From the NCBI RefSeq assembly GCF_015694465.1, contig NZ_JADQDO010000003.1, positions 186,001 through 250,000 on the forward strand: a DNA stretch of 64,000 nucleotides, given 5' to 3'. The translations under genes and the position numbers were made by a program. The notes beneath the pieces are model-generated. The model had not been told where the DNA came from. It saw nothing but the letters and a program-made list of their open reading frames with translations, and did no database searches. Shown here piece by piece: positions 1 through 64,000 of the stretch (the stretch's first letter is position 1; every line of letters starts with the position of its first letter). Source of the stretch: Microvirga alba. Its GTDB lineage: Bacteria > Pseudomonadota > Alphaproteobacteria > Rhizobiales > Beijerinckiaceae.

Positions 1-1
1 C

Positions 2-910
2 GACCTCGCCATCGGCACGACCTCATCGGCTGCCGCCCTTGCGATGCTTCCGGTCGCGGAAGAAAATGGCAAGGTGCTGATCGTGGAGCCCGCCGTCGCG
101 GACGCGATCACCGGCGAAAAATGGAACCGCTTCATCTTCCGCACCGCCCGCAACTCGACGCAGGATGCGTACGGCGCGGCTGCCGCCGTTCCGGCGACCG
201 GCGATGTGTCGATCGCGACGCTGGCGCAGGACTATGCCTTCGGCAAGGACGGCGTCGCCGCGGTCAAGACCGCGCTGGCCGAAATCCGTCCGAACGCCAA
301 AGTCGTGTTCGAGGAGTACGCCCCTCAGAACGCCACCGACTTCACCGCCTCCGCCCAGCGCATCTTCGACGCACTCAAGGACAAGCCGGGCAAGAAGATC
401 ATCAACATCATCTGGGCGGGCCAGCATCCGCTGCCGAAGATCGCTGACCTGAAGCCCGAGCGCTTCGGCATCGAGATCGCACCGGGCGGCAACATCCTGC
501 CGGCCATGCAGATCTACAAGAACTATCCCGGCATGGAAGGCGCGGTTTACTACTACTACGCGTTCCCCAAGAACCCGATGAACGACTGGCTCGTGGCCGA
601 GCACCAGAAGCGCTTCAACGCGCCGCCGGACTTCTTCACGGCGGGCGGCTTCGCGGCGGCGTCCGCCGCTCTCACGGCCATCGAGAAGGCTGGCGGCACC
701 GATACCGAGAAGCTGATCAAGGCCATGGAAGGCATGAGCTTCGAGACGCCCAAGGGCACGATGACCTTCCGCAAGGAAGATCACCAGGCGCTGCAAGCCA
801 TGTATCACTTCAAGGTCAAGGCCGACGGCAAGGACGCGAACGATCTGCTCGATCTCGTCAACACCATTCCGGCCGACAAGATGCCGATCCCGGTCCGGAA
901 CAAGCGCTGA
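2..910 (+). CDS. ABC transporter substrate-binding protein, 5' truncated by the window edge
   Basis: This is the C-terminal 302 residues of a periplasmic binding protein of the Peripla_BP_6 (Leu/Ile/Val or amide) type. The reading frame is open from base 2, so the signal peptide and first lobe lie outside the window. Visible family features are the Rossmann-like segment ending in DYAFGKDG, the FxASAQRI stretch, and the late FTAGGFAAASA helix that precedes the hinge in LivJ-like proteins. It should capture the substrate in the periplasm and deliver it to the permeases encoded just downstream. The ligand cannot be read from the sequence; branched-chain amino acids are the default for the family, but aromatic acids, urea or short amides are also known. 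It is the first gene of a five-gene operon, with the ATPase starting 9 bases after its stop. Confidence 0.93.
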   Translation, partial: DLAIGTTSSAAALAMLPVAEENGKVLIVEPAVADAITGEKWNRFIFRTARNSTQDAYGAAAAVPATGDVSIATLAQDYAFGKDGVAAVKTALAEIRPNAKVVFEEYAPQNATDFTASAQRIFDALKDKPGKKIINIIWAGQHPLPKIADLKPERFGIEIAPGGNILPAMQIYKNYPGMEGAVYYYYAFPKNPMNDWLVAEHQKRFNAPPDFFTAGGFAAASAALTAIEKAGGTDTEKLIKAMEGMSFETPKGTMTFRKEDHQALQAMYHFKVKADGKDANDLLDLVNTIPADKMPIPVRNKR

Positions 911-919
911 TCTGACATC

Positions 920-1696
920 GTGTCTCAAACAACAACAACGCCCGCGCTGGAAACGCGCGGGCTTACCATTCGTTTTGGCGGCCATGTGGCCGTCAATGAC
1001 GTTTCGTGCCGGTTTACCCCCGGCACCCTGACGGCGATTGTCGGACCGAACGGGGCCGGCAAGACCACCTATTTCAACCTCGTCTCCGGCCAGCTGCGCG
1101 CCAGCGCGGGACAGGTGCTGGTCGATGGCGAGGACGTCACGAACCTAGCGCCCTCCGCCCGAACCCGGCGAGGGCTCGGACGCGCGTTCCAATTGACCAA
1201 TCTCTTCCCGCAATTGACCGCGCTGGAGAATGTGCGTCTTGCGGTGCAAAGCCGCGCCGATGCGGGCTGGTCCTTCTTCAAGGTCTGGAACAGCCGCCGC
1301 GATCTGATCGAGAAGGCGGAAGCCGTCCTCGAGCGCGTGCGCCTCGCGGACAAGCGCCATGTGGCCCCCAAGACGCTCTCGCATGGCGATCAGCGCAAGC
1401 TCGAAGTGGCGTTGCTCATCGCCATGGAACCCAAGGTGTTCATGTTCGACGAGCCGACGGCCGGCATGAGCGTCGATGAGGTGCCGACGGTGCTCGAACT
1501 GATCCACGACATCAAGCAGCGCGGAGATGCGACCGTTCTTCTCGTCGAGCACAAGATGGACGTGGTGCGCTCGCTCGCCGACCGCATCGTCGTGCTCCAC
1601 AACGGAACGCTCGTCGCCGACGGCGACCCGGCGACGGTGATCGCCTCGCCGGTCGTGCAGGAAGCCTATCTCGGAGTGGAGACCACCCGTGACTGA
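920..1696 (+). CDS. livG: Branched-chain amino acid type ABC transporter ATP-binding protein (LivG-like)
   Basis: This is one of the two cytoplasmic ATPases of the importer, 258 residues. It shows Walker A GPNGAGKTT near residue 40, an ABC signature in the LSHGDQRKLEVA form, and Walker B VFMFDEPTAG followed by the H-loop histidine in LLVEHKMD. LSHGDQ in place of LSGGQ is normal for LivG. Translation starts at GTG 920; no ATG is available at the right place. Its 3' end overlaps the next gene by 8 bases, which indicates translational coupling. The substrate is set by the binding protein, so the liv name describes the family and not proven specificity. Confidence 0.93.
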   Translation: MSQTTTTPALETRGLTIRFGGHVAVNDVSCRFTPGTLTAIVGPNGAGKTTYFNLVSGQLRASAGQVLVDGEDVTNLAPSARTRRGLGRAFQLTNLFPQLTALENVRLAVQSRADAGWSFFKVWNSRRDLIEKAEAVLERVRLADKRHVAPKTLSHGDQRKLEVALLIAMEPKVFMFDEPTAGMSVDEVPTVLELIHDIKQRGDATVLLVEHKMDVVRSLADRIVVLHNGTLVADGDPATVIASPVVQEAYLGVETTRD

Positions 1697-2414
1697 GCCC
1701 CTTCTCCAACTGACCGACGTGCACACCCACATCGGCCCCTATCACATCCTGCAAGGCGTGACCTGCGACATCCCCACCGGCAGCCTGACCATGCTTCTCG
1801 GCCGCAACGGCGCGGGCAAGACCACGACGCTCCGCACGATCATGGGTCTGTGGCGGGCTTCAAGCGGCAAAATCCGGTTCGACGGACGTGACATCACGAC
1901 GTGCTCGACACCCAGTATCGCGCAAGCGGGCATCGCCTATGTGCCGGAATCCATGGCCATCTTCACCGATCTGACAGTGCGCGAGAACATCGTGCTTGCC
2001 GCCCGCAGCGGCCCCGTGGACAGCGCGAGGCTCGACTGGATGCTCGGCCTCTTCCCTGCCCTCAAACGGTTCTGGAACCTGCCCGCCGGCAATCTATCCG
2101 GCGGCCAGAAGCAGATGCTCGCCATCGCCCGCGCTATCGCGGAGCCCCGCCGGTTGCTGCTCGTCGACGAACCCACCAAGGGCCTCGCGCCCGTCATGGT
2201 GCGCAGCATGATCGAGGCGTTCCGCGCCCTGAAGGCGGCGGGCGAAACGATCCTGCTCGTGGAGCAGAATTTCTATGCGGCTTCCGCACTCGGCGACAAT
2301 GTGCTGGTGATGGATGACGGGCGCATCGTGCATTCGGGGGCCATGAGCGATCTCGTGGCCGATCAAGTCCTGCAACAACGCCTGCTCGGCCTCAGCCTGG
2401 ATGCCCACCAATGA
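1689..2414 (+). CDS. livF: Branched-chain amino acid type ABC transporter ATP-binding protein (LivF-like)
   Basis: This is the second ATPase of the importer, 241 residues, expected to pair with the LivG-like subunit. It has Walker A GRNGAGKTTT, signature NLSGGQKQMLAIARA, Walker B LLLVDEPTKGLAP and the H-loop in ILLVEQNF, all typical of LivF. The GTG start at 1689 lies inside the previous gene and the stop overlaps the next gene's ATG by four bases (ATGA), so the five genes are probably translated as one coupled unit. Confidence 0.94.
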   Translation: MTEPLLQLTDVHTHIGPYHILQGVTCDIPTGSLTMLLGRNGAGKTTTLRTIMGLWRASSGKIRFDGRDITTCSTPSIAQAGIAYVPESMAIFTDLTVRENIVLAARSGPVDSARLDWMLGLFPALKRFWNLPAGNLSGGQKQMLAIARAIAEPRRLLLVDEPTKGLAPVMVRSMIEAFRALKAAGETILLVEQNFYAASALGDNVLVMDDGRIVHSGAMSDLVADQVLQQRLLGLSLDAHQ

Positions 2415-3433
2415 CCGACATCGCCGTTGAAACCTCCGCTCCGGCTGAACTGCCGCGTACCAAGACGGATTGGGTTCCGCTGGCCCTCGTGCCGGCGCTT
2501 GCCCTTCTCGCGCTCCCCTTCATCGGGTCCCCCTCCGCCTGGGTAACGCTGACCGTCGCCGGGCTCGCGATGGGCATGATGATCTTTCTCATGGCCTCCG
2601 GACTGACCCTGGTCTTCGGCCTGATGGACATCATCAATTTCGGCCACGGCGTTTTCATCTCGCTCGGGGCCTATGCCACGCTCATCGTCCTCGGCCCGCT
2701 CGCCGGATGGGGCGAGGCGGATTCGATCGGGCTCAATCTGGCCCTTCTCGGGCTTTGCATCGTCACTGCCATGGCGGTGACGGGCGTTGTCGGCGCAGTG
2801 TTCGAGCGGGTGATCGTCCGCCCGGTCTATGGCAGCCACCTCAAGCAGATCCTCGTCACCATGGGCGGCCTGATCGTGGCCGAACAGGCGATCCACGCCA
2901 TCTGGGGCGCATCGCCCATTCCGATCCGCCTGCCGGAAACCTTACGCGGCGCGTTCGTCATCGGCGACATCGTGATGGAGCGTTACCGCGTCGTCGCCGT
3001 CGGGGTCGGCCTCGTCGTCTTCATCGGCATGCAGCTCCTCCTGAACCGCACCCGCATCGGCCTCCTGATCCGCGCGGGCGTCGAGAACCCGGAAATGGTC
3101 GAGGCGCTCGGCTATCGCATCCGCCGCCTGTTCGTCAGCGTGTTCGTGGCGGGCTCGGCGCTCGCCGGCCTCGGTGGCGTCATGTGGGCCTTCTATCGCC
3201 AGACGCTCACCGCCGGCATGGGCATGGAGGTGATGGTCCTCGTGTTCATCGTCATCATCGTCGGCGGTCTCGGCTCGGTCGGCGGATGCTTCGTCGGCTC
3301 CATCCTCGTCGCTCTCGTGGCGAACTACGTCGGCTTCCTCGCGCCCAAACTAGCGCTGATCTCCAACATCCTCGTGATGGCTCTCGTGCTGACCTGGCGT
3401 CCGCAGGGCCTCTTTCCGGTAGCACGCCGATGA
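2411..3433 (+). CDS. livH: Branched-chain amino acid type ABC transporter permease (LivH-like)
   Basis: This is an inner-membrane permease of 340 residues with about eight or nine hydrophobic segments. The first permease motif, GLTLVFGLMDIINFGHG, is present near residue 65, and the cytoplasmic loop GLLIRAGVENPEMVEALGYR that contacts the ATPases lies near residue 220. It should form the translocation path together with the LivM-like protein. The start ATG overlaps the preceding stop (ATGA), and its own stop overlaps the next ATG in the same way. Confidence 0.94.
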   Translation: MTDIAVETSAPAELPRTKTDWVPLALVPALALLALPFIGSPSAWVTLTVAGLAMGMMIFLMASGLTLVFGLMDIINFGHGVFISLGAYATLIVLGPLAGWGEADSIGLNLALLGLCIVTAMAVTGVVGAVFERVIVRPVYGSHLKQILVTMGGLIVAEQAIHAIWGASPIPIRLPETLRGAFVIGDIVMERYRVVAVGVGLVVFIGMQLLLNRTRIGLLIRAGVENPEMVEALGYRIRRLFVSVFVAGSALAGLGGVMWAFYRQTLTAGMGMEVMVLVFIVIIVGGLGSVGGCFVGSILVALVANYVGFLAPKLALISNILVMALVLTWRPQGLFPVARR

Positions 3434-4551
3434 CCGCGACCTCCGTTATTCCTGCCCCCTTTGATGAAAGCCGGAGCCGCGCTGGCTTCCTTAGCCGGGC
3501 TCTTTCCTCGGACCTGCCGCGCTCACGGGCGCTATCCTTCATCCTCATCGCCATCGTGCTCACACTGGCGCTGACGCCCCTCCTCTTCTCGGGCAGTCAA
3601 CCTCTGAGCACGGCGGCGAAGATCTGCGTCTTCATCGTGCTGGTCGCGAGCTACGACCTGCTGCTCGGATATTCGGGCATCGTCTCGTTCGCCCACACCA
3701 TGTTCTTCGGCATCGGCGGCTACGGCATCGCCATTGGTCTCGAAAAGCTAGGGCCGGATTGGAGCTCCGTCGCCATCGGTCTTATCGCGGCGCTGGCGCT
3801 CTCGGCGGTGCTTGCCATCGCCATCGGCCTGTTGTCGCTGCGCGTGCGGGCGATCTTCTTTTCAATGATCACCCTTGCCGTCGCTTCCGCCATGGCGGTC
3901 CTGGCCTCCCAGATGTCCGGCATCACGGGGGGCGAGGACGGGCTGTCCTTCCAACTGCCCTATGCCTTGCGTCCTGCCTTTCGCGTCTTCTCGGAGCCGG
4001 TTTTCGGCGTCATGATCAACGGGCGCATCGTCGCCTATTACCTCGTGTTCTTCGTGACGGTCGGCGTGTTCCTCCTCCTGCTGCGCATCGTGAACTCCCC
4101 CTTCGGGCGCGTGTTGCAGGCAATCCGCGAGAATGAGTTTCGCGCCGAGGCCCTCGGATACCGCGTCGTGGCCTATCGCACCGCCGCCTCGGTCATCTCG
4201 GCGCTCGCCGCCACCATCGCAGGGGGCCTGCTCGCCCTGTGGCTGCGCTATAACGGTCCGGACACGACGCTGTCGTTTGCGATCATGATCGACATCCTGC
4301 TCATGGTCGTGATCGGTGGCATGGGAACCATGTATGGCGCGATCATCGGCGCAGCGCTCTTTGTCCTGGCTCAGAGCTATCTTCAGGTTCTGATGGACGC
4401 GGGCAGCAAGGCGTTGGCGGGCATTCCGCTCCTTCCGAACCTCGTCCACCCGGATCGCTGGCTCCTCTGGCTCGGCGCGCTGTTCGTCATCAGCGTCTAT
4501 GCCTTTCCCGGTGGGATCGTAGGACGATTGCGGCAGGGCAAGCAGTCTTGA
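3430..4551 (+). CDS. livM: Branched-chain amino acid type ABC transporter permease (LivM-like)
   Basis: This is the second permease subunit, 373 residues. The motif LLGYSGIVSFAHTMFFGIGG near residue 80 is the LivM signature, and IRENEFRAEALGYRV near residue 235 is the ATPase-contact loop. The frame stays open far upstream through livH, but only the ATG at 3430, which overlaps the livH stop, gives a protein that begins like LivM; everything before it is shadow. It is the last gene of the operon; a gene for a Gre-like protein follows after 54 bases. Confidence 0.94.
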   Translation: MTATSVIPAPFDESRSRAGFLSRALSSDLPRSRALSFILIAIVLTLALTPLLFSGSQPLSTAAKICVFIVLVASYDLLLGYSGIVSFAHTMFFGIGGYGIAIGLEKLGPDWSSVAIGLIAALALSAVLAIAIGLLSLRVRAIFFSMITLAVASAMAVLASQMSGITGGEDGLSFQLPYALRPAFRVFSEPVFGVMINGRIVAYYLVFFVTVGVFLLLLRIVNSPFGRVLQAIRENEFRAEALGYRVVAYRTAASVISALAATIAGGLLALWLRYNGPDTTLSFAIMIDILLMVVIGGMGTMYGAIIGAALFVLAQSYLQVLMDAGSKALAGIPLLPNLVHPDRWLLWLGALFVISVYAFPGGIVGRLRQGKQS

Positions 4552-4605
4552 TCGAACCAAGCCCGCGTCGGATCGTTGGTCCTTCAAAGCTTGGAGGGAT
4601 GCCCG

Positions 4606-5073
4606 ATGAGTCGTGCCTTTGTTCGTGAGGCCGAAGGCGGTGAGGCCTATGAGGACCTCCCCGACCGGCCGATCAGCCCGCACGCCAATCTGGTAACACC
4701 GGAAGGCCTCACGCGGATCGACGAGGATGTCGAGGCCTTGCGACAGAGGCTTGCCGAGGCGCAAAAGACGGCGGATCGAGCCGAAATCGCCCGGGTCTCG
4801 CGGGACCTGCGCTACTGGTCGCATCGCAAGTCCACCGCGGAGGTCGTCCCACCTCCCATGGACACCTCGCATGTGCGCTTCGGATCGCGAGTGACCTTCG
4901 AGCGAGATGACGGGCGCAGGCAGACCTATCGGATCGTTGGGGAGGATGAGGCGGAACCGGCGCGCGGCAGCATCTCCTATGTCTCCCCGTTGGCGCAGGC
5001 TCTCATGGGTAAAGAGGTTGGCGATACCGTGCGCATCGCCCAGGGCGAGGCCGAGATCATCGAGATCGAATAA
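4606..5073 (+). CDS. GreA/GreB-family protein with a reduced N-terminal coiled coil
   Basis: This protein of 155 residues has the C-terminal FKBP-like domain of Gre factors: FGSRVTFERDDGRRQTYRIV, then GEDEAEPARGSISYVSPLAQALMG and a final DTVRIAQGEAEIIEIE. Gre proteins bind in the RNA polymerase secondary channel and stimulate cleavage of backtracked RNA. In GreA and GreB the acidic residues that do this sit in the coiled-coil tip (GDLxENAEY or GDRSENADY). Here the corresponding stretch reads AEAQKTADRAEIARVSRDLR, so the expected Asp and Glu are missing and the hairpin looks short. It may be an antagonist or modulator rather than a cleavage factor. The start at ATG 4606 follows GGAGGG; an upstream in-frame start at 4576 would add ten unconserved residues. 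Confidence 0.85.
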   Translation: MSRAFVREAEGGEAYEDLPDRPISPHANLVTPEGLTRIDEDVEALRQRLAEAQKTADRAEIARVSRDLRYWSHRKSTAEVVPPPMDTSHVRFGSRVTFERDDGRRQTYRIVGEDEAEPARGSISYVSPLAQALMGKEVGDTVRIAQGEAEIIEIE

Positions 5074-5089
5074 CGCATCGGGCCTTTGC

Positions 5090-6853
5090 TCACGCGAGGC
5101 TCGATGCTCTCGCCTCGTCGCCCACTCCCACTTCCTTCAACGGGTAGATGTTGCCGGCGCCAGAAGTGTCGGCCTTGTTGGCGGCCAACGCCGTGTCACG
5201 CAGCAAGAGATCTATCTCCTGCTGAATCTTCAGGAACTCGTCCCAATTCGACGTCAGAATGAGGCCGCGGATTTCCGCCTTCGGCTTCTCCTCGTGGCCT
5301 TCGCGTAGCCGAACCTGCACGGTGCCCGGTTCGATCTTCGGATGCCCGGCCACAAGGGCGGCCAGTGCCTCCGTCTCAAGCCGGATCGCGGCGCTGTCGC
5401 CAGCCTGAAGTGCGACGGTCCGGTCATAGGGCATCCGGTCGCGATTGGTCAGGTTGATGATGTTCATATTCACGAAGGTCGCATTCGGAATCGTGATCAG
5501 CGACCGGTCGAGCCCTCGGATGCGGGTCGATCGGATGCCGATCTCCTGCACGCGGCCTTCGAGGTTACCGAACCGGCACAGATCCCCGACCCGGACCGGC
5601 CGGTCCGCGTAGAGGATCAGTCCACCGATGAAGTTCTCAAGCGTCGGTTTCGCCGCCAACGCCACGGCAAGACCGCCGACACCGAGACCGGCGAGGAGAC
5701 CGGCGATCGGTATGCCGAGATAGGAGGCGCCGTAGACCAGAAGGCCGAGCGCGGCCACGATGCCGGCGATACGCACCGCAGCCCGCGCGAGGTGAGCATC
5801 GATGCTCTCGGATTTGGAAAAATTCAGCCTACCGGCGAGCGCATTCGAGAATTTCAAAACGCCCCATATGGCGGCGATATAGGCTACGATTTCGGCTGCC
5901 TGTTGGACGAAGTCATTCACGCGGCCGGTGAGATTGATCTGATAGTCGGCCACGTACACCACGAGCAACGCAGCGACCGCGACCGTCCCCGGCACGACTA
6001 CATTCGCCGTCAACGATGTCGCCGAGCCGTGGCGCCGCTCGCGTGCCAGGGTCAGTTGGCGAACTCCGAAGACCGCCGCGCCGACAACCGTGAGAAGCAG
6101 AGCGAAGCCGATCCATTGCCACACCGCCTGCCCATGGATTTCCGTCCTCAGAGGTGCTGGCAGGGCTTCGACAAGGCCATACCATTTCGGCGGCAGCAGA
6201 TGGCCCGGGGACTGGCTGAAGAAGTCGTAGAAGTCCTCGGTCGCGTCATTCGTGTCGGACTGGTCGCGGATCAGCCTGTAGAAATCATCGAGCCGTCGGA
6301 CGGTTTCGCCCGAGAACAGATATTCCCCCGCGCGCGGACCCTCCGAAATGCGGGAGATCCGGATCTCCGTTCCGGGCACACTCCAACCCGGCAGAGGCTG
6401 TAGCGGCTCGATTTCCCTATCGCCCGGGATTGTCCCGGCCTCGGGCAGCGGCAGGCGGTCCAGGATCTCCTTAAGCAGGAGGGTTGCCTCAAGACGGCGA
6501 TGTTCCAGTTCGACCGGCGGGACGTCACGCAAGTCGAGCGCGCGGGATGCCTTCGCAAGCAGGGTCTCCGCGTCCCTTACCTTCTCCTTCACGGCCGGAC
6601 TCCAGAAGAAGCCCGGCTCGGTGCGGTTCTGACGGTACGCCTCCATCAGAAGCACTGAGGCTTGCCCGGCATTGGCCCGAAACCCTTCGAGCGTCGCGCG
6701 TGGGCTCGACGTCTCAGCGGGAGCGAGAAGCCGAAGATTGCCGAGTGCCGGTGGAGTAGCGAGAAACTGGAATGCGACGAGCAGCGCGGCCAGGAGCGCG
6801 CAAACCAGAGGAATCGCCGCGTCCCGAAGGCGTTGCCCGGGTGACATGCTCAT
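5090..6853 (-). CDS. MscS-family mechanosensitive channel protein with a large periplasmic domain
   Basis: This is a 587-residue inner-membrane protein. An N-terminal hydrophobic helix (about residues 11-32) is followed by roughly 200 polar residues, probably periplasmic, then membrane segments near 248-266, 286-303, 319-338 and 361-382. The MscS pore helix and family signature follow (AGLLAGLGVGGLAVALAAKP, about 386-405, then ENFIGGLILYADRPVRVGD) and lead into the beta domain. MscS channels open when turgor stretches the membrane and release small solutes. The length, about twice that of E. coli MscS, puts it with the YnaI/YbdG-like or plant MSL-like relatives. The start at 6853 has GGGGA upstream; a second ATG at 6847 is possible. 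It converges on the Gre-like gene with 16 bases between the stops. Confidence 0.9.
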   Translation of the reverse strand: MSMSPGQRLRDAAIPLVCALLAALLVAFQFLATPPALGNLRLLAPAETSSPRATLEGFRANAGQASVLLMEAYRQNRTEPGFFWSPAVKEKVRDAETLLAKASRALDLRDVPPVELEHRRLEATLLLKEILDRLPLPEAGTIPGDREIEPLQPLPGWSVPGTEIRISRISEGPRAGEYLFSGETVRRLDDFYRLIRDQSDTNDATEDFYDFFSQSPGHLLPPKWYGLVEALPAPLRTEIHGQAVWQWIGFALLLTVVGAAVFGVRQLTLARERRHGSATSLTANVVVPGTVAVAALLVVYVADYQINLTGRVNDFVQQAAEIVAYIAAIWGVLKFSNALAGRLNFSKSESIDAHLARAAVRIAGIVAALGLLVYGASYLGIPIAGLLAGLGVGGLAVALAAKPTLENFIGGLILYADRPVRVGDLCRFGNLEGRVQEIGIRSTRIRGLDRSLITIPNATFVNMNIINLTNRDRMPYDRTVALQAGDSAAIRLETEALAALVAGHPKIEPGTVQVRLREGHEEKPKAEIRGLILTSNWDEFLKIQQEIDLLLRDTALAANKADTSGAGNIYPLKEVGVGDEARASSLA

Positions 6854-7255
6854 GAAATTCCCCGTTCTTCCGCAGGAGCACGGCGCCAGCCGGCTAGATT
6901 TCGCGGTAACTTACCCGAACATCGCGACTCGATAAACTGCCGAGAAAATATCATTTCCAATACAAGATGATATGAAGTAATATTCGATAGAGAGCTTCGA
7001 ATATTCGTCCTTCTCTCATTGCATTGAATGAAAAAGGCCAACTCGATCATCCTCACTCAAATGTCACCATGCAAGTGTTGCGCGAACCGGTCCACGGTCT
7101 ATATCATTGGGAGAGGCTTTTTTTTGAGAATATTTTGTTATCTGAGATGACTCCGTTGATTCGCGTATCCCGCCGCCGTTACGGCGGTTCCATTTTCCAG
7201 GAACGCCACATCACTACGGAGGCGTTTGGCGTCGATGGTGGAGGAAACGAGCCGC
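6854..7255. other. AT-rich intergenic region with a perfect inverted repeat
   Basis: About 400 bases separate the divergent MscS and orphan genes. The stretch is clearly richer in A and T than its surroundings and contains no convincing gene; short frames on both strands lack plausible translation signals. It holds a perfect 9-bp inverted repeat, AATATTCGA (6979-6987) and TCGAATATT (6997-7005), and a run of eight T at about 7119-7128. Promoters for both neighbours presumably lie here. Confidence 0.6.
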
Positions 7256-7720
7256 ATGGACGAGACTGAAGTCGAAATCGTTGCGGAAGAGCTTGCGAAA
7301 TTAGGGGGCACGGCCTGGTACCCCGGTCGGGAACAGGGGGGGCCCGTTCTGCGGGTGGTGCATGAGCGCTATCGGGATCGAGCCCGCGCAGCTATCGCGG
7401 CGTTGGATCGTTATCGAGCCGAAAAAAATCGCCCCTATGGCGCGCCGGCGTTGGATCCACGAGTTCATGAACTGAATGAGGTCGCTTCCACCCCCAACCT
7501 TCCACCGAGCGATCAGATCGAGGTCGGGGCGACGGTAGTCTTCCGCCCCCCGGGAGATCGAAGGGCCTATCCCTGTATCGTCGAAAAGATCACCGAGGGG
7601 CATGTTTACCTCATCCCCCAGGATCGGACCGGCATCAGCTGGGTTTATGCGACGGGATCGGCCGAACTGACAGAGGCACCCCGTCCTCGCAAGGAAGAGC
7701 CGACAGTCAAGGACAGTTAG
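7256..7720 (+). CDS. Hypothetical protein, unknown function
   Basis: I do not recognise this 154-residue protein. It has no signal peptide, membrane segment or cysteine-rich motif. The N-terminal third is charged and helical (DETEVEIVAEELAKLGG, then a basic helix ending in ALDRYRAEKNR). The second half contains VGATVVFRPPGDRRAYPC and VYLIPQDRTGISWVY and looks like a small beta barrel of the SH3 or KOW kind. Start choice is uncertain: GGAGG at 7240 precedes ATG 7256, but another GGAGG at 7218 precedes ATG 7235, and TTG 7226 is also in frame. It is a single-gene unit followed by a good terminator at 7780. Codon use fits the genome, so there is no sign of recent transfer. Confidence 0.75.
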   Translation: MDETEVEIVAEELAKLGGTAWYPGREQGGPVLRVVHERYRDRARAAIAALDRYRAEKNRPYGAPALDPRVHELNEVASTPNLPPSDQIEVGATVVFRPPGDRRAYPCIVEKITEGHVYLIPQDRTGISWVYATGSAELTEAPRPRKEEPTVKDS

Positions 7721-7779
7721 AATCGCGAAACCGCCCGTCGCATGGCATCCAAGCGGCGGCGTCCATGGATTTGCCAAGA

Positions 7780-7815
7780 AGGCCCGAGGCCCCAATCCTC
7801 GGGCCTGATTATTTT
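7780..7815 (+). terminator. Rho-independent terminator after the orphan gene
   Basis: A perfect 10-bp stem, AGGCCCGAGG (7780-7789) and CCTCGGGCCT (7797-7806), has a 7-base loop and is followed by GATTATTTT. It sits 60 bases after the hypothetical gene and just past the 3' end of the converging diguanylate cyclase, so it probably serves the plus strand; on the minus strand no U-run follows. Confidence 0.75.
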
Positions 7816-7821
7816 CAGCCC

Positions 7822-9318
7822 TCAGGTTGTCGCCAAGCGCCGGTCTTGCGTCGCTTCATAATAAGCGCGCTTTGCCGCGTACATTCGCATGTCGGCTCTT
7901 TTGACCACGGCCTCGAGGCGCTCTCCCGCTCGACTGGTCGCCGCGCCCATCGCGAAACTAAGCGTGAGGCCGGAGTAAAACTGGTTATTGATCTCCACCA
8001 GTTTCTCGATGCTGTCCATCATCGCCGCGCCTTCCCGCTCGTCAGTCCCGGGCAAGAGCACGGCGAACTCGTCGCCGCCGATGCGCGCCGCGCAGCACGG
8101 CCTTTCGACAGCGCCGTTCAGAACTTCACCGGCCCGGCGCAGCAAGGCATCACCGGCGGCATGTCCCAATTGGTCATTGGCCGCTTTCAGACCATTGAGA
8201 TCGACGATGATGATCGTCACAGGCGAAGGGCCTTTACGCTCCAGGCGGTTCAGCTCGTCGGCATAGAAGGAGCGGTTATAAAGCTTGGTGAGGACATCAT
8301 GCTTGCCGAGATATTCCAGATAGGCCTCAGCCCTCTTGCGAGCCGTAATATCGGTTAATCCCACCTGCACCAACGACCAATCGCGCTCGTACCCCGGCAG
8401 CACGGAGAACTGCATGTGGAGATAGAGTTCACTCCCGTCGAGCGAATAATTGACCACCTCCCGCTGCTGGAAAATCTTTCCCTGCCAAAGGTCGATCAAC
8501 TGCTCCCGGAAGGGCTCCTGCATATCATCGCGGAAGACGTCACCGAGTCGGCGCAATAACGTCGGTTTGTCGGGAGCGCCGAATAGGTCGAGCGTCTGCC
8601 GATTGACGTCGATCACGCGGATCTCGCTCATGCAGCGCTCGACGAATTCGGGATGCACGTCGGTAAAGACGCGGAAATCCATGATGCCTCTCGCGCGCAC
8701 TTCGTCCAGCAATCGCTTGACGCTGCTGAAATCCTCCACCCAAAGCGAAACCGGAGAGTGCTCGAACAATCCGCGCGCGTATTCATCGCTAACTGCGAGC
8801 TTGCGCTGTGCCGTCTCCCGATCGGTCACGTCCTCGACGGCGACCAGAACGCGCTCCCACCCATCCTCGTATCCCGGCAGGACACTGCCCTTGAGCTGGA
8901 TGTCGAGCCGTTGGCCCGAGAGGGTATAGTTCACCGTATTGCTGAAGAACTCCGTCTTCCCATCCCAAAGCTGCACCAGCTCGTTGATGTGGGTCTTGAG
9001 CATGTCATTGCGAAAGATGCGTCCGAGGTTTTCGACCAGATGCGACAGGTCCTCGGCCTCGAAAAGCGAGAGCGTCCGCTGGTTGACCTTGATGACGCGG
9101 ATCCGGTCCGAACAGGCTTGAACCCGCGCCGGATCCTCGCTCAGAAAATCCCGCAGCGACGTCACGCCGGCCTCGCGCCACTCGGCGAAAAGATTCTTCA
9201 CGCCGCTGTAGTCTTCAAGCCAAAGCGAGACAGGCGCCAGATCGAACATCTCAGCGTCATCATCATCATGATCGCCGCTCCGCCGAGCGCCAATGGCATC
9301 GTTATTGGAATGCTGCAT
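7822..9318 (-). CDS. Diguanylate cyclase with two tandem copies of a PAS-like sensor domain
   Basis: This 498-residue soluble protein should make cyclic di-GMP. The C-terminal GGDEF domain carries an intact ARIGGDEFAVLL motif (GGDEF about residues 414-418) and the substrate-binding VDLNGLKAANDQ segment. No RxxD inhibitory site occurs five residues before GGDEF, so product feedback is unlikely. The N-terminal part is an internal duplication: residues about 24-173 and 184-330 share the pattern APVSLWLEDYS or SPVSLWVEDFS, then RVIKVNQRTLSLF or RVIDVNRQTLDLF, then SVLPGYE, and each ends in a VxDVTDR or LTDITAR linker typical of PAS domains. There is no membrane helix, so the signal is cytoplasmic. 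An upstream GTG at 9363 is in frame but has no ribosome site; ATG 9318 was chosen. Confidence 0.9.
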   Translation of the reverse strand: MQHSNNDAIGARRSGDHDDDDAEMFDLAPVSLWLEDYSGVKNLFAEWREAGVTSLRDFLSEDPARVQACSDRIRVIKVNQRTLSLFEAEDLSHLVENLGRIFRNDMLKTHINELVQLWDGKTEFFSNTVNYTLSGQRLDIQLKGSVLPGYEDGWERVLVAVEDVTDRETAQRKLAVSDEYARGLFEHSPVSLWVEDFSSVKRLLDEVRARGIMDFRVFTDVHPEFVERCMSEIRVIDVNRQTLDLFGAPDKPTLLRRLGDVFRDDMQEPFREQLIDLWQGKIFQQREVVNYSLDGSELYLHMQFSVLPGYERDWSLVQVGLTDITARKRAEAYLEYLGKHDVLTKLYNRSFYADELNRLERKGPSPVTIIIVDLNGLKAANDQLGHAAGDALLRRAGEVLNGAVERPCCAARIGGDEFAVLLPGTDEREGAAMMDSIEKLVEINNQFYSGLTLSFAMGAATSRAGERLEAVVKRADMRMYAAKRAYYEATQDRRLATT

Positions 9319-9363
9319 GAGGGGCCTATTGGTCAGGACCACGGAAACAGTATTGCTCAACAC

Positions 9364-9694
9364 CTGCGTGCAATGCCAGGTGAAGCCTTAGTAGAACAAT
9401 TTCACGTTTTAAATCAAACGCCACGACATTCCGTAGCGTCAAAACCTTAAAAAACCAACTTCGCTCCGGAAACGCGCGTGCAAATCATCAGTCGTTGAGG
9501 GCGGACGCGCTACGCGGCATTCCGGATGCTGAGCGTTCGGTTCCCCATTGCCTTGGACCAGAGGTCCGCGCTGTCGGAGCTATCGATGTCGGAGGATTTG
9601 AATTGCGGAGAGAAGCAACGCTCCGTCGAACGCGAATTCGCGGCGGCGTGTCGGAGTGACACACCGGGAATTCGATTACATTTCTTGGAGGAAA
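9364..9694. other. Intergenic region between the diguanylate cyclase gene and tRNA-Lys
   Basis: About 330 bases with no supported gene. The region contains a short palindrome CGCGAATTCGCG (9631-9642) and a GTGTC/GACAC hairpin (about 9648-9662) just downstream of the tRNA in its direction of transcription. I looked for an integrase gene or a duplicated tRNA end, which would mark an integrated element, and saw neither. Confidence 0.5.
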
Positions 9695-9770
<76 letters not shown>

Positions 9771-9871
9771 GTCGCCGAAGCGATTTTCCGCAGCGAGATA
9801 TTCGCTGAAGAGGCCGTGCGTGTAACAAACCGCCCGGCCCCTGTCTACCCCATTCAGAGAGGTTTTTCGCC

Positions 9872-10729
9872 TCACGCTGCAGATTTCGATTTTGCGCGAT
9901 GATAAGTGCCGTCTCCGCGAGAAATGATGCGGTCGTCCGGCTGCAAATCGCCGGGCTTGATGTCTTCTTTTGCCTCCAACTCCTTCCAGAGTGGAATCAG
10001 CCGATCGAGGTCAAGACTCGGCCAAGCTTCGATTCCATCCAGGACGAAATAGGTCTCCTGGAAATCGTCGATCCGATAGAGCGTACGCATGACGCGGGCG
10101 AGATCGAACCCGACACGGTTTGGCGATGGGCTCTCCAGCGAAAATACCGTCTCCGAGGGCGACGAGGCGATGCCCGCGCCGACAATGCGCAAACCCTCCG
10201 GCGTCTGGGCGAGGCCGAACTCCACCGTGTACCAGTAGAGCCTCGCAAGGCGCTTCAGAGCTCCGTGTTCGGCGGCGACGAGGCCAGCCTTGCCATAGGC
10301 TTCGAGATAGTCGGCATAAATCGGCTGCATGATCAGCGGCACATGGCCGAACACGTCGTGGAAGATGTCCGGCTCCTCGATGTAGTCGATCTGCTCCGGC
10401 TTGCGGATCCAGAAACCCGCCGGGAATTTCCGGTCGGCCAGGAGCCGGAAAAACGCGAGATCGGGAATCAACCCCGGCACAGCCACCACCTCCCAGCCCG
10501 TCGCGGCCTCGAGGCGCTGGTTCATGACCCGGAAATCGGGAATGCCCGCTTCGCCGATCCCGAGCCTGTCCAACCCCTCCAGGAACTGATCCGCGATGCG
10601 GCCCTTCAGGATCTCCCGCTGACGCTTCGCCAGAATACGCCATGTGGCGTGATCGGCGTTGGTGTAGTTCTCGAAGCCTTGCTCGACGAGATAATCACGC
10701 GGATCGTCGCTACCGGTGGCGCTGTTCAT
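9872..10729 (-). CDS. phhA: Phenylalanine 4-monooxygenase
   Basis: This cytoplasmic, iron- and pterin-dependent enzyme converts phenylalanine to tyrosine and feeds tyrosine breakdown. The product is 285 residues, the size of the bacterial single-domain enzymes. Key features are the iron ligands in PDIFHDVFGHVPLIM (the two histidines) and the glutamate of the YWYTVEFGL segment, plus the LIPDLAFF motif. ATG 10729 follows GGAGGAGACG at ideal distance; the frame extends 12 codons further but those are basic and unconserved. It is divergent from an Lrp/AsnC regulator across a 118-bp region, a common arrangement for aromatic catabolic genes. Confidence 0.95.
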   Translation of the reverse strand: MNSATGSDDPRDYLVEQGFENYTNADHATWRILAKRQREILKGRIADQFLEGLDRLGIGEAGIPDFRVMNQRLEAATGWEVVAVPGLIPDLAFFRLLADRKFPAGFWIRKPEQIDYIEEPDIFHDVFGHVPLIMQPIYADYLEAYGKAGLVAAEHGALKRLARLYWYTVEFGLAQTPEGLRIVGAGIASSPSETVFSLESPSPNRVGFDLARVMRTLYRIDDFQETYFVLDGIEAWPSLDLDRLIPLWKELEAKEDIKPGDLQPDDRIISRGDGTYHRAKSKSAA

Positions 10730-10803
10730 GGGGCGTCTCCTCCGTTGGTCACGGCATAATATCATCCCGTCCGGGTCATTGTTCGCCGGACTGAAACCGG
10801 ATT

Positions 10804-10831
10804 AAGGTCAGGAAGGTCAGAAAATGACCTT
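10804..10831. promoter_or_regulatory. Putative operator of the divergent Lrp-type regulator
   Basis: The heptamer AAGGTCA occurs twice in direct orientation (10804-10810 and 10813-10819), and its complement TGACCTT follows at 10825-10831. The second and third copies form a perfect 7-bp dyad with a 5-base spacer. It lies just before the regulator's preferred start and about 75 bases from the phhA start, so it could serve autoregulation and control of phhA. Confidence 0.55.
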
Positions 10832-10847
10832 CTGCCGTGAGGAACCG

Positions 10848-11324
10848 ATGAAGCGTCCCCTCTCCCCCTCCGACCGCCGTATCCTGCGCGTTCTTCAGAA
10901 CGATGGGCGCATCACCAATTCGGCCTTGTCCGAGAAGGTCGGGCTTGCCGCCTCGCCCTGCCTGAGGCGGCTCAAGGCGCTCGAAGATGACGGAATCATC
11001 GAAGGCTACCGCGCAGTGGTGAACCGCAAGGCGCTCGGCTTCGAGGTGGAGGCCTTCGTGTTCATCAAGCTCGAGCAATCGGAGCCCGGCTGGCGCACGC
11101 GGCTTGTGGAACGTCTGAAGGGCTATGAGGAAGTGATCGCCTGCCACGCGCTCGCCGGCGAGGTGGACCTGATCGTCCACGCCGTCGCCAAAGACATCGA
11201 AAGCTTCGGCGAATTCACCATGAACCAGTTGCTCACCCTGCCCGGCGTGGCGGATGTGCGCTCAAGCTTCGTGTTGTCGAGCATCAAGCCGATGGGGCCG
11301 ATCCCGGTGCCGGACCATGGGTAG
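10848..11324 (+). CDS. Lrp/AsnC-family transcriptional regulator
   Basis: This is a 158-residue feast/famine regulator. The N-terminal winged helix-turn-helix (DRRILRVLQNDGRITNSALS, then KVGLAASPCLRRLKALEDDG) is followed by the RAM effector domain with VEAFVFIKLEQ and the VVAC-like strand EEVIACHALAGEVDLIVH. Such proteins form octamers that bind amino acids. Two starts are possible. ATG 10848 is preceded by GAGGAACCG; ATG 10824 would place the operator-like dyad AAGGTCA-N5-TGACCTT inside the coding region. I chose 10848. Position opposite phhA suggests it senses phenylalanine or tyrosine and controls phhA; that is inference. Confidence 0.9.
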   Translation: MKRPLSPSDRRILRVLQNDGRITNSALSEKVGLAASPCLRRLKALEDDGIIEGYRAVVNRKALGFEVEAFVFIKLEQSEPGWRTRLVERLKGYEEVIACHALAGEVDLIVHAVAKDIESFGEFTMNQLLTLPGVADVRSSFVLSSIKPMGPIPVPDHG

Positions 11325-11362
11325 CGCAGCCGTGAAAGACTTCTGGAACGCAGTACCCCACT

Positions 11363-11511
11363 GTCATTCCGGGGCCGCGAAAAGCGGAGCCCGGAACCCA
11401 TAGCCGCTGAGGTTCAAGAAGACGGTGCAGAGTAAGAATCTCTGCGCCCGCTCCTGAAGCGTCAGCGTTTATGGGTTCCGGGCTCGCGCTAAAGGCGCGC
11501 CCCGGAATGAC
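11363..11511. repeat. Dispersed palindromic repeat, copy 1
   Basis: The element runs from GTCATTCCGGGGC to GCCCCGGAATGAC, and its two halves are inverted copies: the left half ends GGAGCCCGGAACCCATA and the right half begins TATGGGTTCCGGGCTC. The same arms recur at 59642-59780 and, in decayed form, at 46420-46552. It has no coding capacity. This is a REP or MITE-like intergenic repeat of the sort common in Rhizobiales genomes. Confidence 0.85.
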
Positions 11512-11577
11512 AACGAGGGATGTGTTCAACACATGAATGCCCGGCACAAGGCCGGGCACGACGTTGAGTGGCTGCGG

Positions 11578-13143
11578 CTACTCCGCCGCGTGCTGAGCGT
11601 GCAGGCGCGCGCCTCGGCTCATGAGCTTGTTGAGCGCACCGAGATAGGCCTGTGCGGATGCGACGAGCGTATCCGGGTCTGCCGCGCGGGAGGTCACGCT
11701 GCGGTCGTCGGCGGACAGCCGAACCGAGACTTCGGCCTGGGCGTCCGTTCCCTCGGTGACCGCGTGGACCTGATAGAGCTCCAACACGGCCTCGTGCGGC
11801 ACCAGCGCCTTGATGGCGTTGAAGGTGGCGTCCACGGGGCCGTTGCCCTCCTGCTCCTCGGTGATGACCTTGCCATCGACCTGGAGCTTCATGGTGGCGC
11901 GCTGCGGCCCGCGTGTGCCCGCGACGATGGAGAGCGAAACCAGCTTGATGCGGTCATGGGCCATGGCGATGTTCTGATCGACCAGCGCCTCGATATCCTC
12001 GTCGTAGACGTGCTTCTTGCGGTCAGCGAGATCCTTGAAACGCTCGAACGCATCCTGGAACTGATTGTCCGAGAGCTTGTAGCCCAACTCGTCCAGCTTG
12101 TTGCGGAAGGCGGCGCGGCCAGAATGCTTGCCCATGACCAGGTTGGTCTTGGAGACACCGACGCTCTCCGGCGTCATGATTTCATAGGTCTGCGCATTCT
12201 TCAGCATGCCGTCCTGGTGGATTCCGCTTTCATGCGCGAAAGCGTTCCGACCCACGATGGCCTTGTTGTACTGCACCGGGAACGAGGTCGCCGCCGACGC
12301 CAGCTTCGACGCGCGCGTCAGCATCGTGGTCTCGATGCCGGTCTCGTAGGGCAGCACGTCGCCGCGGGTCTTGATCGCCATCACGACCTCTTCGAGAGCC
12401 GCGTTGCCCGCGCGCTCGCCGATGCCGTTGAGGGTGCACTCGATCTGCCGCGCACCGCCTTCCAAAGCCGCGAGCGAGTTCGCTACAGCGAGGCCGAGGT
12501 CGTTGTGGCAATGGGCGGAGAAGATCGCCTTGTCCGCGTTCGGCACGCGCTCGCGAACCGCGCGGAACATGGCGCGGTATTCGTCCGGCGTCGCATAGCC
12601 CACCGTGTCGGGCAGGTTGATCGTGGTCGCCCCCGCTTTGATGGCGGCGTCAACGCAGCGGCAAAGATATTCAATCGGGGTGCGCGTGGCGTCCATGGCG
12701 GACCATTCCACATCCTCGACGAGGTTACGGGCCTGGCCGACCGTCCTGGTGATGATCTCCAGCACCTCGTCCTCGGTCTTGCGCATCTGGTGCGCCAGAT
12801 GGATCGGCGAGGTGGAGACGAAGGTGTGGATCCGCGGCCGCACGGCATGGCGAACCGCCTCACCGGCCCGAGCGATGTCGGCCGAGATGGCACGGGCGAG
12901 ACCGGCGATGGTCGCTCTTTTCACCTGCTTGGCGATCAGCGAGACGGCTTCGAAATCGCCGTTGGAGGCAATCGGGAAACCCGCCTCGATGATGTCGACG
13001 CCCATGGTGTCGAGCAGCTCGGCCACTTCGAGCTTCTCTTCCAGGGTCATCGTCGCGCCGGGGCATTGCTCCCCGTCGCGCAAGGTGGTGTCGAAGATCA
13101 AGACGCGGTCTTTGGAAGAGCCGGCGGCGGAAGAAACGGTCAT
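11578..13143 (-). CDS. leuA: 2-isopropylmalate synthase
   Basis: First committed enzyme of leucine synthesis: acetyl-CoA plus 2-oxoisovalerate gives 2-isopropylmalate. The 521-residue protein has the HMGL-like TIM barrel beginning [17 protein letters not shown], the metal-binding [15 protein letters not shown] histidines, and the substrate motif [14 protein letters not shown], then the linker and a C-terminal LeuA dimer domain (from about residue 370) that mediates leucine feedback. Start ATG 13143 follows AAGGA. A leucine-rich leader peptide gene and a strong stem lie between its promoter and start, indicating transcription attenuation by leucyl-tRNA supply. Confidence 0.97.
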
Positions 13144-13218
13144 TCGGTTAGTCCTTCTCGGGGCGAGCGATCCAAATGCAAAGGTTGGTCCCGCTCAAGG
13201 TTGGTTCCTGTTCGCGAA

Positions 13219-13261
13219 CCCCTGAGAGCCCAGGCGACAACGCCCAGCCGACCCTCAGGGG
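13219..13261 (-). promoter_or_regulatory. leuA attenuator hairpin
   Basis: A perfect 8-bp inverted repeat, CCCCTGAG (13219-13226) and CTCAGGGG (13254-13261), overlaps the stop codon of the leucine leader peptide. In the leuA transcript it would form a GC-rich stem enclosing a second GGGCG/CGCCT pairing. No U-run follows, so termination may need Rho, or the stem may act on translation; the overlap with the leader stop is what ribosome-position control requires. Confidence 0.65.
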
Positions 13262-13350
13262 CGACTAAGGAGAAGGAGGCCAAGGAGGCGCGCGCGACCG
13301 GCCGCGGAAGCGGACGAGGTCGTCAATGCGCTGGGGGAGCCGATGAACAT
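13255..13350 (-). CDS. leuL: leuA leader peptide (leucine-rich, 31 residues)
   Basis: Between the likely promoter (13403-13431) and leuA there is a 31-codon frame starting ATG 13350, preceded by AGGAGGAATGGGAAGCG. Near its end it encodes LLGLLLLSRP, six leucines in seven codons (CTC or CTT), and its TGA lies in the first arm of the attenuator stem. Leucine starvation would stall the ribosome at the run and change RNA folding downstream. The peptide itself should have no function. Leader peptides of this kind are established for leu operons; this specific one is read directly from the sequence. Confidence 0.8.
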   Translation of the reverse strand: MFIGSPSALTTSSASAAGRARLLGLLLLSRP

Positions 13351-13402
13351 CGCTTCCCATTCCTCCTGAACATCGCGGACCATGCCACGATCGACGGACG
13401 TG

Positions 13403-13431
13403 TTTGTAAAGGTGCTTCGGTTCGATGGCAA
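13403..13431 (-). promoter_or_regulatory. Predicted sigma-70 promoter of leuA
   Basis: On the minus strand TTGCCA (13426-13431) and TACAAA (13403-13408) are separated by 17 bases. The expected start is near 13396, giving a short 5' end before the leader peptide at 13350. Confidence 0.45.
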
Positions 13432-13588
13432 GAGAATGAAACATCCGCAAAGCCAAAACTTGCCCTTGCGACAGAACCTTTCTCACCCGGCAGGCTTGGC
13501 TGTGTACCCGAATGAATTGCCACGCTGTCCCCCCACCCTAGTTGAGTGCGAAGCCCGAATGGGCACTCATTGAAGGGGAGACATTCTG

Positions 13589-13915
13589 ATGAGGACCTTA
13601 TCCGTTTCCGCATGGCTGCTCGGCGCCGTGGCCCTTCCCCTCGCCGCCTGCAACCAGACCACGTCCAATGCCGTGGTGATCACGAACATCACGCCGGCAA
13701 GCTTCCGCATGCCTGAGGGAACCGGCTGCCGGGGCGAGGCGGCCCGCTATCGCGCGGTCATGGACAACGATCTGCGCATGGGCCACGTCAATCAATCGGT
13801 CTATGTACGGGTCGACAAGGAAATCGCCCAGGCTGAGTCAGCCTGCGCCAGCGGGCGCGAAGCGGATTCCGTGCGCATGATCAACGCCACCAAGAGCCGC
13901 TACGGCTACCGCTGA
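13589..13915 (+). CDS. Small putative lipoprotein
   Basis: This 108-residue protein has an N-terminal signal ending in the lipobox LPLAAC (Cys about residue 21), so it should be lipidated and anchored in the periplasm. The remainder contains two further cysteines (GTGCRGEA and ESACASG), probably a disulfide, around a helical region with repeated RVD and NAT segments. I do not recognise a named family. Start ATG 13589 follows GGGGAGA at the right distance. Its 3' end overlaps that of the converging Nudix gene by 10 bases. Confidence 0.8.
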   Translation: MRTLSVSAWLLGAVALPLAACNQTTSNAVVITNITPASFRMPEGTGCRGEAARYRAVMDNDLRMGHVNQSVYVRVDKEIAQAESACASGREADSVRMINATKSRYGYR

Positions 13916-14637
13916 TCGAAACTCCAGCGGAAGAAGGATTGCAGGAACAACGGCATCGTTTTCGGGTCGATATCTTCTACTCCGCGAACGATCCGCACGT
14001 CCGACAATTCGGGATCGTCCTGCGCGGCGATGGTGGCGCGGATACGCTTCGCCCCCTCCTCCGCAGAAACCGGAAGCGTGACCATGCGCATCAGGGCGAC
14101 GGCGGGCCAGCGCTGCACGACGATCCATTCGTCCTCGACGTGATAGTCGGCCTCCGACAGGCCGGTTTCCTCGAATAGTTCACGGGTCAGGCTGGTCGCC
14201 AGATCGACAGAGCCGTCCGGCTGCATATCCGCCCGGTCTGGCGTCCCGGCGGGGAAATAGACCCGGCCGCCATTGGCCGTATCTCCGCTCATGACTCCGC
14301 AGATGAACGCGCCATCCGCCCCCCGTAACGCACCCATGGCGAAGCCATTGGCGACGCCGGGATCGGGGTGGCCCAGATCCATCCACCCGATCATGTCGGC
14401 GTAGTCGACCTCGAAATAGGTGTTGCGACACAGCTCCGGCGTCACTTCGATGTCCCGCAGCAGCAGGACGCGTCCGTTGAACATCTTCGGTGTCTTGACG
14501 AGGCGGCGCTGCCAGTTCGCTTCGATCTTGTCCTGGTTCTGCTCGGCCCACGGCCAATCCCACGGCGTGAACCGGGCCTTCACCTCGGCCACGCGGGTGA
14601 TCGTGACAGTCTGGGTCATGCGAACTGCCTGGTTCAT
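13906..14637 (-). CDS. Nudix hydrolase family protein
   Basis: This 243-residue protein has the Nudix core RELFEETGLSEADYHVED preceded by the glycine-rich strand GRVYFPAGTPDR. Nudix enzymes hydrolyse nucleoside diphosphates linked to another group, with the two glutamates of EET binding the metal. The spacing before REL is longer than the classic GX5E form, so the substrate cannot be guessed. The start ATG overlaps the PhzF stop (ATGA); a second ATG lies at 14619. It is the last gene of the pdxY-phzF-nudix unit. Confidence 0.85.
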   Translation of the reverse strand: MNQAVRMTQTVTITRVAEVKARFTPWDWPWAEQNQDKIEANWQRRLVKTPKMFNGRVLLLRDIEVTPELCRNTYFEVDYADMIGWMDLGHPDPGVANGFAMGALRGADGAFICGVMSGDTANGGRVYFPAGTPDRADMQPDGSVDLATSLTRELFEETGLSEADYHVEDEWIVVQRWPAVALMRMVTLPVSAEEGAKRIRATIAAQDDPELSDVRIVRGVEDIDPKTMPLFLQSFFRWSFDQR

Positions 14638-15545
14638 CCGAGAAGCTCTCCACGGCTGACCATGACCGCATGGCCGCCAATTTCCGCTGAAACGAGCGCG
14701 CCATGCTCGATCACCATTTGCAGGGCGATCTCGCTCGGACGGCCCATTTCGACGCCCTGTTCAATGACGATGTTATGCTCGCCGTCGCCGAGGGGCTCGC
14801 ATTGCATGAGCGCGCCTGCAAAGGCGGCCGCCGCCGACCCTGTTGCGGGGTCTTCCGCGACTCCGAGTCCGAAGCCGAACATCCGCGCCCGGAAGCGGTG
14901 GCCGGTCGCGCCCGGAACGCGGGTATAGACATAGGCCGCCGGGTGATCGCTGTCGCTGAACACCTTCTCGAAGGCTTCCCCCTGCGGCCTGGAGCGCGCC
15001 AGCGCATCGAGCGAGGCCACGGGGATCAAATCGTAAGCGACGCCCGCCGAATGGCGGCTCGGAATGTGACGTTCAAAGCCGATTTCCGTCGGATCGAGCC
15101 CCAAGGCCCAAGCGCAATCGCTGGCTTCCTTGCCCTCTCCCCAGGTCGAGGGCAAGCGCGGCAACCGGAAGCGTGCCCTGCCCTTCACATCACTCTCGAC
15201 TTCGACGGCGCAGGGGACGATGCCGACCTTTTCCTTGAGACCGAATGCGACCGCTCCCTTCTCGCCCTTCTGGTCGAGCAGCGCGAGAAGCACGGCCGTT
15301 CCCACCGTCGGGTGGCCCGCGAAAGGCAATTCCCGCGCCGGGGTGAAGATGCGGATGTCAGCCCGGTGGTGCGGGTCGGTTGGGGGCTCGACAAACACCG
15401 TTTCGGAGAGGTTGAACTCCTTGGCGATGGTCTGCATGCCATCCGTATCGAGCCCCGCCGAATCCAGAACGACGGCCAGCGGGTTTCCGGTGAATCGTTG
15501 GCCGGTGAAGACGTCGAGGGTCACGAAACGGCGGGACATGGGCAT
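14634..15545 (-). CDS. PhzF-family isomerase/epimerase-like protein
   Basis: This 303-residue protein belongs to the PhzF/DapF-like fold. Signatures are the first-strand FVTLDVFTGQRFTGNPLAVV, the catalytic glutamate in EFNLSETVFVEP, FAGHPTVGTA, and the second-half EDPATGSAAAAFAG. Members isomerise small carboxylated substrates; PhzF itself works in phenazine synthesis, but no other phenazine genes are present and most stand-alone members have unknown substrates. Two starts are close together: ATG 15545, which shares one base with the pdxY stop (TGATG), and ATG 15539. Confidence 0.9.
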   Translation of the reverse strand: MPMSRRFVTLDVFTGQRFTGNPLAVVLDSAGLDTDGMQTIAKEFNLSETVFVEPPTDPHHRADIRIFTPARELPFAGHPTVGTAVLLALLDQKGEKGAVAFGLKEKVGIVPCAVEVESDVKGRARFRLPRLPSTWGEGKEASDCAWALGLDPTEIGFERHIPSRHSAGVAYDLIPVASLDALARSRPQGEAFEKVFSDSDHPAAYVYTRVPGATGHRFRARMFGFGLGVAEDPATGSAAAAFAGALMQCEPLGDGEHNIVIEQGVEMGRPSEIALQMVIEHGALVSAEIGGHAVMVSRGELLG

Positions 15546-16393
15546 CAAACCTCTTCGGCTTGGAAGCGATGGGTGGGCGAGACGAATTCGTCCTGCGCCG
15601 CGATGGTCAGGATCTCGCGGGATCCCGCCTCCTCGGTACGCTTCAACAGGCCGTAGACCGAAGCCGAAGCCTCCGCAAGGGCGGTCGCCACGGATCGCGA
15701 ACGGGCATAATGGACGAAAAACAAGGCCGCAATCGCATCGCCCGCACCGTTCACCGACACTGCCAGCTTCGGTGTCCGAACCCGCCAGAAGCGGCCACCC
15801 TCGCCTGCGATCAGATCCAGCGCGTCGGACGGCGTTTCTCGGGTCTCGACGGAGGTAACCAGCACGGCCTTGGGCCCAAGCGCCTGCACCGCGCCAACCG
15901 CCCGCTTCACCTCGTTTAAGGTCTCTGTAGCGTGACCCGAAAGATAGTCGAGCTCGAACTGGTTCGGCGTCACGATGTCGGCGGCGGGTACCGCCTGATC
16001 GCGCATGAACTCGGGGATGCCGGGGCGAACGAACACCCCGCGCCCCACATCGCCGATCACCGGATCGCAGCAATAGAGCACATCCGGGTTGAGCGCCCGC
16101 ACGCGCTTCACGGCGGACACGATCGCATTACCGATGTCGGCCGAGCCCATATAGCCGGAGAGCACGCCATTGCAGCGCTCGAGCACACCCCGGTCGGCGA
16201 TCCCGTCGAGCAGTTCTTCGATGGCGGGCCCATCGAAGACACGACCTTTCCACGAGCCGTAGCCGGTATGGTTGGAAAACTGCACCGTGTGGATCGGCCA
16301 CACCTCGACACCAAGGCGTTGCATCGGAAACACCGCTGAGGCATTGCCGACGTGACCAAAGGCGACATGGGATTGAATCGAGAGAACATTCAT
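15545..16393 (-). CDS. pdxY: Pyridoxal kinase
   Basis: Vitamin B6 salvage enzyme that phosphorylates pyridoxal to pyridoxal 5'-phosphate, 282 residues. It starts with the ribokinase-superfamily strand MNVLSIQSHVAFGHVGNASA, has YGSWKG, the CDPVIGDVGRGVFV segment, and the C-terminal anion-hole motif VNGAGDAIAALF with the catalytic aspartate. The usual glycine-threonine in this motif is NGAGD here, as in other alphaproteobacterial PdxY. It leads a three-gene operon and is divergent from the DedA gene 151 bases away. Confidence 0.93.
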   Translation of the reverse strand: MNVLSIQSHVAFGHVGNASAVFPMQRLGVEVWPIHTVQFSNHTGYGSWKGRVFDGPAIEELLDGIADRGVLERCNGVLSGYMGSADIGNAIVSAVKRVRALNPDVLYCCDPVIGDVGRGVFVRPGIPEFMRDQAVPAADIVTPNQFELDYLSGHATETLNEVKRAVGAVQALGPKAVLVTSVETRETPSDALDLIAGEGGRFWRVRTPKLAVSVNGAGDAIAALFFVHYARSRSVATALAEASASVYGLLKRTEEAGSREILTIAAQDEFVSPTHRFQAEEV

Positions 16394-16544
16394 AGCCAGA
16401 GCCTCGCTGAACGATTTCGGTTAGCGCGTTGGCGGCCGTGCATCAAATTGCGGAATGTGATCGGATTCATCAGTAAGAATGAATACTCTCTTCCGTTAGC
16501 CAATAAACCTCCCTCGCTGGAGGGGCCAAACTTGGAGCATCCCT

Positions 16545-17066
16545 GTGGATTTCGCGAGCATCAAAGCCACGATCGTTGAATTCGTACGCGATCACGAGGT
16601 CTACGCACCCTTCATCCTCGGGCTCCTGACATTTGGCGAATCGCTCGCCTTCATCTCGCTCGTTTTGCCGACGCTGACCATTCTCGTGGCAATTGGCTTC
16701 GTACTCGCGGCGGCCGAAATTCCTTTCTGGTCGGCGTGGCTGGGGGCCGCCGCTGGCGCCGTCATCGGCAACTGGGTGTCCTTTGAGGTCGGACGCCACT
16801 TCAAGACGTCCGCCTATCACGTCTGGCCTCTGTCCAAGCACCCGCACCTGACTGTGCGGGGTGAAGATTTTTTCCATCGCTTTGGCCCCTGGGCCGTATT
16901 TTTCGGGCGCTTCTTCGGCCCCACGCGTGCCGTGGTCGGCTTGATCGCGGGGATATTCCTGATGCCGGGCATCCTGTTCCAGGCGGCCAACTTCGCCTCC
17001 GCCTCGGTCTGGGCCTTCGCGATCCTCGCGCCCGGCGCGGGCTTGGCGAAATACCTGCTTTGGTAA
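16545..17066 (+). CDS. DedA-family inner-membrane protein
   Basis: This 173-residue membrane protein has four to five hydrophobic segments. The family motif appears as FFGRFFGPTRAVVGLIAG near residue 125, and the ALxGxxxG-like WLGAAAGAVIGNWVSFEVGR lies near residue 70. DedA proteins belong to the VTT superfamily and are linked to undecaprenyl phosphate or lipid translocation and envelope stress. The start is GTG 16545, since no ATG precedes the conserved region. It is monocistronic. Confidence 0.88.
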   Translation: MDFASIKATIVEFVRDHEVYAPFILGLLTFGESLAFISLVLPTLTILVAIGFVLAAAEIPFWSAWLGAAAGAVIGNWVSFEVGRHFKTSAYHVWPLSKHPHLTVRGEDFFHRFGPWAVFFGRFFGPTRAVVGLIAGIFLMPGILFQAANFASASVWAFAILAPGAGLAKYLLW

Positions 17067-17245
17067 TCTCAAGCTGACGCGTCCCTCGCAGGAAGGCTAC
17101 CGGAGCAGGAAGGTTCCCAAGAGCAATACTTCGGATTCCCTAGCGTCCATCTTGGACTTTTTTACTCTCCCCCTCTATTCGCGTGGGAGGCAAAGGCTGC
17201 GGACAATGTTATGAAATAACTTTGTAGCATTTCAGAAGCAGCATT

Positions 17246-17602
17246 ATGAGACAAAGTTCTCACAATTCGAACGATTGGTATGACGACGACTATGCCAGGC
17301 AGGCGATGGATCCGGAATCTGGCGTCGGCTTGGCCGGCCTCCCGGATTCCTGGCGTCACTACGGTTGGTGGATCGCCGGCATCGTCTATTCCGCCATCTG
17401 GATGGCGGAGAGTTGGACATCGGGCGGGTCGGCACCGGGCATGGCGGGCATCGGTTATCTGGCTCAGGGCCTTTGGAGGCTCGCGCTCGCCCTGCTGATC
17501 TGCTGGGGCATCTTCAAATTCTGCAAGCCCCGCTTCGAGCGGCTCGCCTCGGCCCTGTGTGTGCTTGGGGCTGTCGTCATGCTGGTTCGGTACGGGCTTT
17601 AA
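17246..17602 (+). CDS. Small membrane protein, unknown function
   Basis: This is a 118-residue protein with an acidic, polar first 35 residues (NDWYDDDYARQAMDPESG) and three hydrophobic segments: WWIAGIVYSAIWMA, an alanine/leucine helix around LALALLICWGIFKFC, and LASALCVLGAVVMLV near the C-terminus. I do not recognise a family. It precedes a bidirectional terminator shared with ilvC. The predicted topology makes an inner-membrane location likely. Confidence 0.7.
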   Translation: MRQSSHNSNDWYDDDYARQAMDPESGVGLAGLPDSWRHYGWWIAGIVYSAIWMAESWTSGGSAPGMAGIGYLAQGLWRLALALLICWGIFKFCKPRFERLASALCVLGAVVMLVRYGL

Positions 17603-17630
17603 GGCCGCTCGGTTCACGCAGCGCGAAAGC

Positions 17631-17659
17631 AAAAAAGGGGCGGATGATCCGCCCCTTTT
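17631..17659. terminator. Bidirectional rho-independent terminator
   Basis: The symmetric sequence AAAAGGGGCGGATGATCCGC continues into CCCTTTT, giving a GC-rich stem with A-runs before and T-runs after, so it works in both directions. It separates the small membrane protein gene from the converging ilvC. Confidence 0.9.
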
Positions 17660-17679
17660 CCTTGTCGCCTATAGGGCGA

Positions 17680-18831
<1,152 letters not shown>

Positions 18832-18988
18832 TCATCGTTTGTAGGAAAAATGCGGAGCCTCTCTGCGTGGAGCGCAGGGCGGGACCAGCCCTTTTTCTAC
18901 GAACGATCAGAGCACCGAGAGTTCACAAGGCTCGCCGACACTCTAGATTGTTTTGGCGTGACCCATGACCGCATGACTGGATAAGCCG

Positions 18989-19537
18989 ATGCAGCGCCTT
19001 GCCACTCCCGATGAAGTTCTTGCCTTCTGGCGCGAAGCCGGACCCGACAAATGGTTTTCGAAGGACGATGCCTTCGACCAGGCTTGCCGGGACCACTTCC
19101 TCCCCACCTTTGAGGCCGCCGCAAGGGGCGATCTCAACGAGTGGGAAGTCGCCCCCGATGGGGCACTCGCCGTCATTCTCCTTCTCGACCAGTTCCCGCG
19201 AAACATGTTCCGCGGAACCCGCAACGTTTACAAAACCGACCCCGCCGCCCTCCTCGCCGCCGAAAGGGCCATCGAGAAGGGCTACGATATGACGGCGGAG
19301 CCGGAACTCCGCCAGTTCTTCTATTTGCCCTTCATGCACTCAGAGAACCTGAGACATCAGGAGCGCTCGGTCACCTTGAATGAGGCTCTCGGTGAACCGG
19401 AATCCGTCAAATACGCCCACCACCACCACGATATCGTCGCCCGCTTCGGCCGCTTTCCCCATCGCAATGGCATTCTCGAACGAGAGACGACGCCGGACGA
19501 GGAAGAGTTTTTGAAAGTGAGCGACTTCAGAGGGTGA
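18989..19537 (+). CDS. DUF924 family protein
   Basis: This 182-residue protein is all-helical with the DUF924 landmarks: VLAFWREAGPDKWFSKDDAFD at the start, LLLDQFPRNMFRGT near residue 67, FFYLPFMHSE near 110, and the histidine-rich KYAHHHHDIVARFGRFPHRN. The fold resembles a TPR-like superhelix and no enzymatic activity is established. The ribosome site is weak (GGATAAG). Its stop directly abuts that of the converging ilvN. Confidence 0.92.
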   Translation: MQRLATPDEVLAFWREAGPDKWFSKDDAFDQACRDHFLPTFEAAARGDLNEWEVAPDGALAVILLLDQFPRNMFRGTRNVYKTDPAALLAAERAIEKGYDMTAEPELRQFFYLPFMHSENLRHQERSVTLNEALGEPESVKYAHHHHDIVARFGRFPHRNGILERETTPDEEEFLKVSDFRG

Positions 19538-20080
19538 TTACATTCCATCCACGCCGCGCGCCATGGCGGCGACGCCGGTGCGCGAGACTTCGACCAGGCC
19601 AACCGCCGTCATCAGCTTGATGAAACGCTCGACCTCGTCCGTCGTACCGGTGAGTTCGTAGACGAAAGAGGAGAGCGTCGCATCAAGGGTCCGCGCGCCG
19701 AAGGCCGAGGCAAGACGCATGGCTTCCACGCGATGGTCGCCCTTGCCCACCACCTTCACGAGGCACATCTCGCGCTCGACTGCTTCGCCGGTGAGCGTGA
19801 GATCGACCACCCGGTGCACCGGCACGAGGCGCTCGAGATGGTTCTTGATCTGCTCGATGATGCTGTCGGTGCCCGCCGTCACGATGGTGATGCGCGAGAT
19901 ATGCGCCTCATGCTCCGTCTCTGTGACTGTGAGGCTCTCGATATTGTAGCCGCGACCCGAGAACAGACCCGCGATGCGGGCAAGGACCCCCGGCTCGTTG
20001 TCGACGACGACGGCGAGCGTATGCCGGTTGATGGGTTCGATGCGGGTTGCGTCGGGATAATGGGTGCTCATTTGGATCAT
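19538..20080 (-). CDS. ilvN: Acetolactate synthase small (regulatory) subunit
   Basis: Regulatory partner of IlvB, about 180 residues. The ACT domain starts with HTLAVVVDNEPGVLARIAGL and SGRGYNIESLTVTETE, binds valine and confers feedback inhibition; the second ACT-like half begins EREMCLVKVV. Two starts are close, ATG 20080 and ATG 20071, neither with a strong ribosome site. It follows ilvB by about 100 bases on the same strand and is expected to be cotranscribed under the ilv attenuator. Confidence 0.95.
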   Translation of the reverse strand: MIQMSTHYPDATRIEPINRHTLAVVVDNEPGVLARIAGLFSGRGYNIESLTVTETEHEAHISRITIVTAGTDSIIEQIKNHLERLVPVHRVVDLTLTGEAVEREMCLVKVVGKGDHRVEAMRLASAFGARTLDATLSSFVYELTGTTDEVERFIKLMTAVGLVEVSRTGVAAMARGVDGM

Positions 20081-20180
20081 GCTCGTGAATTCCGGGCGTA
20101 TTCTAGGTTCAAGCGGCGTTTCGAGAATGCGTAGTCGCGAGGCTTGGCCCCTCTCCCATCCGGGAGAGGGGTTTATTGCA

Positions 20181-21953
20181 TCACACCAGCATCTTGCCCT
20201 TCTCGTCGATGACGGAGCCAATATCGGTGCCCGCCTCGCCGAGATAGTCGTTGAGCAGCATCTCGTTATGCGCCTTGCCCGACGGGATCATCGGGAAGCA
20301 GTTCTCGGCCTTGTCAACGATGCAGTCGAAGATCACCGGCTTGTTGACGTTGATCATCTGCAAAATCTTGGCGTCGAGTTCTGCCGGATTGTCGCAACGG
20401 ATGCCGACTCCGCCATAGGCTTCCGCGAGCTTCACGAAATCCGGCAGGGATTCTGAATAGCTGTGCGAGTAGCGCCCGCCATGGAGCAATTCCTGCCACT
20501 GGCGCACCATGCCCATGTATTCGTTGTTCAGGATGAACACCTTGATCGGCAGGTTGTACTGCAGCGCGGTCGACATTTCCTGCAGCATCATCTGGATCGA
20601 GGCCTCACCCGCGATGTCGATGACGAGCGCGTCCGGATGCGCGAGCTGCGCGCCGACGGCGGCGGGCAGGCCATATCCCATGGTTCCGTGACCGCCCGAG
20701 GTCATCCAATGGTTCGGCTTTTCGAACTTGAAATACTGCGCCGCCCACATCTGGTGCTGGCCGACCTCGGTGGTGACGTAGGTCTCGCGGTCCTTGGTGA
20801 GTTCATAGAGCCGCTGGACCGCGTGTTGCGGCTTGATGGTCTCCGTGGAGTTCCGATAGGCGAGGCAGTTGCGGGCGCGCCAGCCTTCGATCTTGTTCCA
20901 CCAATCCTTGAGGGCGACCTTGTCGACCTGCGGAGCGGTCTGACGCCACAGGCGGACCATGTCTTCCAGCACATGCGCGCAATCGCCGATGATCGGAATG
21001 TCGACCTTGACGTTCTTGTTGATCGAGGACGGGTCGATGTCCACGTGAATGCGCTTCGAGTAAGGCGAGAACGCATCGAGACGCCCAGTGATGCGATCGT
21101 CAAAACGCGCGCCGATATTGATCATCACGTCGCATTCATGCATCGCGAGGTTCGACTCGTAGGTGCCGTGCATGCCGACCATGCCGAGGAATTGCGGGTC
21201 GGAGGCCGGATACGCGCCAAGCCCCATCAGGGTCGAGGTGACGGGAAAGCCGGTGAGCTGCGCGAGTTCGCGCAGCAAGGCCGACGCATGCGGACCGGAA
21301 TTGATGACACCGCCACCGGTATAGAAAACCGGACGCTTCGCTTTCGCCATGAGTTCGATGGCTGCGCGGATCTTGTCCATGTCGCCCTTGACGATCGGGC
21401 GGTAGGTCTTGTGCTGGTTGTTGGTCGGGCGCACGTAGGTGCCGGTCTTGAACTGGATGTCCTTCGGCAGATCGATGACCACCGGGCCCGGCCGGCCGTT
21501 CGACGCGACATAGAACGCCTCGTGCAGGATGCGCGGCAGGTCTTCGATCGATTTGACCAGATAATTGTGCTTCGTGCAGTGGCGCGTGATGCCGACCGTG
21601 TCGCATTCCTGGAACGCGTCCGAGCCGATGAGATGCGTCGGCACCTGCCCCGTGATGCAGACGAGCGGGATCGAATCCATCATCGCATCCGCCAGACCCG
21701 TCACCGCATTGGTTGCGCCCGGCCCCGACGTCACCAGCACAACGCCCGGCTTGCCGGACGAGCGCGCATAACCCTCGGCCGCGTGCACCGCACCCTGCTC
21801 GTGACGAACGAGGATGTGCTGCACCGTATCCTGATGGAACAGGGCGTCGTAGATCGGAAGGACCGCGCCGCCCGGATAACCGAAAATATGCTCGACTCCC
21901 TGATCTTGCAGGGCACGGATCACCATTTCGGCGCCGGTCATCGTCTCGCTCAT
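20181..21953 (-). CDS. ilvB: Acetolactate synthase large (catalytic) subunit
   Basis: Thiamine-diphosphate enzyme of 590 residues that condenses two pyruvates, or pyruvate and 2-oxobutyrate, at the head of valine, leucine and isoleucine synthesis. The catalytic glutamate lies in [19 protein letters not shown], the FAD-binding region in [10 protein letters not shown], and the metal-binding motif in [15 protein letters not shown] with [13 protein letters not shown]. The start ATG 21953 has GGAG eight bases upstream; an in-frame GTG at 21962 would add three residues. It lies downstream of a complete attenuator with its own leader peptide. Confidence 0.97.
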
Positions 21954-22005
21954 GTCACTCACTCCGTCGCGTCTGTTTTTTCGGGGTGTTGGAGGAATTT
22001 AGGCA

Positions 22006-22030
22006 ATAAAAAAGGCCCCTGAGGGGGCCT
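22006..22030 (-). terminator. ilvB attenuator terminator
   Basis: Read on the minus strand, AGGCCCC, a short loop and GGGGCCT are followed by TTTTTTATT, a textbook intrinsic terminator located 53 bases before ilvB. Together with the leader peptide and the GCGCCATCG/CGATGGCGC pair upstream (22033-22041 and 22072-22080), it forms a full attenuation device. Confidence 0.9.
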
Positions 22031-22056
22031 GTGCGCCATCGCCGGACCTGCGGGGG

Positions 22057-22107
22057 TCAATCCCGCTCCGTCGATGGCGCTCGTACTACGAGAATAAGCT
22101 TGCGCAT
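22057..22107 (-). CDS. ilvB leader peptide (16 residues)
   Basis: The frame starting ATG 22107 encodes MRKLILVVRAPSTERD and stops at TGA 22057. It contains Leu-Ile-Leu-Val-Val in a row, the end products of the pathway. The codons for RAPS fall in the first arm of the GCGCCATCG inverted repeat, so a ribosome stalled at the Ile/Val codons would block that stem and favour an alternative fold over the terminator at 22006-22030. Short supply of any branched-chain aminoacyl-tRNA should therefore raise ilvBN transcription. The ribosome site is modest (GAGAG). Confidence 0.85.
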   Translation of the reverse strand: MRKLILVVRAPSTERD

Positions 22108-22138
22108 TTATGCGACTCTCAGTTCAAAAGTTGCGCAG

Positions 22139-22167
22139 ACGCTAAACGATGTGTTTCATTCGGTCAA
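22139..22167 (-). promoter_or_regulatory. Predicted sigma-70 promoter of the ilvBN operon
   Basis: TTGACC (22162-22167) and TAGCGT (22139-22144) on the minus strand are spaced by 17 bases and lie 32 bases upstream of the leader peptide start. Confidence 0.55.
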
Positions 22168-22234
22168 GCGGGATCGAATTTGGCAGGAAACAGTCTAGCA
22201 CTTATGCTGCTACGACCAATTCGAAAAGTTTGTC

Positions 22235-23062
22235 ATGCCCGAAACCGTATCTTCAACCGGCGCTCTCATGCAAGGCCAGCGTATTACCGCCCGAGCCCTT
22301 TTGCTGGGCGACCGCCTCGATATCGCCGGGCTTGAGCGCAGCGACGTACTGTCCTCGGCCCCTCTCGCCTTCCGGGCAGGCCAGGAAGGATTCGTTGCCC
22401 TGTTCCGCTTTGGCGTTGCCGTTCTCGTTGGCCTGACGCCCATTGAGGAGGACGAGGTTATCCGGGGCCTCGGCCAGCGCGTCATCGGCGAATTCGCACG
22501 CCATGAGGAAGAAACGGCGATCATCGAACTGTCCCCTGACAAGGACGACCAGATCCCGCCAGGCGGCCCCATCTATATCAGGCAACTCTCTACCGAGCGC
22601 CTGATCGTAATCGCCGACGCGCTCTCGAAAAGCGTGGCGCTTTCCCGCGACGAACACGAGGCAGCCGCGGTCTTCGACGTGGTGGAGCCGTTCGCCCGGC
22701 ATCTAGCCGAGCAGGGCCGCCGCCCCGGCGGACGCCGCGAAATCCTCAAGCATGTGGGCCACGCCCTTCTCGTCCGTCAGCGGGTATCCGGCCGCGTCGC
22801 GGTGGAGGAAAAGCCGGACGTCCTGTGGGACCGCCCCGATCTTGAGCGCCTCTATGCGCGTCTCGAGGACGAATACGAATTGAAGGAACGCGCCACTTCG
22901 CTTCACCGCAAGCTCGAGGTGATCGGTGACACGGCCCAGGCCTTGACCGACCTCATCGACACGGAACGCTCGCTCAGGCTCGAACTGATCATCGTACTCC
23001 TGATCGTGTTCGAGATTTTCATCTCATTTTACCAGATATTCACGGGCCGCTTCGGGCATTGA
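22235..23062 (+). CDS. RMD1/DUF155 family membrane protein
   Basis: This 275-residue protein matches the RMD1/SIF2 family, also called DUF155, known from mitochondria (RMND1) and many alphaproteobacteria. It has a soluble N-terminal domain ([21 protein letters not shown], the long EEDEVI helix), a coiled segment [20 protein letters not shown], and a single C-terminal membrane helix in [18 protein letters not shown], so it is tail-anchored with most of the protein in the cytoplasm. RMND1 is needed for mitochondrial translation; the bacterial function is not known. It is divergent from ilvB, and its 3' end overlaps miaA by 23 bases. Confidence 0.88.
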
Positions 23063-23972
23063 GCTTCGCCATCACGGCGTCATATCCCCGCTCCGGCTCG
23101 ACCCAGGTCCAATCCGGCAATTGGTGGCGAAACCAGGTGAACTGGCGCTTGGCGTAGCGGCGCGTGTCACGCTGCCCGCGTGCAACCGCCTCCTCCAGGG
23201 AAATCTCGCCCCTCAAATGCGCGAGGAGCCCTGGCACGCCGTGGGCCCTCATGGCGGGAAGCATGGGATCGAGGTTTCGCTCGCCGAGCTGACCCACCTC
23301 ATTGAGCGCGCCCTGCTCCATCATGGCAAGGAAACGTTGATCGATGCGGCGGCGCAGTTCCTCGCGCTCCGGCGCGAGGAAGAGCTTGATGACAGACAGG
23401 TCGTTCAAGGGACCCGGCTGGCGGGAGCCGTGGAACGAGACAAGGGGCTGTCCGGTCGCCGCGAATATCTCCAGAGCACGCTGAATGCGCAGGCGGTCGG
23501 AGGGCCGTAAGGTCTGCGCTGTTCGCGGATCGCGCTCAACGAGGAGACGATGAAGTTCCGGCGTCTCCAGCCCCTCGCTCTCCCGGCGGATCTGCTCTCG
23601 CACCTCGTCGGGGACGGCAGGCATGTCGGACAGCCCCTCCGTCAGTGCTTTGAAGTAAAGACCGGTTCCACCGACGAAAATCGGCACCTGCCCGCCTTCA
23701 AGATCACGCAGAGCCTCGATAGCGTCGGCGACATAACGCCCGACCGAGTAATTGATAGCCGCATCCACATGCCCGTAAAGCTGATGCGGGGCCTGCGCCT
23801 CCTCGTCCATCGTCGGGCGGGCGGTGATGACGCGCAAATCCCGGTAGACCTGCATGGAATCGGCGTTGATCACCACGCCACTCAAGGCCTGAGCCAGTTT
23901 GATGCCCAAAGCGGACTTGCCTGATGCAGTCGGCCCTGCAATGAGAACCGCGCCGATCCGAACGTCTCTCAC
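23040..23972 (-). CDS. miaA: tRNA dimethylallyltransferase
   Basis: Adds a dimethylallyl group to A37 of tRNAs that read codons starting with U. The 310-residue protein has the P-loop [53 protein letters not shown] and the tRNA-binding tail ending [13 protein letters not shown]. The start is taken as GTG 23972, preceded by GAGGACCGTAAG; the frame continues upstream through serB but that part is shadow. It is convergent and overlapping with the DUF155 gene, and its start lies only 15 bases from the divergent serB start. Confidence 0.95.
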
Positions 23973-23987
23973 CTTACGGTCCTCACG

Positions 23988-24896
23988 ATGGCGTCTCCCC
24001 AAAATCTTCTTGTCGCGACACTCGTCGCAAACCCGTCGAACCCCGCCCTGACTGACAAGACGGTGGCGTTGGCCGCCGAGGCGCTCGGACAAGAGACGGA
24101 ACGCTCCATTCTGGCAAGTGGAATTGCGGCCGACTTGATCCTCGCCGCTCCGGCCGATGCCCGGGCCGTCGAGGCAACGCTGCGGACCGCACTGCACGCA
24201 GAGCCCATCGACATCATCGTCCAACCGTTGAACGGCAGGCGCAAGCGCCTGTTCCTGGCGGATATGGATTCCACCATGATCGGCCAGGAATGCATCGACG
24301 AACTGGCGGATTTCGTCGGGCTCAAGGCCGAGGTGTCCGAGATTACGGAACGCGCCATGCGCGGTGAGATCGCCTTCGAGCCGGCGCTCCGCGAACGGGT
24401 CGCCCTTCTGAAAAACCTGCCGGTCGGCGTGGTGGACGAGATTCTTGGGGGCCGCATCACTCTGATGCCGGGCGGGCGGACGCTGGTCCAGACGATGCGC
24501 GCCAATGGCAGCTACACCTGCCTCGTCTCAGGTGGATTCACGCTGTTCACAGGTCCCGTCGCCGCCAGGATCGGCTTCCACGAGCACCGCTCGAACACCC
24601 TTATCGTCGAGGGCGAAAAGCTCGCTGGTGAAGTGACGGAGCCGATTCTGGGCCGCGAGGCCAAGCTCGCGACCCTCATCGAGTTGCGTGACCGCTTCCA
24701 GCTTCGGCCCAGCGAAACCATGGCGGTCGGCGACGGCGCCAACGATCTCGCCATGCTCGGCGAAGCGGGCCTCGGCGTCGCCTTCCACGCCAAGCCTGCG
24801 GTTGCCGCTGCCGCCCACGCACGGATCGACCACGCGGACCTGTCGGCGCTTCTCTACGCCCAGGGATACCGGGCCGAAGAAATCGTTGGTGAATAA
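23988..24896 (+). CDS. serB: Phosphoserine phosphatase
   Basis: Last step of serine synthesis, dephosphorylating O-phosphoserine. The 302-residue HAD-superfamily protein has an N-terminal ACT-like region of about 85 residues, the nucleophile in [13 protein letters not shown] (Asp about residue 92), [12 protein letters not shown], and the metal-binding [17 protein letters not shown] 23988 has no recognisable ribosome site (CTTACGGTCCTCACG precedes it), so it may be translated from a leaderless mRNA. It ends before a strong bidirectional terminator. Confidence 0.95.
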
Positions 24897-24985
24897 GGCT
24901 CAGTTTCGAGGCTCATGAAGGCCCCCGATCAGGTCGCTTTCAATTCGGCCTTGGCGGAATGTCCACTGCAGGGCGCCGCACCAAT

Positions 24986-25014
24986 AAAAAAGGCGGCTCG
25001 AAGCCGCCTTTTTC
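24986..25014. terminator. Bidirectional rho-independent terminator between serB and degQ
   Basis: AAAAAAGGCGGCTCGAAGCC followed by GCCTTTTT forms a stem of GGCGGCT with AGCCGCC, flanked by A and T runs, so it terminates serB on the plus strand and degQ on the minus strand. Confidence 0.9.
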
Positions 25015-25032
25015 CATCGAGATTACGCAGCC

Positions 25033-26556
25033 TTACTCGATCGACAGGGCCACGAAGCGAACTTCGCCTTGTGGGTTGGCGACGAGAAGCAGCGCCGATT
25101 TCCGGCCCTGGCTCTTCAACGCGTCGATCTTCTTGGTCACGTCGGCAGGGCTCGAAACAGCTTCCTGATTGACCTCGACGATAACCTCGCCCGCCTGGAT
25201 CCGCTTGTCGGCGGCGGAGGAGTTCGGATCGACGCGGGTGATGACGACACCCTTCAGGTCATCCTTGAGGCTGTAGCGGCGACGCAGGTCATCCGTGATG
25301 CCGGAGAGGTTGAGGCCCAAAGCCTGACGGGTCGCCGTCGGCGTTTCGGTCGAGGGCTGCTGCAGATTGGCCTGCTTCTCGCCATCCTCCAAGCGACCGA
25401 GCGTGACCTGCTTCTTCAGCTCCGTGCCTTTGCGAACGATGGTCACATCGACCGCCTTGCCGACCGGGGTGGAGGCGACGATCCTTGGCAGATCGCGTGA
25501 ATCCTTCACGTCCTTGCCGTCAAAACGGGTGATCACGTCGCCGACTTCAAGACCGGCGGGCTTCGCCGGACCCTTATCGTCAATGCCGGCGATCAGCGCG
25601 CCGCGAGCGGAGCCGAGGTTGAGGGCCTCCGCAGTCGCATCATCCACGTTCTGGATGCGAACGCCGAGCCAGCCACGGCGGGTTTCGCCGAACTGACGCA
25701 ACTGGTCGATGACGGGCACAGCCGTCGAAGCCGGCACGGCGAAGCCGATGCCGACAGAGCCGCCGGTAGGCGAGAGAATGGCCGTATTGATGCCGATGAC
25801 TTCGCCATTCATGTTGAACAGCGGACCGCCGGAATTGCCCTTGTTGATGGCCGCATCGGTCTGGAGATAATTGTCGTAAGGGCCAGAGTCGATGTTGCGC
25901 CCGCGCGCCGACACAATACCGGCGGTGACCGAGCCCCCGAGGCCAAAGGGATTGCCGATCGCCAGCACCCAGTCGCCGGGACGCAGCGTGTCGGAATTGC
26001 CGAACTTCACCGCCTTCAACGGCTTGTCGGACTTCACCTTCAGCACGGCCAAGTCGACCTTGGTGTCCTTGCCGACGATCTCGGCCTTGAGGCGCGTGCC
26101 GTCAGAAAAAATGACGCTGATGTCGTTGGCGTCGCCAATGACGTGATTGTTCGTCACCACGATACCCGAGGGATCGATCACGAAGCCCGAGCCGAGGGAG
26201 TTCGACCGGCGCTGCCGGGGAGCGTTGTCCGCGCCGCCATTGCCTTGGCCATTACCCTGGCCGCGACGGTTGAAGAATTCTTCGAAGAGATCCTCGAAGG
26301 GCGTTCCCGGAGGCAGCTGAGGCAGGGTCCGATTGCGGGCTTCGACGGTTGTCGAAGCGGAGATGTTGACGACCGCGCCCGTCACCTCCTCGGCCAGATC
26401 GGCGAACGATTCCGGGGCGGAGCGCGCTTGGGCGGCCAGAGGCATCGCGGTCGCGACGAATGTCAAAACCGCGAAGCAGGAGGCGGCCAGCCGGCGCAAG
26501 GGGCGTTGAGGCTGCACCGACCCGTAAGGAGTCGGCGCGTTGATCGCGTAGGTCAT
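25033..26556 (-). CDS. degQ: Periplasmic Do/DegQ-type serine endoprotease
   Basis: HtrA-family protease and chaperone of 507 residues. A signal peptide (LAASCFAVLTFVATAMPLAA, cut near AQA) sends it to the periplasm. The trypsin-like domain carries the triad His138 (VTNNHVIGDAND), Asp168 (TKVDLAVLKV) and Ser242 (NKGNSGGPLF), followed by two PDZ domains (RRGWLGVRIQ from about residue 293, and a second near 410). It includes a glycine-asparagine-rich Q-linker after the N-terminus (RRGQGNGQGNGGADN). The start ATG 26556 follows AGAGGA. It is the last gene of hflK-hflC-DUF2065-degQ, a conserved membrane quality-control operon. Confidence 0.96.
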   Translation of the reverse strand: MTYAINAPTPYGSVQPQRPLRRLAASCFAVLTFVATAMPLAAQARSAPESFADLAEEVTGAVVNISASTTVEARNRTLPQLPPGTPFEDLFEEFFNRRGQGNGQGNGGADNAPRQRRSNSLGSGFVIDPSGIVVTNNHVIGDANDISVIFSDGTRLKAEIVGKDTKVDLAVLKVKSDKPLKAVKFGNSDTLRPGDWVLAIGNPFGLGGSVTAGIVSARGRNIDSGPYDNYLQTDAAINKGNSGGPLFNMNGEVIGINTAILSPTGGSVGIGFAVPASTAVPVIDQLRQFGETRRGWLGVRIQNVDDATAEALNLGSARGALIAGIDDKGPAKPAGLEVGDVITRFDGKDVKDSRDLPRIVASTPVGKAVDVTIVRKGTELKKQVTLGRLEDGEKQANLQQPSTETPTATRQALGLNLSGITDDLRRRYSLKDDLKGVVITRVDPNSSAADKRIQAGEVIVEVNQEAVSSPADVTKKIDALKSQGRKSALLLVANPQGEVRFVALSIE

Positions 26557-26645
26557 CGAAAATCCTCTCTCGGAGAATATGAAGATAGATTGTCGTTCTG
26601 TTCCGTCATTCAAGCGTCGATTGCGGCGGAAGCGGGGCTAGCGGT

Positions 26646-26837
26646 CTAGCCAAACTGCCGGACCAGCCAGATCACACCCAAGCCGACGACGGCGGAAATG
26701 ATGCCGACAAGTCGCATGCGATCGCTCGGGCTGTGGGCTGCCTCGTACATGGCTCGTCGCATGCCGTCAGGGAAGGCGGCAAACAAAATGCCCTCGACCG
26801 CGAGAGCGAGGCCGAGGGCTGCGATAAGGTCCAGCAT
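26646..26837 (-). CDS. DUF2065 (YjeT-like) small membrane protein
   Basis: This is a 63-residue protein with two transmembrane helices, LIAALGLALAVEGILFAAF and LVGIISAVVGLGVIWLV, separated by a charged turn AHSPSDRMR. The family is widespread beside hflC; its function is not known. It starts 9 bases after hflC. Confidence 0.88.
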   Translation of the reverse strand: MLDLIAALGLALAVEGILFAAFPDGMRRAMYEAAHSPSDRMRLVGIISAVVGLGVIWLVRQFG

Positions 26838-26846
26838 AAGGACGAT

Positions 26847-27773
26847 TTATTGCGCGGGCGCGGGCCGGGCCGGAGAGGCGGAGCCGCCTCCCGCGCCGTT
26901 CCGTCGACCGGATGCATCGTTGAAATAGCGGAAGAATTCTGAATCCGGGCTCAACACGAGACGCGTATCTCCTGATTTGAGACCCGCCTCATATGCCTGC
27001 ATCGACCGATAGAAGGCGAAGAATTCCGGGTCCTGGCCGAAAGCCTCGGCCAGAATACGGTTTTTATCCGCATCGCCCTGACCACGCAATTCCTCAGCCT
27101 GACGGTTCGCATCGGCGCGGATGACGGTCGCGTCGCGCTCCGCACGCCCGCGGATGGTCTGCGCCCGCTGCTGGCCGTTGGCACGCAGATCCGCGGCCTC
27201 TCGCTCGCGCTCGGTGCGCATGCGCTGATAGACAGCCTGGCTGTTGGCGGCCGGCAGATCGACGCGGGTCAGACGCACATCGATCATCTCGATGCCGAGG
27301 CTGCGCGCCTGCTTGTTCACCTCTTCCTGAATGCGGGTCATGAGAGGCCCGCGCTCCGTCCTGACGATCGCGTCGCGGGAGGCGTTGGCCAACACGTTAC
27401 GCATCGTCGAGTTCGTGAAGCTCGTGAGACGCTGATTGGCGAAAGCGATGCTGTTGACCGCCTGATAGAACTTGAGCGGATCAATAATGCGATAGCGGGT
27501 AAAAGCATCGACCTCGAGGTTCTGTCGGTCAGCTGACAACACGGTCTGGACCGGCAGATCCAGATCGAGCACCCACTTGTCGAAGTAGGTCACGTTGTCG
27601 ATCAGCGGCACCTTGAAATGCAAGCCCGGGTCGCGGATCTCGGACTGCACCGCGCCGAAGCGGAGCACAAGGGCGTACTGGGTCTGCCGGACGATAAAGG
27701 CTGAGCTGAACAGCGCGATCGCGGCAAGACCGGCCAGGATCAGCAAGCCCGTGCGAAGGGTGGCATTGTTCAT
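26847..27773 (-). CDS. hflC: Protease modulator HflC
   Basis: SPFH-domain membrane protein of 308 residues that forms, with HflK, a large periplasm-facing cage around FtsH. It has an N-terminal membrane anchor (LLILAGLAAIALFSSAFIV), the SPFH fold (QYALVLRFGAVQSEIRDPGLH), and a long coiled helix with ERAEREREAADLRANGQ-type repeats. The C-terminal tail is rich in Arg, Ala and Pro. Its start overlaps the hflK stop by four bases. Confidence 0.95.
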   Translation of the reverse strand: MNNATLRTGLLILAGLAAIALFSSAFIVRQTQYALVLRFGAVQSEIRDPGLHFKVPLIDNVTYFDKWVLDLDLPVQTVLSADRQNLEVDAFTRYRIIDPLKFYQAVNSIAFANQRLTSFTNSTMRNVLANASRDAIVRTERGPLMTRIQEEVNKQARSLGIEMIDVRLTRVDLPAANSQAVYQRMRTEREREAADLRANGQQRAQTIRGRAERDATVIRADANRQAEELRGQGDADKNRILAEAFGQDPEFFAFYRSMQAYEAGLKSGDTRLVLSPDSEFFRYFNDASGRRNGAGGGSASPARPAPAQ

Positions 27774-28918
27774 CGCGTGGCTCCTTGCTGACCTGCCGCG
27801 CCGCCCTGAGGCTGCTGCTGCCGCCGCTGTAGTTCATTGAGAGGCAGGAAAGGCACGACCCCCTGCCCCTTCTGATCGATGATGACCTTGTCGACACCGC
27901 CGAGAACGCGCTCCATCGTCTCAAGGAAAATCCGCTCGCGGATGATGGCGGGCGCCTTGCGATATTCCTCATAGATCGACTTGAACCGGGCAGCCTGACC
28001 CGTCGCATCGGCCACGGACTGCTCGCGATAACCCTCCGCCTGCTGCACGGTGCGGGCGGCGTCGCCTCGCGCTTCCGGCACAATGCGGCTTGCGAAAGTT
28101 TCTGCCTCGTTCTGCACGCGCACCGCGTCCTGCTGTGCGGCGTTTACGTCAACGAACGCCTGCCGGACTTCCGCCGGCGGCTGGACAGCCTGAAGCTGCA
28201 CCACGTTGATCAATGCACCCGCGCCGTAAGAGTCGAGGGTCTGCTGCATGATCTGGCGCACTTCCTGCACGACGCTCGCCTGCTCCGTGGTCAGAATGGC
28301 CTGGATGTTGCGGCGTCCGATGACCTCGCGCATGGCGCTTTCGGCCACCGACTTGATGGTGCCTTGCGGGTTCTGGAGATTGAACACGAAATCCTGAGCC
28401 CGCGCAGCGTTGACCTGCCAGACCACATCGTAATCGATATCGACGATATTCTCGTCGCCCGTCAGCATCAGGCTTTCTTCGAGCATGTCGCGCGAACGGG
28501 CCTGACCTCCTCCAACGGAGCGATAGCCGATCTCGATACGCTGCTGCTCGGTCACATTGGGCTTGAGCACGCGGCCGATCGGATAGGGAAGATTGTAGCG
28601 AAGACCTTCGCCGCTCGTATGGGTGTACTTGCCGAAGATCATGTTGATGCCGACCTCATTCGGTCGCACCGTGTAGAAGCCGGTCAGCAGCCAAACGGCG
28701 ATCACACCCAGAATCAGGATGAGGACGCCCTTGCCGCCCATGGAGCCGCCGGGGATGAAGTCCTTCAGGCGATCCTGGCCGCGGCGCAGAATGTCCTCGA
28801 GATCAGGGGGCGTTCCATTGCCCTGCGGGCCGCCAGAGCCCCATGGGCTCTTGCCGCCGCCTGATCCGCCACGCTGGCCCCAGGGGCCTCCGCCGCCGCT
28901 TTGGTTACTCCAAGGCAT
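27770..28918 (-). CDS. hflK: FtsH protease activity modulator HflK
   Basis: Partner of HflC, 382 residues. The N-terminus is glycine- and proline-rich (QSGGGGPWGQRGGSGGG), then a membrane helix (GVLILILGVIAVWLLTGFY), the SPFH domain with TVRPNEVGINMIFGKY and the conserved YDVVWQVNAARAQDFVF, and a C-terminal Gln-rich tail. HflKC restrains FtsH and forms the multimeric vault seen in E. coli. It heads the hflK-hflC-DUF2065-degQ unit. Confidence 0.95.
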   Translation of the reverse strand: MPWSNQSGGGGPWGQRGGSGGGKSPWGSGGPQGNGTPPDLEDILRRGQDRLKDFIPGGSMGGKGVLILILGVIAVWLLTGFYTVRPNEVGINMIFGKYTHTSGEGLRYNLPYPIGRVLKPNVTEQQRIEIGYRSVGGGQARSRDMLEESLMLTGDENIVDIDYDVVWQVNAARAQDFVFNLQNPQGTIKSVAESAMREVIGRRNIQAILTTEQASVVQEVRQIMQQTLDSYGAGALINVVQLQAVQPPAEVRQAFVDVNAAQQDAVRVQNEAETFASRIVPEARGDAARTVQQAEGYREQSVADATGQAARFKSIYEEYRKAPAIIRERIFLETMERVLGGVDKVIIDQKGQGVVPFLPLNELQRRQQQPQGGAAGQQGATR

Positions 28919-29053
28919 AGGTCGCCTTTCCTCACTCTGAAAAGACCGGCCGATTAAGCCGATTGGGTAAGAGTCGGTTGTGGGTGTTGCCTCACACGCC
29001 TGTCAAGGCTGCGAATTGGGGATTGTCGCAGCATTCGTCAACCTTAGCAGGTC

Positions 29054-29566
29054 TCATGAGCGTCGTTCGAGGTCAATGAAGGTAAACGCGTGCTCATTGT
29101 CCGCCCCCTTCGCATGATCGGTGCGCCCGACCTCCCGGAAGCGTGAGCGGTCATAGGCAGGGAAGACCGCATCGCCCTCAGGCGCCGCATGAACCTCGGT
29201 CAGGTATATTTTCTGAACGTGCGGCAGGCCGAGCGCATAGATCTCCGATCCCCCGGCCACCACGATGGCGTCAGCGCCCATCTTCGCCGCCAAGGCCGCG
29301 CCCTGCGCGACGGCCTCATCCCATGTTCGTGCGACATTCACGCCCTCCGCGGAAAACGCCGGGTCCCGGGTCAGGACAATCGTCTCGCGGCCCGGCAAGG
29401 GCCTGCCGATGGATTCGAACGTCTTGCGCCCCATGATCATCGGCTTGCCCCAGGTCAGCTCCCGGAAGCGACGAAGATCAGTCTTGAGACGCCACAGAAG
29501 CTGATTGTCGCGCCCAATGACGCCGTTATCAGCCACCGCGACGACGAGAATGAGGGGAAGGGTCAT
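29054..29566 (-). CDS. folA: Dihydrofolate reductase
   Basis: Reduces dihydrofolate to tetrahydrofolate with NADPH, 170 residues. It has LILVVAVADNGVIGRDNQLLW, the substrate-binding Asp in LKTDLRRFRELTWGKPMIMG, RKTFESIGRPLPGRETIV and the adenine-site VAGGSEIYALGL. ATG 29566 follows AGGA and overlaps the stop of the acetyltransferase gene (ATGA), so the two are coupled. The enzyme supplies the folate cycle together with ThyA, encoded 2 kb upstream. Confidence 0.96.
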   Translation of the reverse strand: MTLPLILVVAVADNGVIGRDNQLLWRLKTDLRRFRELTWGKPMIMGRKTFESIGRPLPGRETIVLTRDPAFSAEGVNVARTWDEAVAQGAALAAKMGADAIVVAGGSEIYALGLPHVQKIYLTEVHAAPEGDAVFPAYDRSRFREVGRTDHAKGADNEHAFTFIDLERRS

Positions 29567-30045
29567 GATTCCTGTGCCAGCTTTGTGAGGTGATCGCCTG
29601 TCACGCGCTGAACCGTCCATTCATCCATCGGCAGCGCGCCGATAGAGCGGTAGAAGCGCAAGGCGTTCTCATTCCAGTCGAGCACCCACCATTCGAGGCG
29701 TGAAAGCCCTTCGGCGACACAACGGCGCGCGAGGTGCCTTAGGAGCGCCTTGCCGATTCCCTTGGAGCGAAAATCGGGCCGGATAAAAAGATCTTCCAGG
29801 TAGATGCCGTGACGGCCCCGAAAGGTGGAAAAATTGTAGAACCACAGGGCGAAACCCGCCGGCCTCCCCTCCCATTCCGCGATATCGGCGAAAACGCGCG
29901 GCTGCTCCGCGAAAAGGGCCGCTGCGATGTCTTTTTCGGTCGCGTCGACCTCATGGGCCAGCCGCTCGTACGCGGCAAGCTCCCGGATGAAGTCGAGGAT
30001 CAAGGAGGCGTCACGCGCTTCGGCTCGGCGGATGGAGAGTGTCAT
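29563..30045 (-). CDS. GNAT-family N-acetyltransferase
   Basis: This 160-residue protein shows the GNAT fold: MTLSIRRAEARDASLI at the start, a central YLEDLFIRPDFRSKGIGKALL (the acetyl-CoA binding R/Q-x-x-G-x-G/A loop is RSKGIG), and WWVLDWNENALRFYRSIGA near the C-terminus. The closest type by eye is the YhbS/diamine-acetyltransferase-like group (WVLDWN-AxxFYxxxGA). Substrate is not known. The start ATG 30045 has a weak ribosome site. It is coupled to folA. Confidence 0.88.
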   Translation of the reverse strand: MTLSIRRAEARDASLILDFIRELAAYERLAHEVDATEKDIAAALFAEQPRVFADIAEWEGRPAGFALWFYNFSTFRGRHGIYLEDLFIRPDFRSKGIGKALLRHLARRCVAEGLSRLEWWVLDWNENALRFYRSIGALPMDEWTVQRVTGDHLTKLAQES

Positions 30046-30132
30046 GTCTGCCGTTGTGCCGAAGCTTCGCGGTCCTGTCGAGCCCGGAGCGTATTCTTCC
30101 ACCAAACCGGCGTCTCGTTTTACGGCTTTAGC

Positions 30133-30510
30133 TCACTTGCGCGCCTTTCGGGCGGCATAGCGGGCATCGCGGGCAGCCTTTTGCTCAGCCTCCAGCGTAA
30201 CCTGACGCTCGACGGCCTCGACTTTGGCAGTCGCCTCATTGGCTTCCTGAGCAAGGCGTTGCTCATGTTCGGCCGCCTCACGCGCCTGCTGTTCTGCCGC
30301 CTCGCGGGCCTGGTCGGCGATCTTGTTGGCCTCGCGTTCGGCCAGCCGCGCCTCACGGGCAGTGCTGACCGCCTGCCGTGCCGCTCTACGCTCGGCCATC
30401 GCCGGATCGTCCGGCCCCGGCTTTGCCCGCACACGCTCCAGCATGGCCTTGCGGGCGTTCTCGGCCGTGCTCAGCCGATCGCCAAATCCTATGTCCCGGA
30501 AGCCGCTCAT
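30133..30510 (-). CDS. DUF6481-type small helical protein
   Basis: This is a 125-residue, highly charged protein. It begins MSGFRDIGFGDRLSTAENAR and then is almost continuous Ala/Arg/Glu helix (AREARLAEREANKIADQ, AEQQAREAAEHEQRLAQE), strongly predicted as coiled coil, and ends in a basic tail. It matches the DUF6481 family known in Methylobacterium relatives as I remember it; the assignment needs a profile search. The start overlaps the stop of the preceding 63-residue gene (ATGA), so the two are cotranscribed. Confidence 0.75.
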   Translation of the reverse strand: MSGFRDIGFGDRLSTAENARKAMLERVRAKPGPDDPAMAERRAARQAVSTAREARLAEREANKIADQAREAAEQQAREAAEHEQRLAQEANEATAKVEAVERQVTLEAEQKAARDARYAARKARK

Positions 30511-30698
30511 GCTCGGATCTCGCTCTCTCGGACGGCACGCTCCGTGGCACCTGATCTGATCCGATACGAGACTTCACCTGTCTCGTCGGCCGGCATGAGG
30601 CGGGTCACTTCGTAGATGCCGCTGCCGCTGGTGCGGCTGTCGGATATCGGCGCACGTACGAGGCGCACCATCTGTCGGATCTTGTATTTATGAAGCAT
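30507..30698 (-). CDS. Small conserved protein, unknown function
   Basis: This 63-residue protein begins MLHKYKIRQMVRLVRAP and contains GIYEVTRLMPADETGEVSYR with a final charged RAVRESEIRA. The pattern suggests a small beta-barrel or SH3-like domain without signal peptide or membrane segment. ATG 30698 follows GGAGAACCAGC at good distance. Coupled to the DUF6481-type gene by an ATGA overlap; no function can be assigned. Confidence 0.7.
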   Translation of the reverse strand: MLHKYKIRQMVRLVRAPISDSRTSGSGIYEVTRLMPADETGEVSYRIRSGATERAVRESEIRA

Positions 30699-30753
30699 GC
30701 TGGTTCTCCACTGTGGGACTGGCAAAGGCAGCACCACGATTGCGAACAAGAAA

Positions 30754-30785
30754 GCCGCTCCCCATGGGGAGCGGCCTCAACGGCT
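30754..30785 (-). terminator. Terminator of the cold-shock gene
   Basis: A perfect 10-bp stem, GCCGCTCCCC (30754-30763) and GGGGAGCGGC (30766-30775), encloses a two-base turn and, on the minus strand, runs into TTTCTTG. It lies 45 bases past the cold-shock stop and before the next gene. Confidence 0.8.
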
Positions 30786-30819
30786 CAATGCAGATAGACC
30801 TGCACCGAAGAGACTGGCT

Positions 30820-31029
30820 TTATGCCATCTCGATGTTGTCGACGGCGATCTTGCCCGAGCGGCGGTCTTCTGCCGTATCAAAGGCAACCTTCTGGCCTTC
30901 GACGAGGCCGCGGATGCCAGCGCGCTCAAGAGCGGTGGCATGGACGAACACGTCCTTGCTGCCGTTGCTCGGCGCGATGAAGCCGAAGCCTTTTTGATCA
31001 TTGTAGAATTTTACGGTGCCGGTGTTCAT
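30820..31029 (-). CDS. cspA: Cold-shock domain protein
   Basis: This 69-residue protein has a single OB fold that binds single-stranded RNA and DNA and prevents unwanted structure. RNP1 is present as KGFGFIAP and RNP2 as DVFVHATAL. The start ATG 31029 follows AAGGATATTTCC; the frame extends ten codons upstream without support. A promoter at about 31189-31216 would give a 5' untranslated leader of roughly 150 bases, as is typical of cold-shock genes regulated through mRNA structure. The exact cspA paralogue cannot be named, since these genomes carry several. Confidence 0.92.
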   Translation of the reverse strand: MNTGTVKFYNDQKGFGFIAPSNGSKDVFVHATALERAGIRGLVEGQKVAFDTAEDRRSGKIAVDNIEMA

Positions 31030-31188
31030 GGAAATATCCTTGAGTATGCGTGAGTGCACGTGAGCCTAAGGGTCGCGCAGCAGCGCGGTCTCGTGCTCAA
31101 TTCGTCGATGTTTTGGGAGAGTGTCTGAACGTGCGCCTGGCATGCCAAGGCATAACGGCCCGATTATTCGGCCAAAGTCGATAAGATA

Positions 31189-31216
31189 AATATAGGGGTT
31201 CCCCGCCGGATTGCAA
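31189..31216 (-). promoter_or_regulatory. Predicted promoter of the cold-shock gene
   Basis: On the minus strand TTGCAA (31211-31216) and TATATT (31189-31194) are separated by 16 bases. The start would be near 31182, leaving a leader of about 150 bases before the coding region. Confidence 0.5.
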
Positions 31217-31409
31217 GCTTGGATGGAAAAGATACTCTCCACAGACCCTCTGGCGAGGCAGGCATTCTGGAAGGCTATCTGGGCACGCCATGGATGCGAC
31301 TGGAAAAATACTGGTCTAAGAAGAGGATCTACTGGGAGACCGGCATGAACCGACATGCGCAATCGCTCTCGCCACCGCCGTCATCTGGTGGATGTAATGA
31401 GTCCGGACC

Positions 31410-31760
31410 CTAATCCGCCTCCTCCTCGCCCTGCACCCGCCTTGGCGAGGCCCAGCCTTCGAGGATCGCATTCATCTCGTCGAGCACGAAGAAACGGGCG
31501 CTCTCGACGTCATAGCCCTCATCCAGCAAGCTGTCGTAATCCGTCAGGCGGTGCCGGATATAGGAAACGAGGGAAAGCCAGGCCGCCGTTTCCGGCGAGG
31601 CGGTGTGGAGCCCCCTGCTTCCAAGCGCGTGATCCGTGACCGACTCGAACTCGTGCCTCGGGATGCGCGGCGCAAGGATGCGGACGGCGCTTTCGATGGC
31701 CGCGCGCCGGTTAGTGGGCCTAGACGGCGACGGGGGCCTTGATGGCTGGGTGCGGGTCAT
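31410..31760 (-). CDS. DUF2293 domain protein
   Basis: This 116-residue protein has the DUF2293 helix-rich core [20 protein letters not shown], then [39 protein letters not shown] and [13 protein letters not shown]. The family is conserved in alphaproteobacteria, and its function is unknown. The start overlaps thyA by 41 bases. Its N-terminal 15 residues are Ser/Pro/Arg-rich and not clearly part of the domain, so a shorter true start cannot be ruled out. Confidence 0.8.
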
Positions 31761-32514
31761 AGTCTTCGATGGCGATGTCGTCGAAGGTGAAATCGAACAG
31801 GGAACGCACGGCGGGATTGAGGCGAAGCTTTGGCAGAGACCGAGGCTCGCGCGTCAATTGCAGACGAGCCTGATCGAGATGGTTGAGGTAGAGATGCGCG
31901 TCCCCGAAGGAATGCACGAAATCGCCGGCTTGCAAGCCTGTCGCCTGCGCCATCATGTGCGTCAGGAGCGCATAGGAGGCGATGTTGAACGGAACGCCCA
32001 GGAATACATCGGCGGAGCGCTGGTAAAGCTGGCAGGATAGCCGCCCGTCGGCGACATAGAATTGGAACAGGCAGTGGCAGGGCGCGAGCGCCATCTTGTC
32101 GAGCTCAGCAGGGTTCCAGGCGGACACGATCAGGCGGCGCGAATCCGGGTTGCGACGAATCTCGTCGAGCACCCATTGGATCTGATCGACGGCCCCGCCA
32201 TCCGGCTTGGCCCAAGAGCGCCATTGTTTGCCGTAGACCGGCCCGAGATCGCCCTTCTCATCGGCCCATTCGTCCCAGATCGTGACGCCGTTTTCCTGCA
32301 GATAGCGGACATTCGTATCGCCCTTCAGGAACCACAAAAGCTCGTGCACGATCGAGCGCAGATGGAGCTTCTTCGTCGTGACCAGCGGGAAGCCTTGGCT
32401 GAGATCGAATCGCATCTGGTGGCCAAAAACGGAGATCGTCCCGGTTCCGGTTCGATCGTCTTTCCGGACGCCCTCATCGATGATGCGGCGAAGAAGATGA
32501 TGGTAGGCTTGCAT
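31720..32514 (-). CDS. thyA: Thymidylate synthase (ThyA type)
   Basis: Methylates dUMP to dTMP using methylene-tetrahydrofolate. The 264-residue protein is the standard ThyA length. Motifs include the N-terminal [20 protein letters not shown] with dUMP phosphate arginine, the catalytic cysteine in [35 protein letters not shown], and the terminal [20 protein letters not shown]. It produces dihydrofolate that FolA, encoded further along the same strand, regenerates. Confidence 0.96.
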
Positions 32515-32598
32515 GAAAGGCTCCTTGCCTCATCTTACGTCAGTCGGCGGCCAGCGTCAGAGGGTGCATTTCGTCCCCCGTGAACTTGTCCCCCGCTC

Positions 32599-32627
32599 TT
32601 TCAAAATGGTTCAGTCTTTCTTATATT
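32599..32627 (+). promoter_or_regulatory. Possible ssrA promoter
   Basis: TTTCAA (32599-32604) and TATATT (32622-32627) are 17 bases apart, just upstream of the tmRNA gene. The -35 box is weak. Confidence 0.4.
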
Positions 32628-32640
32628 GCGAATGCCGGCC

Positions 32641-32925
32641 GCAAGGTCGGCTATGGCGATAAACGGCTATCGGAATAAACCCATCGGACCCGGGGGCGGT
32701 ACCCGGCGCCTCCACCAAAACCCAGGCTCAGCATGGGTTTTGGCGGGGGCGAAATAGGATCGACGAGGGCGTAAAGGGTAGACTTTCACTCGGCATGGTT
32801 CCGCCGTTATCGGGCCGATTCAATAGTTGCCAACGACAACTATGCTCCGGTTGCAGTGGCTGCGTAAGCGGTCCCTAACACCGACTCAAAGTCCTAACGG
32901 GTAGCACCGCTAGGCGGGGTCCGGA
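32641..32925 (+). ncRNA. ssrA: Two-piece (circularly permuted) tmRNA
   Basis: tmRNA rescues stalled ribosomes by acting first as tRNA-Ala and then as a message. As in other alphaproteobacteria the gene is permuted: the acceptor piece comes first and ends in CCTCCACCA at 32717, then a short spacer, then the coding piece begins GGGGGCGAAATAGGATCGAC at 32745. GGGGGCG pairs with CGCCTCC of the acceptor strand. The tag frame GCC AAC GAC ... TAA (32829-32867) encodes ANDNYAPVAVAA. CGGACCC (32685-32691) is complementary to GGGTCCG (32917-32923), supporting a helix between the pieces. The exact 5' end of the acceptor piece is uncertain by perhaps 20 bases. Confidence 0.92.
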
Positions 32926-32957
32926 GGCACCTGGCAACAGAAGCCTCCACTTTTTTT
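32923..32957 (+). terminator. ssrA terminator
   Basis: GGAGGC (32923-32928) and GCCTCC (32943-32948) form a stem followed by A, C and a run of seven T. The sspB ribosome site (AAGGG) lies 10 bases later. Confidence 0.85.
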
Positions 32958-32972
32958 CTCAAGGGCTCCCAT

Positions 32973-33599
32973 ATGGCCGGCAAAGACCTCATCCGCTACG
33001 ATCTCCTGGTGCAGGACGCCCTGAAAGGCGTCGTGCGCAAAGTGCTGATCGATGCCGGAAAGGACGGCCTTCCGGGGGACCATCATTTCTACGTCTCGTT
33101 CCGTACCGATTTTCCGGGTGTGCGCCTTTCGAACCGCCTGCGTGAAAAATACCCGCAGGAAATGACGATTGTCCTGCAGCACCAGTTCTGGGACCTCGGC
33201 GTGACCGAGCACAATTTCGAAATCGGCCTGTCGTTCTCAGGTGTGCCGGAGCGCTTGCTCGTTCCGTTCGATGCGCTGACCGGCTTCTTCGACCCCTCGG
33301 TCCAGTTCGGCCTCAAGTTCGACGGTCAGGACGAAAACGAGGGCGAGGCCGGCGAAGCGCCTCCCGCGCCGCAGCCGGTGCGAAGCAATGGTTCGGAGCC
33401 CGTCGAGTTGAAGCAGTCGCGAAAGTCGTCTGCTTCCGCCGATAAGACGCCGGATGCGAAGAAGACGGTCGCGCCCGCCGCTCAAGCTGACGCCGATCGG
33501 AGCGGGGCAGAGGAAACCACCAAACCGGGTGCGGCGGAGCCTACGCCGTCGGGCAGCGCCGAAGTTGTAAGCCTCGACTCGTTTCGCAAAAAAAACTGA
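32973..33599 (+). CDS. sspB: ClpXP adaptor protein SspB (alphaproteobacterial type)
   Basis: SspB binds the tag added by tmRNA and delivers tagged proteins to ClpXP. The 208-residue protein has the alpha-type fold: MAGKDLIRYDLLVQDALKGV at the start, HHFYVSFRTDFPGVRLS, and TIVLQHQFWDLGVTEHNFEI with SFSGVPERLLVPFDALTGFFDPSV. After a long disordered, Ala/Pro/Glu/Lys-rich linker the C-terminus ends in EVVSLDSFRKKN, matching the ClpX-binding (XB) motif. The gene lies directly after the tmRNA gene, so substrate marker and adaptor are adjacent. Confidence 0.93.
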   Translation: MAGKDLIRYDLLVQDALKGVVRKVLIDAGKDGLPGDHHFYVSFRTDFPGVRLSNRLREKYPQEMTIVLQHQFWDLGVTEHNFEIGLSFSGVPERLLVPFDALTGFFDPSVQFGLKFDGQDENEGEAGEAPPAPQPVRSNGSEPVELKQSRKSSASADKTPDAKKTVAPAAQADADRSGAEETTKPGAAEPTPSGSAEVVSLDSFRKKN

Positions 33600-33675
33600 A
33601 GCGCCTCGGCTTCATCCAACCTCGACTTGGGGCCACGCCGGCATATATCTCGCGTGAACTTTTAGTATCAGTCAG

Positions 33676-33714
33676 CCCTGAGGGCCTTTTCCGGGGAACC
33701 GGGCACCTCAGGGC
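33676..33714 (+). promoter_or_regulatory. Hairpin just upstream of the sensor kinase ribosome site
   Basis: A perfect 9-bp inverted repeat, GCCCTGAGG (33675-33683) and CCTCAGGGC (33706-33714), has a 22-base loop and ends two bases before the GGAGG ribosome site (33717-33721) of the kinase gene. It could control translation or terminate upstream transcription; no U-run follows, which favours the first. Confidence 0.5.
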
Positions 33715-33726
33715 CTGGAGGTCAAT

Positions 33727-35859
33727 CTGCTAGGCTCCCGCGCTATCGCATCAGTCGATTTCAGGGCGCTGTTCAACGCCAGCCCAAATGCATACGTCTT
33801 GTTGTCGCCCGATTTCACGATCGTCGAGATGAACGACGCGTATCTGCGCGCGGCGATGCGCCAGCGCGACGACATCATTGGCCGCAACATCTTCGAAGCC
33901 TTTGCCAGCCCTCCCGGCGAGAGCGGTGAGGCAAATGTGGCCAAGCTGCGCATATCCCTCAACCGTGTGCTGGAGCATCGCGAGCCGGACCATATCCCGC
34001 TCCTCCATTATGATATTTTGCTGCCGGAGGGCGGGTTTGGGGAGCGTTTCTGGAGCGTGACCAACACGCCTCTCTTGAACGAGGCCGGAGAGGTCGCCTT
34101 CATTCTTCAATATCCCGTGGATGTGACGGAACTTCATAGGCTGCGGCAGGCGAGTTTCTTACACGCGCGCGGCGTTTCGGGGATGATCGAAGGCGACATC
34201 CTCAAGCGCGCCCAAGCCGTGCAGCAAGCAAACGAGGAGCTTCAGGAGGAGCGACAGCTTCTTCGCAGCGTGTTTGAGCAAGCGCCCGGTTTCGTGGCGG
34301 TGCTGGGCGGCCCCGACCACGTTTTCGAGTTGGCGAACAAGGCCTATTCACAAATCATCGGAGACCGCGACATCCTTGGCAAGAGCGTCCGGGAAGCGCT
34401 GCCTGAAATCGTCAGCCAGGGCTTTATCCCTATTCTCGATCAAGTCTATGCAAGCGGTCAGCCCTATGTCGGGCACGGAATACGGGCGTCCTTCAAGCGG
34501 AAGCCATCCGAGCCGCTGGTCGAGGGCTTTTTCGATATTGTCTTTCAACCGGTCTTCGATGCGGACGGATCAACGGTCGGCATCTTCGTCCAGGGCAACG
34601 ACATCACCGAGCAGAAGCGCGCCGAAGATGAACTGCGCGACTACCGGGAACACCTCGAAAAACTCGTCCAGGAGCGAACCCGCGCCCTCGAGCAGAGCGA
34701 GGCGCAGCGTCGCCAGGCCCACAGGATGGAAGCGATCGGTCAACTCACCGGCGGTGTAGCCCACGACTTCAACAACCTTCTCGCCATCGTTATCGGGAAT
34801 CTGGAGCTGGCGCAGAAGCGTATCGCCGATCCCCGCGTCGATCACCTTCTTGAAAACGCCCTTCAAGCAGGCGAGCGGGGCGCCAAGCTGATCCGACAAC
34901 TCCTCGCATTCGCGCGCAAGCAATCCCTGTCTCTCGAATCGACGGACCTGCCGCAAGTGATCGGCGGGATGCGCGATCTCCTGTCCCGCACCATCGGGCC
35001 GAACATCGCCATTGAAACCGATCTGGCAAGCGAGCTGTGGCCTGTCGTCACGGACCGCACGCAGCTTGAGGTCGCCCTTTTGAACCTCGCGATCAATGCG
35101 CGCGACGCCATGCCTGCAGGCGGAAAGCTGACCATCGCCGCTCGTAACGTCGCGGGGCATGACCTGCCCCGGGACCTCGCAATCGGCGAATATGTGCGCA
35201 TTTCGGTGCGCGACACCGGTATCGGCATTCCGGAGGAATTCCACGGGAAAGTCTTCGAGCCGTTCTTTACGACCAAGGACGTCGGCAAAGGAACGGGCCT
35301 GGGGCTCAGCCAGATCTACGGTTTCGTCAAGCAACAGGGCGGCAGCATCACGCTCTACAGCGAGGCCGGACGAGGCACCGAGATCGCACTTTATCTTCCC
35401 CGCACCCAGGCCGCACCGCGATCCGGCACGTCGCAGGAGTCTCTGGCGGAACTTGATGGGTCAGGAATCCATCTTCTGGTCGTGGACGACGATGCGGGGG
35501 TGCGTGCCTTTGTCGTCGAGAGCCTGCGAAATTTCGGGTTCCAGGTCAGCCATGCCGAGAGCGGGGACAAGGGCCTCTCAATGCTGCGGCTTCACGACGA
35601 CATAGCATTGATCGTCGCCGATTTTGCGATGCCAAGTCTCGACGGCCTCGGTTTCATACAGGCGGCGCGGGCCCGCAGGCCTGATATCCCCGTTGTGCTG
35701 ATGACCGGCTACGCGGATGCGGAGCGGCTGACCGACGCGCATTTGAAGAATGTCCCGCTGGTCCTGAAACCTTTCAGCCTGGAGACCCTCATCAAGACGC
35801 TACGGGAATCCCTCGGGCACCGCCTGAGCTTGATCGCACCGGAAGGTCCGGCCTCGTAA
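33727..35859 (+). CDS. PAS-domain hybrid sensor histidine kinase, apparently starting at CTG
   Basis: This protein of about 710 residues has two PAS domains (first about 12-120, second about 190-300), a coiled linker [20 protein letters not shown], the HisKA domain with phosphoacceptor His346 in [13 protein letters not shown], a HATPase domain (NAINARDAM-like [44 protein letters not shown]) and a C-terminal receiver with Asp632 in [12 protein letters not shown]. There is no membrane helix. The first ATG/GTG/TTG-type start in frame is TTG 33799, but 24 codons upstream encode [15 protein letters not shown], the normal beginning of the first PAS domain. The only start-like codon in that stretch is CTG 33727, five bases after GGAGG. 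I conclude that CTG is the start. Confidence 0.85.
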
Positions 35860-36011
35860 CGACGTGCGTCGGACGGCCCTGGCGCGTGAGCTGAAAGTAT
35901 AACGTTCGCGAGCTTCCGCCACGAGATTTTGCAAGGCCCCAATGCTCGTTCGGGAGTTGCGAGCGCAGAACTTTGAGTTATGAACACGCAGCTCCATCGA
36001 AAGAGGTCAGG

Positions 36012-37403
36012 ATGTCGCCCTCCACCCGCATCGAAACAGATACCTTCGGCCCCATCGAAGTTCCCGCCGACAAGCTCTGGGGCGCCCAGACCCAGCGCTC
36101 GATCCAGAACTTCCGCATCGGCGGCGAGCGGATGCCGATCCCTCTCGTCCACGCGCTCGCCATCGTGAAACAGGCCGCCGCCTTGGTAAACAAGGATCTC
36201 GGCAAGCTCGAAGCGGGCCTCGCGGACGCGATCACGACCGCCGCGGCCGATGTGGTGCAGGGCAAGTACGACGATGAGTTTCCCCTCGTCATCTGGCAGA
36301 CGGGTTCGGGCACCCAGTCCAACATGAACATGAACGAGGTGCTCTCGAACCTCGCCATCGAGCGCCTCGGCGGCGAGCGCGGCTCCAAGAAGCCGGTGCA
36401 CCCGAACGATCACGTGAATATGGGTCAATCGTCGAACGATTCATTTCCCACCGCGATGCACATCGCCGTGGCGCGTGAGATCAACGACCGGCTCTTTCCT
36501 GCCCTCAAGCACCTGCTCAAGGCGCTGAACCAGAAGGCGGAGGCCTTCAAGGACATCGTCAAGATCGGCCGCACCCATTTGCAGGACGCAACCCCGGTCA
36601 CTCTCGGCCAGGAGTTCTCAGGGTATGCGGCACAGGTTGAGCTCGCCATCGCCCGCATCGAGATGACGCTGCCGGGCATCTATGCCCTCGCGCAGGGCGG
36701 CACGGCTGTTGGCACGGGCCTCAATGCCCATCCCGAATTCGCGGAGCGCTTCGCTGCCAAGGCGAAGGAGCTGACTTCGCTTCCCTTCACCTCCGCTCCG
36801 AACAAGTTCGAGGCGCTGGCATCCCACGACGCGCTTGTGTTCACGCAGGGTGCCCTGTCGAGCCTCGCCGCCGGCCTGTTCAAGATCGCCAACGACATTC
36901 GTCTGATGGGTTCCGGCCCACGCTCGGGTCTCGGCGAGATTTCGCTCCCCGAAAACGAGCCCGGCTCGTCGATCATGCCCGGCAAGGTCAACCCGACTCA
37001 AGCCGAAGCCCTGACGATGCTCTGCGCCCAGGTCGCGGGCAACCAGACCACGGTCACTTTTGCCGGCAGCCAGGGTCATTTCGAGCTCAACGTGTTCAAG
37101 CCGGTGATCGCGAATGCGGTTCTGCAGTCGATCCGCCTGCTGGCGGACGGCGCGATCAGCTTCACCGATCACTGCGTCGTCGGCATCGAGCCGAACCACG
37201 ACCGCATCAGCGAGCTCATGCAGCGCTCGCTCATGCTGGTGACGGCGCTTGCACCCATCATCGGCTACGACAAGGCGGCAGCCATTGCGAAATCGGCGCA
37301 CAAGAACGGCACGACCCTGAAGGAAGAAGCCCTCAAGGCAGGCGTGTCGGCTGCTGATTTCGACGCCGTCGTGCGGCCCGAGACGATGCTGGCTCCGCAA
37401 TAA
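36012..37403 (+). CDS. fumC: Class II fumarate hydratase
   Basis: Converts fumarate to malate in the TCA cycle, heat-stable and iron-free. The 463-residue protein has [20 protein letters not shown] at the start, [16 protein letters not shown] and the family signature [16 protein letters not shown]. The TCA enzymes of this superfamily bind the substrate at [15 protein letters not shown]. The start ATG 36012 follows AGAGGTCAGG; an upstream in-frame start at 35973 adds 13 unconserved residues. The two small genes that follow it (DUF4169 and a ribbon-helix-helix protein) are conserved neighbours in related genomes. Confidence 0.96.
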
Positions 37404-37420
37404 GGGTGGTACACGGCCCC

Positions 37421-37606
37421 ATGGCCGAGATCGTCAATCTGCGCCAAGCGCGCAAACAGAAGGCGCGGGCCGAGAAGGAGGCCCGCGCCGCCGAGAACCG
37501 CATCGTCTTTGGCCGCACCAAGGCCGAACGGGAGAAGACGAAGGCGGAGCATGAGCTGGCGACACGCCGGCTCGACTCCCACAAGCGCGACGACGAGAAA
37601 CCCTGA
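37421..37606 (+). CDS. DUF4169 family protein
   Basis: This is a 61-residue, highly basic and charged protein. It starts MAEIVNLRQARKQKARAEKE and continues as an Arg/Lys/Glu-rich helix (RTKAEREKTKAEHELATRRLD). This is the DUF4169 pattern. The function is unknown. ATG 37421 was preferred to an upstream GTG (37406), with only a weak ribosome site. It lies between fumC and the ribbon-helix-helix gene. Confidence 0.83.
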   Translation: MAEIVNLRQARKQKARAEKEARAAENRIVFGRTKAEREKTKAEHELATRRLDSHKRDDEKP

Positions 37607-37607
37607 T

Positions 37608-37841
37608 ATGAGCGCAGGCATCGTCAAACGCTCTGTCGCCATCGCCGGCCACCGGACGAGCGTTTCCCTGGAAGAACCGTTCTGGGAGGTCTTGCGGGAA
37701 ATCGCGGACAGACGGTCCCTCTCCGTCCAGGCCCTCATCGGGCGCATCGACGCCGAGCGCGGCGAGCAGAATCTGTCCTCGGCAATCCGCGTCTATGTCC
37801 TGGGGAGCCTGCGGGCCGCCGCTGACACGGAACCAAGCTGA
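37608..37841 (+). CDS. Ribbon-helix-helix domain protein
   Basis: This 77-residue protein has the ribbon strand KRSVAIAGHRTSVSLEEPFW followed by helices EVLREIADRRSLSVQALIGRI and LSSAIRVYVLGSLR, the layout of RHH_4 domain proteins. Such proteins may bind DNA, although many of this subgroup have not been tested. ATG 37608 immediately follows the DUF4169 stop, so the two genes are translated together. Confidence 0.85.
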   Translation: MSAGIVKRSVAIAGHRTSVSLEEPFWEVLREIADRRSLSVQALIGRIDAERGEQNLSSAIRVYVLGSLRAAADTEPS

Positions 37842-37856
37842 CCTCCTGAACGAAGT

Positions 37857-40800
37857 CTACCCGCCTGGACGCCCCTGAATTGACGAAGGCGGCCTTAGAT
37901 CCAGAGGTTGGGACATCGGGGGCATGACAAAGGACGACGGCTGCTGCTCCGGCACAGGTTCAGGCTCGCTGGTCTGCTGTTGAGCCTGAAGACGCGCCGC
38001 TTCCTCCGCCGCAGCCTTGGCCCGCTGGCGCTCCGCCTCCTGCGCCTGAAGCTGGCGCTGACGCTCGGCGGCAGCTTTCTCGAAAGCCTCGATCTTTTCC
38101 AGCTCGCGCCTGAGCACGATGGCGGCCAGGCCGTTACGGAACGGACTGGCGTCGACCTCGCGGGTGGGGGCGCCGAGTGAACCGCGCCAGTTCAAGCCTA
38201 TGGATGGCGGCGCGCCGGTCCAGCCGGGGGGCGATGCCTTTGCGGTCAGGGACCCCCGCGTTTCGAAAGTCAGGTTTTTTAGATCGTAGGTGACCGCGCC
38301 CTGCCAAACGGCGGGCCCACTCTCGACGACGAAGGGGGACAATCGCAACGCGCCGCCGACCACCGAAGCCGAAGTCGTGATAACCGGAGCCGCCAGGGAG
38401 GCACGGCCGAGCTCATTTCCGACGATCGTTTCCGCCCTGCCTTCGCCAAGCGGGTCGTTGTCGGCCAGCGCCCGTTTCAGCGCCCGGTCGAAAGCCGACG
38501 GATCGGCGGTCGGAACTCGAAGACCCGTCACGCGCCAGTCACCGGCCGCGCCGAGATTGGCGATCAGCCCCGACACCGTCTCGGCAGCCGTGCCGAACTT
38601 CAGAGGGCCTGAGAGGGTGGCATCGAAAGGCGTGGGGCCGACGAGAGTCCACAGAGGCACATCGCGAAGCGCCCCATCCCCGACGATCGTGGCGAGGCCG
38701 CCCTGACGTGTGATGGTGGCGGAACCCGACAACCGTCCGTTGCCAAGCGCCGCCTCGAGGCCCTTGATGGCAATGCCGTCCGACAACGCTTCGAGGGTGA
38801 AGTTCGCGCGTGTCCCCGCAATGCCCCGTCCGAGATCGAGACTCGCCGCCCGGAAGACCACCTGGCCACCGCTGACCAGACGCGAAGGCTCACCGAAATG
38901 GGCGGTAGACCAGAGCGCTGCCGCGTTGCCGTCGCCCGCGGGAGCGTTCAGCGCCAGCGTCCTGACAAGCCATGGCAAAGACAGCTTCTCGACCGAAATC
39001 TCGCCGCCGATCTCCGAACGCGAACGGGCCGACAGACGTCCTTGAAGCGGGTTGCCGGCAATTTGTCCCGCGAGGTCGAAAAGGGTCGCATCCCGCTCCC
39101 GACCCAGTGTGACCCGCGCCCTCGCGGGAGCAGGCGAAGCGCCGGCTATGCCTTCACCCAGCAGGGCGAGGAACGGCGTCAAATCGGACGTGACAAGTTC
39201 GGCCTCGCCGCTATCGACCACATCGTCGTCAGCGGTCAGGGAGAACGGACGATTGGTCGTCACCTGGACGCCGCCCAAATCACCGCCGATGGTCATGCTG
39301 AAAAGGCCGGAGCTGATCCGCGTGCCGCGAAGGTCAACCCTGGATGGACGGTCGAGACCCGGCACATTCGGCCGGTTCACCCAGCGTCCCGTCTTGTCGG
39401 TGGCGAGATTCACATTGAGATTCTCGGTCCGCCCATCGGCTGAGTCGACCCGCCCCTCGAACGTACCGCCCGCGGCGGTTCCCTTCGCGGTCGTGCGGAA
39501 GCGTTGCCGCGAGAGATCGGGAACCGCGCCCACGCGCTCGGTCACCACATCCAGATCGAGCGCCCCCTCTCGGAGGAACGATGGTACCAGCTTGGAAATA
39601 CCCCCGATCCAGACGCTCCCCAACAAATCGACCAAGGGCGCGGCTCGCTGCGCGGTCACCTTGCCGGCGATCCGGCCCGAGCCGTCGGGGGCGATACGTC
39701 CGCTCACGCGCGCATTGGCTCCTGCGAGGTCCACGATGTCGAGGGTCTCAACCAGCAAGGCGGGACCATCGGAGAGGACACGGGCTGATATGCGCCCGTT
39801 TCCGGAATTCTTGCCGGCGCTGACGCCGCGCGCGTCGAGAATGAACCCGACATCCATGTTCTTCGTCGTCTCGAAGATGCTGGAAACCCGCGGCAATTGA
39901 TCGAGGTTCAGATTCTGGATGCCGACCTGCGCCTCCAACTTGGCGCGAGCGTCGGCCTCCGGCGCGGTATAGCGCAGGTTTCCGGTCATCACCGCGTCAC
40001 CCGTCTTCACCCGCATCTTGTTGAAGGACAGGACGGGGCTCACCACGGCGACGTCGGACGAGACTTCGAAGGGACGCCCATCGAGAATTCTTAAAAATGG
40101 CGAGTGGATGTTGATGCGGTTGAGGTAGCGCGCCAAACGGTCGGAGGCATTCGAGGCAAGGGCCACCTTGCCGGTGATGCCGCCTTGAACCTTCGAGCCG
40201 AACTCGCCTTCCACGGCGACCCGGGTGTCGCCTGGCGCCTTAAACTCGATCCGGTCCATCCGGGCTCGCCCACCTTGAAGCGTCATGCGCAGCGTAGCGT
40301 TCGACAGGTCCTCCTGGCCGAGGCCGATGCTATCGATCTTGAGGTCGAGGTCGACGGGAAAGGCGGTCGAGGGGAGGCTCCATTGCTGAAGCCGCGTCAT
40401 GAAGTCCTGACCGTTGGACGAGAGGATGAAGCTGTCCGCGTCGAGCCGCCGTCCTTCCAGCTTGAGGCTCACATGGGGGTCTTTCAGCCGGACGCTTCCC
40501 TCCCCCGTCATGCGCAGGCTCGCTCCCCCCTCCCCGGCCTCGACGCTGACCGGGTCGAGGGCGAGGTTTCCGGCCTCGGTCTTGAACTGCGTTTCGATGA
40601 CGATGGGGATGGGAATGCCCGCCGCCGCCACCTGCGCGGGCGGCCCGAGCAGGATCTTGGCCTTGCCGGAGATGTTCGGCTCCACGACGTTGCCATCGAG
40701 AGCCACCTTCGCGTCCACGTCGAAGCGCGGGTGGATGTCGCCGCCACCCGCGAGCTTGACCTGGATTGTCTTTTCCGGGGTCAACTCTCCCGTGACGAGG

Positions 40801-41369
40801 CGAAACGGCACCCCGGCGGTCTGGCCCTCGATCCGCCAGGGGCCAATCAGCCTCTGTCCCTCGATCCGCACATTCTCGGCATAGACCTGATCCGTGCGGC
40901 CGGTGCTCGGCATTTGGGTGGTCACGAAGAAATGCGCCACGGCCAGGCTGTCGATGGCCCATTCGCGCCCTCGGCCATGACCGGACAACAGGTCGGGCGG
41001 CAGCCGCCAGCCACCATCGGACGAGACCGGCACGCGGAGATCGACCCGGCCGATGCGGGTCTGGGTAAACCGCACCTCGCCCCGCAAAAGCGGTGTCAGA
41101 GCCATTTCTGCCCACACGAGATCAGCCGTGAGGCTAGGCGATTGCTCCGTTTTTCCGGCCAGGGTCAGGTGTTCGACGCGGATCTTGGGGGATGGCAGCA
41201 GACGAACGCCGATCCGTCCTCGCGTCTGGGCTTCCGTACCCGAGGCGCGCGAAATGATCTGATCGATGGCGCCGCGATGGGCCTCCCAGTCGATGAAGGG
41301 CGGTGCGGCAACCGCGATCGTGAGGATCAAGATCACGACGGCTGCGATGATCGTCAGAATATCGCGCAA
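37857..41369 (-). CDS. AsmA-family large envelope protein
   Basis: This 1170-residue protein starts with a membrane anchor (ILTIIAAVVILILTIAVAA) and the AsmA N-terminal pattern FIDWEAHRGAIDQIISRASG, GRIGVRLLPSPKIRVEHLTL. The long middle part is a repeating beta pattern (groove-like repeats, e.g. GNLRYTAPEADARAKLEAQV), and the end is a basic coiled-coil (AAAERQRQLQAQEAERQRAK) and a proline-rich tail. AsmA-like proteins are thought to bridge the periplasm and move phospholipids to the outer membrane. The C-terminal AsmA_2 region lies near residues 900-1070. It is monocistronic. Confidence 0.88.
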   Translation of the reverse strand: MRDILTIIAAVVILILTIAVAAPPFIDWEAHRGAIDQIISRASGTEAQTRGRIGVRLLPSPKIRVEHLTLAGKTEQSPSLTADLVWAEMALTPLLRGEVRFTQTRIGRVDLRVPVSSDGGWRLPPDLLSGHGRGREWAIDSLAVAHFFVTTQMPSTGRTDQVYAENVRIEGQRLIGPWRIEGQTAGVPFRLVTGELTPEKTIQVKLAGGGDIHPRFDVDAKVALDGNVVEPNISGKAKILLGPPAQVAAAGIPIPIVIETQFKTEAGNLALDPVSVEAGEGGASLRMTGEGSVRLKDPHVSLKLEGRRLDADSFILSSNGQDFMTRLQQWSLPSTAFPVDLDLKIDSIGLGQEDLSNATLRMTLQGGRARMDRIEFKAPGDTRVAVEGEFGSKVQGGITGKVALASNASDRLARYLNRINIHSPFLRILDGRPFEVSSDVAVVSPVLSFNKMRVKTGDAVMTGNLRYTAPEADARAKLEAQVGIQNLNLDQLPRVSSIFETTKNMDVGFILDARGVSAGKNSGNGRISARVLSDGPALLVETLDIVDLAGANARVSGRIAPDGSGRIAGKVTAQRAAPLVDLLGSVWIGGISKLVPSFLREGALDLDVVTERVGAVPDLSRQRFRTTAKGTAAGGTFEGRVDSADGRTENLNVNLATDKTGRWVNRPNVPGLDRPSRVDLRGTRISSGLFSMTIGGDLGGVQVTTNRPFSLTADDDVVDSGEAELVTSDLTPFLALLGEGIAGASPAPARARVTLGRERDATLFDLAGQIAGNPLQGRLSARSRSEIGGEISVEKLSLPWLVRTLALNAPAGDGNAAALWSTAHFGEPSRLVSGGQVVFRAASLDLGRGIAGTRANFTLEALSDGIAIKGLEAALGNGRLSGSATITRQGGLATIVGDGALRDVPLWTLVGPTPFDATLSGPLKFGTAAETVSGLIANLGAAGDWRVTGLRVPTADPSAFDRALKRALADNDPLGEGRAETIVGNELGRASLAAPVITTSASVVGGALRLSPFVVESGPAVWQGAVTYDLKNLTFETRGSLTAKASPPGWTGAPPSIGLNWRGSLGAPTREVDASPFRNGLAAIVLRRELEKIEAFEKAAAERQRQLQAQEAERQRAKAAAEEAARLQAQQQTSEPEPVPEQQPSSFVMPPMSQPLDLRPPSSIQGRPGG

Positions 41370-41453
41370 GAGGCAGCCTTTTCTCCGGTTCGTCGCCAGT
41401 TGTTTAGCTGAACGACAAGGTTAGCGGGAGCGCGCAGACAGATCCGTCCACTG

Positions 41454-42869
41454 TCAAAGCGCAACGATCTTGCCCGGATTCATGATGTTGCGTGGGTCAA
41501 CCGCCTGTTTCAAGATGCGCATAAGGGCAAGAGCCGCCGTTCCATGTTCGATCTCGAGGTATTTCATCTTTTTCTGACCAACCCCATGCTCGCCCGTGCA
41601 GGTGCCCTCCATGGCCAGAGCCCGGCGCACCAGCCGATCGACGAAAGCCTCGCAAACTGCAACCTCCGCCGGATCGTCCGTATCGACGAGCGGCTGAACA
41701 TGGAAATTACCGTCGCCGACGTGCCCGACAATAGGCGCGATCAATCCACTCTCCAAAATGTCACGCTTGGTCTCATCGACGCACTCGGCAAGGCGCGAGA
41801 TGGGGACGCAGACATCCGTCGCGACGGATTGCGCGCCCGGCCTCAAACCCCTCGCGGCCCAATACGCATCATGGCGGGCCTGCCAGAGCCGCGAGCGATC
41901 CTCCGGTTTCGTTGCCCACTCGAAGGGGCCGCCGTCGAATTCGGCCGCGATCTCGCCGAAACGCTCGGCCTGCTCCTTCACACCGGCCTCGGAGCCGTGA
42001 AATTCCAGAAGCAAAAGCGGGCTCTCCGGAAGGGTGAGCTTGGAATGCAGGTTTACCGCCCTCACCTGCACCTCGTCGAGAAGCTCAATGCGCGCGACAG
42101 GGATGCCGGACTGGATCGTCATGATGACCGCATCGCAAGCAGCCTTGACCGACGGGAACGGGCAGATGCCCGCAGAAATCGCCTCCGGTATGCCGTGAAG
42201 CTTCAGGGTGATTTCGGTGATGATGCCGAGCGTCCCCTCGGAACCGATGAAAAGATGGGTCAGGTCGTAGCCTGCCGAGCTCTTCTTCGCACGGCTTGCC
42301 GTCTTCATGACCTCGCCGTCCGGCAAAACGACCGTCAGCGAGAGCACCACGTCCTTCATCGTGCCGTAGCGGACCGCGTTCGTGCCCGACGCCCGCGTCG
42401 CGACCATGCCGCCGATGGAGGCGTCCGCGCCGGGATCGATGGGGAAGAACAGGCCCTTGTCGCGTAAGGACTCGTTCAACTCCTTGCGCGTCACGCCGGG
42501 CTCAACGACACAATCCAGGTCCTCGTCGTGGACCGCGACGATTCGCTTCATCAGGCTTACGTCCACCGAAACCCCGCCGAAGGGTGCGTTGATGTGTCCC
42601 TCCAGTGATGTGCCCGCGCCGAAGGGAATGACCGGAACTTCATGCGCCGCGCAGAGCTTGACGATGTCGGAGACCTCCTCCGTCGTTCGCGGATAGACCA
42701 CGAGATCCGGCGGTTGGTTCTTCACCCAGGTCAGTGAGTGTCCGTGCTGCTCACGAACGGCGACCGAGGTGACGACCCGATCGCCGTAGCGCCCGGAAAG
42801 CTCCGCCGAGAGCGAGGCGATAACGGCGTCAGTCGGCTTCGAGCGGGCGGAGGAATGAAGGGCGTTCAT
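41454..42869 (-). CDS. FAD-binding oxidase, D-lactate dehydrogenase (cytochrome)/GlcD type
   Basis: This 471-residue flavoprotein has the PCMH FAD domain: PPDLVVYPRTTEEVSDIVKL, VIPFGAGTSLEGHINAPFGG, PIDPGADASIGGMVATRASG and SEGTLGIITEITLKLHGIPE. The second, GlcD-type C-terminal domain ends with MEGTCTGEHGVGQKKMKYLE. Relatives oxidise D-lactate, glycolate or other 2-hydroxy acids, passing electrons to cytochrome c or the quinone pool. The substrate is not readable here. No glcE/glcF genes are adjacent, so a stand-alone D-lactate dehydrogenase is favoured. Confidence 0.92.
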   Translation of the reverse strand: MNALHSSARSKPTDAVIASLSAELSGRYGDRVVTSVAVREQHGHSLTWVKNQPPDLVVYPRTTEEVSDIVKLCAAHEVPVIPFGAGTSLEGHINAPFGGVSVDVSLMKRIVAVHDEDLDCVVEPGVTRKELNESLRDKGLFFPIDPGADASIGGMVATRASGTNAVRYGTMKDVVLSLTVVLPDGEVMKTASRAKKSSAGYDLTHLFIGSEGTLGIITEITLKLHGIPEAISAGICPFPSVKAACDAVIMTIQSGIPVARIELLDEVQVRAVNLHSKLTLPESPLLLLEFHGSEAGVKEQAERFGEIAAEFDGGPFEWATKPEDRSRLWQARHDAYWAARGLRPGAQSVATDVCVPISRLAECVDETKRDILESGLIAPIVGHVGDGNFHVQPLVDTDDPAEVAVCEAFVDRLVRRALAMEGTCTGEHGVGQKKMKYLEIEHGTAALALMRILKQAVDPRNIMNPGKIVAL

Positions 42870-43051
42870 AAATGTTTCAGGTCTCGCTGAGATCTTGGAT
42901 GAACCATAGCTACCAAAAGCGTTGCAAAGACAACACTCTACATGACAAACTCGATCACACCCTTATGCATAGCCGCCGAACATGATCTAATGTTTCACGT
43001 TGAGCGAGGGATTGGTGACGTCATGACCGGAATGGGGAGCGAGCGCTGACC

Positions 43052-43594
43052 ATGGAGAAGCGGGCCCCGATCTTTTTCTTCGCGCCCTTCGTCTCCTCGA
43101 CGATGGCGGTAGCCCCCGCCTGGATTGACTATAACGGCCACATGAACATGGCCTATTACCATGTTCTTTTCGATAAGGCGGTAGAAGAAGGCTTCAGCCT
43201 TGTCGGGCTGGGACAGGATTATCTCGAAGAGCGCAAGGGTTCGTTCTTCGCGGCGGAAACCCATACCCTCTACAAGCGGGAGCTGAAGGCGGGCGATCCG
43301 GTGCGCGTGACGCTTCAGCTTGTCGATTTCGACGAGAAGCGTGTTCATTTCTACCTGGAAATCCGCCATGCGACGGAAGGCTGGGTGGCGGCGACCTCGG
43401 AGGGACTTTCCCTCCACATGGACATGCGGGCGCGCAAGGTCGCTCCATTCCCGGACGACATCATGGCTAATCTCGCAGTCATGAAAGCGGCCCATGGCCG
43501 CCTCGCGAAACCTCCGGTGCTCGGCCGCGTGATCGGCATTCCGAACAAAGCCGGGATCAACGAACCCTTACTGGTCTCCGGCACGCGCCACTAA
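43052..43594 (+). CDS. Thioesterase-family hotdog protein
   Basis: This 180-residue protein has the hotdog fold with the active-site loop WIDYNGHMNMAYYHVLFDKA near residue 30 and ETHTLYKRELKAGDPVRVT. Such enzymes hydrolyse acyl-CoA or acyl-ACP thioesters. The exact substrate is not known. It is divergent from the FAD oxidase gene, and its stop overlaps the 3' end of the next gene on the other strand by four bases. Confidence 0.88.
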   Translation: MEKRAPIFFFAPFVSSTMAVAPAWIDYNGHMNMAYYHVLFDKAVEEGFSLVGLGQDYLEERKGSFFAAETHTLYKRELKAGDPVRVTLQLVDFDEKRVHFYLEIRHATEGWVAATSEGLSLHMDMRARKVAPFPDDIMANLAVMKAAHGRLAKPPVLGRVIGIPNKAGINEPLLVSGTRH

Positions 43595-43854
43595 CAGCCA
43601 ACGGATCCTGGCGGGCAGTTGCGGATCCGCGGCGAAGGATTCGAGAAGGTCTGCTGGCGATCCAAATTCTGCCTAAGCTGGTTCCGGTCGATCTGATATT
43701 GCTGCTCAAGACCACGAAACCGGTCCTCCTGTTGCAAGGATCGGTTGATGCCCCGCACGTGCCGCTCGGAGGGGCTGGTTCTGGGCAGTTGCTCCTGCGC
43801 TTGAACGGGCAGGAGGATACTCATGAAAATGGCGGCCGCCACCATTATACGCAT
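43591..43854 (-). CDS. Small exported protein, unknown function
   Basis: This 87-residue protein has a clear signal peptide (MVAAAIFMSILLPVQAQ, probable cut after AQA) and then a mature part rich in Gln, Arg and Asn (ERHVRGINRSLQQEDRFRGL, NQLRQNLDRQ), ending NCPPGSVGC with two cysteines. I do not recognise a family. ATG 43854 follows GAGGGATGTCCG; the frame extends 18 codons upstream without support. Confidence 0.75.
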   Translation of the reverse strand: MRIMVAAAIFMSILLPVQAQEQLPRTSPSERHVRGINRSLQQEDRFRGLEQQYQIDRNQLRQNLDRQQTFSNPSPRIRNCPPGSVGC

Positions 43855-43975
43855 CGGACATCCCTCTAGAGGCGAACAGCTACCATATGGAATGAGCGGA
43901 ATATCCATTCAATGAGATTCCCCATGCGGCGGGTTTGCCGCCATTCCACCCTCGACGCCGTTCGCCTTTTGATCC

Positions 43976-46369
43976 ATGGTCGCGCCGATGAATCAGCCTG
44001 AGTCCAGACCCGAGCCGCAGGACGACCTGACGCACGAGCCCGCATCCGGCTCCTTGAGCGCTCGCGCCCGTGCGGCGGTGGCCCCGCAATCACCCTATCT
44101 GTCCGGCCTGAACCCGGAACAGCGCGCCGCCGTGGAGGCCACGGAAGGCCCCGTTCTGGTGCTCGCAGGCGCCGGCACCGGCAAGACCCGCGTGCTGACC
44201 ACCCGCATCGCCCACCTGATCGCGACCGGCAAGGCTAGGCCCTTCGACATCCTTGCCGTCACCTTCACCAACAAGGCGGCGCGGGAGATGCGCGAGCGCG
44301 TCGCCTCCCTCATCGGCCCGGTGGCCGAGGGCATGCAATGGCTCGGCACGTTCCACTCCATCGGCACCAAGATCCTGCGCCGCCACGCGGAGCTTGTGGG
44401 CCTGCGCTCCGATTTCACAATTCTCGGCACCGACGACCAGTTGCGCCTGATGAAACAGGTCCTCGAAGCGGAGGGCATCGATGAAAAGCGCTGGCCGGCG
44501 CGACAGCTCGCCTCCCTCATCGACGGCTGGAAGAACCGGGGCTTGGGCCCCGCCCAGATACCGGGTGGAGAAGCGGGAGCCTTCGCGAACGGCAAGGGTG
44601 GCAAGCTTTACACAGCCTATCAGGACCGGCTGAAGGTTTTGAACGCAGCCGATTTCGGCGACCTGCTGCTGGAATGCCTGCGCCTGTGGCGCGAGCATCC
44701 GGACATCCTGCAGCAATACCAGGACCGTTTCCGCTACATGCTGGTGGACGAGTATCAGGACACCAACGTCGCGCAATATCTCTGGCTGCGCCTGCTCGCC
44801 CAGGCGCGGAAAAATCTCTGCTGCGTCGGCGATGACGATCAGTCGATTTATGGCTGGCGCGGGGCCGAGGTCGACAACATCCTGCGCTTCGAACACGATT
44901 TTCCCGGTGCGACCGTGGTCCGGCTGGAGCGCAACTACCGCTCGACCGGCCACATCCTTGCCGCTGCCTCCTTCCTGATCGCCAAGAACCAGGGACGCCT
45001 GGGCAAGACGTTGCGCACAGAGGACGAGCCGGGCGAAAAGGTGACGATCACCGGCGCGTGGGACTCGGAGGACGAGGCCCGCCTGATCGGCGAGGAGATC
45101 GAGGCGCTGCATTCCAAGCGCCATCCTCTTTCCGAGATCGCAATTCTGGTCAGGATTTCCGCGCAGATGCGCGAGATCGAAGATCGGCTCGCGAACGTCG
45201 GTGTGCCCTATCGCGTCATCGGCGGCCTGCGTTTCTATGAGCGCGCCGAAATCCGCGACGCACTCGCCTATCTTCGAGTCGTGAACCAACCGGCCGACGA
45301 TCTGGCTTTCGAGCGCATCGTCAACGTGCCGAAACGCGGCCTCGGTGACGCGACGATCCAGGTTTTGCACAACCACGCTCGCGCCGCCCGCGTGCCCCTG
45401 ACGGAAGCCGCCCGCTTCATCGTCGAGACCGACGAGTTGAAGCCGAAGCCGCGCGGCGCGCTTCGCGATCTTCTCATCTCCTTTGGCCGCTGGGCGAAAC
45501 TGTCGGAGACGATGACCCAGTCGGAAGTGGCGCAGATCGTGCTCGAGGAATCCGGCTACACCGACATGTGGCAGAAGGACAAATCGGCGGATGCGGCGGG
45601 ACGATTGGAAAATCTCAAGGAGCTCGTGCGCTCCATGGAGGAATTCCCCGATCTGCAAAGCTTCCTCGAACATGTCTCGCTGGTCATGGAGGCGAACGAA
45701 ACCGACACGACGGAGCGTGTCAGCCTGATGACCCTTCACGCGGCCAAGGGGCTCGAATTCAACACGGTCTTCCTGCCCGGCTGGGAAGAGGGCCTATTTC
45801 CCAACCAGCGGGCGCTTGACGAGAGCGGCCGCGCAGGCCTGGAGGAAGAGCGCCGCCTCGCCCATGTGGGCCTGACCCGCGCGCGCCGTATGGCCAAAAT
45901 CTACTTCGCGTCGAACCGGCGCATCCACGGTCTCTGGAACTCCACCGTTCCGAGCCGCTTCGTCGACGATCTACCCGAGGCGAGCGTGGAGATCGTCGAG
46001 GCCCCCGCGAATTTCTCGCAAGGCGGCTTCGGCGGAGGCTCCCGCTTCGACCGCATGGCGCCCTTCAGCGGCTCGTCCTATCAGACGCCGGGCTGGCAAC
46101 GGGCACAGGCCCATCGCGCCAACACTGCAAGCGGCAGCGGTTATTCGGCGCGCGGCTCAGGCGACCGCCGCAGCCCTATGCTGATCGAAGGCGAGTTGGT
46201 GGCGAAATCCACCGGCGCAGCCTCGGCTTTCTCCGTCGGCGCTCGCGTCCTGCATTCCAAATTCGGCCCCGGCACCGTGGAAGCCATCGACGGCAACAAG
46301 CTTACCGTCGAGTTCGACAAGGCCGGGCGCAAGATGGTGCTGGATAGTTTCGTGGAGCAATTGGGGTAA
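43976..46369 (+). CDS. uvrD: ATP-dependent DNA helicase UvrD/PcrA
   Basis: SF1 helicase of 797 residues for nucleotide excision and mismatch repair and removal of stalled complexes. The Walker A motif is VLAGAGTGKTRVLTTRI, followed by DEYQDTNVAQYLWL, the QxxR region DDQSIYGWRGAEVDN, FERIVNVPKRGLGDATI, LMTLHAAKGLEFNTVFLPG and RRLAHVGLTRARRM. After residue 700 it has a glycine/serine-rich linker and a Tudor-like C-terminal domain VGARVLHSKFGPGTVEAIDG seen in PcrA/UvrD. Start ATG 43976; a second ATG at 43988 is possible. Confidence 0.95.
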   Translation: MVAPMNQPESRPEPQDDLTHEPASGSLSARARAAVAPQSPYLSGLNPEQRAAVEATEGPVLVLAGAGTGKTRVLTTRIAHLIATGKARPFDILAVTFTNKAAREMRERVASLIGPVAEGMQWLGTFHSIGTKILRRHAELVGLRSDFTILGTDDQLRLMKQVLEAEGIDEKRWPARQLASLIDGWKNRGLGPAQIPGGEAGAFANGKGGKLYTAYQDRLKVLNAADFGDLLLECLRLWREHPDILQQYQDRFRYMLVDEYQDTNVAQYLWLRLLAQARKNLCCVGDDDQSIYGWRGAEVDNILRFEHDFPGATVVRLERNYRSTGHILAAASFLIAKNQGRLGKTLRTEDEPGEKVTITGAWDSEDEARLIGEEIEALHSKRHPLSEIAILVRISAQMREIEDRLANVGVPYRVIGGLRFYERAEIRDALAYLRVVNQPADDLAFERIVNVPKRGLGDATIQVLHNHARAARVPLTEAARFIVETDELKPKPRGALRDLLISFGRWAKLSETMTQSEVAQIVLEESGYTDMWQKDKSADAAGRLENLKELVRSMEEFPDLQSFLEHVSLVMEANETDTTERVSLMTLHAAKGLEFNTVFLPGWEEGLFPNQRALDESGRAGLEEERRLAHVGLTRARRMAKIYFASNRRIHGLWNSTVPSRFVDDLPEASVEIVEAPANFSQGGFGGGSRFDRMAPFSGSSYQTPGWQRAQAHRANTASGSGYSARGSGDRRSPMLIEGELVAKSTGAASAFSVGARVLHSKFGPGTVEAIDGNKLTVEFDKAGRKMVLDSFVEQLG

Positions 46370-46419
46370 GGTCCAACCAAGCCCTTTGAACTGGCGGCGC
46401 AGCTCGCCACCCCCACGCG

Positions 46420-46552
46420 GTCATTCCGAAGCGAACGCCAGCGAGAACCACAAGGGCTGGCAGCTCCCGAAAAAGACGCATCGGGTTGGGACACTTTGCT
46501 TTTTTCTGCCGGCTGGCATGGGCTCCGGCCTCCGCTGCGCGGCCTGAATGAC
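46420..46552. repeat. Dispersed palindromic repeat, decayed copy 3
   Basis: The arms GTCATTCCGAAGCGAACGCC and the final GGCCTGAATGAC correspond to the ends of the copies at 11363 and 59642, with many substitutions. The rest of the 295-base gap between the helicase and cyclopropane synthase genes holds nothing else I can support. Confidence 0.65.
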
Positions 46553-46664
46553 ACGCTGGCGTTCGTCCGACCAAGGGACAATGCTCGTCTAAGGTCGCCT
46601 ACTAGCCACGTGCCTGCAACTGTGAAACCATCCTGCCTCATAGGAAACGTATCCCGAGGTTGTG

Positions 46665-47930
46665 ATGTTCCCCCTATCCCACATGCTGAAAGCCTTCGTC
46701 CGCACGGGCACGCTGAAAGTCATCGATGCGGAGGGCAGGATGCATGTCTTTTCGGGCACGCCGAGCCCAACCGTCACAATGCGGCTTTCCGATCGCTCTC
46801 TCTATCACAAACTCTTCCTCAATCCGGAACTGCATGCGGGCGAGGCCTATATGGATGGCCGCATGAGCTTCGAGGACGGTTCGACGATCGGGGATTTCCT
46901 GACCCTCTTCTCGATGAACCGCTCGACGCTCGCCAATTATCCGCTCCAGAGCGTGCTCAAGGCCATCTCGCGAAATCTGAAGCGGTTCCAGCAGGCGAAC
47001 CCTGTCGGCAAGGCGCAGAAGAACGTCGCGCATCACTACGATCTCGGGAATGAGTTCTACAAACTCTTCCTCGACGAGGGCATGCAGTATTCCTGCGCCT
47101 ATTTCACAAGCGATGACGATACGCTCGAAGAAGCGCAGCAGAACAAGCTTCGTCTCATTGCTTCGAAACTTCAGCTGAAACCAGGATTGAAGATCCTCGA
47201 CATCGGCAGCGGCTGGGGCGATCTCGCGCTCTATCTCGCTGCAACGGAGGATGTGGATGTGACCGGCGTCACGCTCTCGAAGGAGCAGCACGCGCTCTCC
47301 AACGAGAAGGCGCGGCGTGCCGGGCTTTCCCACCGGGTCCGCTTCGAGCTGATCGACTATCGAAATGTCGAACAACGCTTCGACCGCATCATCTCGGTCG
47401 GCATGTTCGAACATGTGGGCGTTCATCACTACGGAGAGTTCTTCGCCAAGATCAACGCGCTCCTCGACGATGACGGGCTGATGGTGCTGCATTCCATCGG
47501 CAAGATGAGCCCGCCCGGCACGGCTAGCCCATGGCTTAGAAAGTACATCTTTCCGGGTGCCTATTCCCCGGCCCTTTCGGAAGTCTTTCCGGTGGTGGAA
47601 CAGGCAAGTCTTTGGGTGACGGACCTGGAAATCCTGCGCCTTCACTACGCGAAGACGCTCAACCACTGGCATCGCCGCTTCGAGGCCAACCGCGCGAAGA
47701 TCGCCGCCATGTATGACGAACGCTTCTGCCGCATGTTCGAATTTTATCTCATCAGTGCGGAGACGATGTTCCGGACCGGCAGCCAGCTCGTGTTTCACAT
47801 GCAGCTCGCCCGCAAGCGCGACGCCGCGCCGATCGTGCGCGACTACGTGACCGACCTGCAGCGCGAATACAAGTCCAAGGAAACTCAACGACTTAAAGCG
47901 CTGAACCACACGGAGCTGACGCCCGCCTAA
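46665..47930 (+). CDS. cfa: Cyclopropane-fatty-acyl-phospholipid synthase
   Basis: S-adenosylmethionine-dependent enzyme that adds a methylene bridge to unsaturated membrane acyl chains, 421 residues. It has VAHHYDLGNEFYKLFLDEGM, YSCAYF, SAM-binding LDIGSGWGDLALYLAA, IISVGMFEHVGVHHYGEF and PGAYSPALSEV. This is a peripheral membrane enzyme. ATG 46665 follows GAGGTTGTG; the GTG at 46662 is adjacent and possible. The enzyme often protects membranes during stationary phase and stress. Confidence 0.94.
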   Translation: MFPLSHMLKAFVRTGTLKVIDAEGRMHVFSGTPSPTVTMRLSDRSLYHKLFLNPELHAGEAYMDGRMSFEDGSTIGDFLTLFSMNRSTLANYPLQSVLKAISRNLKRFQQANPVGKAQKNVAHHYDLGNEFYKLFLDEGMQYSCAYFTSDDDTLEEAQQNKLRLIASKLQLKPGLKILDIGSGWGDLALYLAATEDVDVTGVTLSKEQHALSNEKARRAGLSHRVRFELIDYRNVEQRFDRIISVGMFEHVGVHHYGEFFAKINALLDDDGLMVLHSIGKMSPPGTASPWLRKYIFPGAYSPALSEVFPVVEQASLWVTDLEILRLHYAKTLNHWHRRFEANRAKIAAMYDERFCRMFEFYLISAETMFRTGSQLVFHMQLARKRDAAPIVRDYVTDLQREYKSKETQRLKALNHTELTPA

Positions 47931-48131
47931 GCATTATTCCAACCGAGCCGAAGGCCTTTCTGCTGAGAGCTCCCGCTCGGCATGAAAAACCGGTAACACA
48001 AATCTTTAGTTGACCTTAGGGAATGTCGAGTTAAGACCCGCAAGATTAGGAAAATCTCGGAAGACGCGCCGAAAGCTTCAGCAAAGGACCGCGTGCCAAG
48101 ATTTTCCGGGAGCAGACCCTGGGGAACGGCC

Positions 48132-49826
48132 ATGGCGATCATGCGGAACCTGTCTTTGCGACGGCAGATCACCATTCTGGTAGGTCTTCTTTGCATCGCG
48201 CTGGTTTCCGCCGCAGCCATCGGCGCGGCCTACATCGCGCAGCAGCGGACCCGGGAAATCGTCATGCAGGATGCGGCCGAGACCGCGTTGACCATGGCGT
48301 CCATCCTCGATCGAGGCATGCAGGAACGCTTCAGGGAGATCCGGAACATCGCCGAGATGCGGCTTCTGCAGCAGGTTTGGACAAGCGACCCCGCCAAGAC
48401 CCGACAGCTTCTCGAGCAGCTCCAAGAATCGTTCACCGACTATGCTTGGATTGGCTTTGCCACCGCCGACGGGACCGTGCGGGCAGCAACGCGCGGCATG
48501 CTTGAGGGCCAATCGGTCCAAGGGCGGCCGTGGTTTCAGAGCGGCATCAAGGCTCCCATGGTGGGTGACCTCCACGAGGCCGCGCTCCTGGCGAATCTGC
48601 TCCCTCCGGCCCCCAACGATGAGCCGACCCGCTTCCTCGACATCGCGATGCCGGTGCGCGACGAGAGCGGCAAACTCATCGGCGTTCTTGGAGCCCATCT
48701 GAACTGGTCTTGGGCGAGAGAGCGACGGCGCGCGCTTTTCGCAGACCCCGCGGCGAAGCGAGGCAAATCGGTTTGGATTCTCTCCGGAAACGGGACCGTT
48801 CTTCTGGGCCGCGAGCCCGGTCGAAAGCTATTCTCCGAACATCAGGTCGAAGCGATTCGCCAAGAGCGAAACGGCGCCTTCGAGGACACGACCGGCGAAG
48901 AGCCTATTCTGACCGGCTTTGCGGTTGCACCGGGCTACCGCGAGTATCCCGGCCTTAATTGGATCGTCATCTCCCGCCAACCGGACAAGACCGCATTCGG
49001 GGTCGCGCGCGGACTCGTGTGGACCATCCTGCTTCTTGGGGGAGCTGTTGCCTGCGTCGGTCTCATCTGCGCGCTCGGCATCGCGCGAGGGGTCGCCAGG
49101 CCCTTGCAGGCCATCATCGATGCAGCCGATCAGATCGGCCGCGACCCGGAGATCACGGACCTGCCCCGGGCGGGCGGTTCGGCGGAAATCGTGCGCCTCT
49201 CCGCCGCGCTTCGCTCGCTTCTGAGGCGCGCGGGCATGGCCGAGCAGCGCGTTGCCGAGGCCTCCTCGAAGCATGAGAAAGACATCACCGCCCTCAGGCA
49301 CCTCGCCGAAACCGACCCCTTGTCGGGCCTGCTCAATCGTCGCGGCTTCGACCTCCTCGGCACCCAGGCCTTCGAGGCGTTCAAGCGCCGGGGGACCAGC
49401 TTCGCGGTGTTGATTATCGACCTGGATTTCTTCAAGACCGTCAACGATACCTACGGCCATGGCGCGGGTGACGACGTCATCCGGACTGTAGGCCAGGCCA
49501 TGAAGAGGGCATTGCGGCCAACCGACAGGGTGGCCCGGTTCGGCGGCGAGGAGTTTATCGTTCTCGTCGGCGATATCGCCCGGGACGACATCATGGCGGT
49601 CGCGCAAAAACTCCGCCGCGCCATCGAGACAACCTCGACGCTGCACGGCGGGAACTGGCTCTCCGTCACCGCAAGCGTGGGCGGCGGTATCGTACGCGAC
49701 AGCGACCGCGACCTCCAGGATATCATCGAGCGCGCGGACACGGCGCTCTATCAAGCCAAGGCCGGAGGCCGAAACCGGGCCGTCATCGATGGGTTGCAAT
49801 TGCAATTGGCCACATCCGCCGCCTGA
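48132..49826 (+). CDS. Membrane diguanylate cyclase with periplasmic sensor and HAMP domain
   Basis: This protein of 564 residues has an N-terminal membrane helix (ITILVGLLCIALVSAAAIGA), a periplasmic domain of about 240 residues of dCache type, a second membrane segment (LLLGGAVACVGLICALGIA), a HAMP domain (RPLQAIIDAADQIGRDPEIT) and a GGDEF domain with RFGGEEFIVLVG (GGEEF about 471-475). The inhibitory RxxD (RPTD) is found at the right distance before GGEEF, so the enzyme is probably feedback-controlled. Start GTG 48093 is in frame, but ATG 48132 with GGGGAACGG upstream is preferred. Confidence 0.9.
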   Translation: MAIMRNLSLRRQITILVGLLCIALVSAAAIGAAYIAQQRTREIVMQDAAETALTMASILDRGMQERFREIRNIAEMRLLQQVWTSDPAKTRQLLEQLQESFTDYAWIGFATADGTVRAATRGMLEGQSVQGRPWFQSGIKAPMVGDLHEAALLANLLPPAPNDEPTRFLDIAMPVRDESGKLIGVLGAHLNWSWARERRRALFADPAAKRGKSVWILSGNGTVLLGREPGRKLFSEHQVEAIRQERNGAFEDTTGEEPILTGFAVAPGYREYPGLNWIVISRQPDKTAFGVARGLVWTILLLGGAVACVGLICALGIARGVARPLQAIIDAADQIGRDPEITDLPRAGGSAEIVRLSAALRSLLRRAGMAEQRVAEASSKHEKDITALRHLAETDPLSGLLNRRGFDLLGTQAFEAFKRRGTSFAVLIIDLDFFKTVNDTYGHGAGDDVIRTVGQAMKRALRPTDRVARFGGEEFIVLVGDIARDDIMAVAQKLRRAIETTSTLHGGNWLSVTASVGGGIVRDSDRDLQDIIERADTALYQAKAGGRNRAVIDGLQLQLATSAA

Positions 49827-49870
49827 CGCAAATGGGTGACCTCCGGCGCGAGCAGTGATAAGCGGATGCC

Positions 49871-50800
49871 ATGCTTGAAGGACTGCACCCCAACCGACCG
49901 ACCCATGTCTTCCGGATCACCACCGACGGCCGCTCCGCGCGCGCCATGACGGAGTTGATCGGCGAGATTTTCGATCCCGCCGAGACGGCCGTGGCCGCCT
50001 TCGAAACCGAGGATGACGGGCCGTGGATGCTCGAGGCCTATTTCGCCCGCCAGCCGGACGAGGCCGCCATCCGCGACCTGCTCCGTCCCATCGTCGGGAC
50101 CGAGGCGGACAAGGGCGTGTTTCTGCCGCTTGAGCAACAGGATTGGGTCAAGTCCTCGCTCGAGGGGCTGAAACCCGTGCGGGCCGGGCGCGTGCTCGTT
50201 CACGGGTCGCACGACCGCGACCAGCGCCGCCCGAACGACATCGCCATCGAGATCGAGGCCGCGCTGGCCTTCGGCACGGGTCATCACGGCACCACCAAGA
50301 GCTGCCTTCTCGCCTTCGTCGATGAGCTGAAGCTGCGCACTCCGCGCCACGTCCTCGATGTCGGCACCGGCACGGGGATCCTGGCCTTTGCAGCCGCGAA
50401 GATCCTCAAACGGACGGTGGTTGCGGGCGATATCGACCCGGTGGCGGTACGAGTCGCGCGCGAGAATGCGCGGCTCAACGGCATCGGATCGTGGATGAAG
50501 CTCTATGTCGGCCCCGGCGTCCGCCATGCAGACGCCAATCGCCCCGGCCATTTCGACCTGATCTTCGCCAACATCCTGGCAAAGCCGTTGCGGGTTCTCG
50601 CGCCGTCTTTGGCGCATGTCGCGGCCAATGATGGAACGCTGATCCTGTCGGGACTGCTCGGCCGCGATGTTCCCGGGGTGCTCTCTGCCTATGACGCGCA
50701 AGGCTGGCATCTTCAGCGGCGCTACGACCTGGAGGGCTGGGCGGCTCTGGTGATGAAGCGGGGCGGCGCGCATCCGCGGCCCCGCCGGAAATTGTCTTAG
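49871..50800 (+). CDS. prmA: Ribosomal protein L11 methyltransferase
   Basis: SAM-dependent enzyme trimethylating L11. The 309-residue protein has the N-terminal L11-recognition region, then AFGTGHHGTTKSCLLAFVDE, the SAM loop VLDVGTGTGILAFAAAKIL, DIDPVAVRVARENARLNG, and the NPPF-like active motif seen as DLIFANILAKPLRVLAPSLA. PrmA works on free or assembling L11. It is monocistronic; a repeat element immediately follows. Confidence 0.93.
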   Translation: MLEGLHPNRPTHVFRITTDGRSARAMTELIGEIFDPAETAVAAFETEDDGPWMLEAYFARQPDEAAIRDLLRPIVGTEADKGVFLPLEQQDWVKSSLEGLKPVRAGRVLVHGSHDRDQRRPNDIAIEIEAALAFGTGHHGTTKSCLLAFVDELKLRTPRHVLDVGTGTGILAFAAAKILKRTVVAGDIDPVAVRVARENARLNGIGSWMKLYVGPGVRHADANRPGHFDLIFANILAKPLRVLAPSLAHVAANDGTLILSGLLGRDVPGVLSAYDAQGWHLQRRYDLEGWAALVMKRGGAHPRPRRKLS

Positions 50801-50880
50801 AGCTTGATCATGTCTCTTTGGACCCTGATCGAGTGATCCGGGCGCACAACCGGTTTCCACTTGTTCTGAGCATGCTCTAG
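50798..50880. repeat. Short repeat with terminal inverted ends
   Basis: The stretch begins TTAGAGCTTGATCATG and ends GAGCATGCTCTAG, imperfect inverted copies of each other, and contains ACAACCGGTTTCCAC. This composition matches the repeat type TTAGAGCATG...AACCGGT...CATGCTCTA seen very commonly between genes of Rhizobiales. It touches the stop of prmA and of the tiny gene on the other strand. Confidence 0.65.
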
Positions 50881-50978
50881 TCGATCCCGACTTGTGGATA
50901 GCGCCGGGACAGCATCTGCCGAAGCTCAAAGGTTTCGACGCAGATCTCGCGCAATGCTTTCATGACAGCAACGATCAT
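50877..50978 (-). CDS. Putative tiny protein (33 residues)
   Basis: The frame at ATG 50978 encodes MIVAVMKALREICVETFELR and a basic end RRYPQVGID. GGGAGAACAGCCACC gives a fair ribosome site. It follows the 74-codon gene by 18 bases and is probably in the same transcript. The helical pattern with alternating hydrophobic and acidic/basic residues suggests a real small protein; I do not recognise it. It overlaps the end of the repeat at its stop codon. Confidence 0.5.
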   Translation of the reverse strand: MIVAVMKALREICVETFELRQMLSRRYPQVGID

Positions 50979-50996
50979 GGTGGCTGTTCTCCCGTG

Positions 50997-51221
50997 TTAG
51001 ATCTTGAAAGGCAGGACATCGTCCTGTCTGAGGAAGCGGGATGAATGGTCCTGCCGGCGGCAGAGATCCTCGATGAGCGCTTCATGGCGGCGCAGCTCGA
51101 TCTCGACTCTTCTGATGCGGCTTTCGACGAGGGCGTTGACGATGCGCTTGAACAGGCTCGAAGCGTCGAAAGAGGTCTGCATGCCGCGCGCAAGGGCGGG
51201 GGTAAAAACGGCTGTGGTCAT
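50997..51221 (-). CDS. Small protein, unknown function
   Basis: This is a 74-residue, basic protein. It begins MTTAVFTPALARGMQTSFDA and has the helix SLFKRIVNALVESRIRRVEI, then ELRRHEALIEDLCRRQDHSS, ending in DDVLPFKI. ATG 51221 follows GGAGATGGACCC at good distance. The helix resembles DUF1127-type proteins but lacks the LxDIGL motif, so the likeness is loose. Possibly cotranscribed with the 33-residue gene downstream. Confidence 0.6.
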   Translation of the reverse strand: MTTAVFTPALARGMQTSFDASSLFKRIVNALVESRIRRVEIELRRHEALIEDLCRRQDHSSRFLRQDDVLPFKI

Positions 51222-51509
51222 GGGTCCATCTCCAACAGGTTGGTATGAAGACCCTTCAGCGTTCCTCGTTTATTGTTCCTAGGAAGGTAAGCCATTCTAA
51301 CCTTTTCCGGCAGAGCTTGGCAGGCATGAGACCCATGTCCCTTTTGCAATTCTCTTTCAGTAAAGCTCAAGCACGAGGCGCTCGGCGCATAAGGATGAGG
51401 CAGAAAGCCTCCAGCGCAGCAGCCGCGGGCACACCATGACAGTTGCAGCCGTGAGCTCACGCGCCTAGCGTGTCGCCCTTCCCATCACTGACCCCTGGTT
51501 ATTTTCAGA

Positions 51510-53330
51510 ATGGCCCTCTTCCAGCACTTCGACGACACCACCTCCCCGTCTCAAGGCCCGGCGCGCATTGCGAAATTGCGAACCGAACTCATACGCCGCG
51601 GCTTCGAGGGCTTCGTGGTGCCACGCGCCGACGAGCACCAGGGCGAGTATGTTCCGAAGAGCGCCGAGCGGCTTGCCTGGCTAACGGGCTTCACCGGCTC
51701 GGCCGGAACAGTCGTCGTGCTCCAGCACAAGGCAGCCCTCGTCGTCGATGGGCGCTACACGGTGCAGGCGGCCGAACAGGTGGATACCTCCGTCATCACG
51801 CCGGTTCAGTTGGCCGAGATGTCGGCAGAGGATTGGATCGCAGCCAATCTGCCCGTCGGGACGGTGCTGGCCTATGATCCATGGCTGCTCACGAACGACG
51901 GCTTGAAGCGGCTGGAGCAGGCGGTGACCCGCGCAGGCGGCCAGCTCGCTCCCGTCGACCTCAATCTGATCGATGTGATCTGGATTGACCGCCCTGCCCC
52001 GCCGCAGGCTCCGGTCCGGCCCCATCCGATCGAGTATGCGGGCGAAGACGCCCGCTCCAAACTTACGCGCATCCGCAAGAAAATGACTGAGGCGAAGCTC
52101 GATGCCATCGTGGTGTCGGATCCTCACAATCTTGCCTGGGCCTTCAACCTGCGCGGCGGCGATGTGGGCCACACCCCCCTGCCTCTCGGTTACGCGATCA
52201 TTCCCGCTGAGGGTCCGGCAAGCCTCTTCTTCGATCCGGCCAAGATCACGAACGAGGCCGGCGCAGCCGTCGGCGACCTCGCGCATTTCGTCGAGATCAG
52301 TGCGTTCCCGGGCGCGCTCGACAGGCTCGGGCATGAGGGGGGCAAGATTCGCATCGATTCCACGACCGGTGCCGTCGCCCTCGCCCGGCGCATCGAAGCG
52401 GCTGGCGGCAAGGTCGATGTGGGCGCTGATCCGATTGCACTGATGAAGGCGGTCAAGAACCAGGCGGAGATCGCCGGCTCCCACGCGGCTCATTTGCGAG
52501 ACGGCATCGCCGTCGCCCGCTTCCTGGCTTGGCTCGACAAGGAAGCGCCGAAAGGCGCTTTGACCGAAATCGACGCGGTCGAAGCGTTGGAAGCATTCCG
52601 GGTCGAGACCGGTGCACTGAAGAATGTCTCGTTCCCAAGCATTTCTGGCGCAGGTCCCAACGCCGCCCTGCCCCATTACCGCGTTACGCGCTCCAGCAAC
52701 CGGCCTATCGAGAACAACCAGATTTTCCTGATCGATTCCGGCGCGCAATACGAAGACGGCACCACGGACATCACCCGCACCATCATCGTCGGCGAACCCT
52801 CAGCCGAGATGAAGGATCGCTTCACCCGCGTCCTGAAAGGCCACATCGCCATCGACCAGGCGGTATTCCCAAAGGGCACGACCGGCGCACAGATCGATTC
52901 CTTCGCCCGCCAGCCGCTTTGGCAGGCGGGTCTCGATTTCGACCACGGCACGGGCCACGGTATCGGCAGCTATCTGTCGGTGCATGAAGGGCCGCAACGC
53001 ATCGCCAAGACCGGCACCACGCCACTGGAAATCGGCATGATGCTGTCCAACGAACCGGGTTTCTACAAGCGGGGCGACTACGGCATTCGCATCGAGAATC
53101 TCATCCTCGTCGAACCCCGCAAGATCGCGGGCGGCGACCGCGAGATGATGGGCTTCGAAACCCTCACCTTCTCCCCCATCGATCTGCGCCTCGTCGAACC
53201 GTCCATCATGACGGCTGGCGAGATCGCGTGGCTCAATGCCTATCATGCGCAGGTGCGCGAAAAACTCTCGTCAAAGCTCGATGCTGAAACCCGCACCTGG
53301 CTTGAGGAAGCGACCCGCCCGATCGGCTAA
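51510..53330 (+). CDS. Xaa-Pro aminopeptidase (M24B, aminopeptidase P)
   Basis: This metalloprotease of 606 residues removes N-terminal residues before proline. It has two creatinase-like N-terminal domains and the M24 pita-bread domain with metal ligands in FLIDSGAQYEDGTTDITRTI, HGTGHGIGSYLSVHEGPQ, and LSNEPGFYKRGDYGIRIENL. The length and three-domain plan match the eukaryotic-like cytosolic form and not the shorter E. coli PepP. Its stop overlaps the end of azlD by four bases. Confidence 0.93.
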   Translation: MALFQHFDDTTSPSQGPARIAKLRTELIRRGFEGFVVPRADEHQGEYVPKSAERLAWLTGFTGSAGTVVVLQHKAALVVDGRYTVQAAEQVDTSVITPVQLAEMSAEDWIAANLPVGTVLAYDPWLLTNDGLKRLEQAVTRAGGQLAPVDLNLIDVIWIDRPAPPQAPVRPHPIEYAGEDARSKLTRIRKKMTEAKLDAIVVSDPHNLAWAFNLRGGDVGHTPLPLGYAIIPAEGPASLFFDPAKITNEAGAAVGDLAHFVEISAFPGALDRLGHEGGKIRIDSTTGAVALARRIEAAGGKVDVGADPIALMKAVKNQAEIAGSHAAHLRDGIAVARFLAWLDKEAPKGALTEIDAVEALEAFRVETGALKNVSFPSISGAGPNAALPHYRVTRSSNRPIENNQIFLIDSGAQYEDGTTDITRTIIVGEPSAEMKDRFTRVLKGHIAIDQAVFPKGTTGAQIDSFARQPLWQAGLDFDHGTGHGIGSYLSVHEGPQRIAKTGTTPLEIGMMLSNEPGFYKRGDYGIRIENLILVEPRKIAGGDREMMGFETLTFSPIDLRLVEPSIMTAGEIAWLNAYHAQVREKLSSKLDAETRTWLEEATRPIG

Positions 53331-53626
53331 AAGACACCGCGCAGCAGGACGACGGAGACCACGCCGACCGCCACCGTCCCGAGCAGCGGAAGCCGAAACG
53401 CCGCGGCAGCCGTGATGGCGGCCGCGATGGCTTCCGCCCATCCGGTCGTCAGCGCTGTCGGCGCAATGACTGCCACCAGCACGGCGGGCGGAATCGCGTC
53501 GAACGCGGCCTTCGCCCGACCCCTGAGAACCAGACGGTTGGCGACGAAAAGCCCGGCGATGCGGGTGAAATAGGTCACCACCGCCATGGCGATGATGGCG
53601 AGAAGAGTCGTTGTATCGATGGTCAT
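53327..53626 (-). CDS. azlD: AzlD-family branched-chain amino acid exporter subunit
   Basis: Small 99-residue membrane protein with about three to four hydrophobic segments (MAVVTYFTRIAGLFVANRLV, the AVLVAVIAPTALT helix, AAAFRLPLLGTVAVGVVSVV). Pairs with AzlC to export branched-chain amino acids and their analogues. Its start overlaps the azlC stop. Confidence 0.92.
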   Translation of the reverse strand: MTIDTTTLLAIIAMAVVTYFTRIAGLFVANRLVLRGRAKAAFDAIPPAVLVAVIAPTALTTGWAEAIAAAITAAAAFRLPLLGTVAVGVVSVVLLRGVF

Positions 53627-54333
53627 GAACGTGCGCCCCTACCGGCGGCGAGATAGGCAGCGGCGATCCCTGCCAACGCGCCCGACGCCACATGCCAGGG
53701 CGCGCCGATGAAGCGATGAACCAGCGCGGCAACCGCCGCGCTGACCGCGACCGTCACGAGCGTCACACGGCTTCGCCCGAAACCCGCGATCAGTCCGATG
53801 AAGAGGGCTGTAAAGGCAAAATCCGCCCCAAGCCGCGCGGGATCGCCGAGAAACGAGCCGAGCACCGCACCCAAGGTCGTGGAGGCGAGCCAGTTGGCAT
53901 AGAGCGCCGCCACCATCGCCGCCCAATAAGCGCCGGTTACCGGACGGTCGAGCGCGCGCCGCTCGGAAAGCGCCCAGGATTCGTCGGTCATGAAGAAAAA
54001 CGAGAGGAATTTCTCCAGCGTCGTCATTCTGATTTTGGGTCCGAGCGATGCTCCCATCAGCACGTGGCGCACGTTGATGAGAAAGGTCGCGAAAGCCAAA
54101 GCGGCGATGGGTGCGGGATGAACCCAAGCCTCGATGGCGGCAAATTGCGCACCACCCGCGAAGACCAGCGCCGACATCAACCCGACCTCGGCCGGGGTCA
54201 GGCCCTTGGCGGCGGCGACTGCACCGAAAAGCAGACCGATGGGAATGGCCGCGATGGCCGCAGGCGCGATATCGCGCAGGCCGGCCCGCGCCTCGCGCCC
54301 GTACGCACCGGAATGTGGGTTTGCTTGATCCAT
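53623..54333 (-). CDS. azlC: AzlC-family branched-chain amino acid exporter subunit
   Basis: Membrane protein of 236 residues with six to eight helices. The family pattern GLTPAEVGLMSALVFAGGAQ and AIEAWVHP, then TFLINVRHVLMGASLGPKIR and FMTDESWALS are clear. With AzlD it forms an exporter (YgaZH type). In relatives it is controlled by a neighbouring regulator; here the araC gene upstream on the same strand is broken. Confidence 0.93.
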   Translation of the reverse strand: MDQANPHSGAYGREARAGLRDIAPAAIAAIPIGLLFGAVAAAKGLTPAEVGLMSALVFAGGAQFAAIEAWVHPAPIAALAFATFLINVRHVLMGASLGPKIRMTTLEKFLSFFFMTDESWALSERRALDRPVTGAYWAAMVAALYANWLASTTLGAVLGSFLGDPARLGADFAFTALFIGLIAGFGRSRVTLVTVAVSAAVAALVHRFIGAPWHVASGALAGIAAAYLAAGRGARS

Positions 54334-54399
54334 GCTCTTACTCGCTTTGCCGGCCTTATGGGCAAAGGACGAGGAGCCGTCTTGGATGAAAGTGCGGTT

Positions 54400-55265
54400 T
54401 CAGGCCGTGCGAAAAACACCCGGCGTCACGCCCATCCGCGCCTTGAACACGCGGTTGAGGTGGCTCTGGTCAAAGAAGCCGCAGGCGCTGCTACATCGCC
54501 CGGCGCGTCGCCGCGCCCCAACAACCGGCTTGCGGCTCGGAAACGCCGGTCGATCAGGTAGGCGTGTGGGGTCAGACCCGTTTCCCGCTGGAATGCGCGA
54601 ATGAAATGGCTGCGCGACAACCCGGCGAGCTTGGCAAGCTCCGCCAGCTCGGCCTCCTGGCCTAGATTCGCCTCGAGATAATCGCGGACGCGCACGATGC
54701 CCTTGGATTCATAGCGAACCGGGGGCAACCCATCGACATCGGCCCAACGGGCAATCAAGCCTGCAAGAAACGCGACGAGCCGCGTGTCCTGCTCCATCTC
54801 GCAGGTCCAGACATTGTCGTGGCCCAGGCACGCGTGAAGCTCGGCAAGAGCACACGCGAGGTCGGGATCGACGATGACCGATTGCGGGAACCAGGGCGGG
54901 CGGGAGAGCGGACGGCCCACGATGTCCTCGGCAATTTCCCTCATCAGCTCCTGCGAGGGATAAAGGGTCCGATATACGAATCCGCCGCCATAGGGTTCGC
55001 CGTCATGGATCTCGTCCGGGCAGACGATGGCGATGGAGCCGGCCTACACATAATGCTGCTCGCCGCGGTGAAAAAAGGTCTCGCACCCCGAAAGGACGGC
55101 GGCGATTGCATAGGTTTCATGGGTGTGGCGCGCGTAGCTGTGCCGGCGGAAGGTCGCGCGCAGGCAACCGAGGCCGTGATGGCGCGGCACTCGCCAAAAA
55201 AATGTCTCGTCGCCGTATCCCTTCAAACCGGGATCGAGCGAATCCTCGGGAGCCACCATTGTCAT
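54400..55265 (-). pseudogene. AraC-family regulator, disrupted by a nonsense codon and a frameshift
   Basis: Read from ATG 55265, the frame encodes a cupin-type N-terminal sensor (ARHTHETYAIAAVLSGCETF) and then meets TAG at about 55036 directly after QHYV. Past the stop the frame continues as AGSIAIVCPDEIHDGEPYGG and the AraC DNA-binding helices (LAKLAGLSRSHFIRAFQRET). Near 54493 a base is missing: GATGTAGCAGCGCCTGCGGC needs one extra base to keep the frame, and after it the expected CGFFDQSHLNRVFKARMGV appears in the next frame, ending at TGA 54400. Two independent lesions make a functional protein unlikely. It precedes azlCD, which it may once have controlled. Confidence 0.85.
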
Positions 55266-55427
55266 TGCCGCAACAATGCCACATCGGCGGCGACAAGTCT
55301 TGTATAGGAGTGCGCCTACCTGAAGAGGTGGGACAGCCAGCTTGTCAGCGCCCCGCGCCGCATTCGGGAGGGTCAGGCAAGCCGGCAGGCAGCGGAGCCC
55401 GTCAGCCGGGCTCCGCAACCGAGCAGA

Positions 55428-57263
55428 TCATTCCGGCAGGATGCGGACCGCGCCCCTGTCGGCGGAAGAGGCGAAGGCGGCATAGGCCTTCAGCGCCGTG
55501 GTCACATTGCGCTCGCGCGGGGCTGCGGGATTCCAGCCGAGCTTGTCCTGTTCGGCGCGGCGCGCCGCCAGTTCCTCATCGGAAAGTGCAAGGTTGATCG
55601 TCCGATTGGGAATGTCGATTTCGATGATGTCGCCGTTGCGCACCAGGCCTATCGCTCCGCCCTGCGCTGCCTCGGGCGAGGCATGGCCGATGGAAAGCCC
55701 CGACGTGCCGCCCGAGAACCGCCCGTCCGTGATCAGCGCGCAGGCTTTGCCGAGGCCCCGCGATTTGAGATAGCTGGTCGGGTAAAGCATCTCCTGCATC
55801 CCCGGCCCGCCTTTGGGGCCTTCGTATCGGATCACCACCACGTCGCCTGCCTTGACCTCCCGGCCAAGGATGCCTTTCACGGCGGCGTCCTGACTCTCAT
55901 AGACCACGGCCGGGCCCGTGAATTTCAGGATGGATTCATCCACCCCTGCGGTTTTCACGATGCAGCCATCCAGCGCGATATTGCCCTTCAGCACCGCCAG
56001 GCCGCCATCCTTCGAGAAGGGATGCTGCACCGAACGGATCACACCCTTTTCGCGATCGAGGTCCAACTCGTCCCAGCGGGCCTCCTGACTGAAGGCGGTC
56101 TGGGTCGGAATGCCGCCCGGAGCTGCCTTGAAGAACTTGCGCACGCTCTCGCTTTGCGTGCGGTCGATGGCCCAGCGGTCGATCGCCTCACCCAGAGTGG
56201 GCGCGTGGACCGTCGGCGTATCGCGATGGATCAGCCCTCCCGCCTCCAGTTGGCCAAGGATCGCCATGATGCCCCCGGCGCGATGGACGTCCTCCATATG
56301 CACGTCCTGCTTGGCCGGGGCGACCTTCGACAGACAGGGCACCTTGCGCGACATCGCGTCGATGTCGTCCATGGTGAAGTCGATCCCACCCTCATGCGCG
56401 GCGGCAAGGATATGCAGCACCGTGTTGGTGGAGCCACCCATGGCGATGTCAAGCGACATGGCATTCTCGAAAGCCCGCTTGTTCGCCACGCTGCGCGGCA
56501 GAACCGAAGCGTCGTTCTGTTCGTAATAGCGCTTGGCAATGTCTACGATGAGATGGCCTGCCTCAACGAACAGCCGCTTGCGGTCCGCATGGGTGGCAAG
56601 GATCGACCCGTTGCCGGGCAGCGACAGGCCCAGAGCCTCGGTCAGGCAGTTCATCGAATTCGCCGTGAACATGCCCGAGCACGAACCACAGGTCGGGCAG
56701 GCCGAGCGCTCAATGATCTGCACATCGGCATCCGAGACATTCTCATCCGCAGCGGCGACCATGGCATCTACGAGATCCAGCGCATGCGTCTTGCCATGCA
56801 GAACGACCTTGCCGGCCTCCATCGGTCCGCCCGAGACGAAGACGGCGGGGATGTTCAGCCGCATCGCCGCGTTGAGCATGCCGGGGGTGATCTTGTCGCA
56901 GTTCGAGATGCAGACCATGGCATCGGCACAATGGGCATTGACCATGTACTCGACGCTGTCGGCGATGATCTCACGCGACGGCAGCGAATAGAGCATGCCG
57001 TCATGCCCCATGGCGATGCCGTCATCCACCGCGATGGTGTTGAACTCTTTCGCGATGCCGCCTGCCGCCTCGATCTCCCGCGCGACGAGCTGGCCGAGGT
57101 CTTTCAAATGGACATGGCCGGGAACGAATTGGGTAAAGGAATTGACCACGGCAATGATGGGCTTGCCGAAATCGCCGTCCTTCACCCCGGTCGCACGCCA
57201 AAGGCCGCGGGCACCAGCCATGTTGCGGCCATGTGTAGTGGTTCTTGAACGATAAGCTGGCAT
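55428..57263 (-). CDS. ilvD: Dihydroxy-acid dehydratase
   Basis: Third common enzyme of isoleucine and valine synthesis, 611 residues, with an Fe-S cluster. The Cys ligands lie in [16 protein letters not shown] and [37 protein letters not shown] and [19 protein letters not shown] are typical. The C-terminal part contains [23 protein letters not shown] 57263 ([20 protein letters not shown]) is the usual family start; GTG 57281 upstream overlaps the stop of a short peptide frame containing Ile-Leu-Leu. Confidence 0.96.
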
Positions 57264-57348
57264 TGGGCTGTCGTCTTTCACTTACATTTCGCTCTGAACC
57301 AGAGCAGGATCATTGGGCTTGAGTAAACCTTTGCGCCGCCCGATGCCA

Positions 57349-57387
57349 TAGGCTCAGGCGTTCCAGAGAAATCAATCGGTCCTGAGC

Positions 57388-57390
<3 letters not shown>
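57349..57390. repeat. Perfect 10-bp inverted repeat at the ligA-ilvD junction
   Basis: TAGGCTCAGG (57349-57358) and CCTGAGCCTA (57381-57390) are perfect complements with a 22-base loop. The second arm contains the ligA stop codon. No T-run follows on either strand, so it is not a classical terminator; it may stabilise or process the transcript, or be an operator. Confidence 0.6.
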
Positions 57391-59823
<2,433 letters not shown>

Positions 59824-61497
59824 TCAGAGCAGCGTCGCCTCCAGCAGCCGTGCCGCGGCCGCTCGCGCTTCCTCGGTGATCGTTGCGCCCGCCAGCATCC
59901 GCGCGATTTCCTCGCGGCGGGGCGTGTCGTCGAGCGGGAGAACGCGGGTCGCGACCCGGTCGGAACCGTGCACGCCTTCCTTGGCGATCAGGAAATGGCT
60001 CTCGGCACGAGCGGCGACCTGCGGCGCGTGGGTTACCGCCATGACCTGGACGCGCTGCGCGAGGCGGGCGAGACGCTGGCCGATGGCATCCGCCACCGCA
60101 CCGCCAACGCCTGTGTCGATTTCGTCGAAGACCAGGGTCGGCGCGGAGCCCTTGTCGGCGAGCACCACCTTGAGCGCCAGCATGAAGCGTGACAATTCGC
60201 CGCCCGAGGCCACCTTCATCAGCGGACCCGGACGGGTGCCGGGATTGGTCTGGGCCCAGAATTCGACGCGCTCGAACCCATTGGGATCGCGGCTGTCCTC
60301 ATCGGTCTGGATTTCGGTGATGAAACGCGCCCGTTCCAGCTTGAGCGGCGGCAATTCGGCCTGCACAGCGGCGTCGAGCGCCTGGGCGGCCTTGCGCCGT
60401 TCGGCGGAGAGGCTCTTGGCGGCTGCGATATAAGCCTTGTCCGCGTTCTTGAGCGCGCTTTCCAAACCGCCGAGCTTTTCCTCACCGGCATCGATGGCAG
60501 CCACGTCCTCGATGAAGCGCTGCTTCAACGCGGCCAATTCATCGACAGACACATCGTATTTACGGGCCGCCGCGCGGAGGGCGAAGAGACGCTCCTCGAC
60601 CTGTTCCAGATCGCGGGGATCGAACTCCGTGGCGCGAATCGCCTCTTCGAGAGCCGAGCGCGCCTCATCAATGGCGACCAGGGCCGCATCCAACGCCTTG
60701 ACGCTCGGATCGACCAAAGCCGGAGCCTGAGCGCTGCGGCGTTCGAGTTTGCGCAGAGCGGCGGACAATTCGGGAATCGGGGATGCGCTGCCGGCGAGGG
60801 TCTCGAAGGCCTCGTTCAGGTCCTGCGCCACCTTTTCCGATTGCATCATGACCACGCGACGTTCTGCGAGGGCCTCTTCCTCCCCAGCCTTCGGGGCAAG
60901 CTTCGTCAGTTCCTCCACCGCGTGCCGCAGAAAATCGGCTTCCTTGCGTGCCTTCTCAACGCGGTTTTTGTGATCCTGCAGAGCCTGGCGCGCATCGCGA
61001 ACACGCCGCGCCGCCTCGCTGACGGTCTGAACCTCGCCCGCGAGGCCGCCGAAAGCATCAAGGATGGCGCGATGGGTGACGGGATCGACCAGGGCGCGAT
61101 CGTCATGCTGGCCGTGAATTTCGACGAGGGCCGCGCCGATGGCTTTCAGAACCTGCACGCTGACGGGCTGATCGTTGACGAAGGCGCGGGTGCGCCCGTC
61201 CGCCACCTGAACCCGGCGGAGGATGAGGTCGCCATCCACATCGATCTCGGCGCCCGCCGCGATGCGCCGGGCCGGATGATCGAAGGGGCAGTCGAAGACC
61301 GCCGTAATCTGGCCTTGGGCCTCGCCGTGCCGAACGAGGCTGCCGTCGCCTCGTCCGCCCAGCGCCAATGCGAAGGCATCGAGCAGAATGGACTTGCCCG
61401 CTCCGGTTTCACCCGTGAGCACGCTTAGTCCCTCCTCGAAATGAAGTTCGAGCTTGTCGATGAGAACGATGTCGCGAATCGCAAGCTGGATCAGCAT
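59824..61497 (-). CDS. recN: DNA repair protein RecN
   Basis: SMC-like ATPase of 557 residues for double-strand break repair. The Walker A is VLTGETGAGKSILLDAFALA, the coiled-coil arms run through the middle (for instance VEKARKEADFLRHAVEELTK), and the C-terminal ATPase half has the signature ASGGELSRFMLALK and Walker B TLVFDEIDTGVGG. The gene follows bamD by only 12 bases and must be cotranscribed with it. Confidence 0.95.
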   Translation of the reverse strand: MLIQLAIRDIVLIDKLELHFEEGLSVLTGETGAGKSILLDAFALALGGRGDGSLVRHGEAQGQITAVFDCPFDHPARRIAAGAEIDVDGDLILRRVQVADGRTRAFVNDQPVSVQVLKAIGAALVEIHGQHDDRALVDPVTHRAILDAFGGLAGEVQTVSEAARRVRDARQALQDHKNRVEKARKEADFLRHAVEELTKLAPKAGEEEALAERRVVMMQSEKVAQDLNEAFETLAGSASPIPELSAALRKLERRSAQAPALVDPSVKALDAALVAIDEARSALEEAIRATEFDPRDLEQVEERLFALRAAARKYDVSVDELAALKQRFIEDVAAIDAGEEKLGGLESALKNADKAYIAAAKSLSAERRKAAQALDAAVQAELPPLKLERARFITEIQTDEDSRDPNGFERVEFWAQTNPGTRPGPLMKVASGGELSRFMLALKVVLADKGSAPTLVFDEIDTGVGGAVADAIGQRLARLAQRVQVMAVTHAPQVAARAESHFLIAKEGVHGSDRVATRVLPLDDTPRREEIARMLAGATITEEARAAAARLLEATLL

Positions 61498-61509
61498 GGG
61501 AGGAAAGGC

Positions 61510-62406
61510 TTAGCCCGTCTTCTGGCCAACCTGCGGAACGCCACGGAACGCCTTGCTGATCCAGGACTGGGAGTCCTCGCGCGGCTCGACGCCGCCCTTG
61601 GTCAGCAGCGCATAGGCATCCTTGTACCAAGGGCTGTCAGGGAAGTTGTGACCGAGAACGGCGGCAGCCGTCTGCGCTTCGTTGACGATGCCCATGGCCA
61701 TATAGGCTTCGGCAAGACGCTGAAGCGCCTCCTCCACATGCCGGGTCGTCTGATAACGCGAGACGACCATGCGGAAGCGGTTGATGGCTCCCGAATAATT
61801 GCGCTTCTGGAGATAGAAACGACCGACCTCGAGCTCCTTGCCGGCGAGCTGATCGCTGGCAACCTGGATCTTCTTCTTGGCGTCGGCGACGTATTCCGAT
61901 GTCGGATAACGCTGGACCAGCTCCTGCAGGGAGAGAATAGCCCGCTCCGACTTCTCCTGATCGCGGGTGATGTCCGGAATCTGGTCGTAATAGGACGACG
62001 CCATCAGATACTGGGCATAGGCCGCATCGGGCGTGTTCGCGTGCCGCTGGAGATAGCGGGTCGACGCCGTGATTGCCTCATCATAAAGGCCGCCCTCATA
62101 ATTGGCGTAGGCCTCCATGATCATCCCTTTTCGGGACCATTCGGAATAGGGGTGTTGCTTGTCCAGATCGCGAAATTTCTTGGCTGCGCCTTCGAAATCC
62201 CTCTTCTGGATACGCGCGAGACCGTCATTGTAGATCTGCTCGCCCGGGACGTCGGCCACGATTTCGGGCTTGTAGACTTCACTCTTGTCGAACGGATTGA
62301 TCGACGAAAGCGTGTCGCAGCCCGCGAGCGCGAGCCCACAAGCACCAACGGCGAGGGCGCGAACGGTAACGTCCATCATGCCCTTATAAACCTTCGCGAA
62401 AGACAT
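61510..62406 (-). CDS. bamD: Outer membrane protein assembly factor BamD
   Basis: Essential lipoprotein of the BAM complex that inserts beta-barrel proteins, 298 residues. The lipobox is LALAGC (Cys about residue 30), followed by five TPR-like repeats, for example YNDGLARIQKRDFEGAAKKF, YASSYYDQIPDITRDQEKSE-like segments and LAEAYMAMGIVNEAQTAA. ATG 62406 follows GGAGGA; the frame extends further upstream without support. Its 3' end is 12 bases before recN. Confidence 0.95.
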   Translation of the reverse strand: MSFAKVYKGMMDVTVRALAVGACGLALAGCDTLSSINPFDKSEVYKPEIVADVPGEQIYNDGLARIQKRDFEGAAKKFRDLDKQHPYSEWSRKGMIMEAYANYEGGLYDEAITASTRYLQRHANTPDAAYAQYLMASSYYDQIPDITRDQEKSERAILSLQELVQRYPTSEYVADAKKKIQVASDQLAGKELEVGRFYLQKRNYSGAINRFRMVVSRYQTTRHVEEALQRLAEAYMAMGIVNEAQTAAAVLGHNFPDSPWYKDAYALLTKGGVEPREDSQSWISKAFRGVPQVGQKTG

Positions 62407-62639
62407 ACTTCGCGGTCCTCCGAAATACGTGCCCGAGTTGCAATGATGCACTGAAGGTTCTTTAACCTATGCACATGGAAAGCGCCAACCCCATCCGACA
62501 TGGATTACCTGACGGCTTTGGCAGGGGCCAGACCGAATGGTGCGGCGAATAGGCGTCAGCAAGGAAGGATACGACAGCCAGGAGCATGATTCAGGAACGT
62601 GAAATCCGGCTTTCCAGCAAAATCATGCGGCATCAAACT

Positions 62640-63587
62640 CTAGTGAACCTCAGGCGCGAAAGCCGGCATCGCGATATTGTTGCCGATTTCTGCGTAGCCG
62701 GGCTCACGACGAACCGCCCCATCCACGATGGTGTAGTTCGACCGGCTCGAGAACAAAGCTTCGAGCACTGAGAAATTCAGGCGATGGCCGCCGCAATAGG
62801 AGCGGTAGGTGCCCAGAAGCGGGAGGCCGGCGAGAGACAGGTCGCCCACGGCGTCGAGGATCTTATGACGCACGAACTCGTCGCTGTAACGCAGGCCTTC
62901 CGGGTTCATGATCCCGTCATCGCCGATGGCGACCGTGTTTTCGAGGGACGCGCCCAGGGCGAACCCGGCGCTCCACAGTTTCTCGACATCACGCATGAAG
63001 CCGAAGGTGCGCGCGCGGGAGATTTCACGGCGGAACACGGACGGCGTCAGGTCCACGGCCTTGCGTTGACGGCCGATGACCGGCGTGGGGAAATCGATTT
63101 CCACGTCCAGGCGGAACGCCCGCTCGTTGGGGACGAGTTCGGCGAAAGCCTTGCCCTGGGTGACGCGAACAGGCTTGAGAACCTTGAGATAGCGACGGGT
63201 CGCGCTCTGAACCGAGAGGCCGACCTGATCGATCGCATCGATGAAGGGCGCGGAGCTGCCGTCGAGAATCGGAACTTCGGGGCCGTCGATCTCGACCAGC
63301 ACGTTATCGATGCCGAGGCCGGCGAGAGCAGCCATCAGGTGCTCGATCGTCGCCACCGCGCCGCTGTCGCGGTCGCCGATCACGGTGCAGAGTTCGGTCG
63401 CAGTGACGGCGAGATGCCGGGCGTCGATCAGTCGGTCGAGACCACCGGGAAGACCGGTGCGGAGGAAAGCGATGCCATGGTTCACTTCCGCAGGGTGAAG
63501 AATCATCTTCACTTCGTCCCCGGAATGGACGCCGGCCCCCACGAGGGTGGCGGCTGCGCGAAGCGTGGTTTGTTGGCTCTGCTTCAT
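62640..63587 (-). CDS. lpxC: UDP-3-O-acyl-N-acetylglucosamine deacetylase
   Basis: Committed step of lipid A synthesis, a zinc enzyme of 315 residues. Key motifs are AATLVGAGVHSGDEVKMIL, the zinc histidine in IEHLMAALAGLGIDNVLVEI, RSDEFVRHKILDAVGDLSLA-type sequence with the second histidine and the Asp ligand, and the C-terminal RSYCGGHRLNFSVLEALF. The gene lies between ftsZ and bamD as in other alphaproteobacteria. Confidence 0.96.
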   Translation of the reverse strand: MKQSQQTTLRAAATLVGAGVHSGDEVKMILHPAEVNHGIAFLRTGLPGGLDRLIDARHLAVTATELCTVIGDRDSGAVATIEHLMAALAGLGIDNVLVEIDGPEVPILDGSSAPFIDAIDQVGLSVQSATRRYLKVLKPVRVTQGKAFAELVPNERAFRLDVEIDFPTPVIGRQRKAVDLTPSVFRREISRARTFGFMRDVEKLWSAGFALGASLENTVAIGDDGIMNPEGLRYSDEFVRHKILDAVGDLSLAGLPLLGTYRSYCGGHRLNFSVLEALFSSRSNYTIVDGAVRREPGYAEIGNNIAMPAFAPEVH

Positions 63588-63792
63588 TCTTTTCGGACCT
63601 CGGACGTCTCAGCCTCGTGCAGGGATCGGTCTGCTCGAGGAAAATGGCGTCCGCTGTTTCTCTTCCTGATGCACGGGCTCACGATGAACCCGCCCTTTTC
63701 GACTTGGGGGAACATAGTCCCCTCATCAGGCTAGGCCAAATCACGCTTGGTTACGGTGTGTTACAAACTCGGCAATTGGTAAACCATTGATT

Positions 63793-63807
63793 TAACAGCA
63801 CTTTAAA
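63793..63807. promoter_or_regulatory. Candidate CtrA-binding box in the ftsZ-lpxC interval
   Basis: TTAACAGCACTTTAA matches the consensus TTAA-N7-TTAA recognised by the alphaproteobacterial cell-cycle regulator CtrA. It lies 206 bases before the lpxC start, between ftsZ and lpxC. A chance match in an AT-rich region is possible. Confidence 0.4.
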
Positions 63808-63812
63808 AACGA

Positions 63813-63848
63813 AAAACCCCCGGCCGCGAGGCGACCGGGGGTTCTTTT
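63813..63848 (-). terminator. ftsZ terminator
   Basis: A GC-rich stem of CCCCGG with CCGGGG is flanked by an A-run (AAAAAC) and TTCTTTT, so on the minus strand it ends in a T-run just after ftsZ and before lpxC. lpxC then needs its own promoter. Confidence 0.75.
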
Positions 63849-63866
63849 GTAACAAGCTGGGCCTAA

Positions 63867-64000
63867 TCAGTTCGCCTGGCGACGAAGGAAGGCGGGAATC
63901 TCCAGCTGATCGTCTTCCATATTCCGCTGCGCCGGAGCCATCCGGCCCTGCGATTCGGGGTGACCCTGCGCCGGGCGGTAGCCCTGCGGAGCCGCCGGGC
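63867..64000 (-). CDS. ftsZ: Cell division protein FtsZ, C-terminal end only
   Basis: The last 44 codons are in the window, cut by its right edge. They include a Gln/Pro/Ala-rich linker and the conserved C-terminal peptide DDQLEIPAFLRRQAN that binds FtsA and other partners. The rest of the GTPase lies outside. FtsZ builds the division ring. Confidence 0.95.
   Translation of the reverse strand, partial: PAAPQGYRPAQGHPESQGRMAPAQRNMEDDQLEIPAFLRRQAN

Follow-up and report, generated by a model that had tools for sequence, protein, structure and literature searches.

The enterobacterial leuL attenuator combines a Leu-rich leader peptide before leuA with a Rho-independent terminator. In Actinobacteria, a LEU element has been described upstream of leuA, in which a run of Leu codons and the Shine-Dalgarno (SD) box of leuA together form the base stem (Seliverstov et al., 2005; PMC1262725). 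The element has a Leu leader peptide and a pseudoknot or alternative hairpin on the base stem; the sections of that paper that describe it report no terminator, and they give the mode of regulation of the actinobacterial leucine operons as unknown. Within Alphaproteobacteria, two papers refer to a leader of ilvB/ilvIH (Vitreschak et al., 2004), PMC1273637 and, with regard to Caulobacter, PMC4117421; in the latter account it carries Ile/Val codons and a Rho-independent terminator. The available text of a Ribo-seq survey of Sinorhizobium meliloti names trpL and a small ORF upstream of leuC, not leuA (PMC10117765). The matches listed for a phrase search on leaders, attenuators, and motifs of leuA all concern Actinobacteria. 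No alphaproteobacterial leuA leader is among the literature matches listed, and an earlier mention in older surveys is possible.

We analyzed the leader of leuA in a 64,000-nucleotide stretch of the genome of Microvirga alba (the window) and in its relatives. Sequence comparison reveals a leader ORF, a hairpin with the stop codon inside its stem, linkage to leuA, and covariation between the Leu codons and the SD region of leuA (Table 1). A Leu-rich leader peptide before leuA is shared with enterobacterial leuL, but no Rho-independent terminator was found at the alphaproteobacterial leuA leader. With the ilvB/ilvIH leader, as far as the accounts cited describe it, the locus has in common a leader peptide before genes for branched-chain amino acids and the class in which it occurs; it differs in its Leu codons, the lack of a terminator, and the gene that it precedes. 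Judged from the same sections of the 2005 paper, in which the LEU element was proposed from sequence, the layout appears similar in its Leu leader peptide, its pairing of Leu codons with the leuA SD, and its lack of a terminator. Where the actinobacterial element has a pseudoknot or alternative hairpin, the alphaproteobacterial one has a hairpin whose 5' arm holds the stop codon and whose conserved sequence is its own; the likeness is one of layout. The locus is probably a leucine-dependent, ribosome-mediated translational attenuator of leuA.

Table 1. Coordinates of the leuA leader elements in the window
Feature	Position	Strand	Basis
leuA, 2-isopropylmalate synthase, 521 aa	11578..13143	-	NCBIfam NF002087 866.5 bits, TIGR00973 692.2 bits, both above cut-off
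Shine-Dalgarno of leuA, GAGAAGGA, with which the Leu-codon segment is predicted to pair	13152..13159	-	sequence and duplex tests
Predicted anti-Shine-Dalgarno segment TCCTTCTC, within the Leu codons	13270..13277	-	exact complement of 13152-13159
Conserved hairpin, arms 13254-13261 and 13219-13226, UGA inside the 5' arm	13219..13261	-	57-sequence alignment
Leu codon run CTC CTT GGC CTC CTT CTC CTT (putative sensor)	13267..13287	-	sequence
Leader ORF, 31 codons and UGA, MFIGSPSALTTSSASAAGRARLLGLLLLSRP	13255..13350	-	ATG 13350, UGA 13257-13255
AGGAGG, Shine-Dalgarno of the leader ORF	13362..13367	-	sequence

A first-pass annotation of the window had described a 31-codon frame that encodes LLGLLLL and is preceded by AGGAGG, and all of this is present on the minus strand. 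The peptide ends in LLGLLLLSRP-stop. The AGGAGG lies 11 nt from the ATG, a longish spacing, and 23 of the 24 loci of the Microvirga group have GGAGGA ahead of their ATG. Among the 920 short ORFs (10–100 aa) of the window, this leader is the only one with at least six Leu in seven codons. The LeuA protein of the window is 94–95% identical to those of three named Microvirga genomes. Throughout the Microvirga group (24/24 loci), the leader ATG and the 31-codon length are identical and there are no internal stops. Drift at codons 2–22 exceeds that in the Leu run, and of the single-base codon differences between pairs of loci, 48% are synonymous (28% expected). On these grounds, the leader of the Microvirga group looks like a translated and selected reading frame.

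The leader end (Leu-x-x-Pro-stop) and the hairpin were found in 110 of the 111 leuA loci fetched (80 from one search, 30 from another, and the window's own; the one miss is L110), and removal of five duplicates gave 105 distinct loci. The Leu codons are conserved in these relatives, with four to seven Leu within the eight codons ending at the last Leu in every distinct locus, and that last Leu codon is CTT in all 105. The search pattern demanded a CTN codon and, after six bases, CCC followed by a stop; the invariant CTT is therefore a genuine finding, whereas the Pro codon and the Leu-to-stop spacing are partly built into the pattern. The number of cases is firm. The description of the rest of the peptide as unremarkable holds for its N-terminal residues, which drift, but not for its end, where the invariant CTT and the (partly search-built) Pro-stop stand out. 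The expectation that frame and stem would persist while the peptide drifts was borne out. The comparison strongly supports a leucine leader peptide that controls leuA, since relatives keep the start, length, Leu run, stop position, and stem and show drift in the N-terminal residues. That leader and hairpin are more than chance is likewise confirmed comparatively, since they are kept in 110 of 111 leuA loci; single-sequence folding of the window leader is not unusual (z = 0.26 and -0.31), and whole-leader folds are not more stable than shuffles.

CTT is otherwise a rare codon, making up 2% of the Leu codons in leuA of the same loci against 40% of the other leader Leu codons; its share in the 31 long ORFs of the window is 14%. 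An A directly follows the last Leu CTT in 81 of the 82 loci of a diverse set. Programmed frameshifting at the invariant CUU-A was considered and rejected, as the +1 frame is open to leuA in 43/82 loci (43.7 expected) and the -1 frame is open in 41/82 (42.3 expected). In distant members of the class (L162, L163, L166–L168, L171–L174, and L176), the Leu run is closed by CGACUUA, which places an Arg CGA codon ahead of the invariant CUU.

In a sample of 297 genomes of the order, 232 contain the pattern of leader end and stem. Some of these matches are chance, because a reversed pattern, used as a control, matches about 56 of the 297 by hand count. leuA was present in 27 of the 30 loci fetched from this search. 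An RNA model built from 59 sequences matched 27 of the 65 order genomes without the pattern. Of the remaining 38, 21 were checked for an orthologous leuA, which was absent at E 1e-100 in 16 of them. Three genomes of one small-genome family have leuA and lack the motif, and two genomes of one family have what, judged by eye, looks like a degenerate relative of the hairpin. Across the class, the model matches 76 of 289 sampled genomes with one match each, and all 29 class loci fetched (L148–L176) have leuA. A second copy of the element was not found in the genome, where the next best model match has an E of 1.4. Named loci with the element include nitrogen fixers, methylotrophs, and phototrophs.

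Seven loci from a single family of the order (L182, L183, L189, L190, L192, L193, and L194) carry the element before a different isopropylmalate synthase, whose protein is 25–27% identical to LeuA of the window. The two of these proteins that were tested (L190 and L192) are TIGR00970-type isopropylmalate synthases, scoring above the model cut-off. In L189 and L193, the stretch surrounding the invariant CUUAGCU pairs with an AGCUAA that shortly precedes the synthase gene. The same complement, CAGCUAAG, is visible in L182, L183, and L190, yet the best-scoring duplex in these loci uses an upstream part of the leader. As it precedes two non-orthologous kinds of isopropylmalate synthase, the element appears to follow the function and not a single gene family, which suggests selection on control and not on one enzyme gene.

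The outer stem of the hairpin is a perfect 8-bp duplex of CCCCTGAG (13261-13254) and CTCAGGGG (13226-13219). As first annotated, the stop codon lies within it, and the stem ends 75 nt before the leuA ATG (13143). Two alignments were used, one of 57 sequences fitted to the RNA model and one of 59 sequences that was unfitted. In the fitted alignment, 95.9% of cells are paired (83.7% in shuffles), 91 cells show double-sided changes (28.8 in shuffles), and the covariation score is 0.394 (0.172 in shuffles); none of these three values was matched by any of 500 shuffles, and sliding the pairing partners destroyed the signal. The number of pairs with double-sided changes (nine) was reached by 65 of the 500 shuffles. 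In the unfitted alignment, 8 of the 15 hairpin pairs show double-sided changes and the stem begins 5 nt past the last Leu codon, a spacing whose constancy follows in part from the search pattern and model. The four outer GC pairs are invariant across the 57 sequences, and the outer pair is predicted at a probability above 0.5 in 61 of 82 single-leader thermodynamic folds.

The identity of the stop varies (UGA, UAG, or UAA) while the stem persists. Among the 29 class loci L148–L176, the triplet at the stop position is TGA in 22, TAG in three, TAA in two, and TGG in two; the last two (L159 and L169) keep the stem, and the frame of their leader continues into the hairpin. No Rfam family reached its gathering threshold at the leader region when the whole window and positions 13100-13620 were searched; at E values up to 5, the latter search gave one sub-threshold match (13479-13584), which lies outside the leader. 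A covariation scan of alignments A1 and A2 gave no crossing pair, pseudoknot, or extra partner for the hairpin bulge that stands out; the standard pairs with the highest mutual information are the nested hairpin's own, and invariant columns cannot reveal a competing partner.

In the window, UCCUUCUC (13277-13270), within the Leu codons, is the exact complement of GAGAAGGA (13159-13152), the SD of leuA. Over 82 loci, the duplex between the Leu run and the SD region has an energy of -14.25 kcal/mol for native partners against -12.62 kcal/mol (sd 0.29) for permuted partners (0/5000 permutations). A control segment of the leader just upstream of the Leu run gave no pairing signal across the 82 loci (2965/5000). 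The 29 loci of the class set, of which three belong to the family of the window, behaved in the same way (-14.54 native against -12.43 permuted, sd 0.49; 0/5000). When swaps were confined to the eight nearest relatives, native partners were better in 53/82 loci (p 0.0017; control, p 0.39). This signal is much weaker than the global one, part of which may reflect shared ancestry, and the Microvirga group alone (n = 24) shows no covariation (native -14.73 against swapped -14.76). CUUCUC occurs in the leader of 9 of the 12 loci whose SD is GAGAAGG and in 18 of the 70 others (p 0.0016).

The effect of a ribosome on this pairing was modeled in silico. A ribosome-sized block on the Leu codons lowered the cost of opening the leuA SD by a mean of 1.39 kcal/mol in the 82 loci, with a gain above 1 kcal/mol in 37 of them; the same block moved upstream gave a mean of -0.09 and a gain above 1 in 14 (difference, p 2e-5). 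For the window, the block on the Leu codons brought the cost down from 10.2 to 6.3, and the moved block gave 10.9. The SD core is predicted to pair with the leader at a mean probability above 0.3 in 55 of the 82 loci and at or below 0.3 in the other 27, among them several Bradyrhizobium loci. In the same calculation, a ribosome placed at the stop codon has roughly the same opening effect on the SD as one that occupies the Leu codons; control must therefore depend on quick departure of the ribosome. The spacer between the hairpin and leuA also contains a direct repeat, ACCAACCTT, on the minus strand (13197-13205 and 13181-13189).

These results suggest the following scheme. When leucyl-tRNA is plentiful, the ribosome would pass the Leu codons, terminate at the UGA within the hairpin, and depart, after which the pyrimidine-rich RNA of the Leu codons would pair with the SD region of leuA and close it. 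When leucyl-tRNA is scarce, the ribosome would stay on the Leu codons; that RNA could not pair, and the ribosome-binding site of leuA would be open. The stalling, the direction of the response, and the mainly translational nature of the control are what we infer from the predicted pairing. Pairing of the Leu-codon run with the SD region is thus a likely candidate, on the duplex models, for the release step, which the first-pass annotation had missed.

A leader peptide with a stem overlapping its stop codon would also suit classical transcription attenuation, in which a terminator, either the hairpin with the stop codon or one further on, is prevented by a ribosome stalled on the Leu codons; the logic of the leader peptide is the same. 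Terminator-like sites, found in 4 of 82 loci, are in slight excess over shuffles (1.4, sd 1.2). Against this, at least five T within the eight bases after the hairpin occur in just 3 of 82 loci, 78 of 82 have no terminator-like site up to leuA +40, and the covariation scan gave no alternative hairpin partner that stands out (an invariant outer arm cannot show one). On these counts, an intrinsic terminator was rejected as the general mechanism, and we consider transcription attenuation quite improbable. The first-pass annotation had seen that the stem lacks a T-run and had doubted the classical release step, rightly, as there is neither a T-run nor a consistent terminator. The single terminator-like site in the window region is on the other strand. 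A T-run would be unnecessary if release of the ribosome at the UGA exposed a Rho site in the spacer, with stalling upstream altering that exposure, and the spacer is indeed variable in length (54–124 nt) and sequence. Such Rho-dependent attenuation does not predict the covariation between Leu run and SD, and a ribosome stalled upstream would leave the spacer exposed too; we consider it very unlikely.

The hairpin is the most conserved part of the element and is left unexplained by the SD-pairing model, because masking its arms barely alters SD opening. Masking of either arm had little influence on the opening of the leuA SD (p 0.055 and 0.075) and slightly closed it in the window, so the hairpin was rejected as a helper of SD closure. 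The hairpin could instead bind a protein or the ribosome, perhaps acting as a brake at the last Leu codon, and SD pairing would then be secondary. The four GC pairs that never vary, the invariant CTT at 5 nt from the stem (59-sequence alignment), and the small effect of masking all favor this reading; it leaves the covariation between Leu run and SD unexplained, however, and the fixed spacing is partly a product of the search pattern and model. As the main account of the locus, we hold it to be quite unlikely.

Within translational attenuation by SD pairing, one suggestion is that the hairpin slows the ribosome on the last Leu CTT codon, as a ribosome decoding the last leucine would meet a GC-clamped hairpin 5 nt past the invariant CUU. 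A broader proposal is that the element is a widespread and so far undescribed leucine riboregulator of Alphaproteobacteria, with the hairpin as mechanical brake, the invariant CUU as sensor, and the Leu codons as anti-SD, in a module that moves between or outlives non-orthologous isopropylmalate synthases; we consider this proposal possible but doubtful. If translational attenuation by SD pairing holds, control of leuA in many Alphaproteobacteria would come down to one small module of RNA and peptide that acts on translation instead of through a terminator, and the sensing codons themselves would be the lock on the ribosome-binding site of leuA. The leader would then offer a reporter of leucine starvation, and translational attenuation that depends on an amino acid could be tested in it directly.

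Two other features of the window were recorded. An open frame of 660 aa (11533-13515, plus strand) runs antisense to leuA and its leader along their full length and most likely reflects codon use at high G+C rather than a gene. Rfam matches in the whole window are confined to two tmRNA models and a tRNA, and the alphaproteobacterial tmRNA gene lies at 32595-32951 on the plus strand (RF01849, 317.6 bits).
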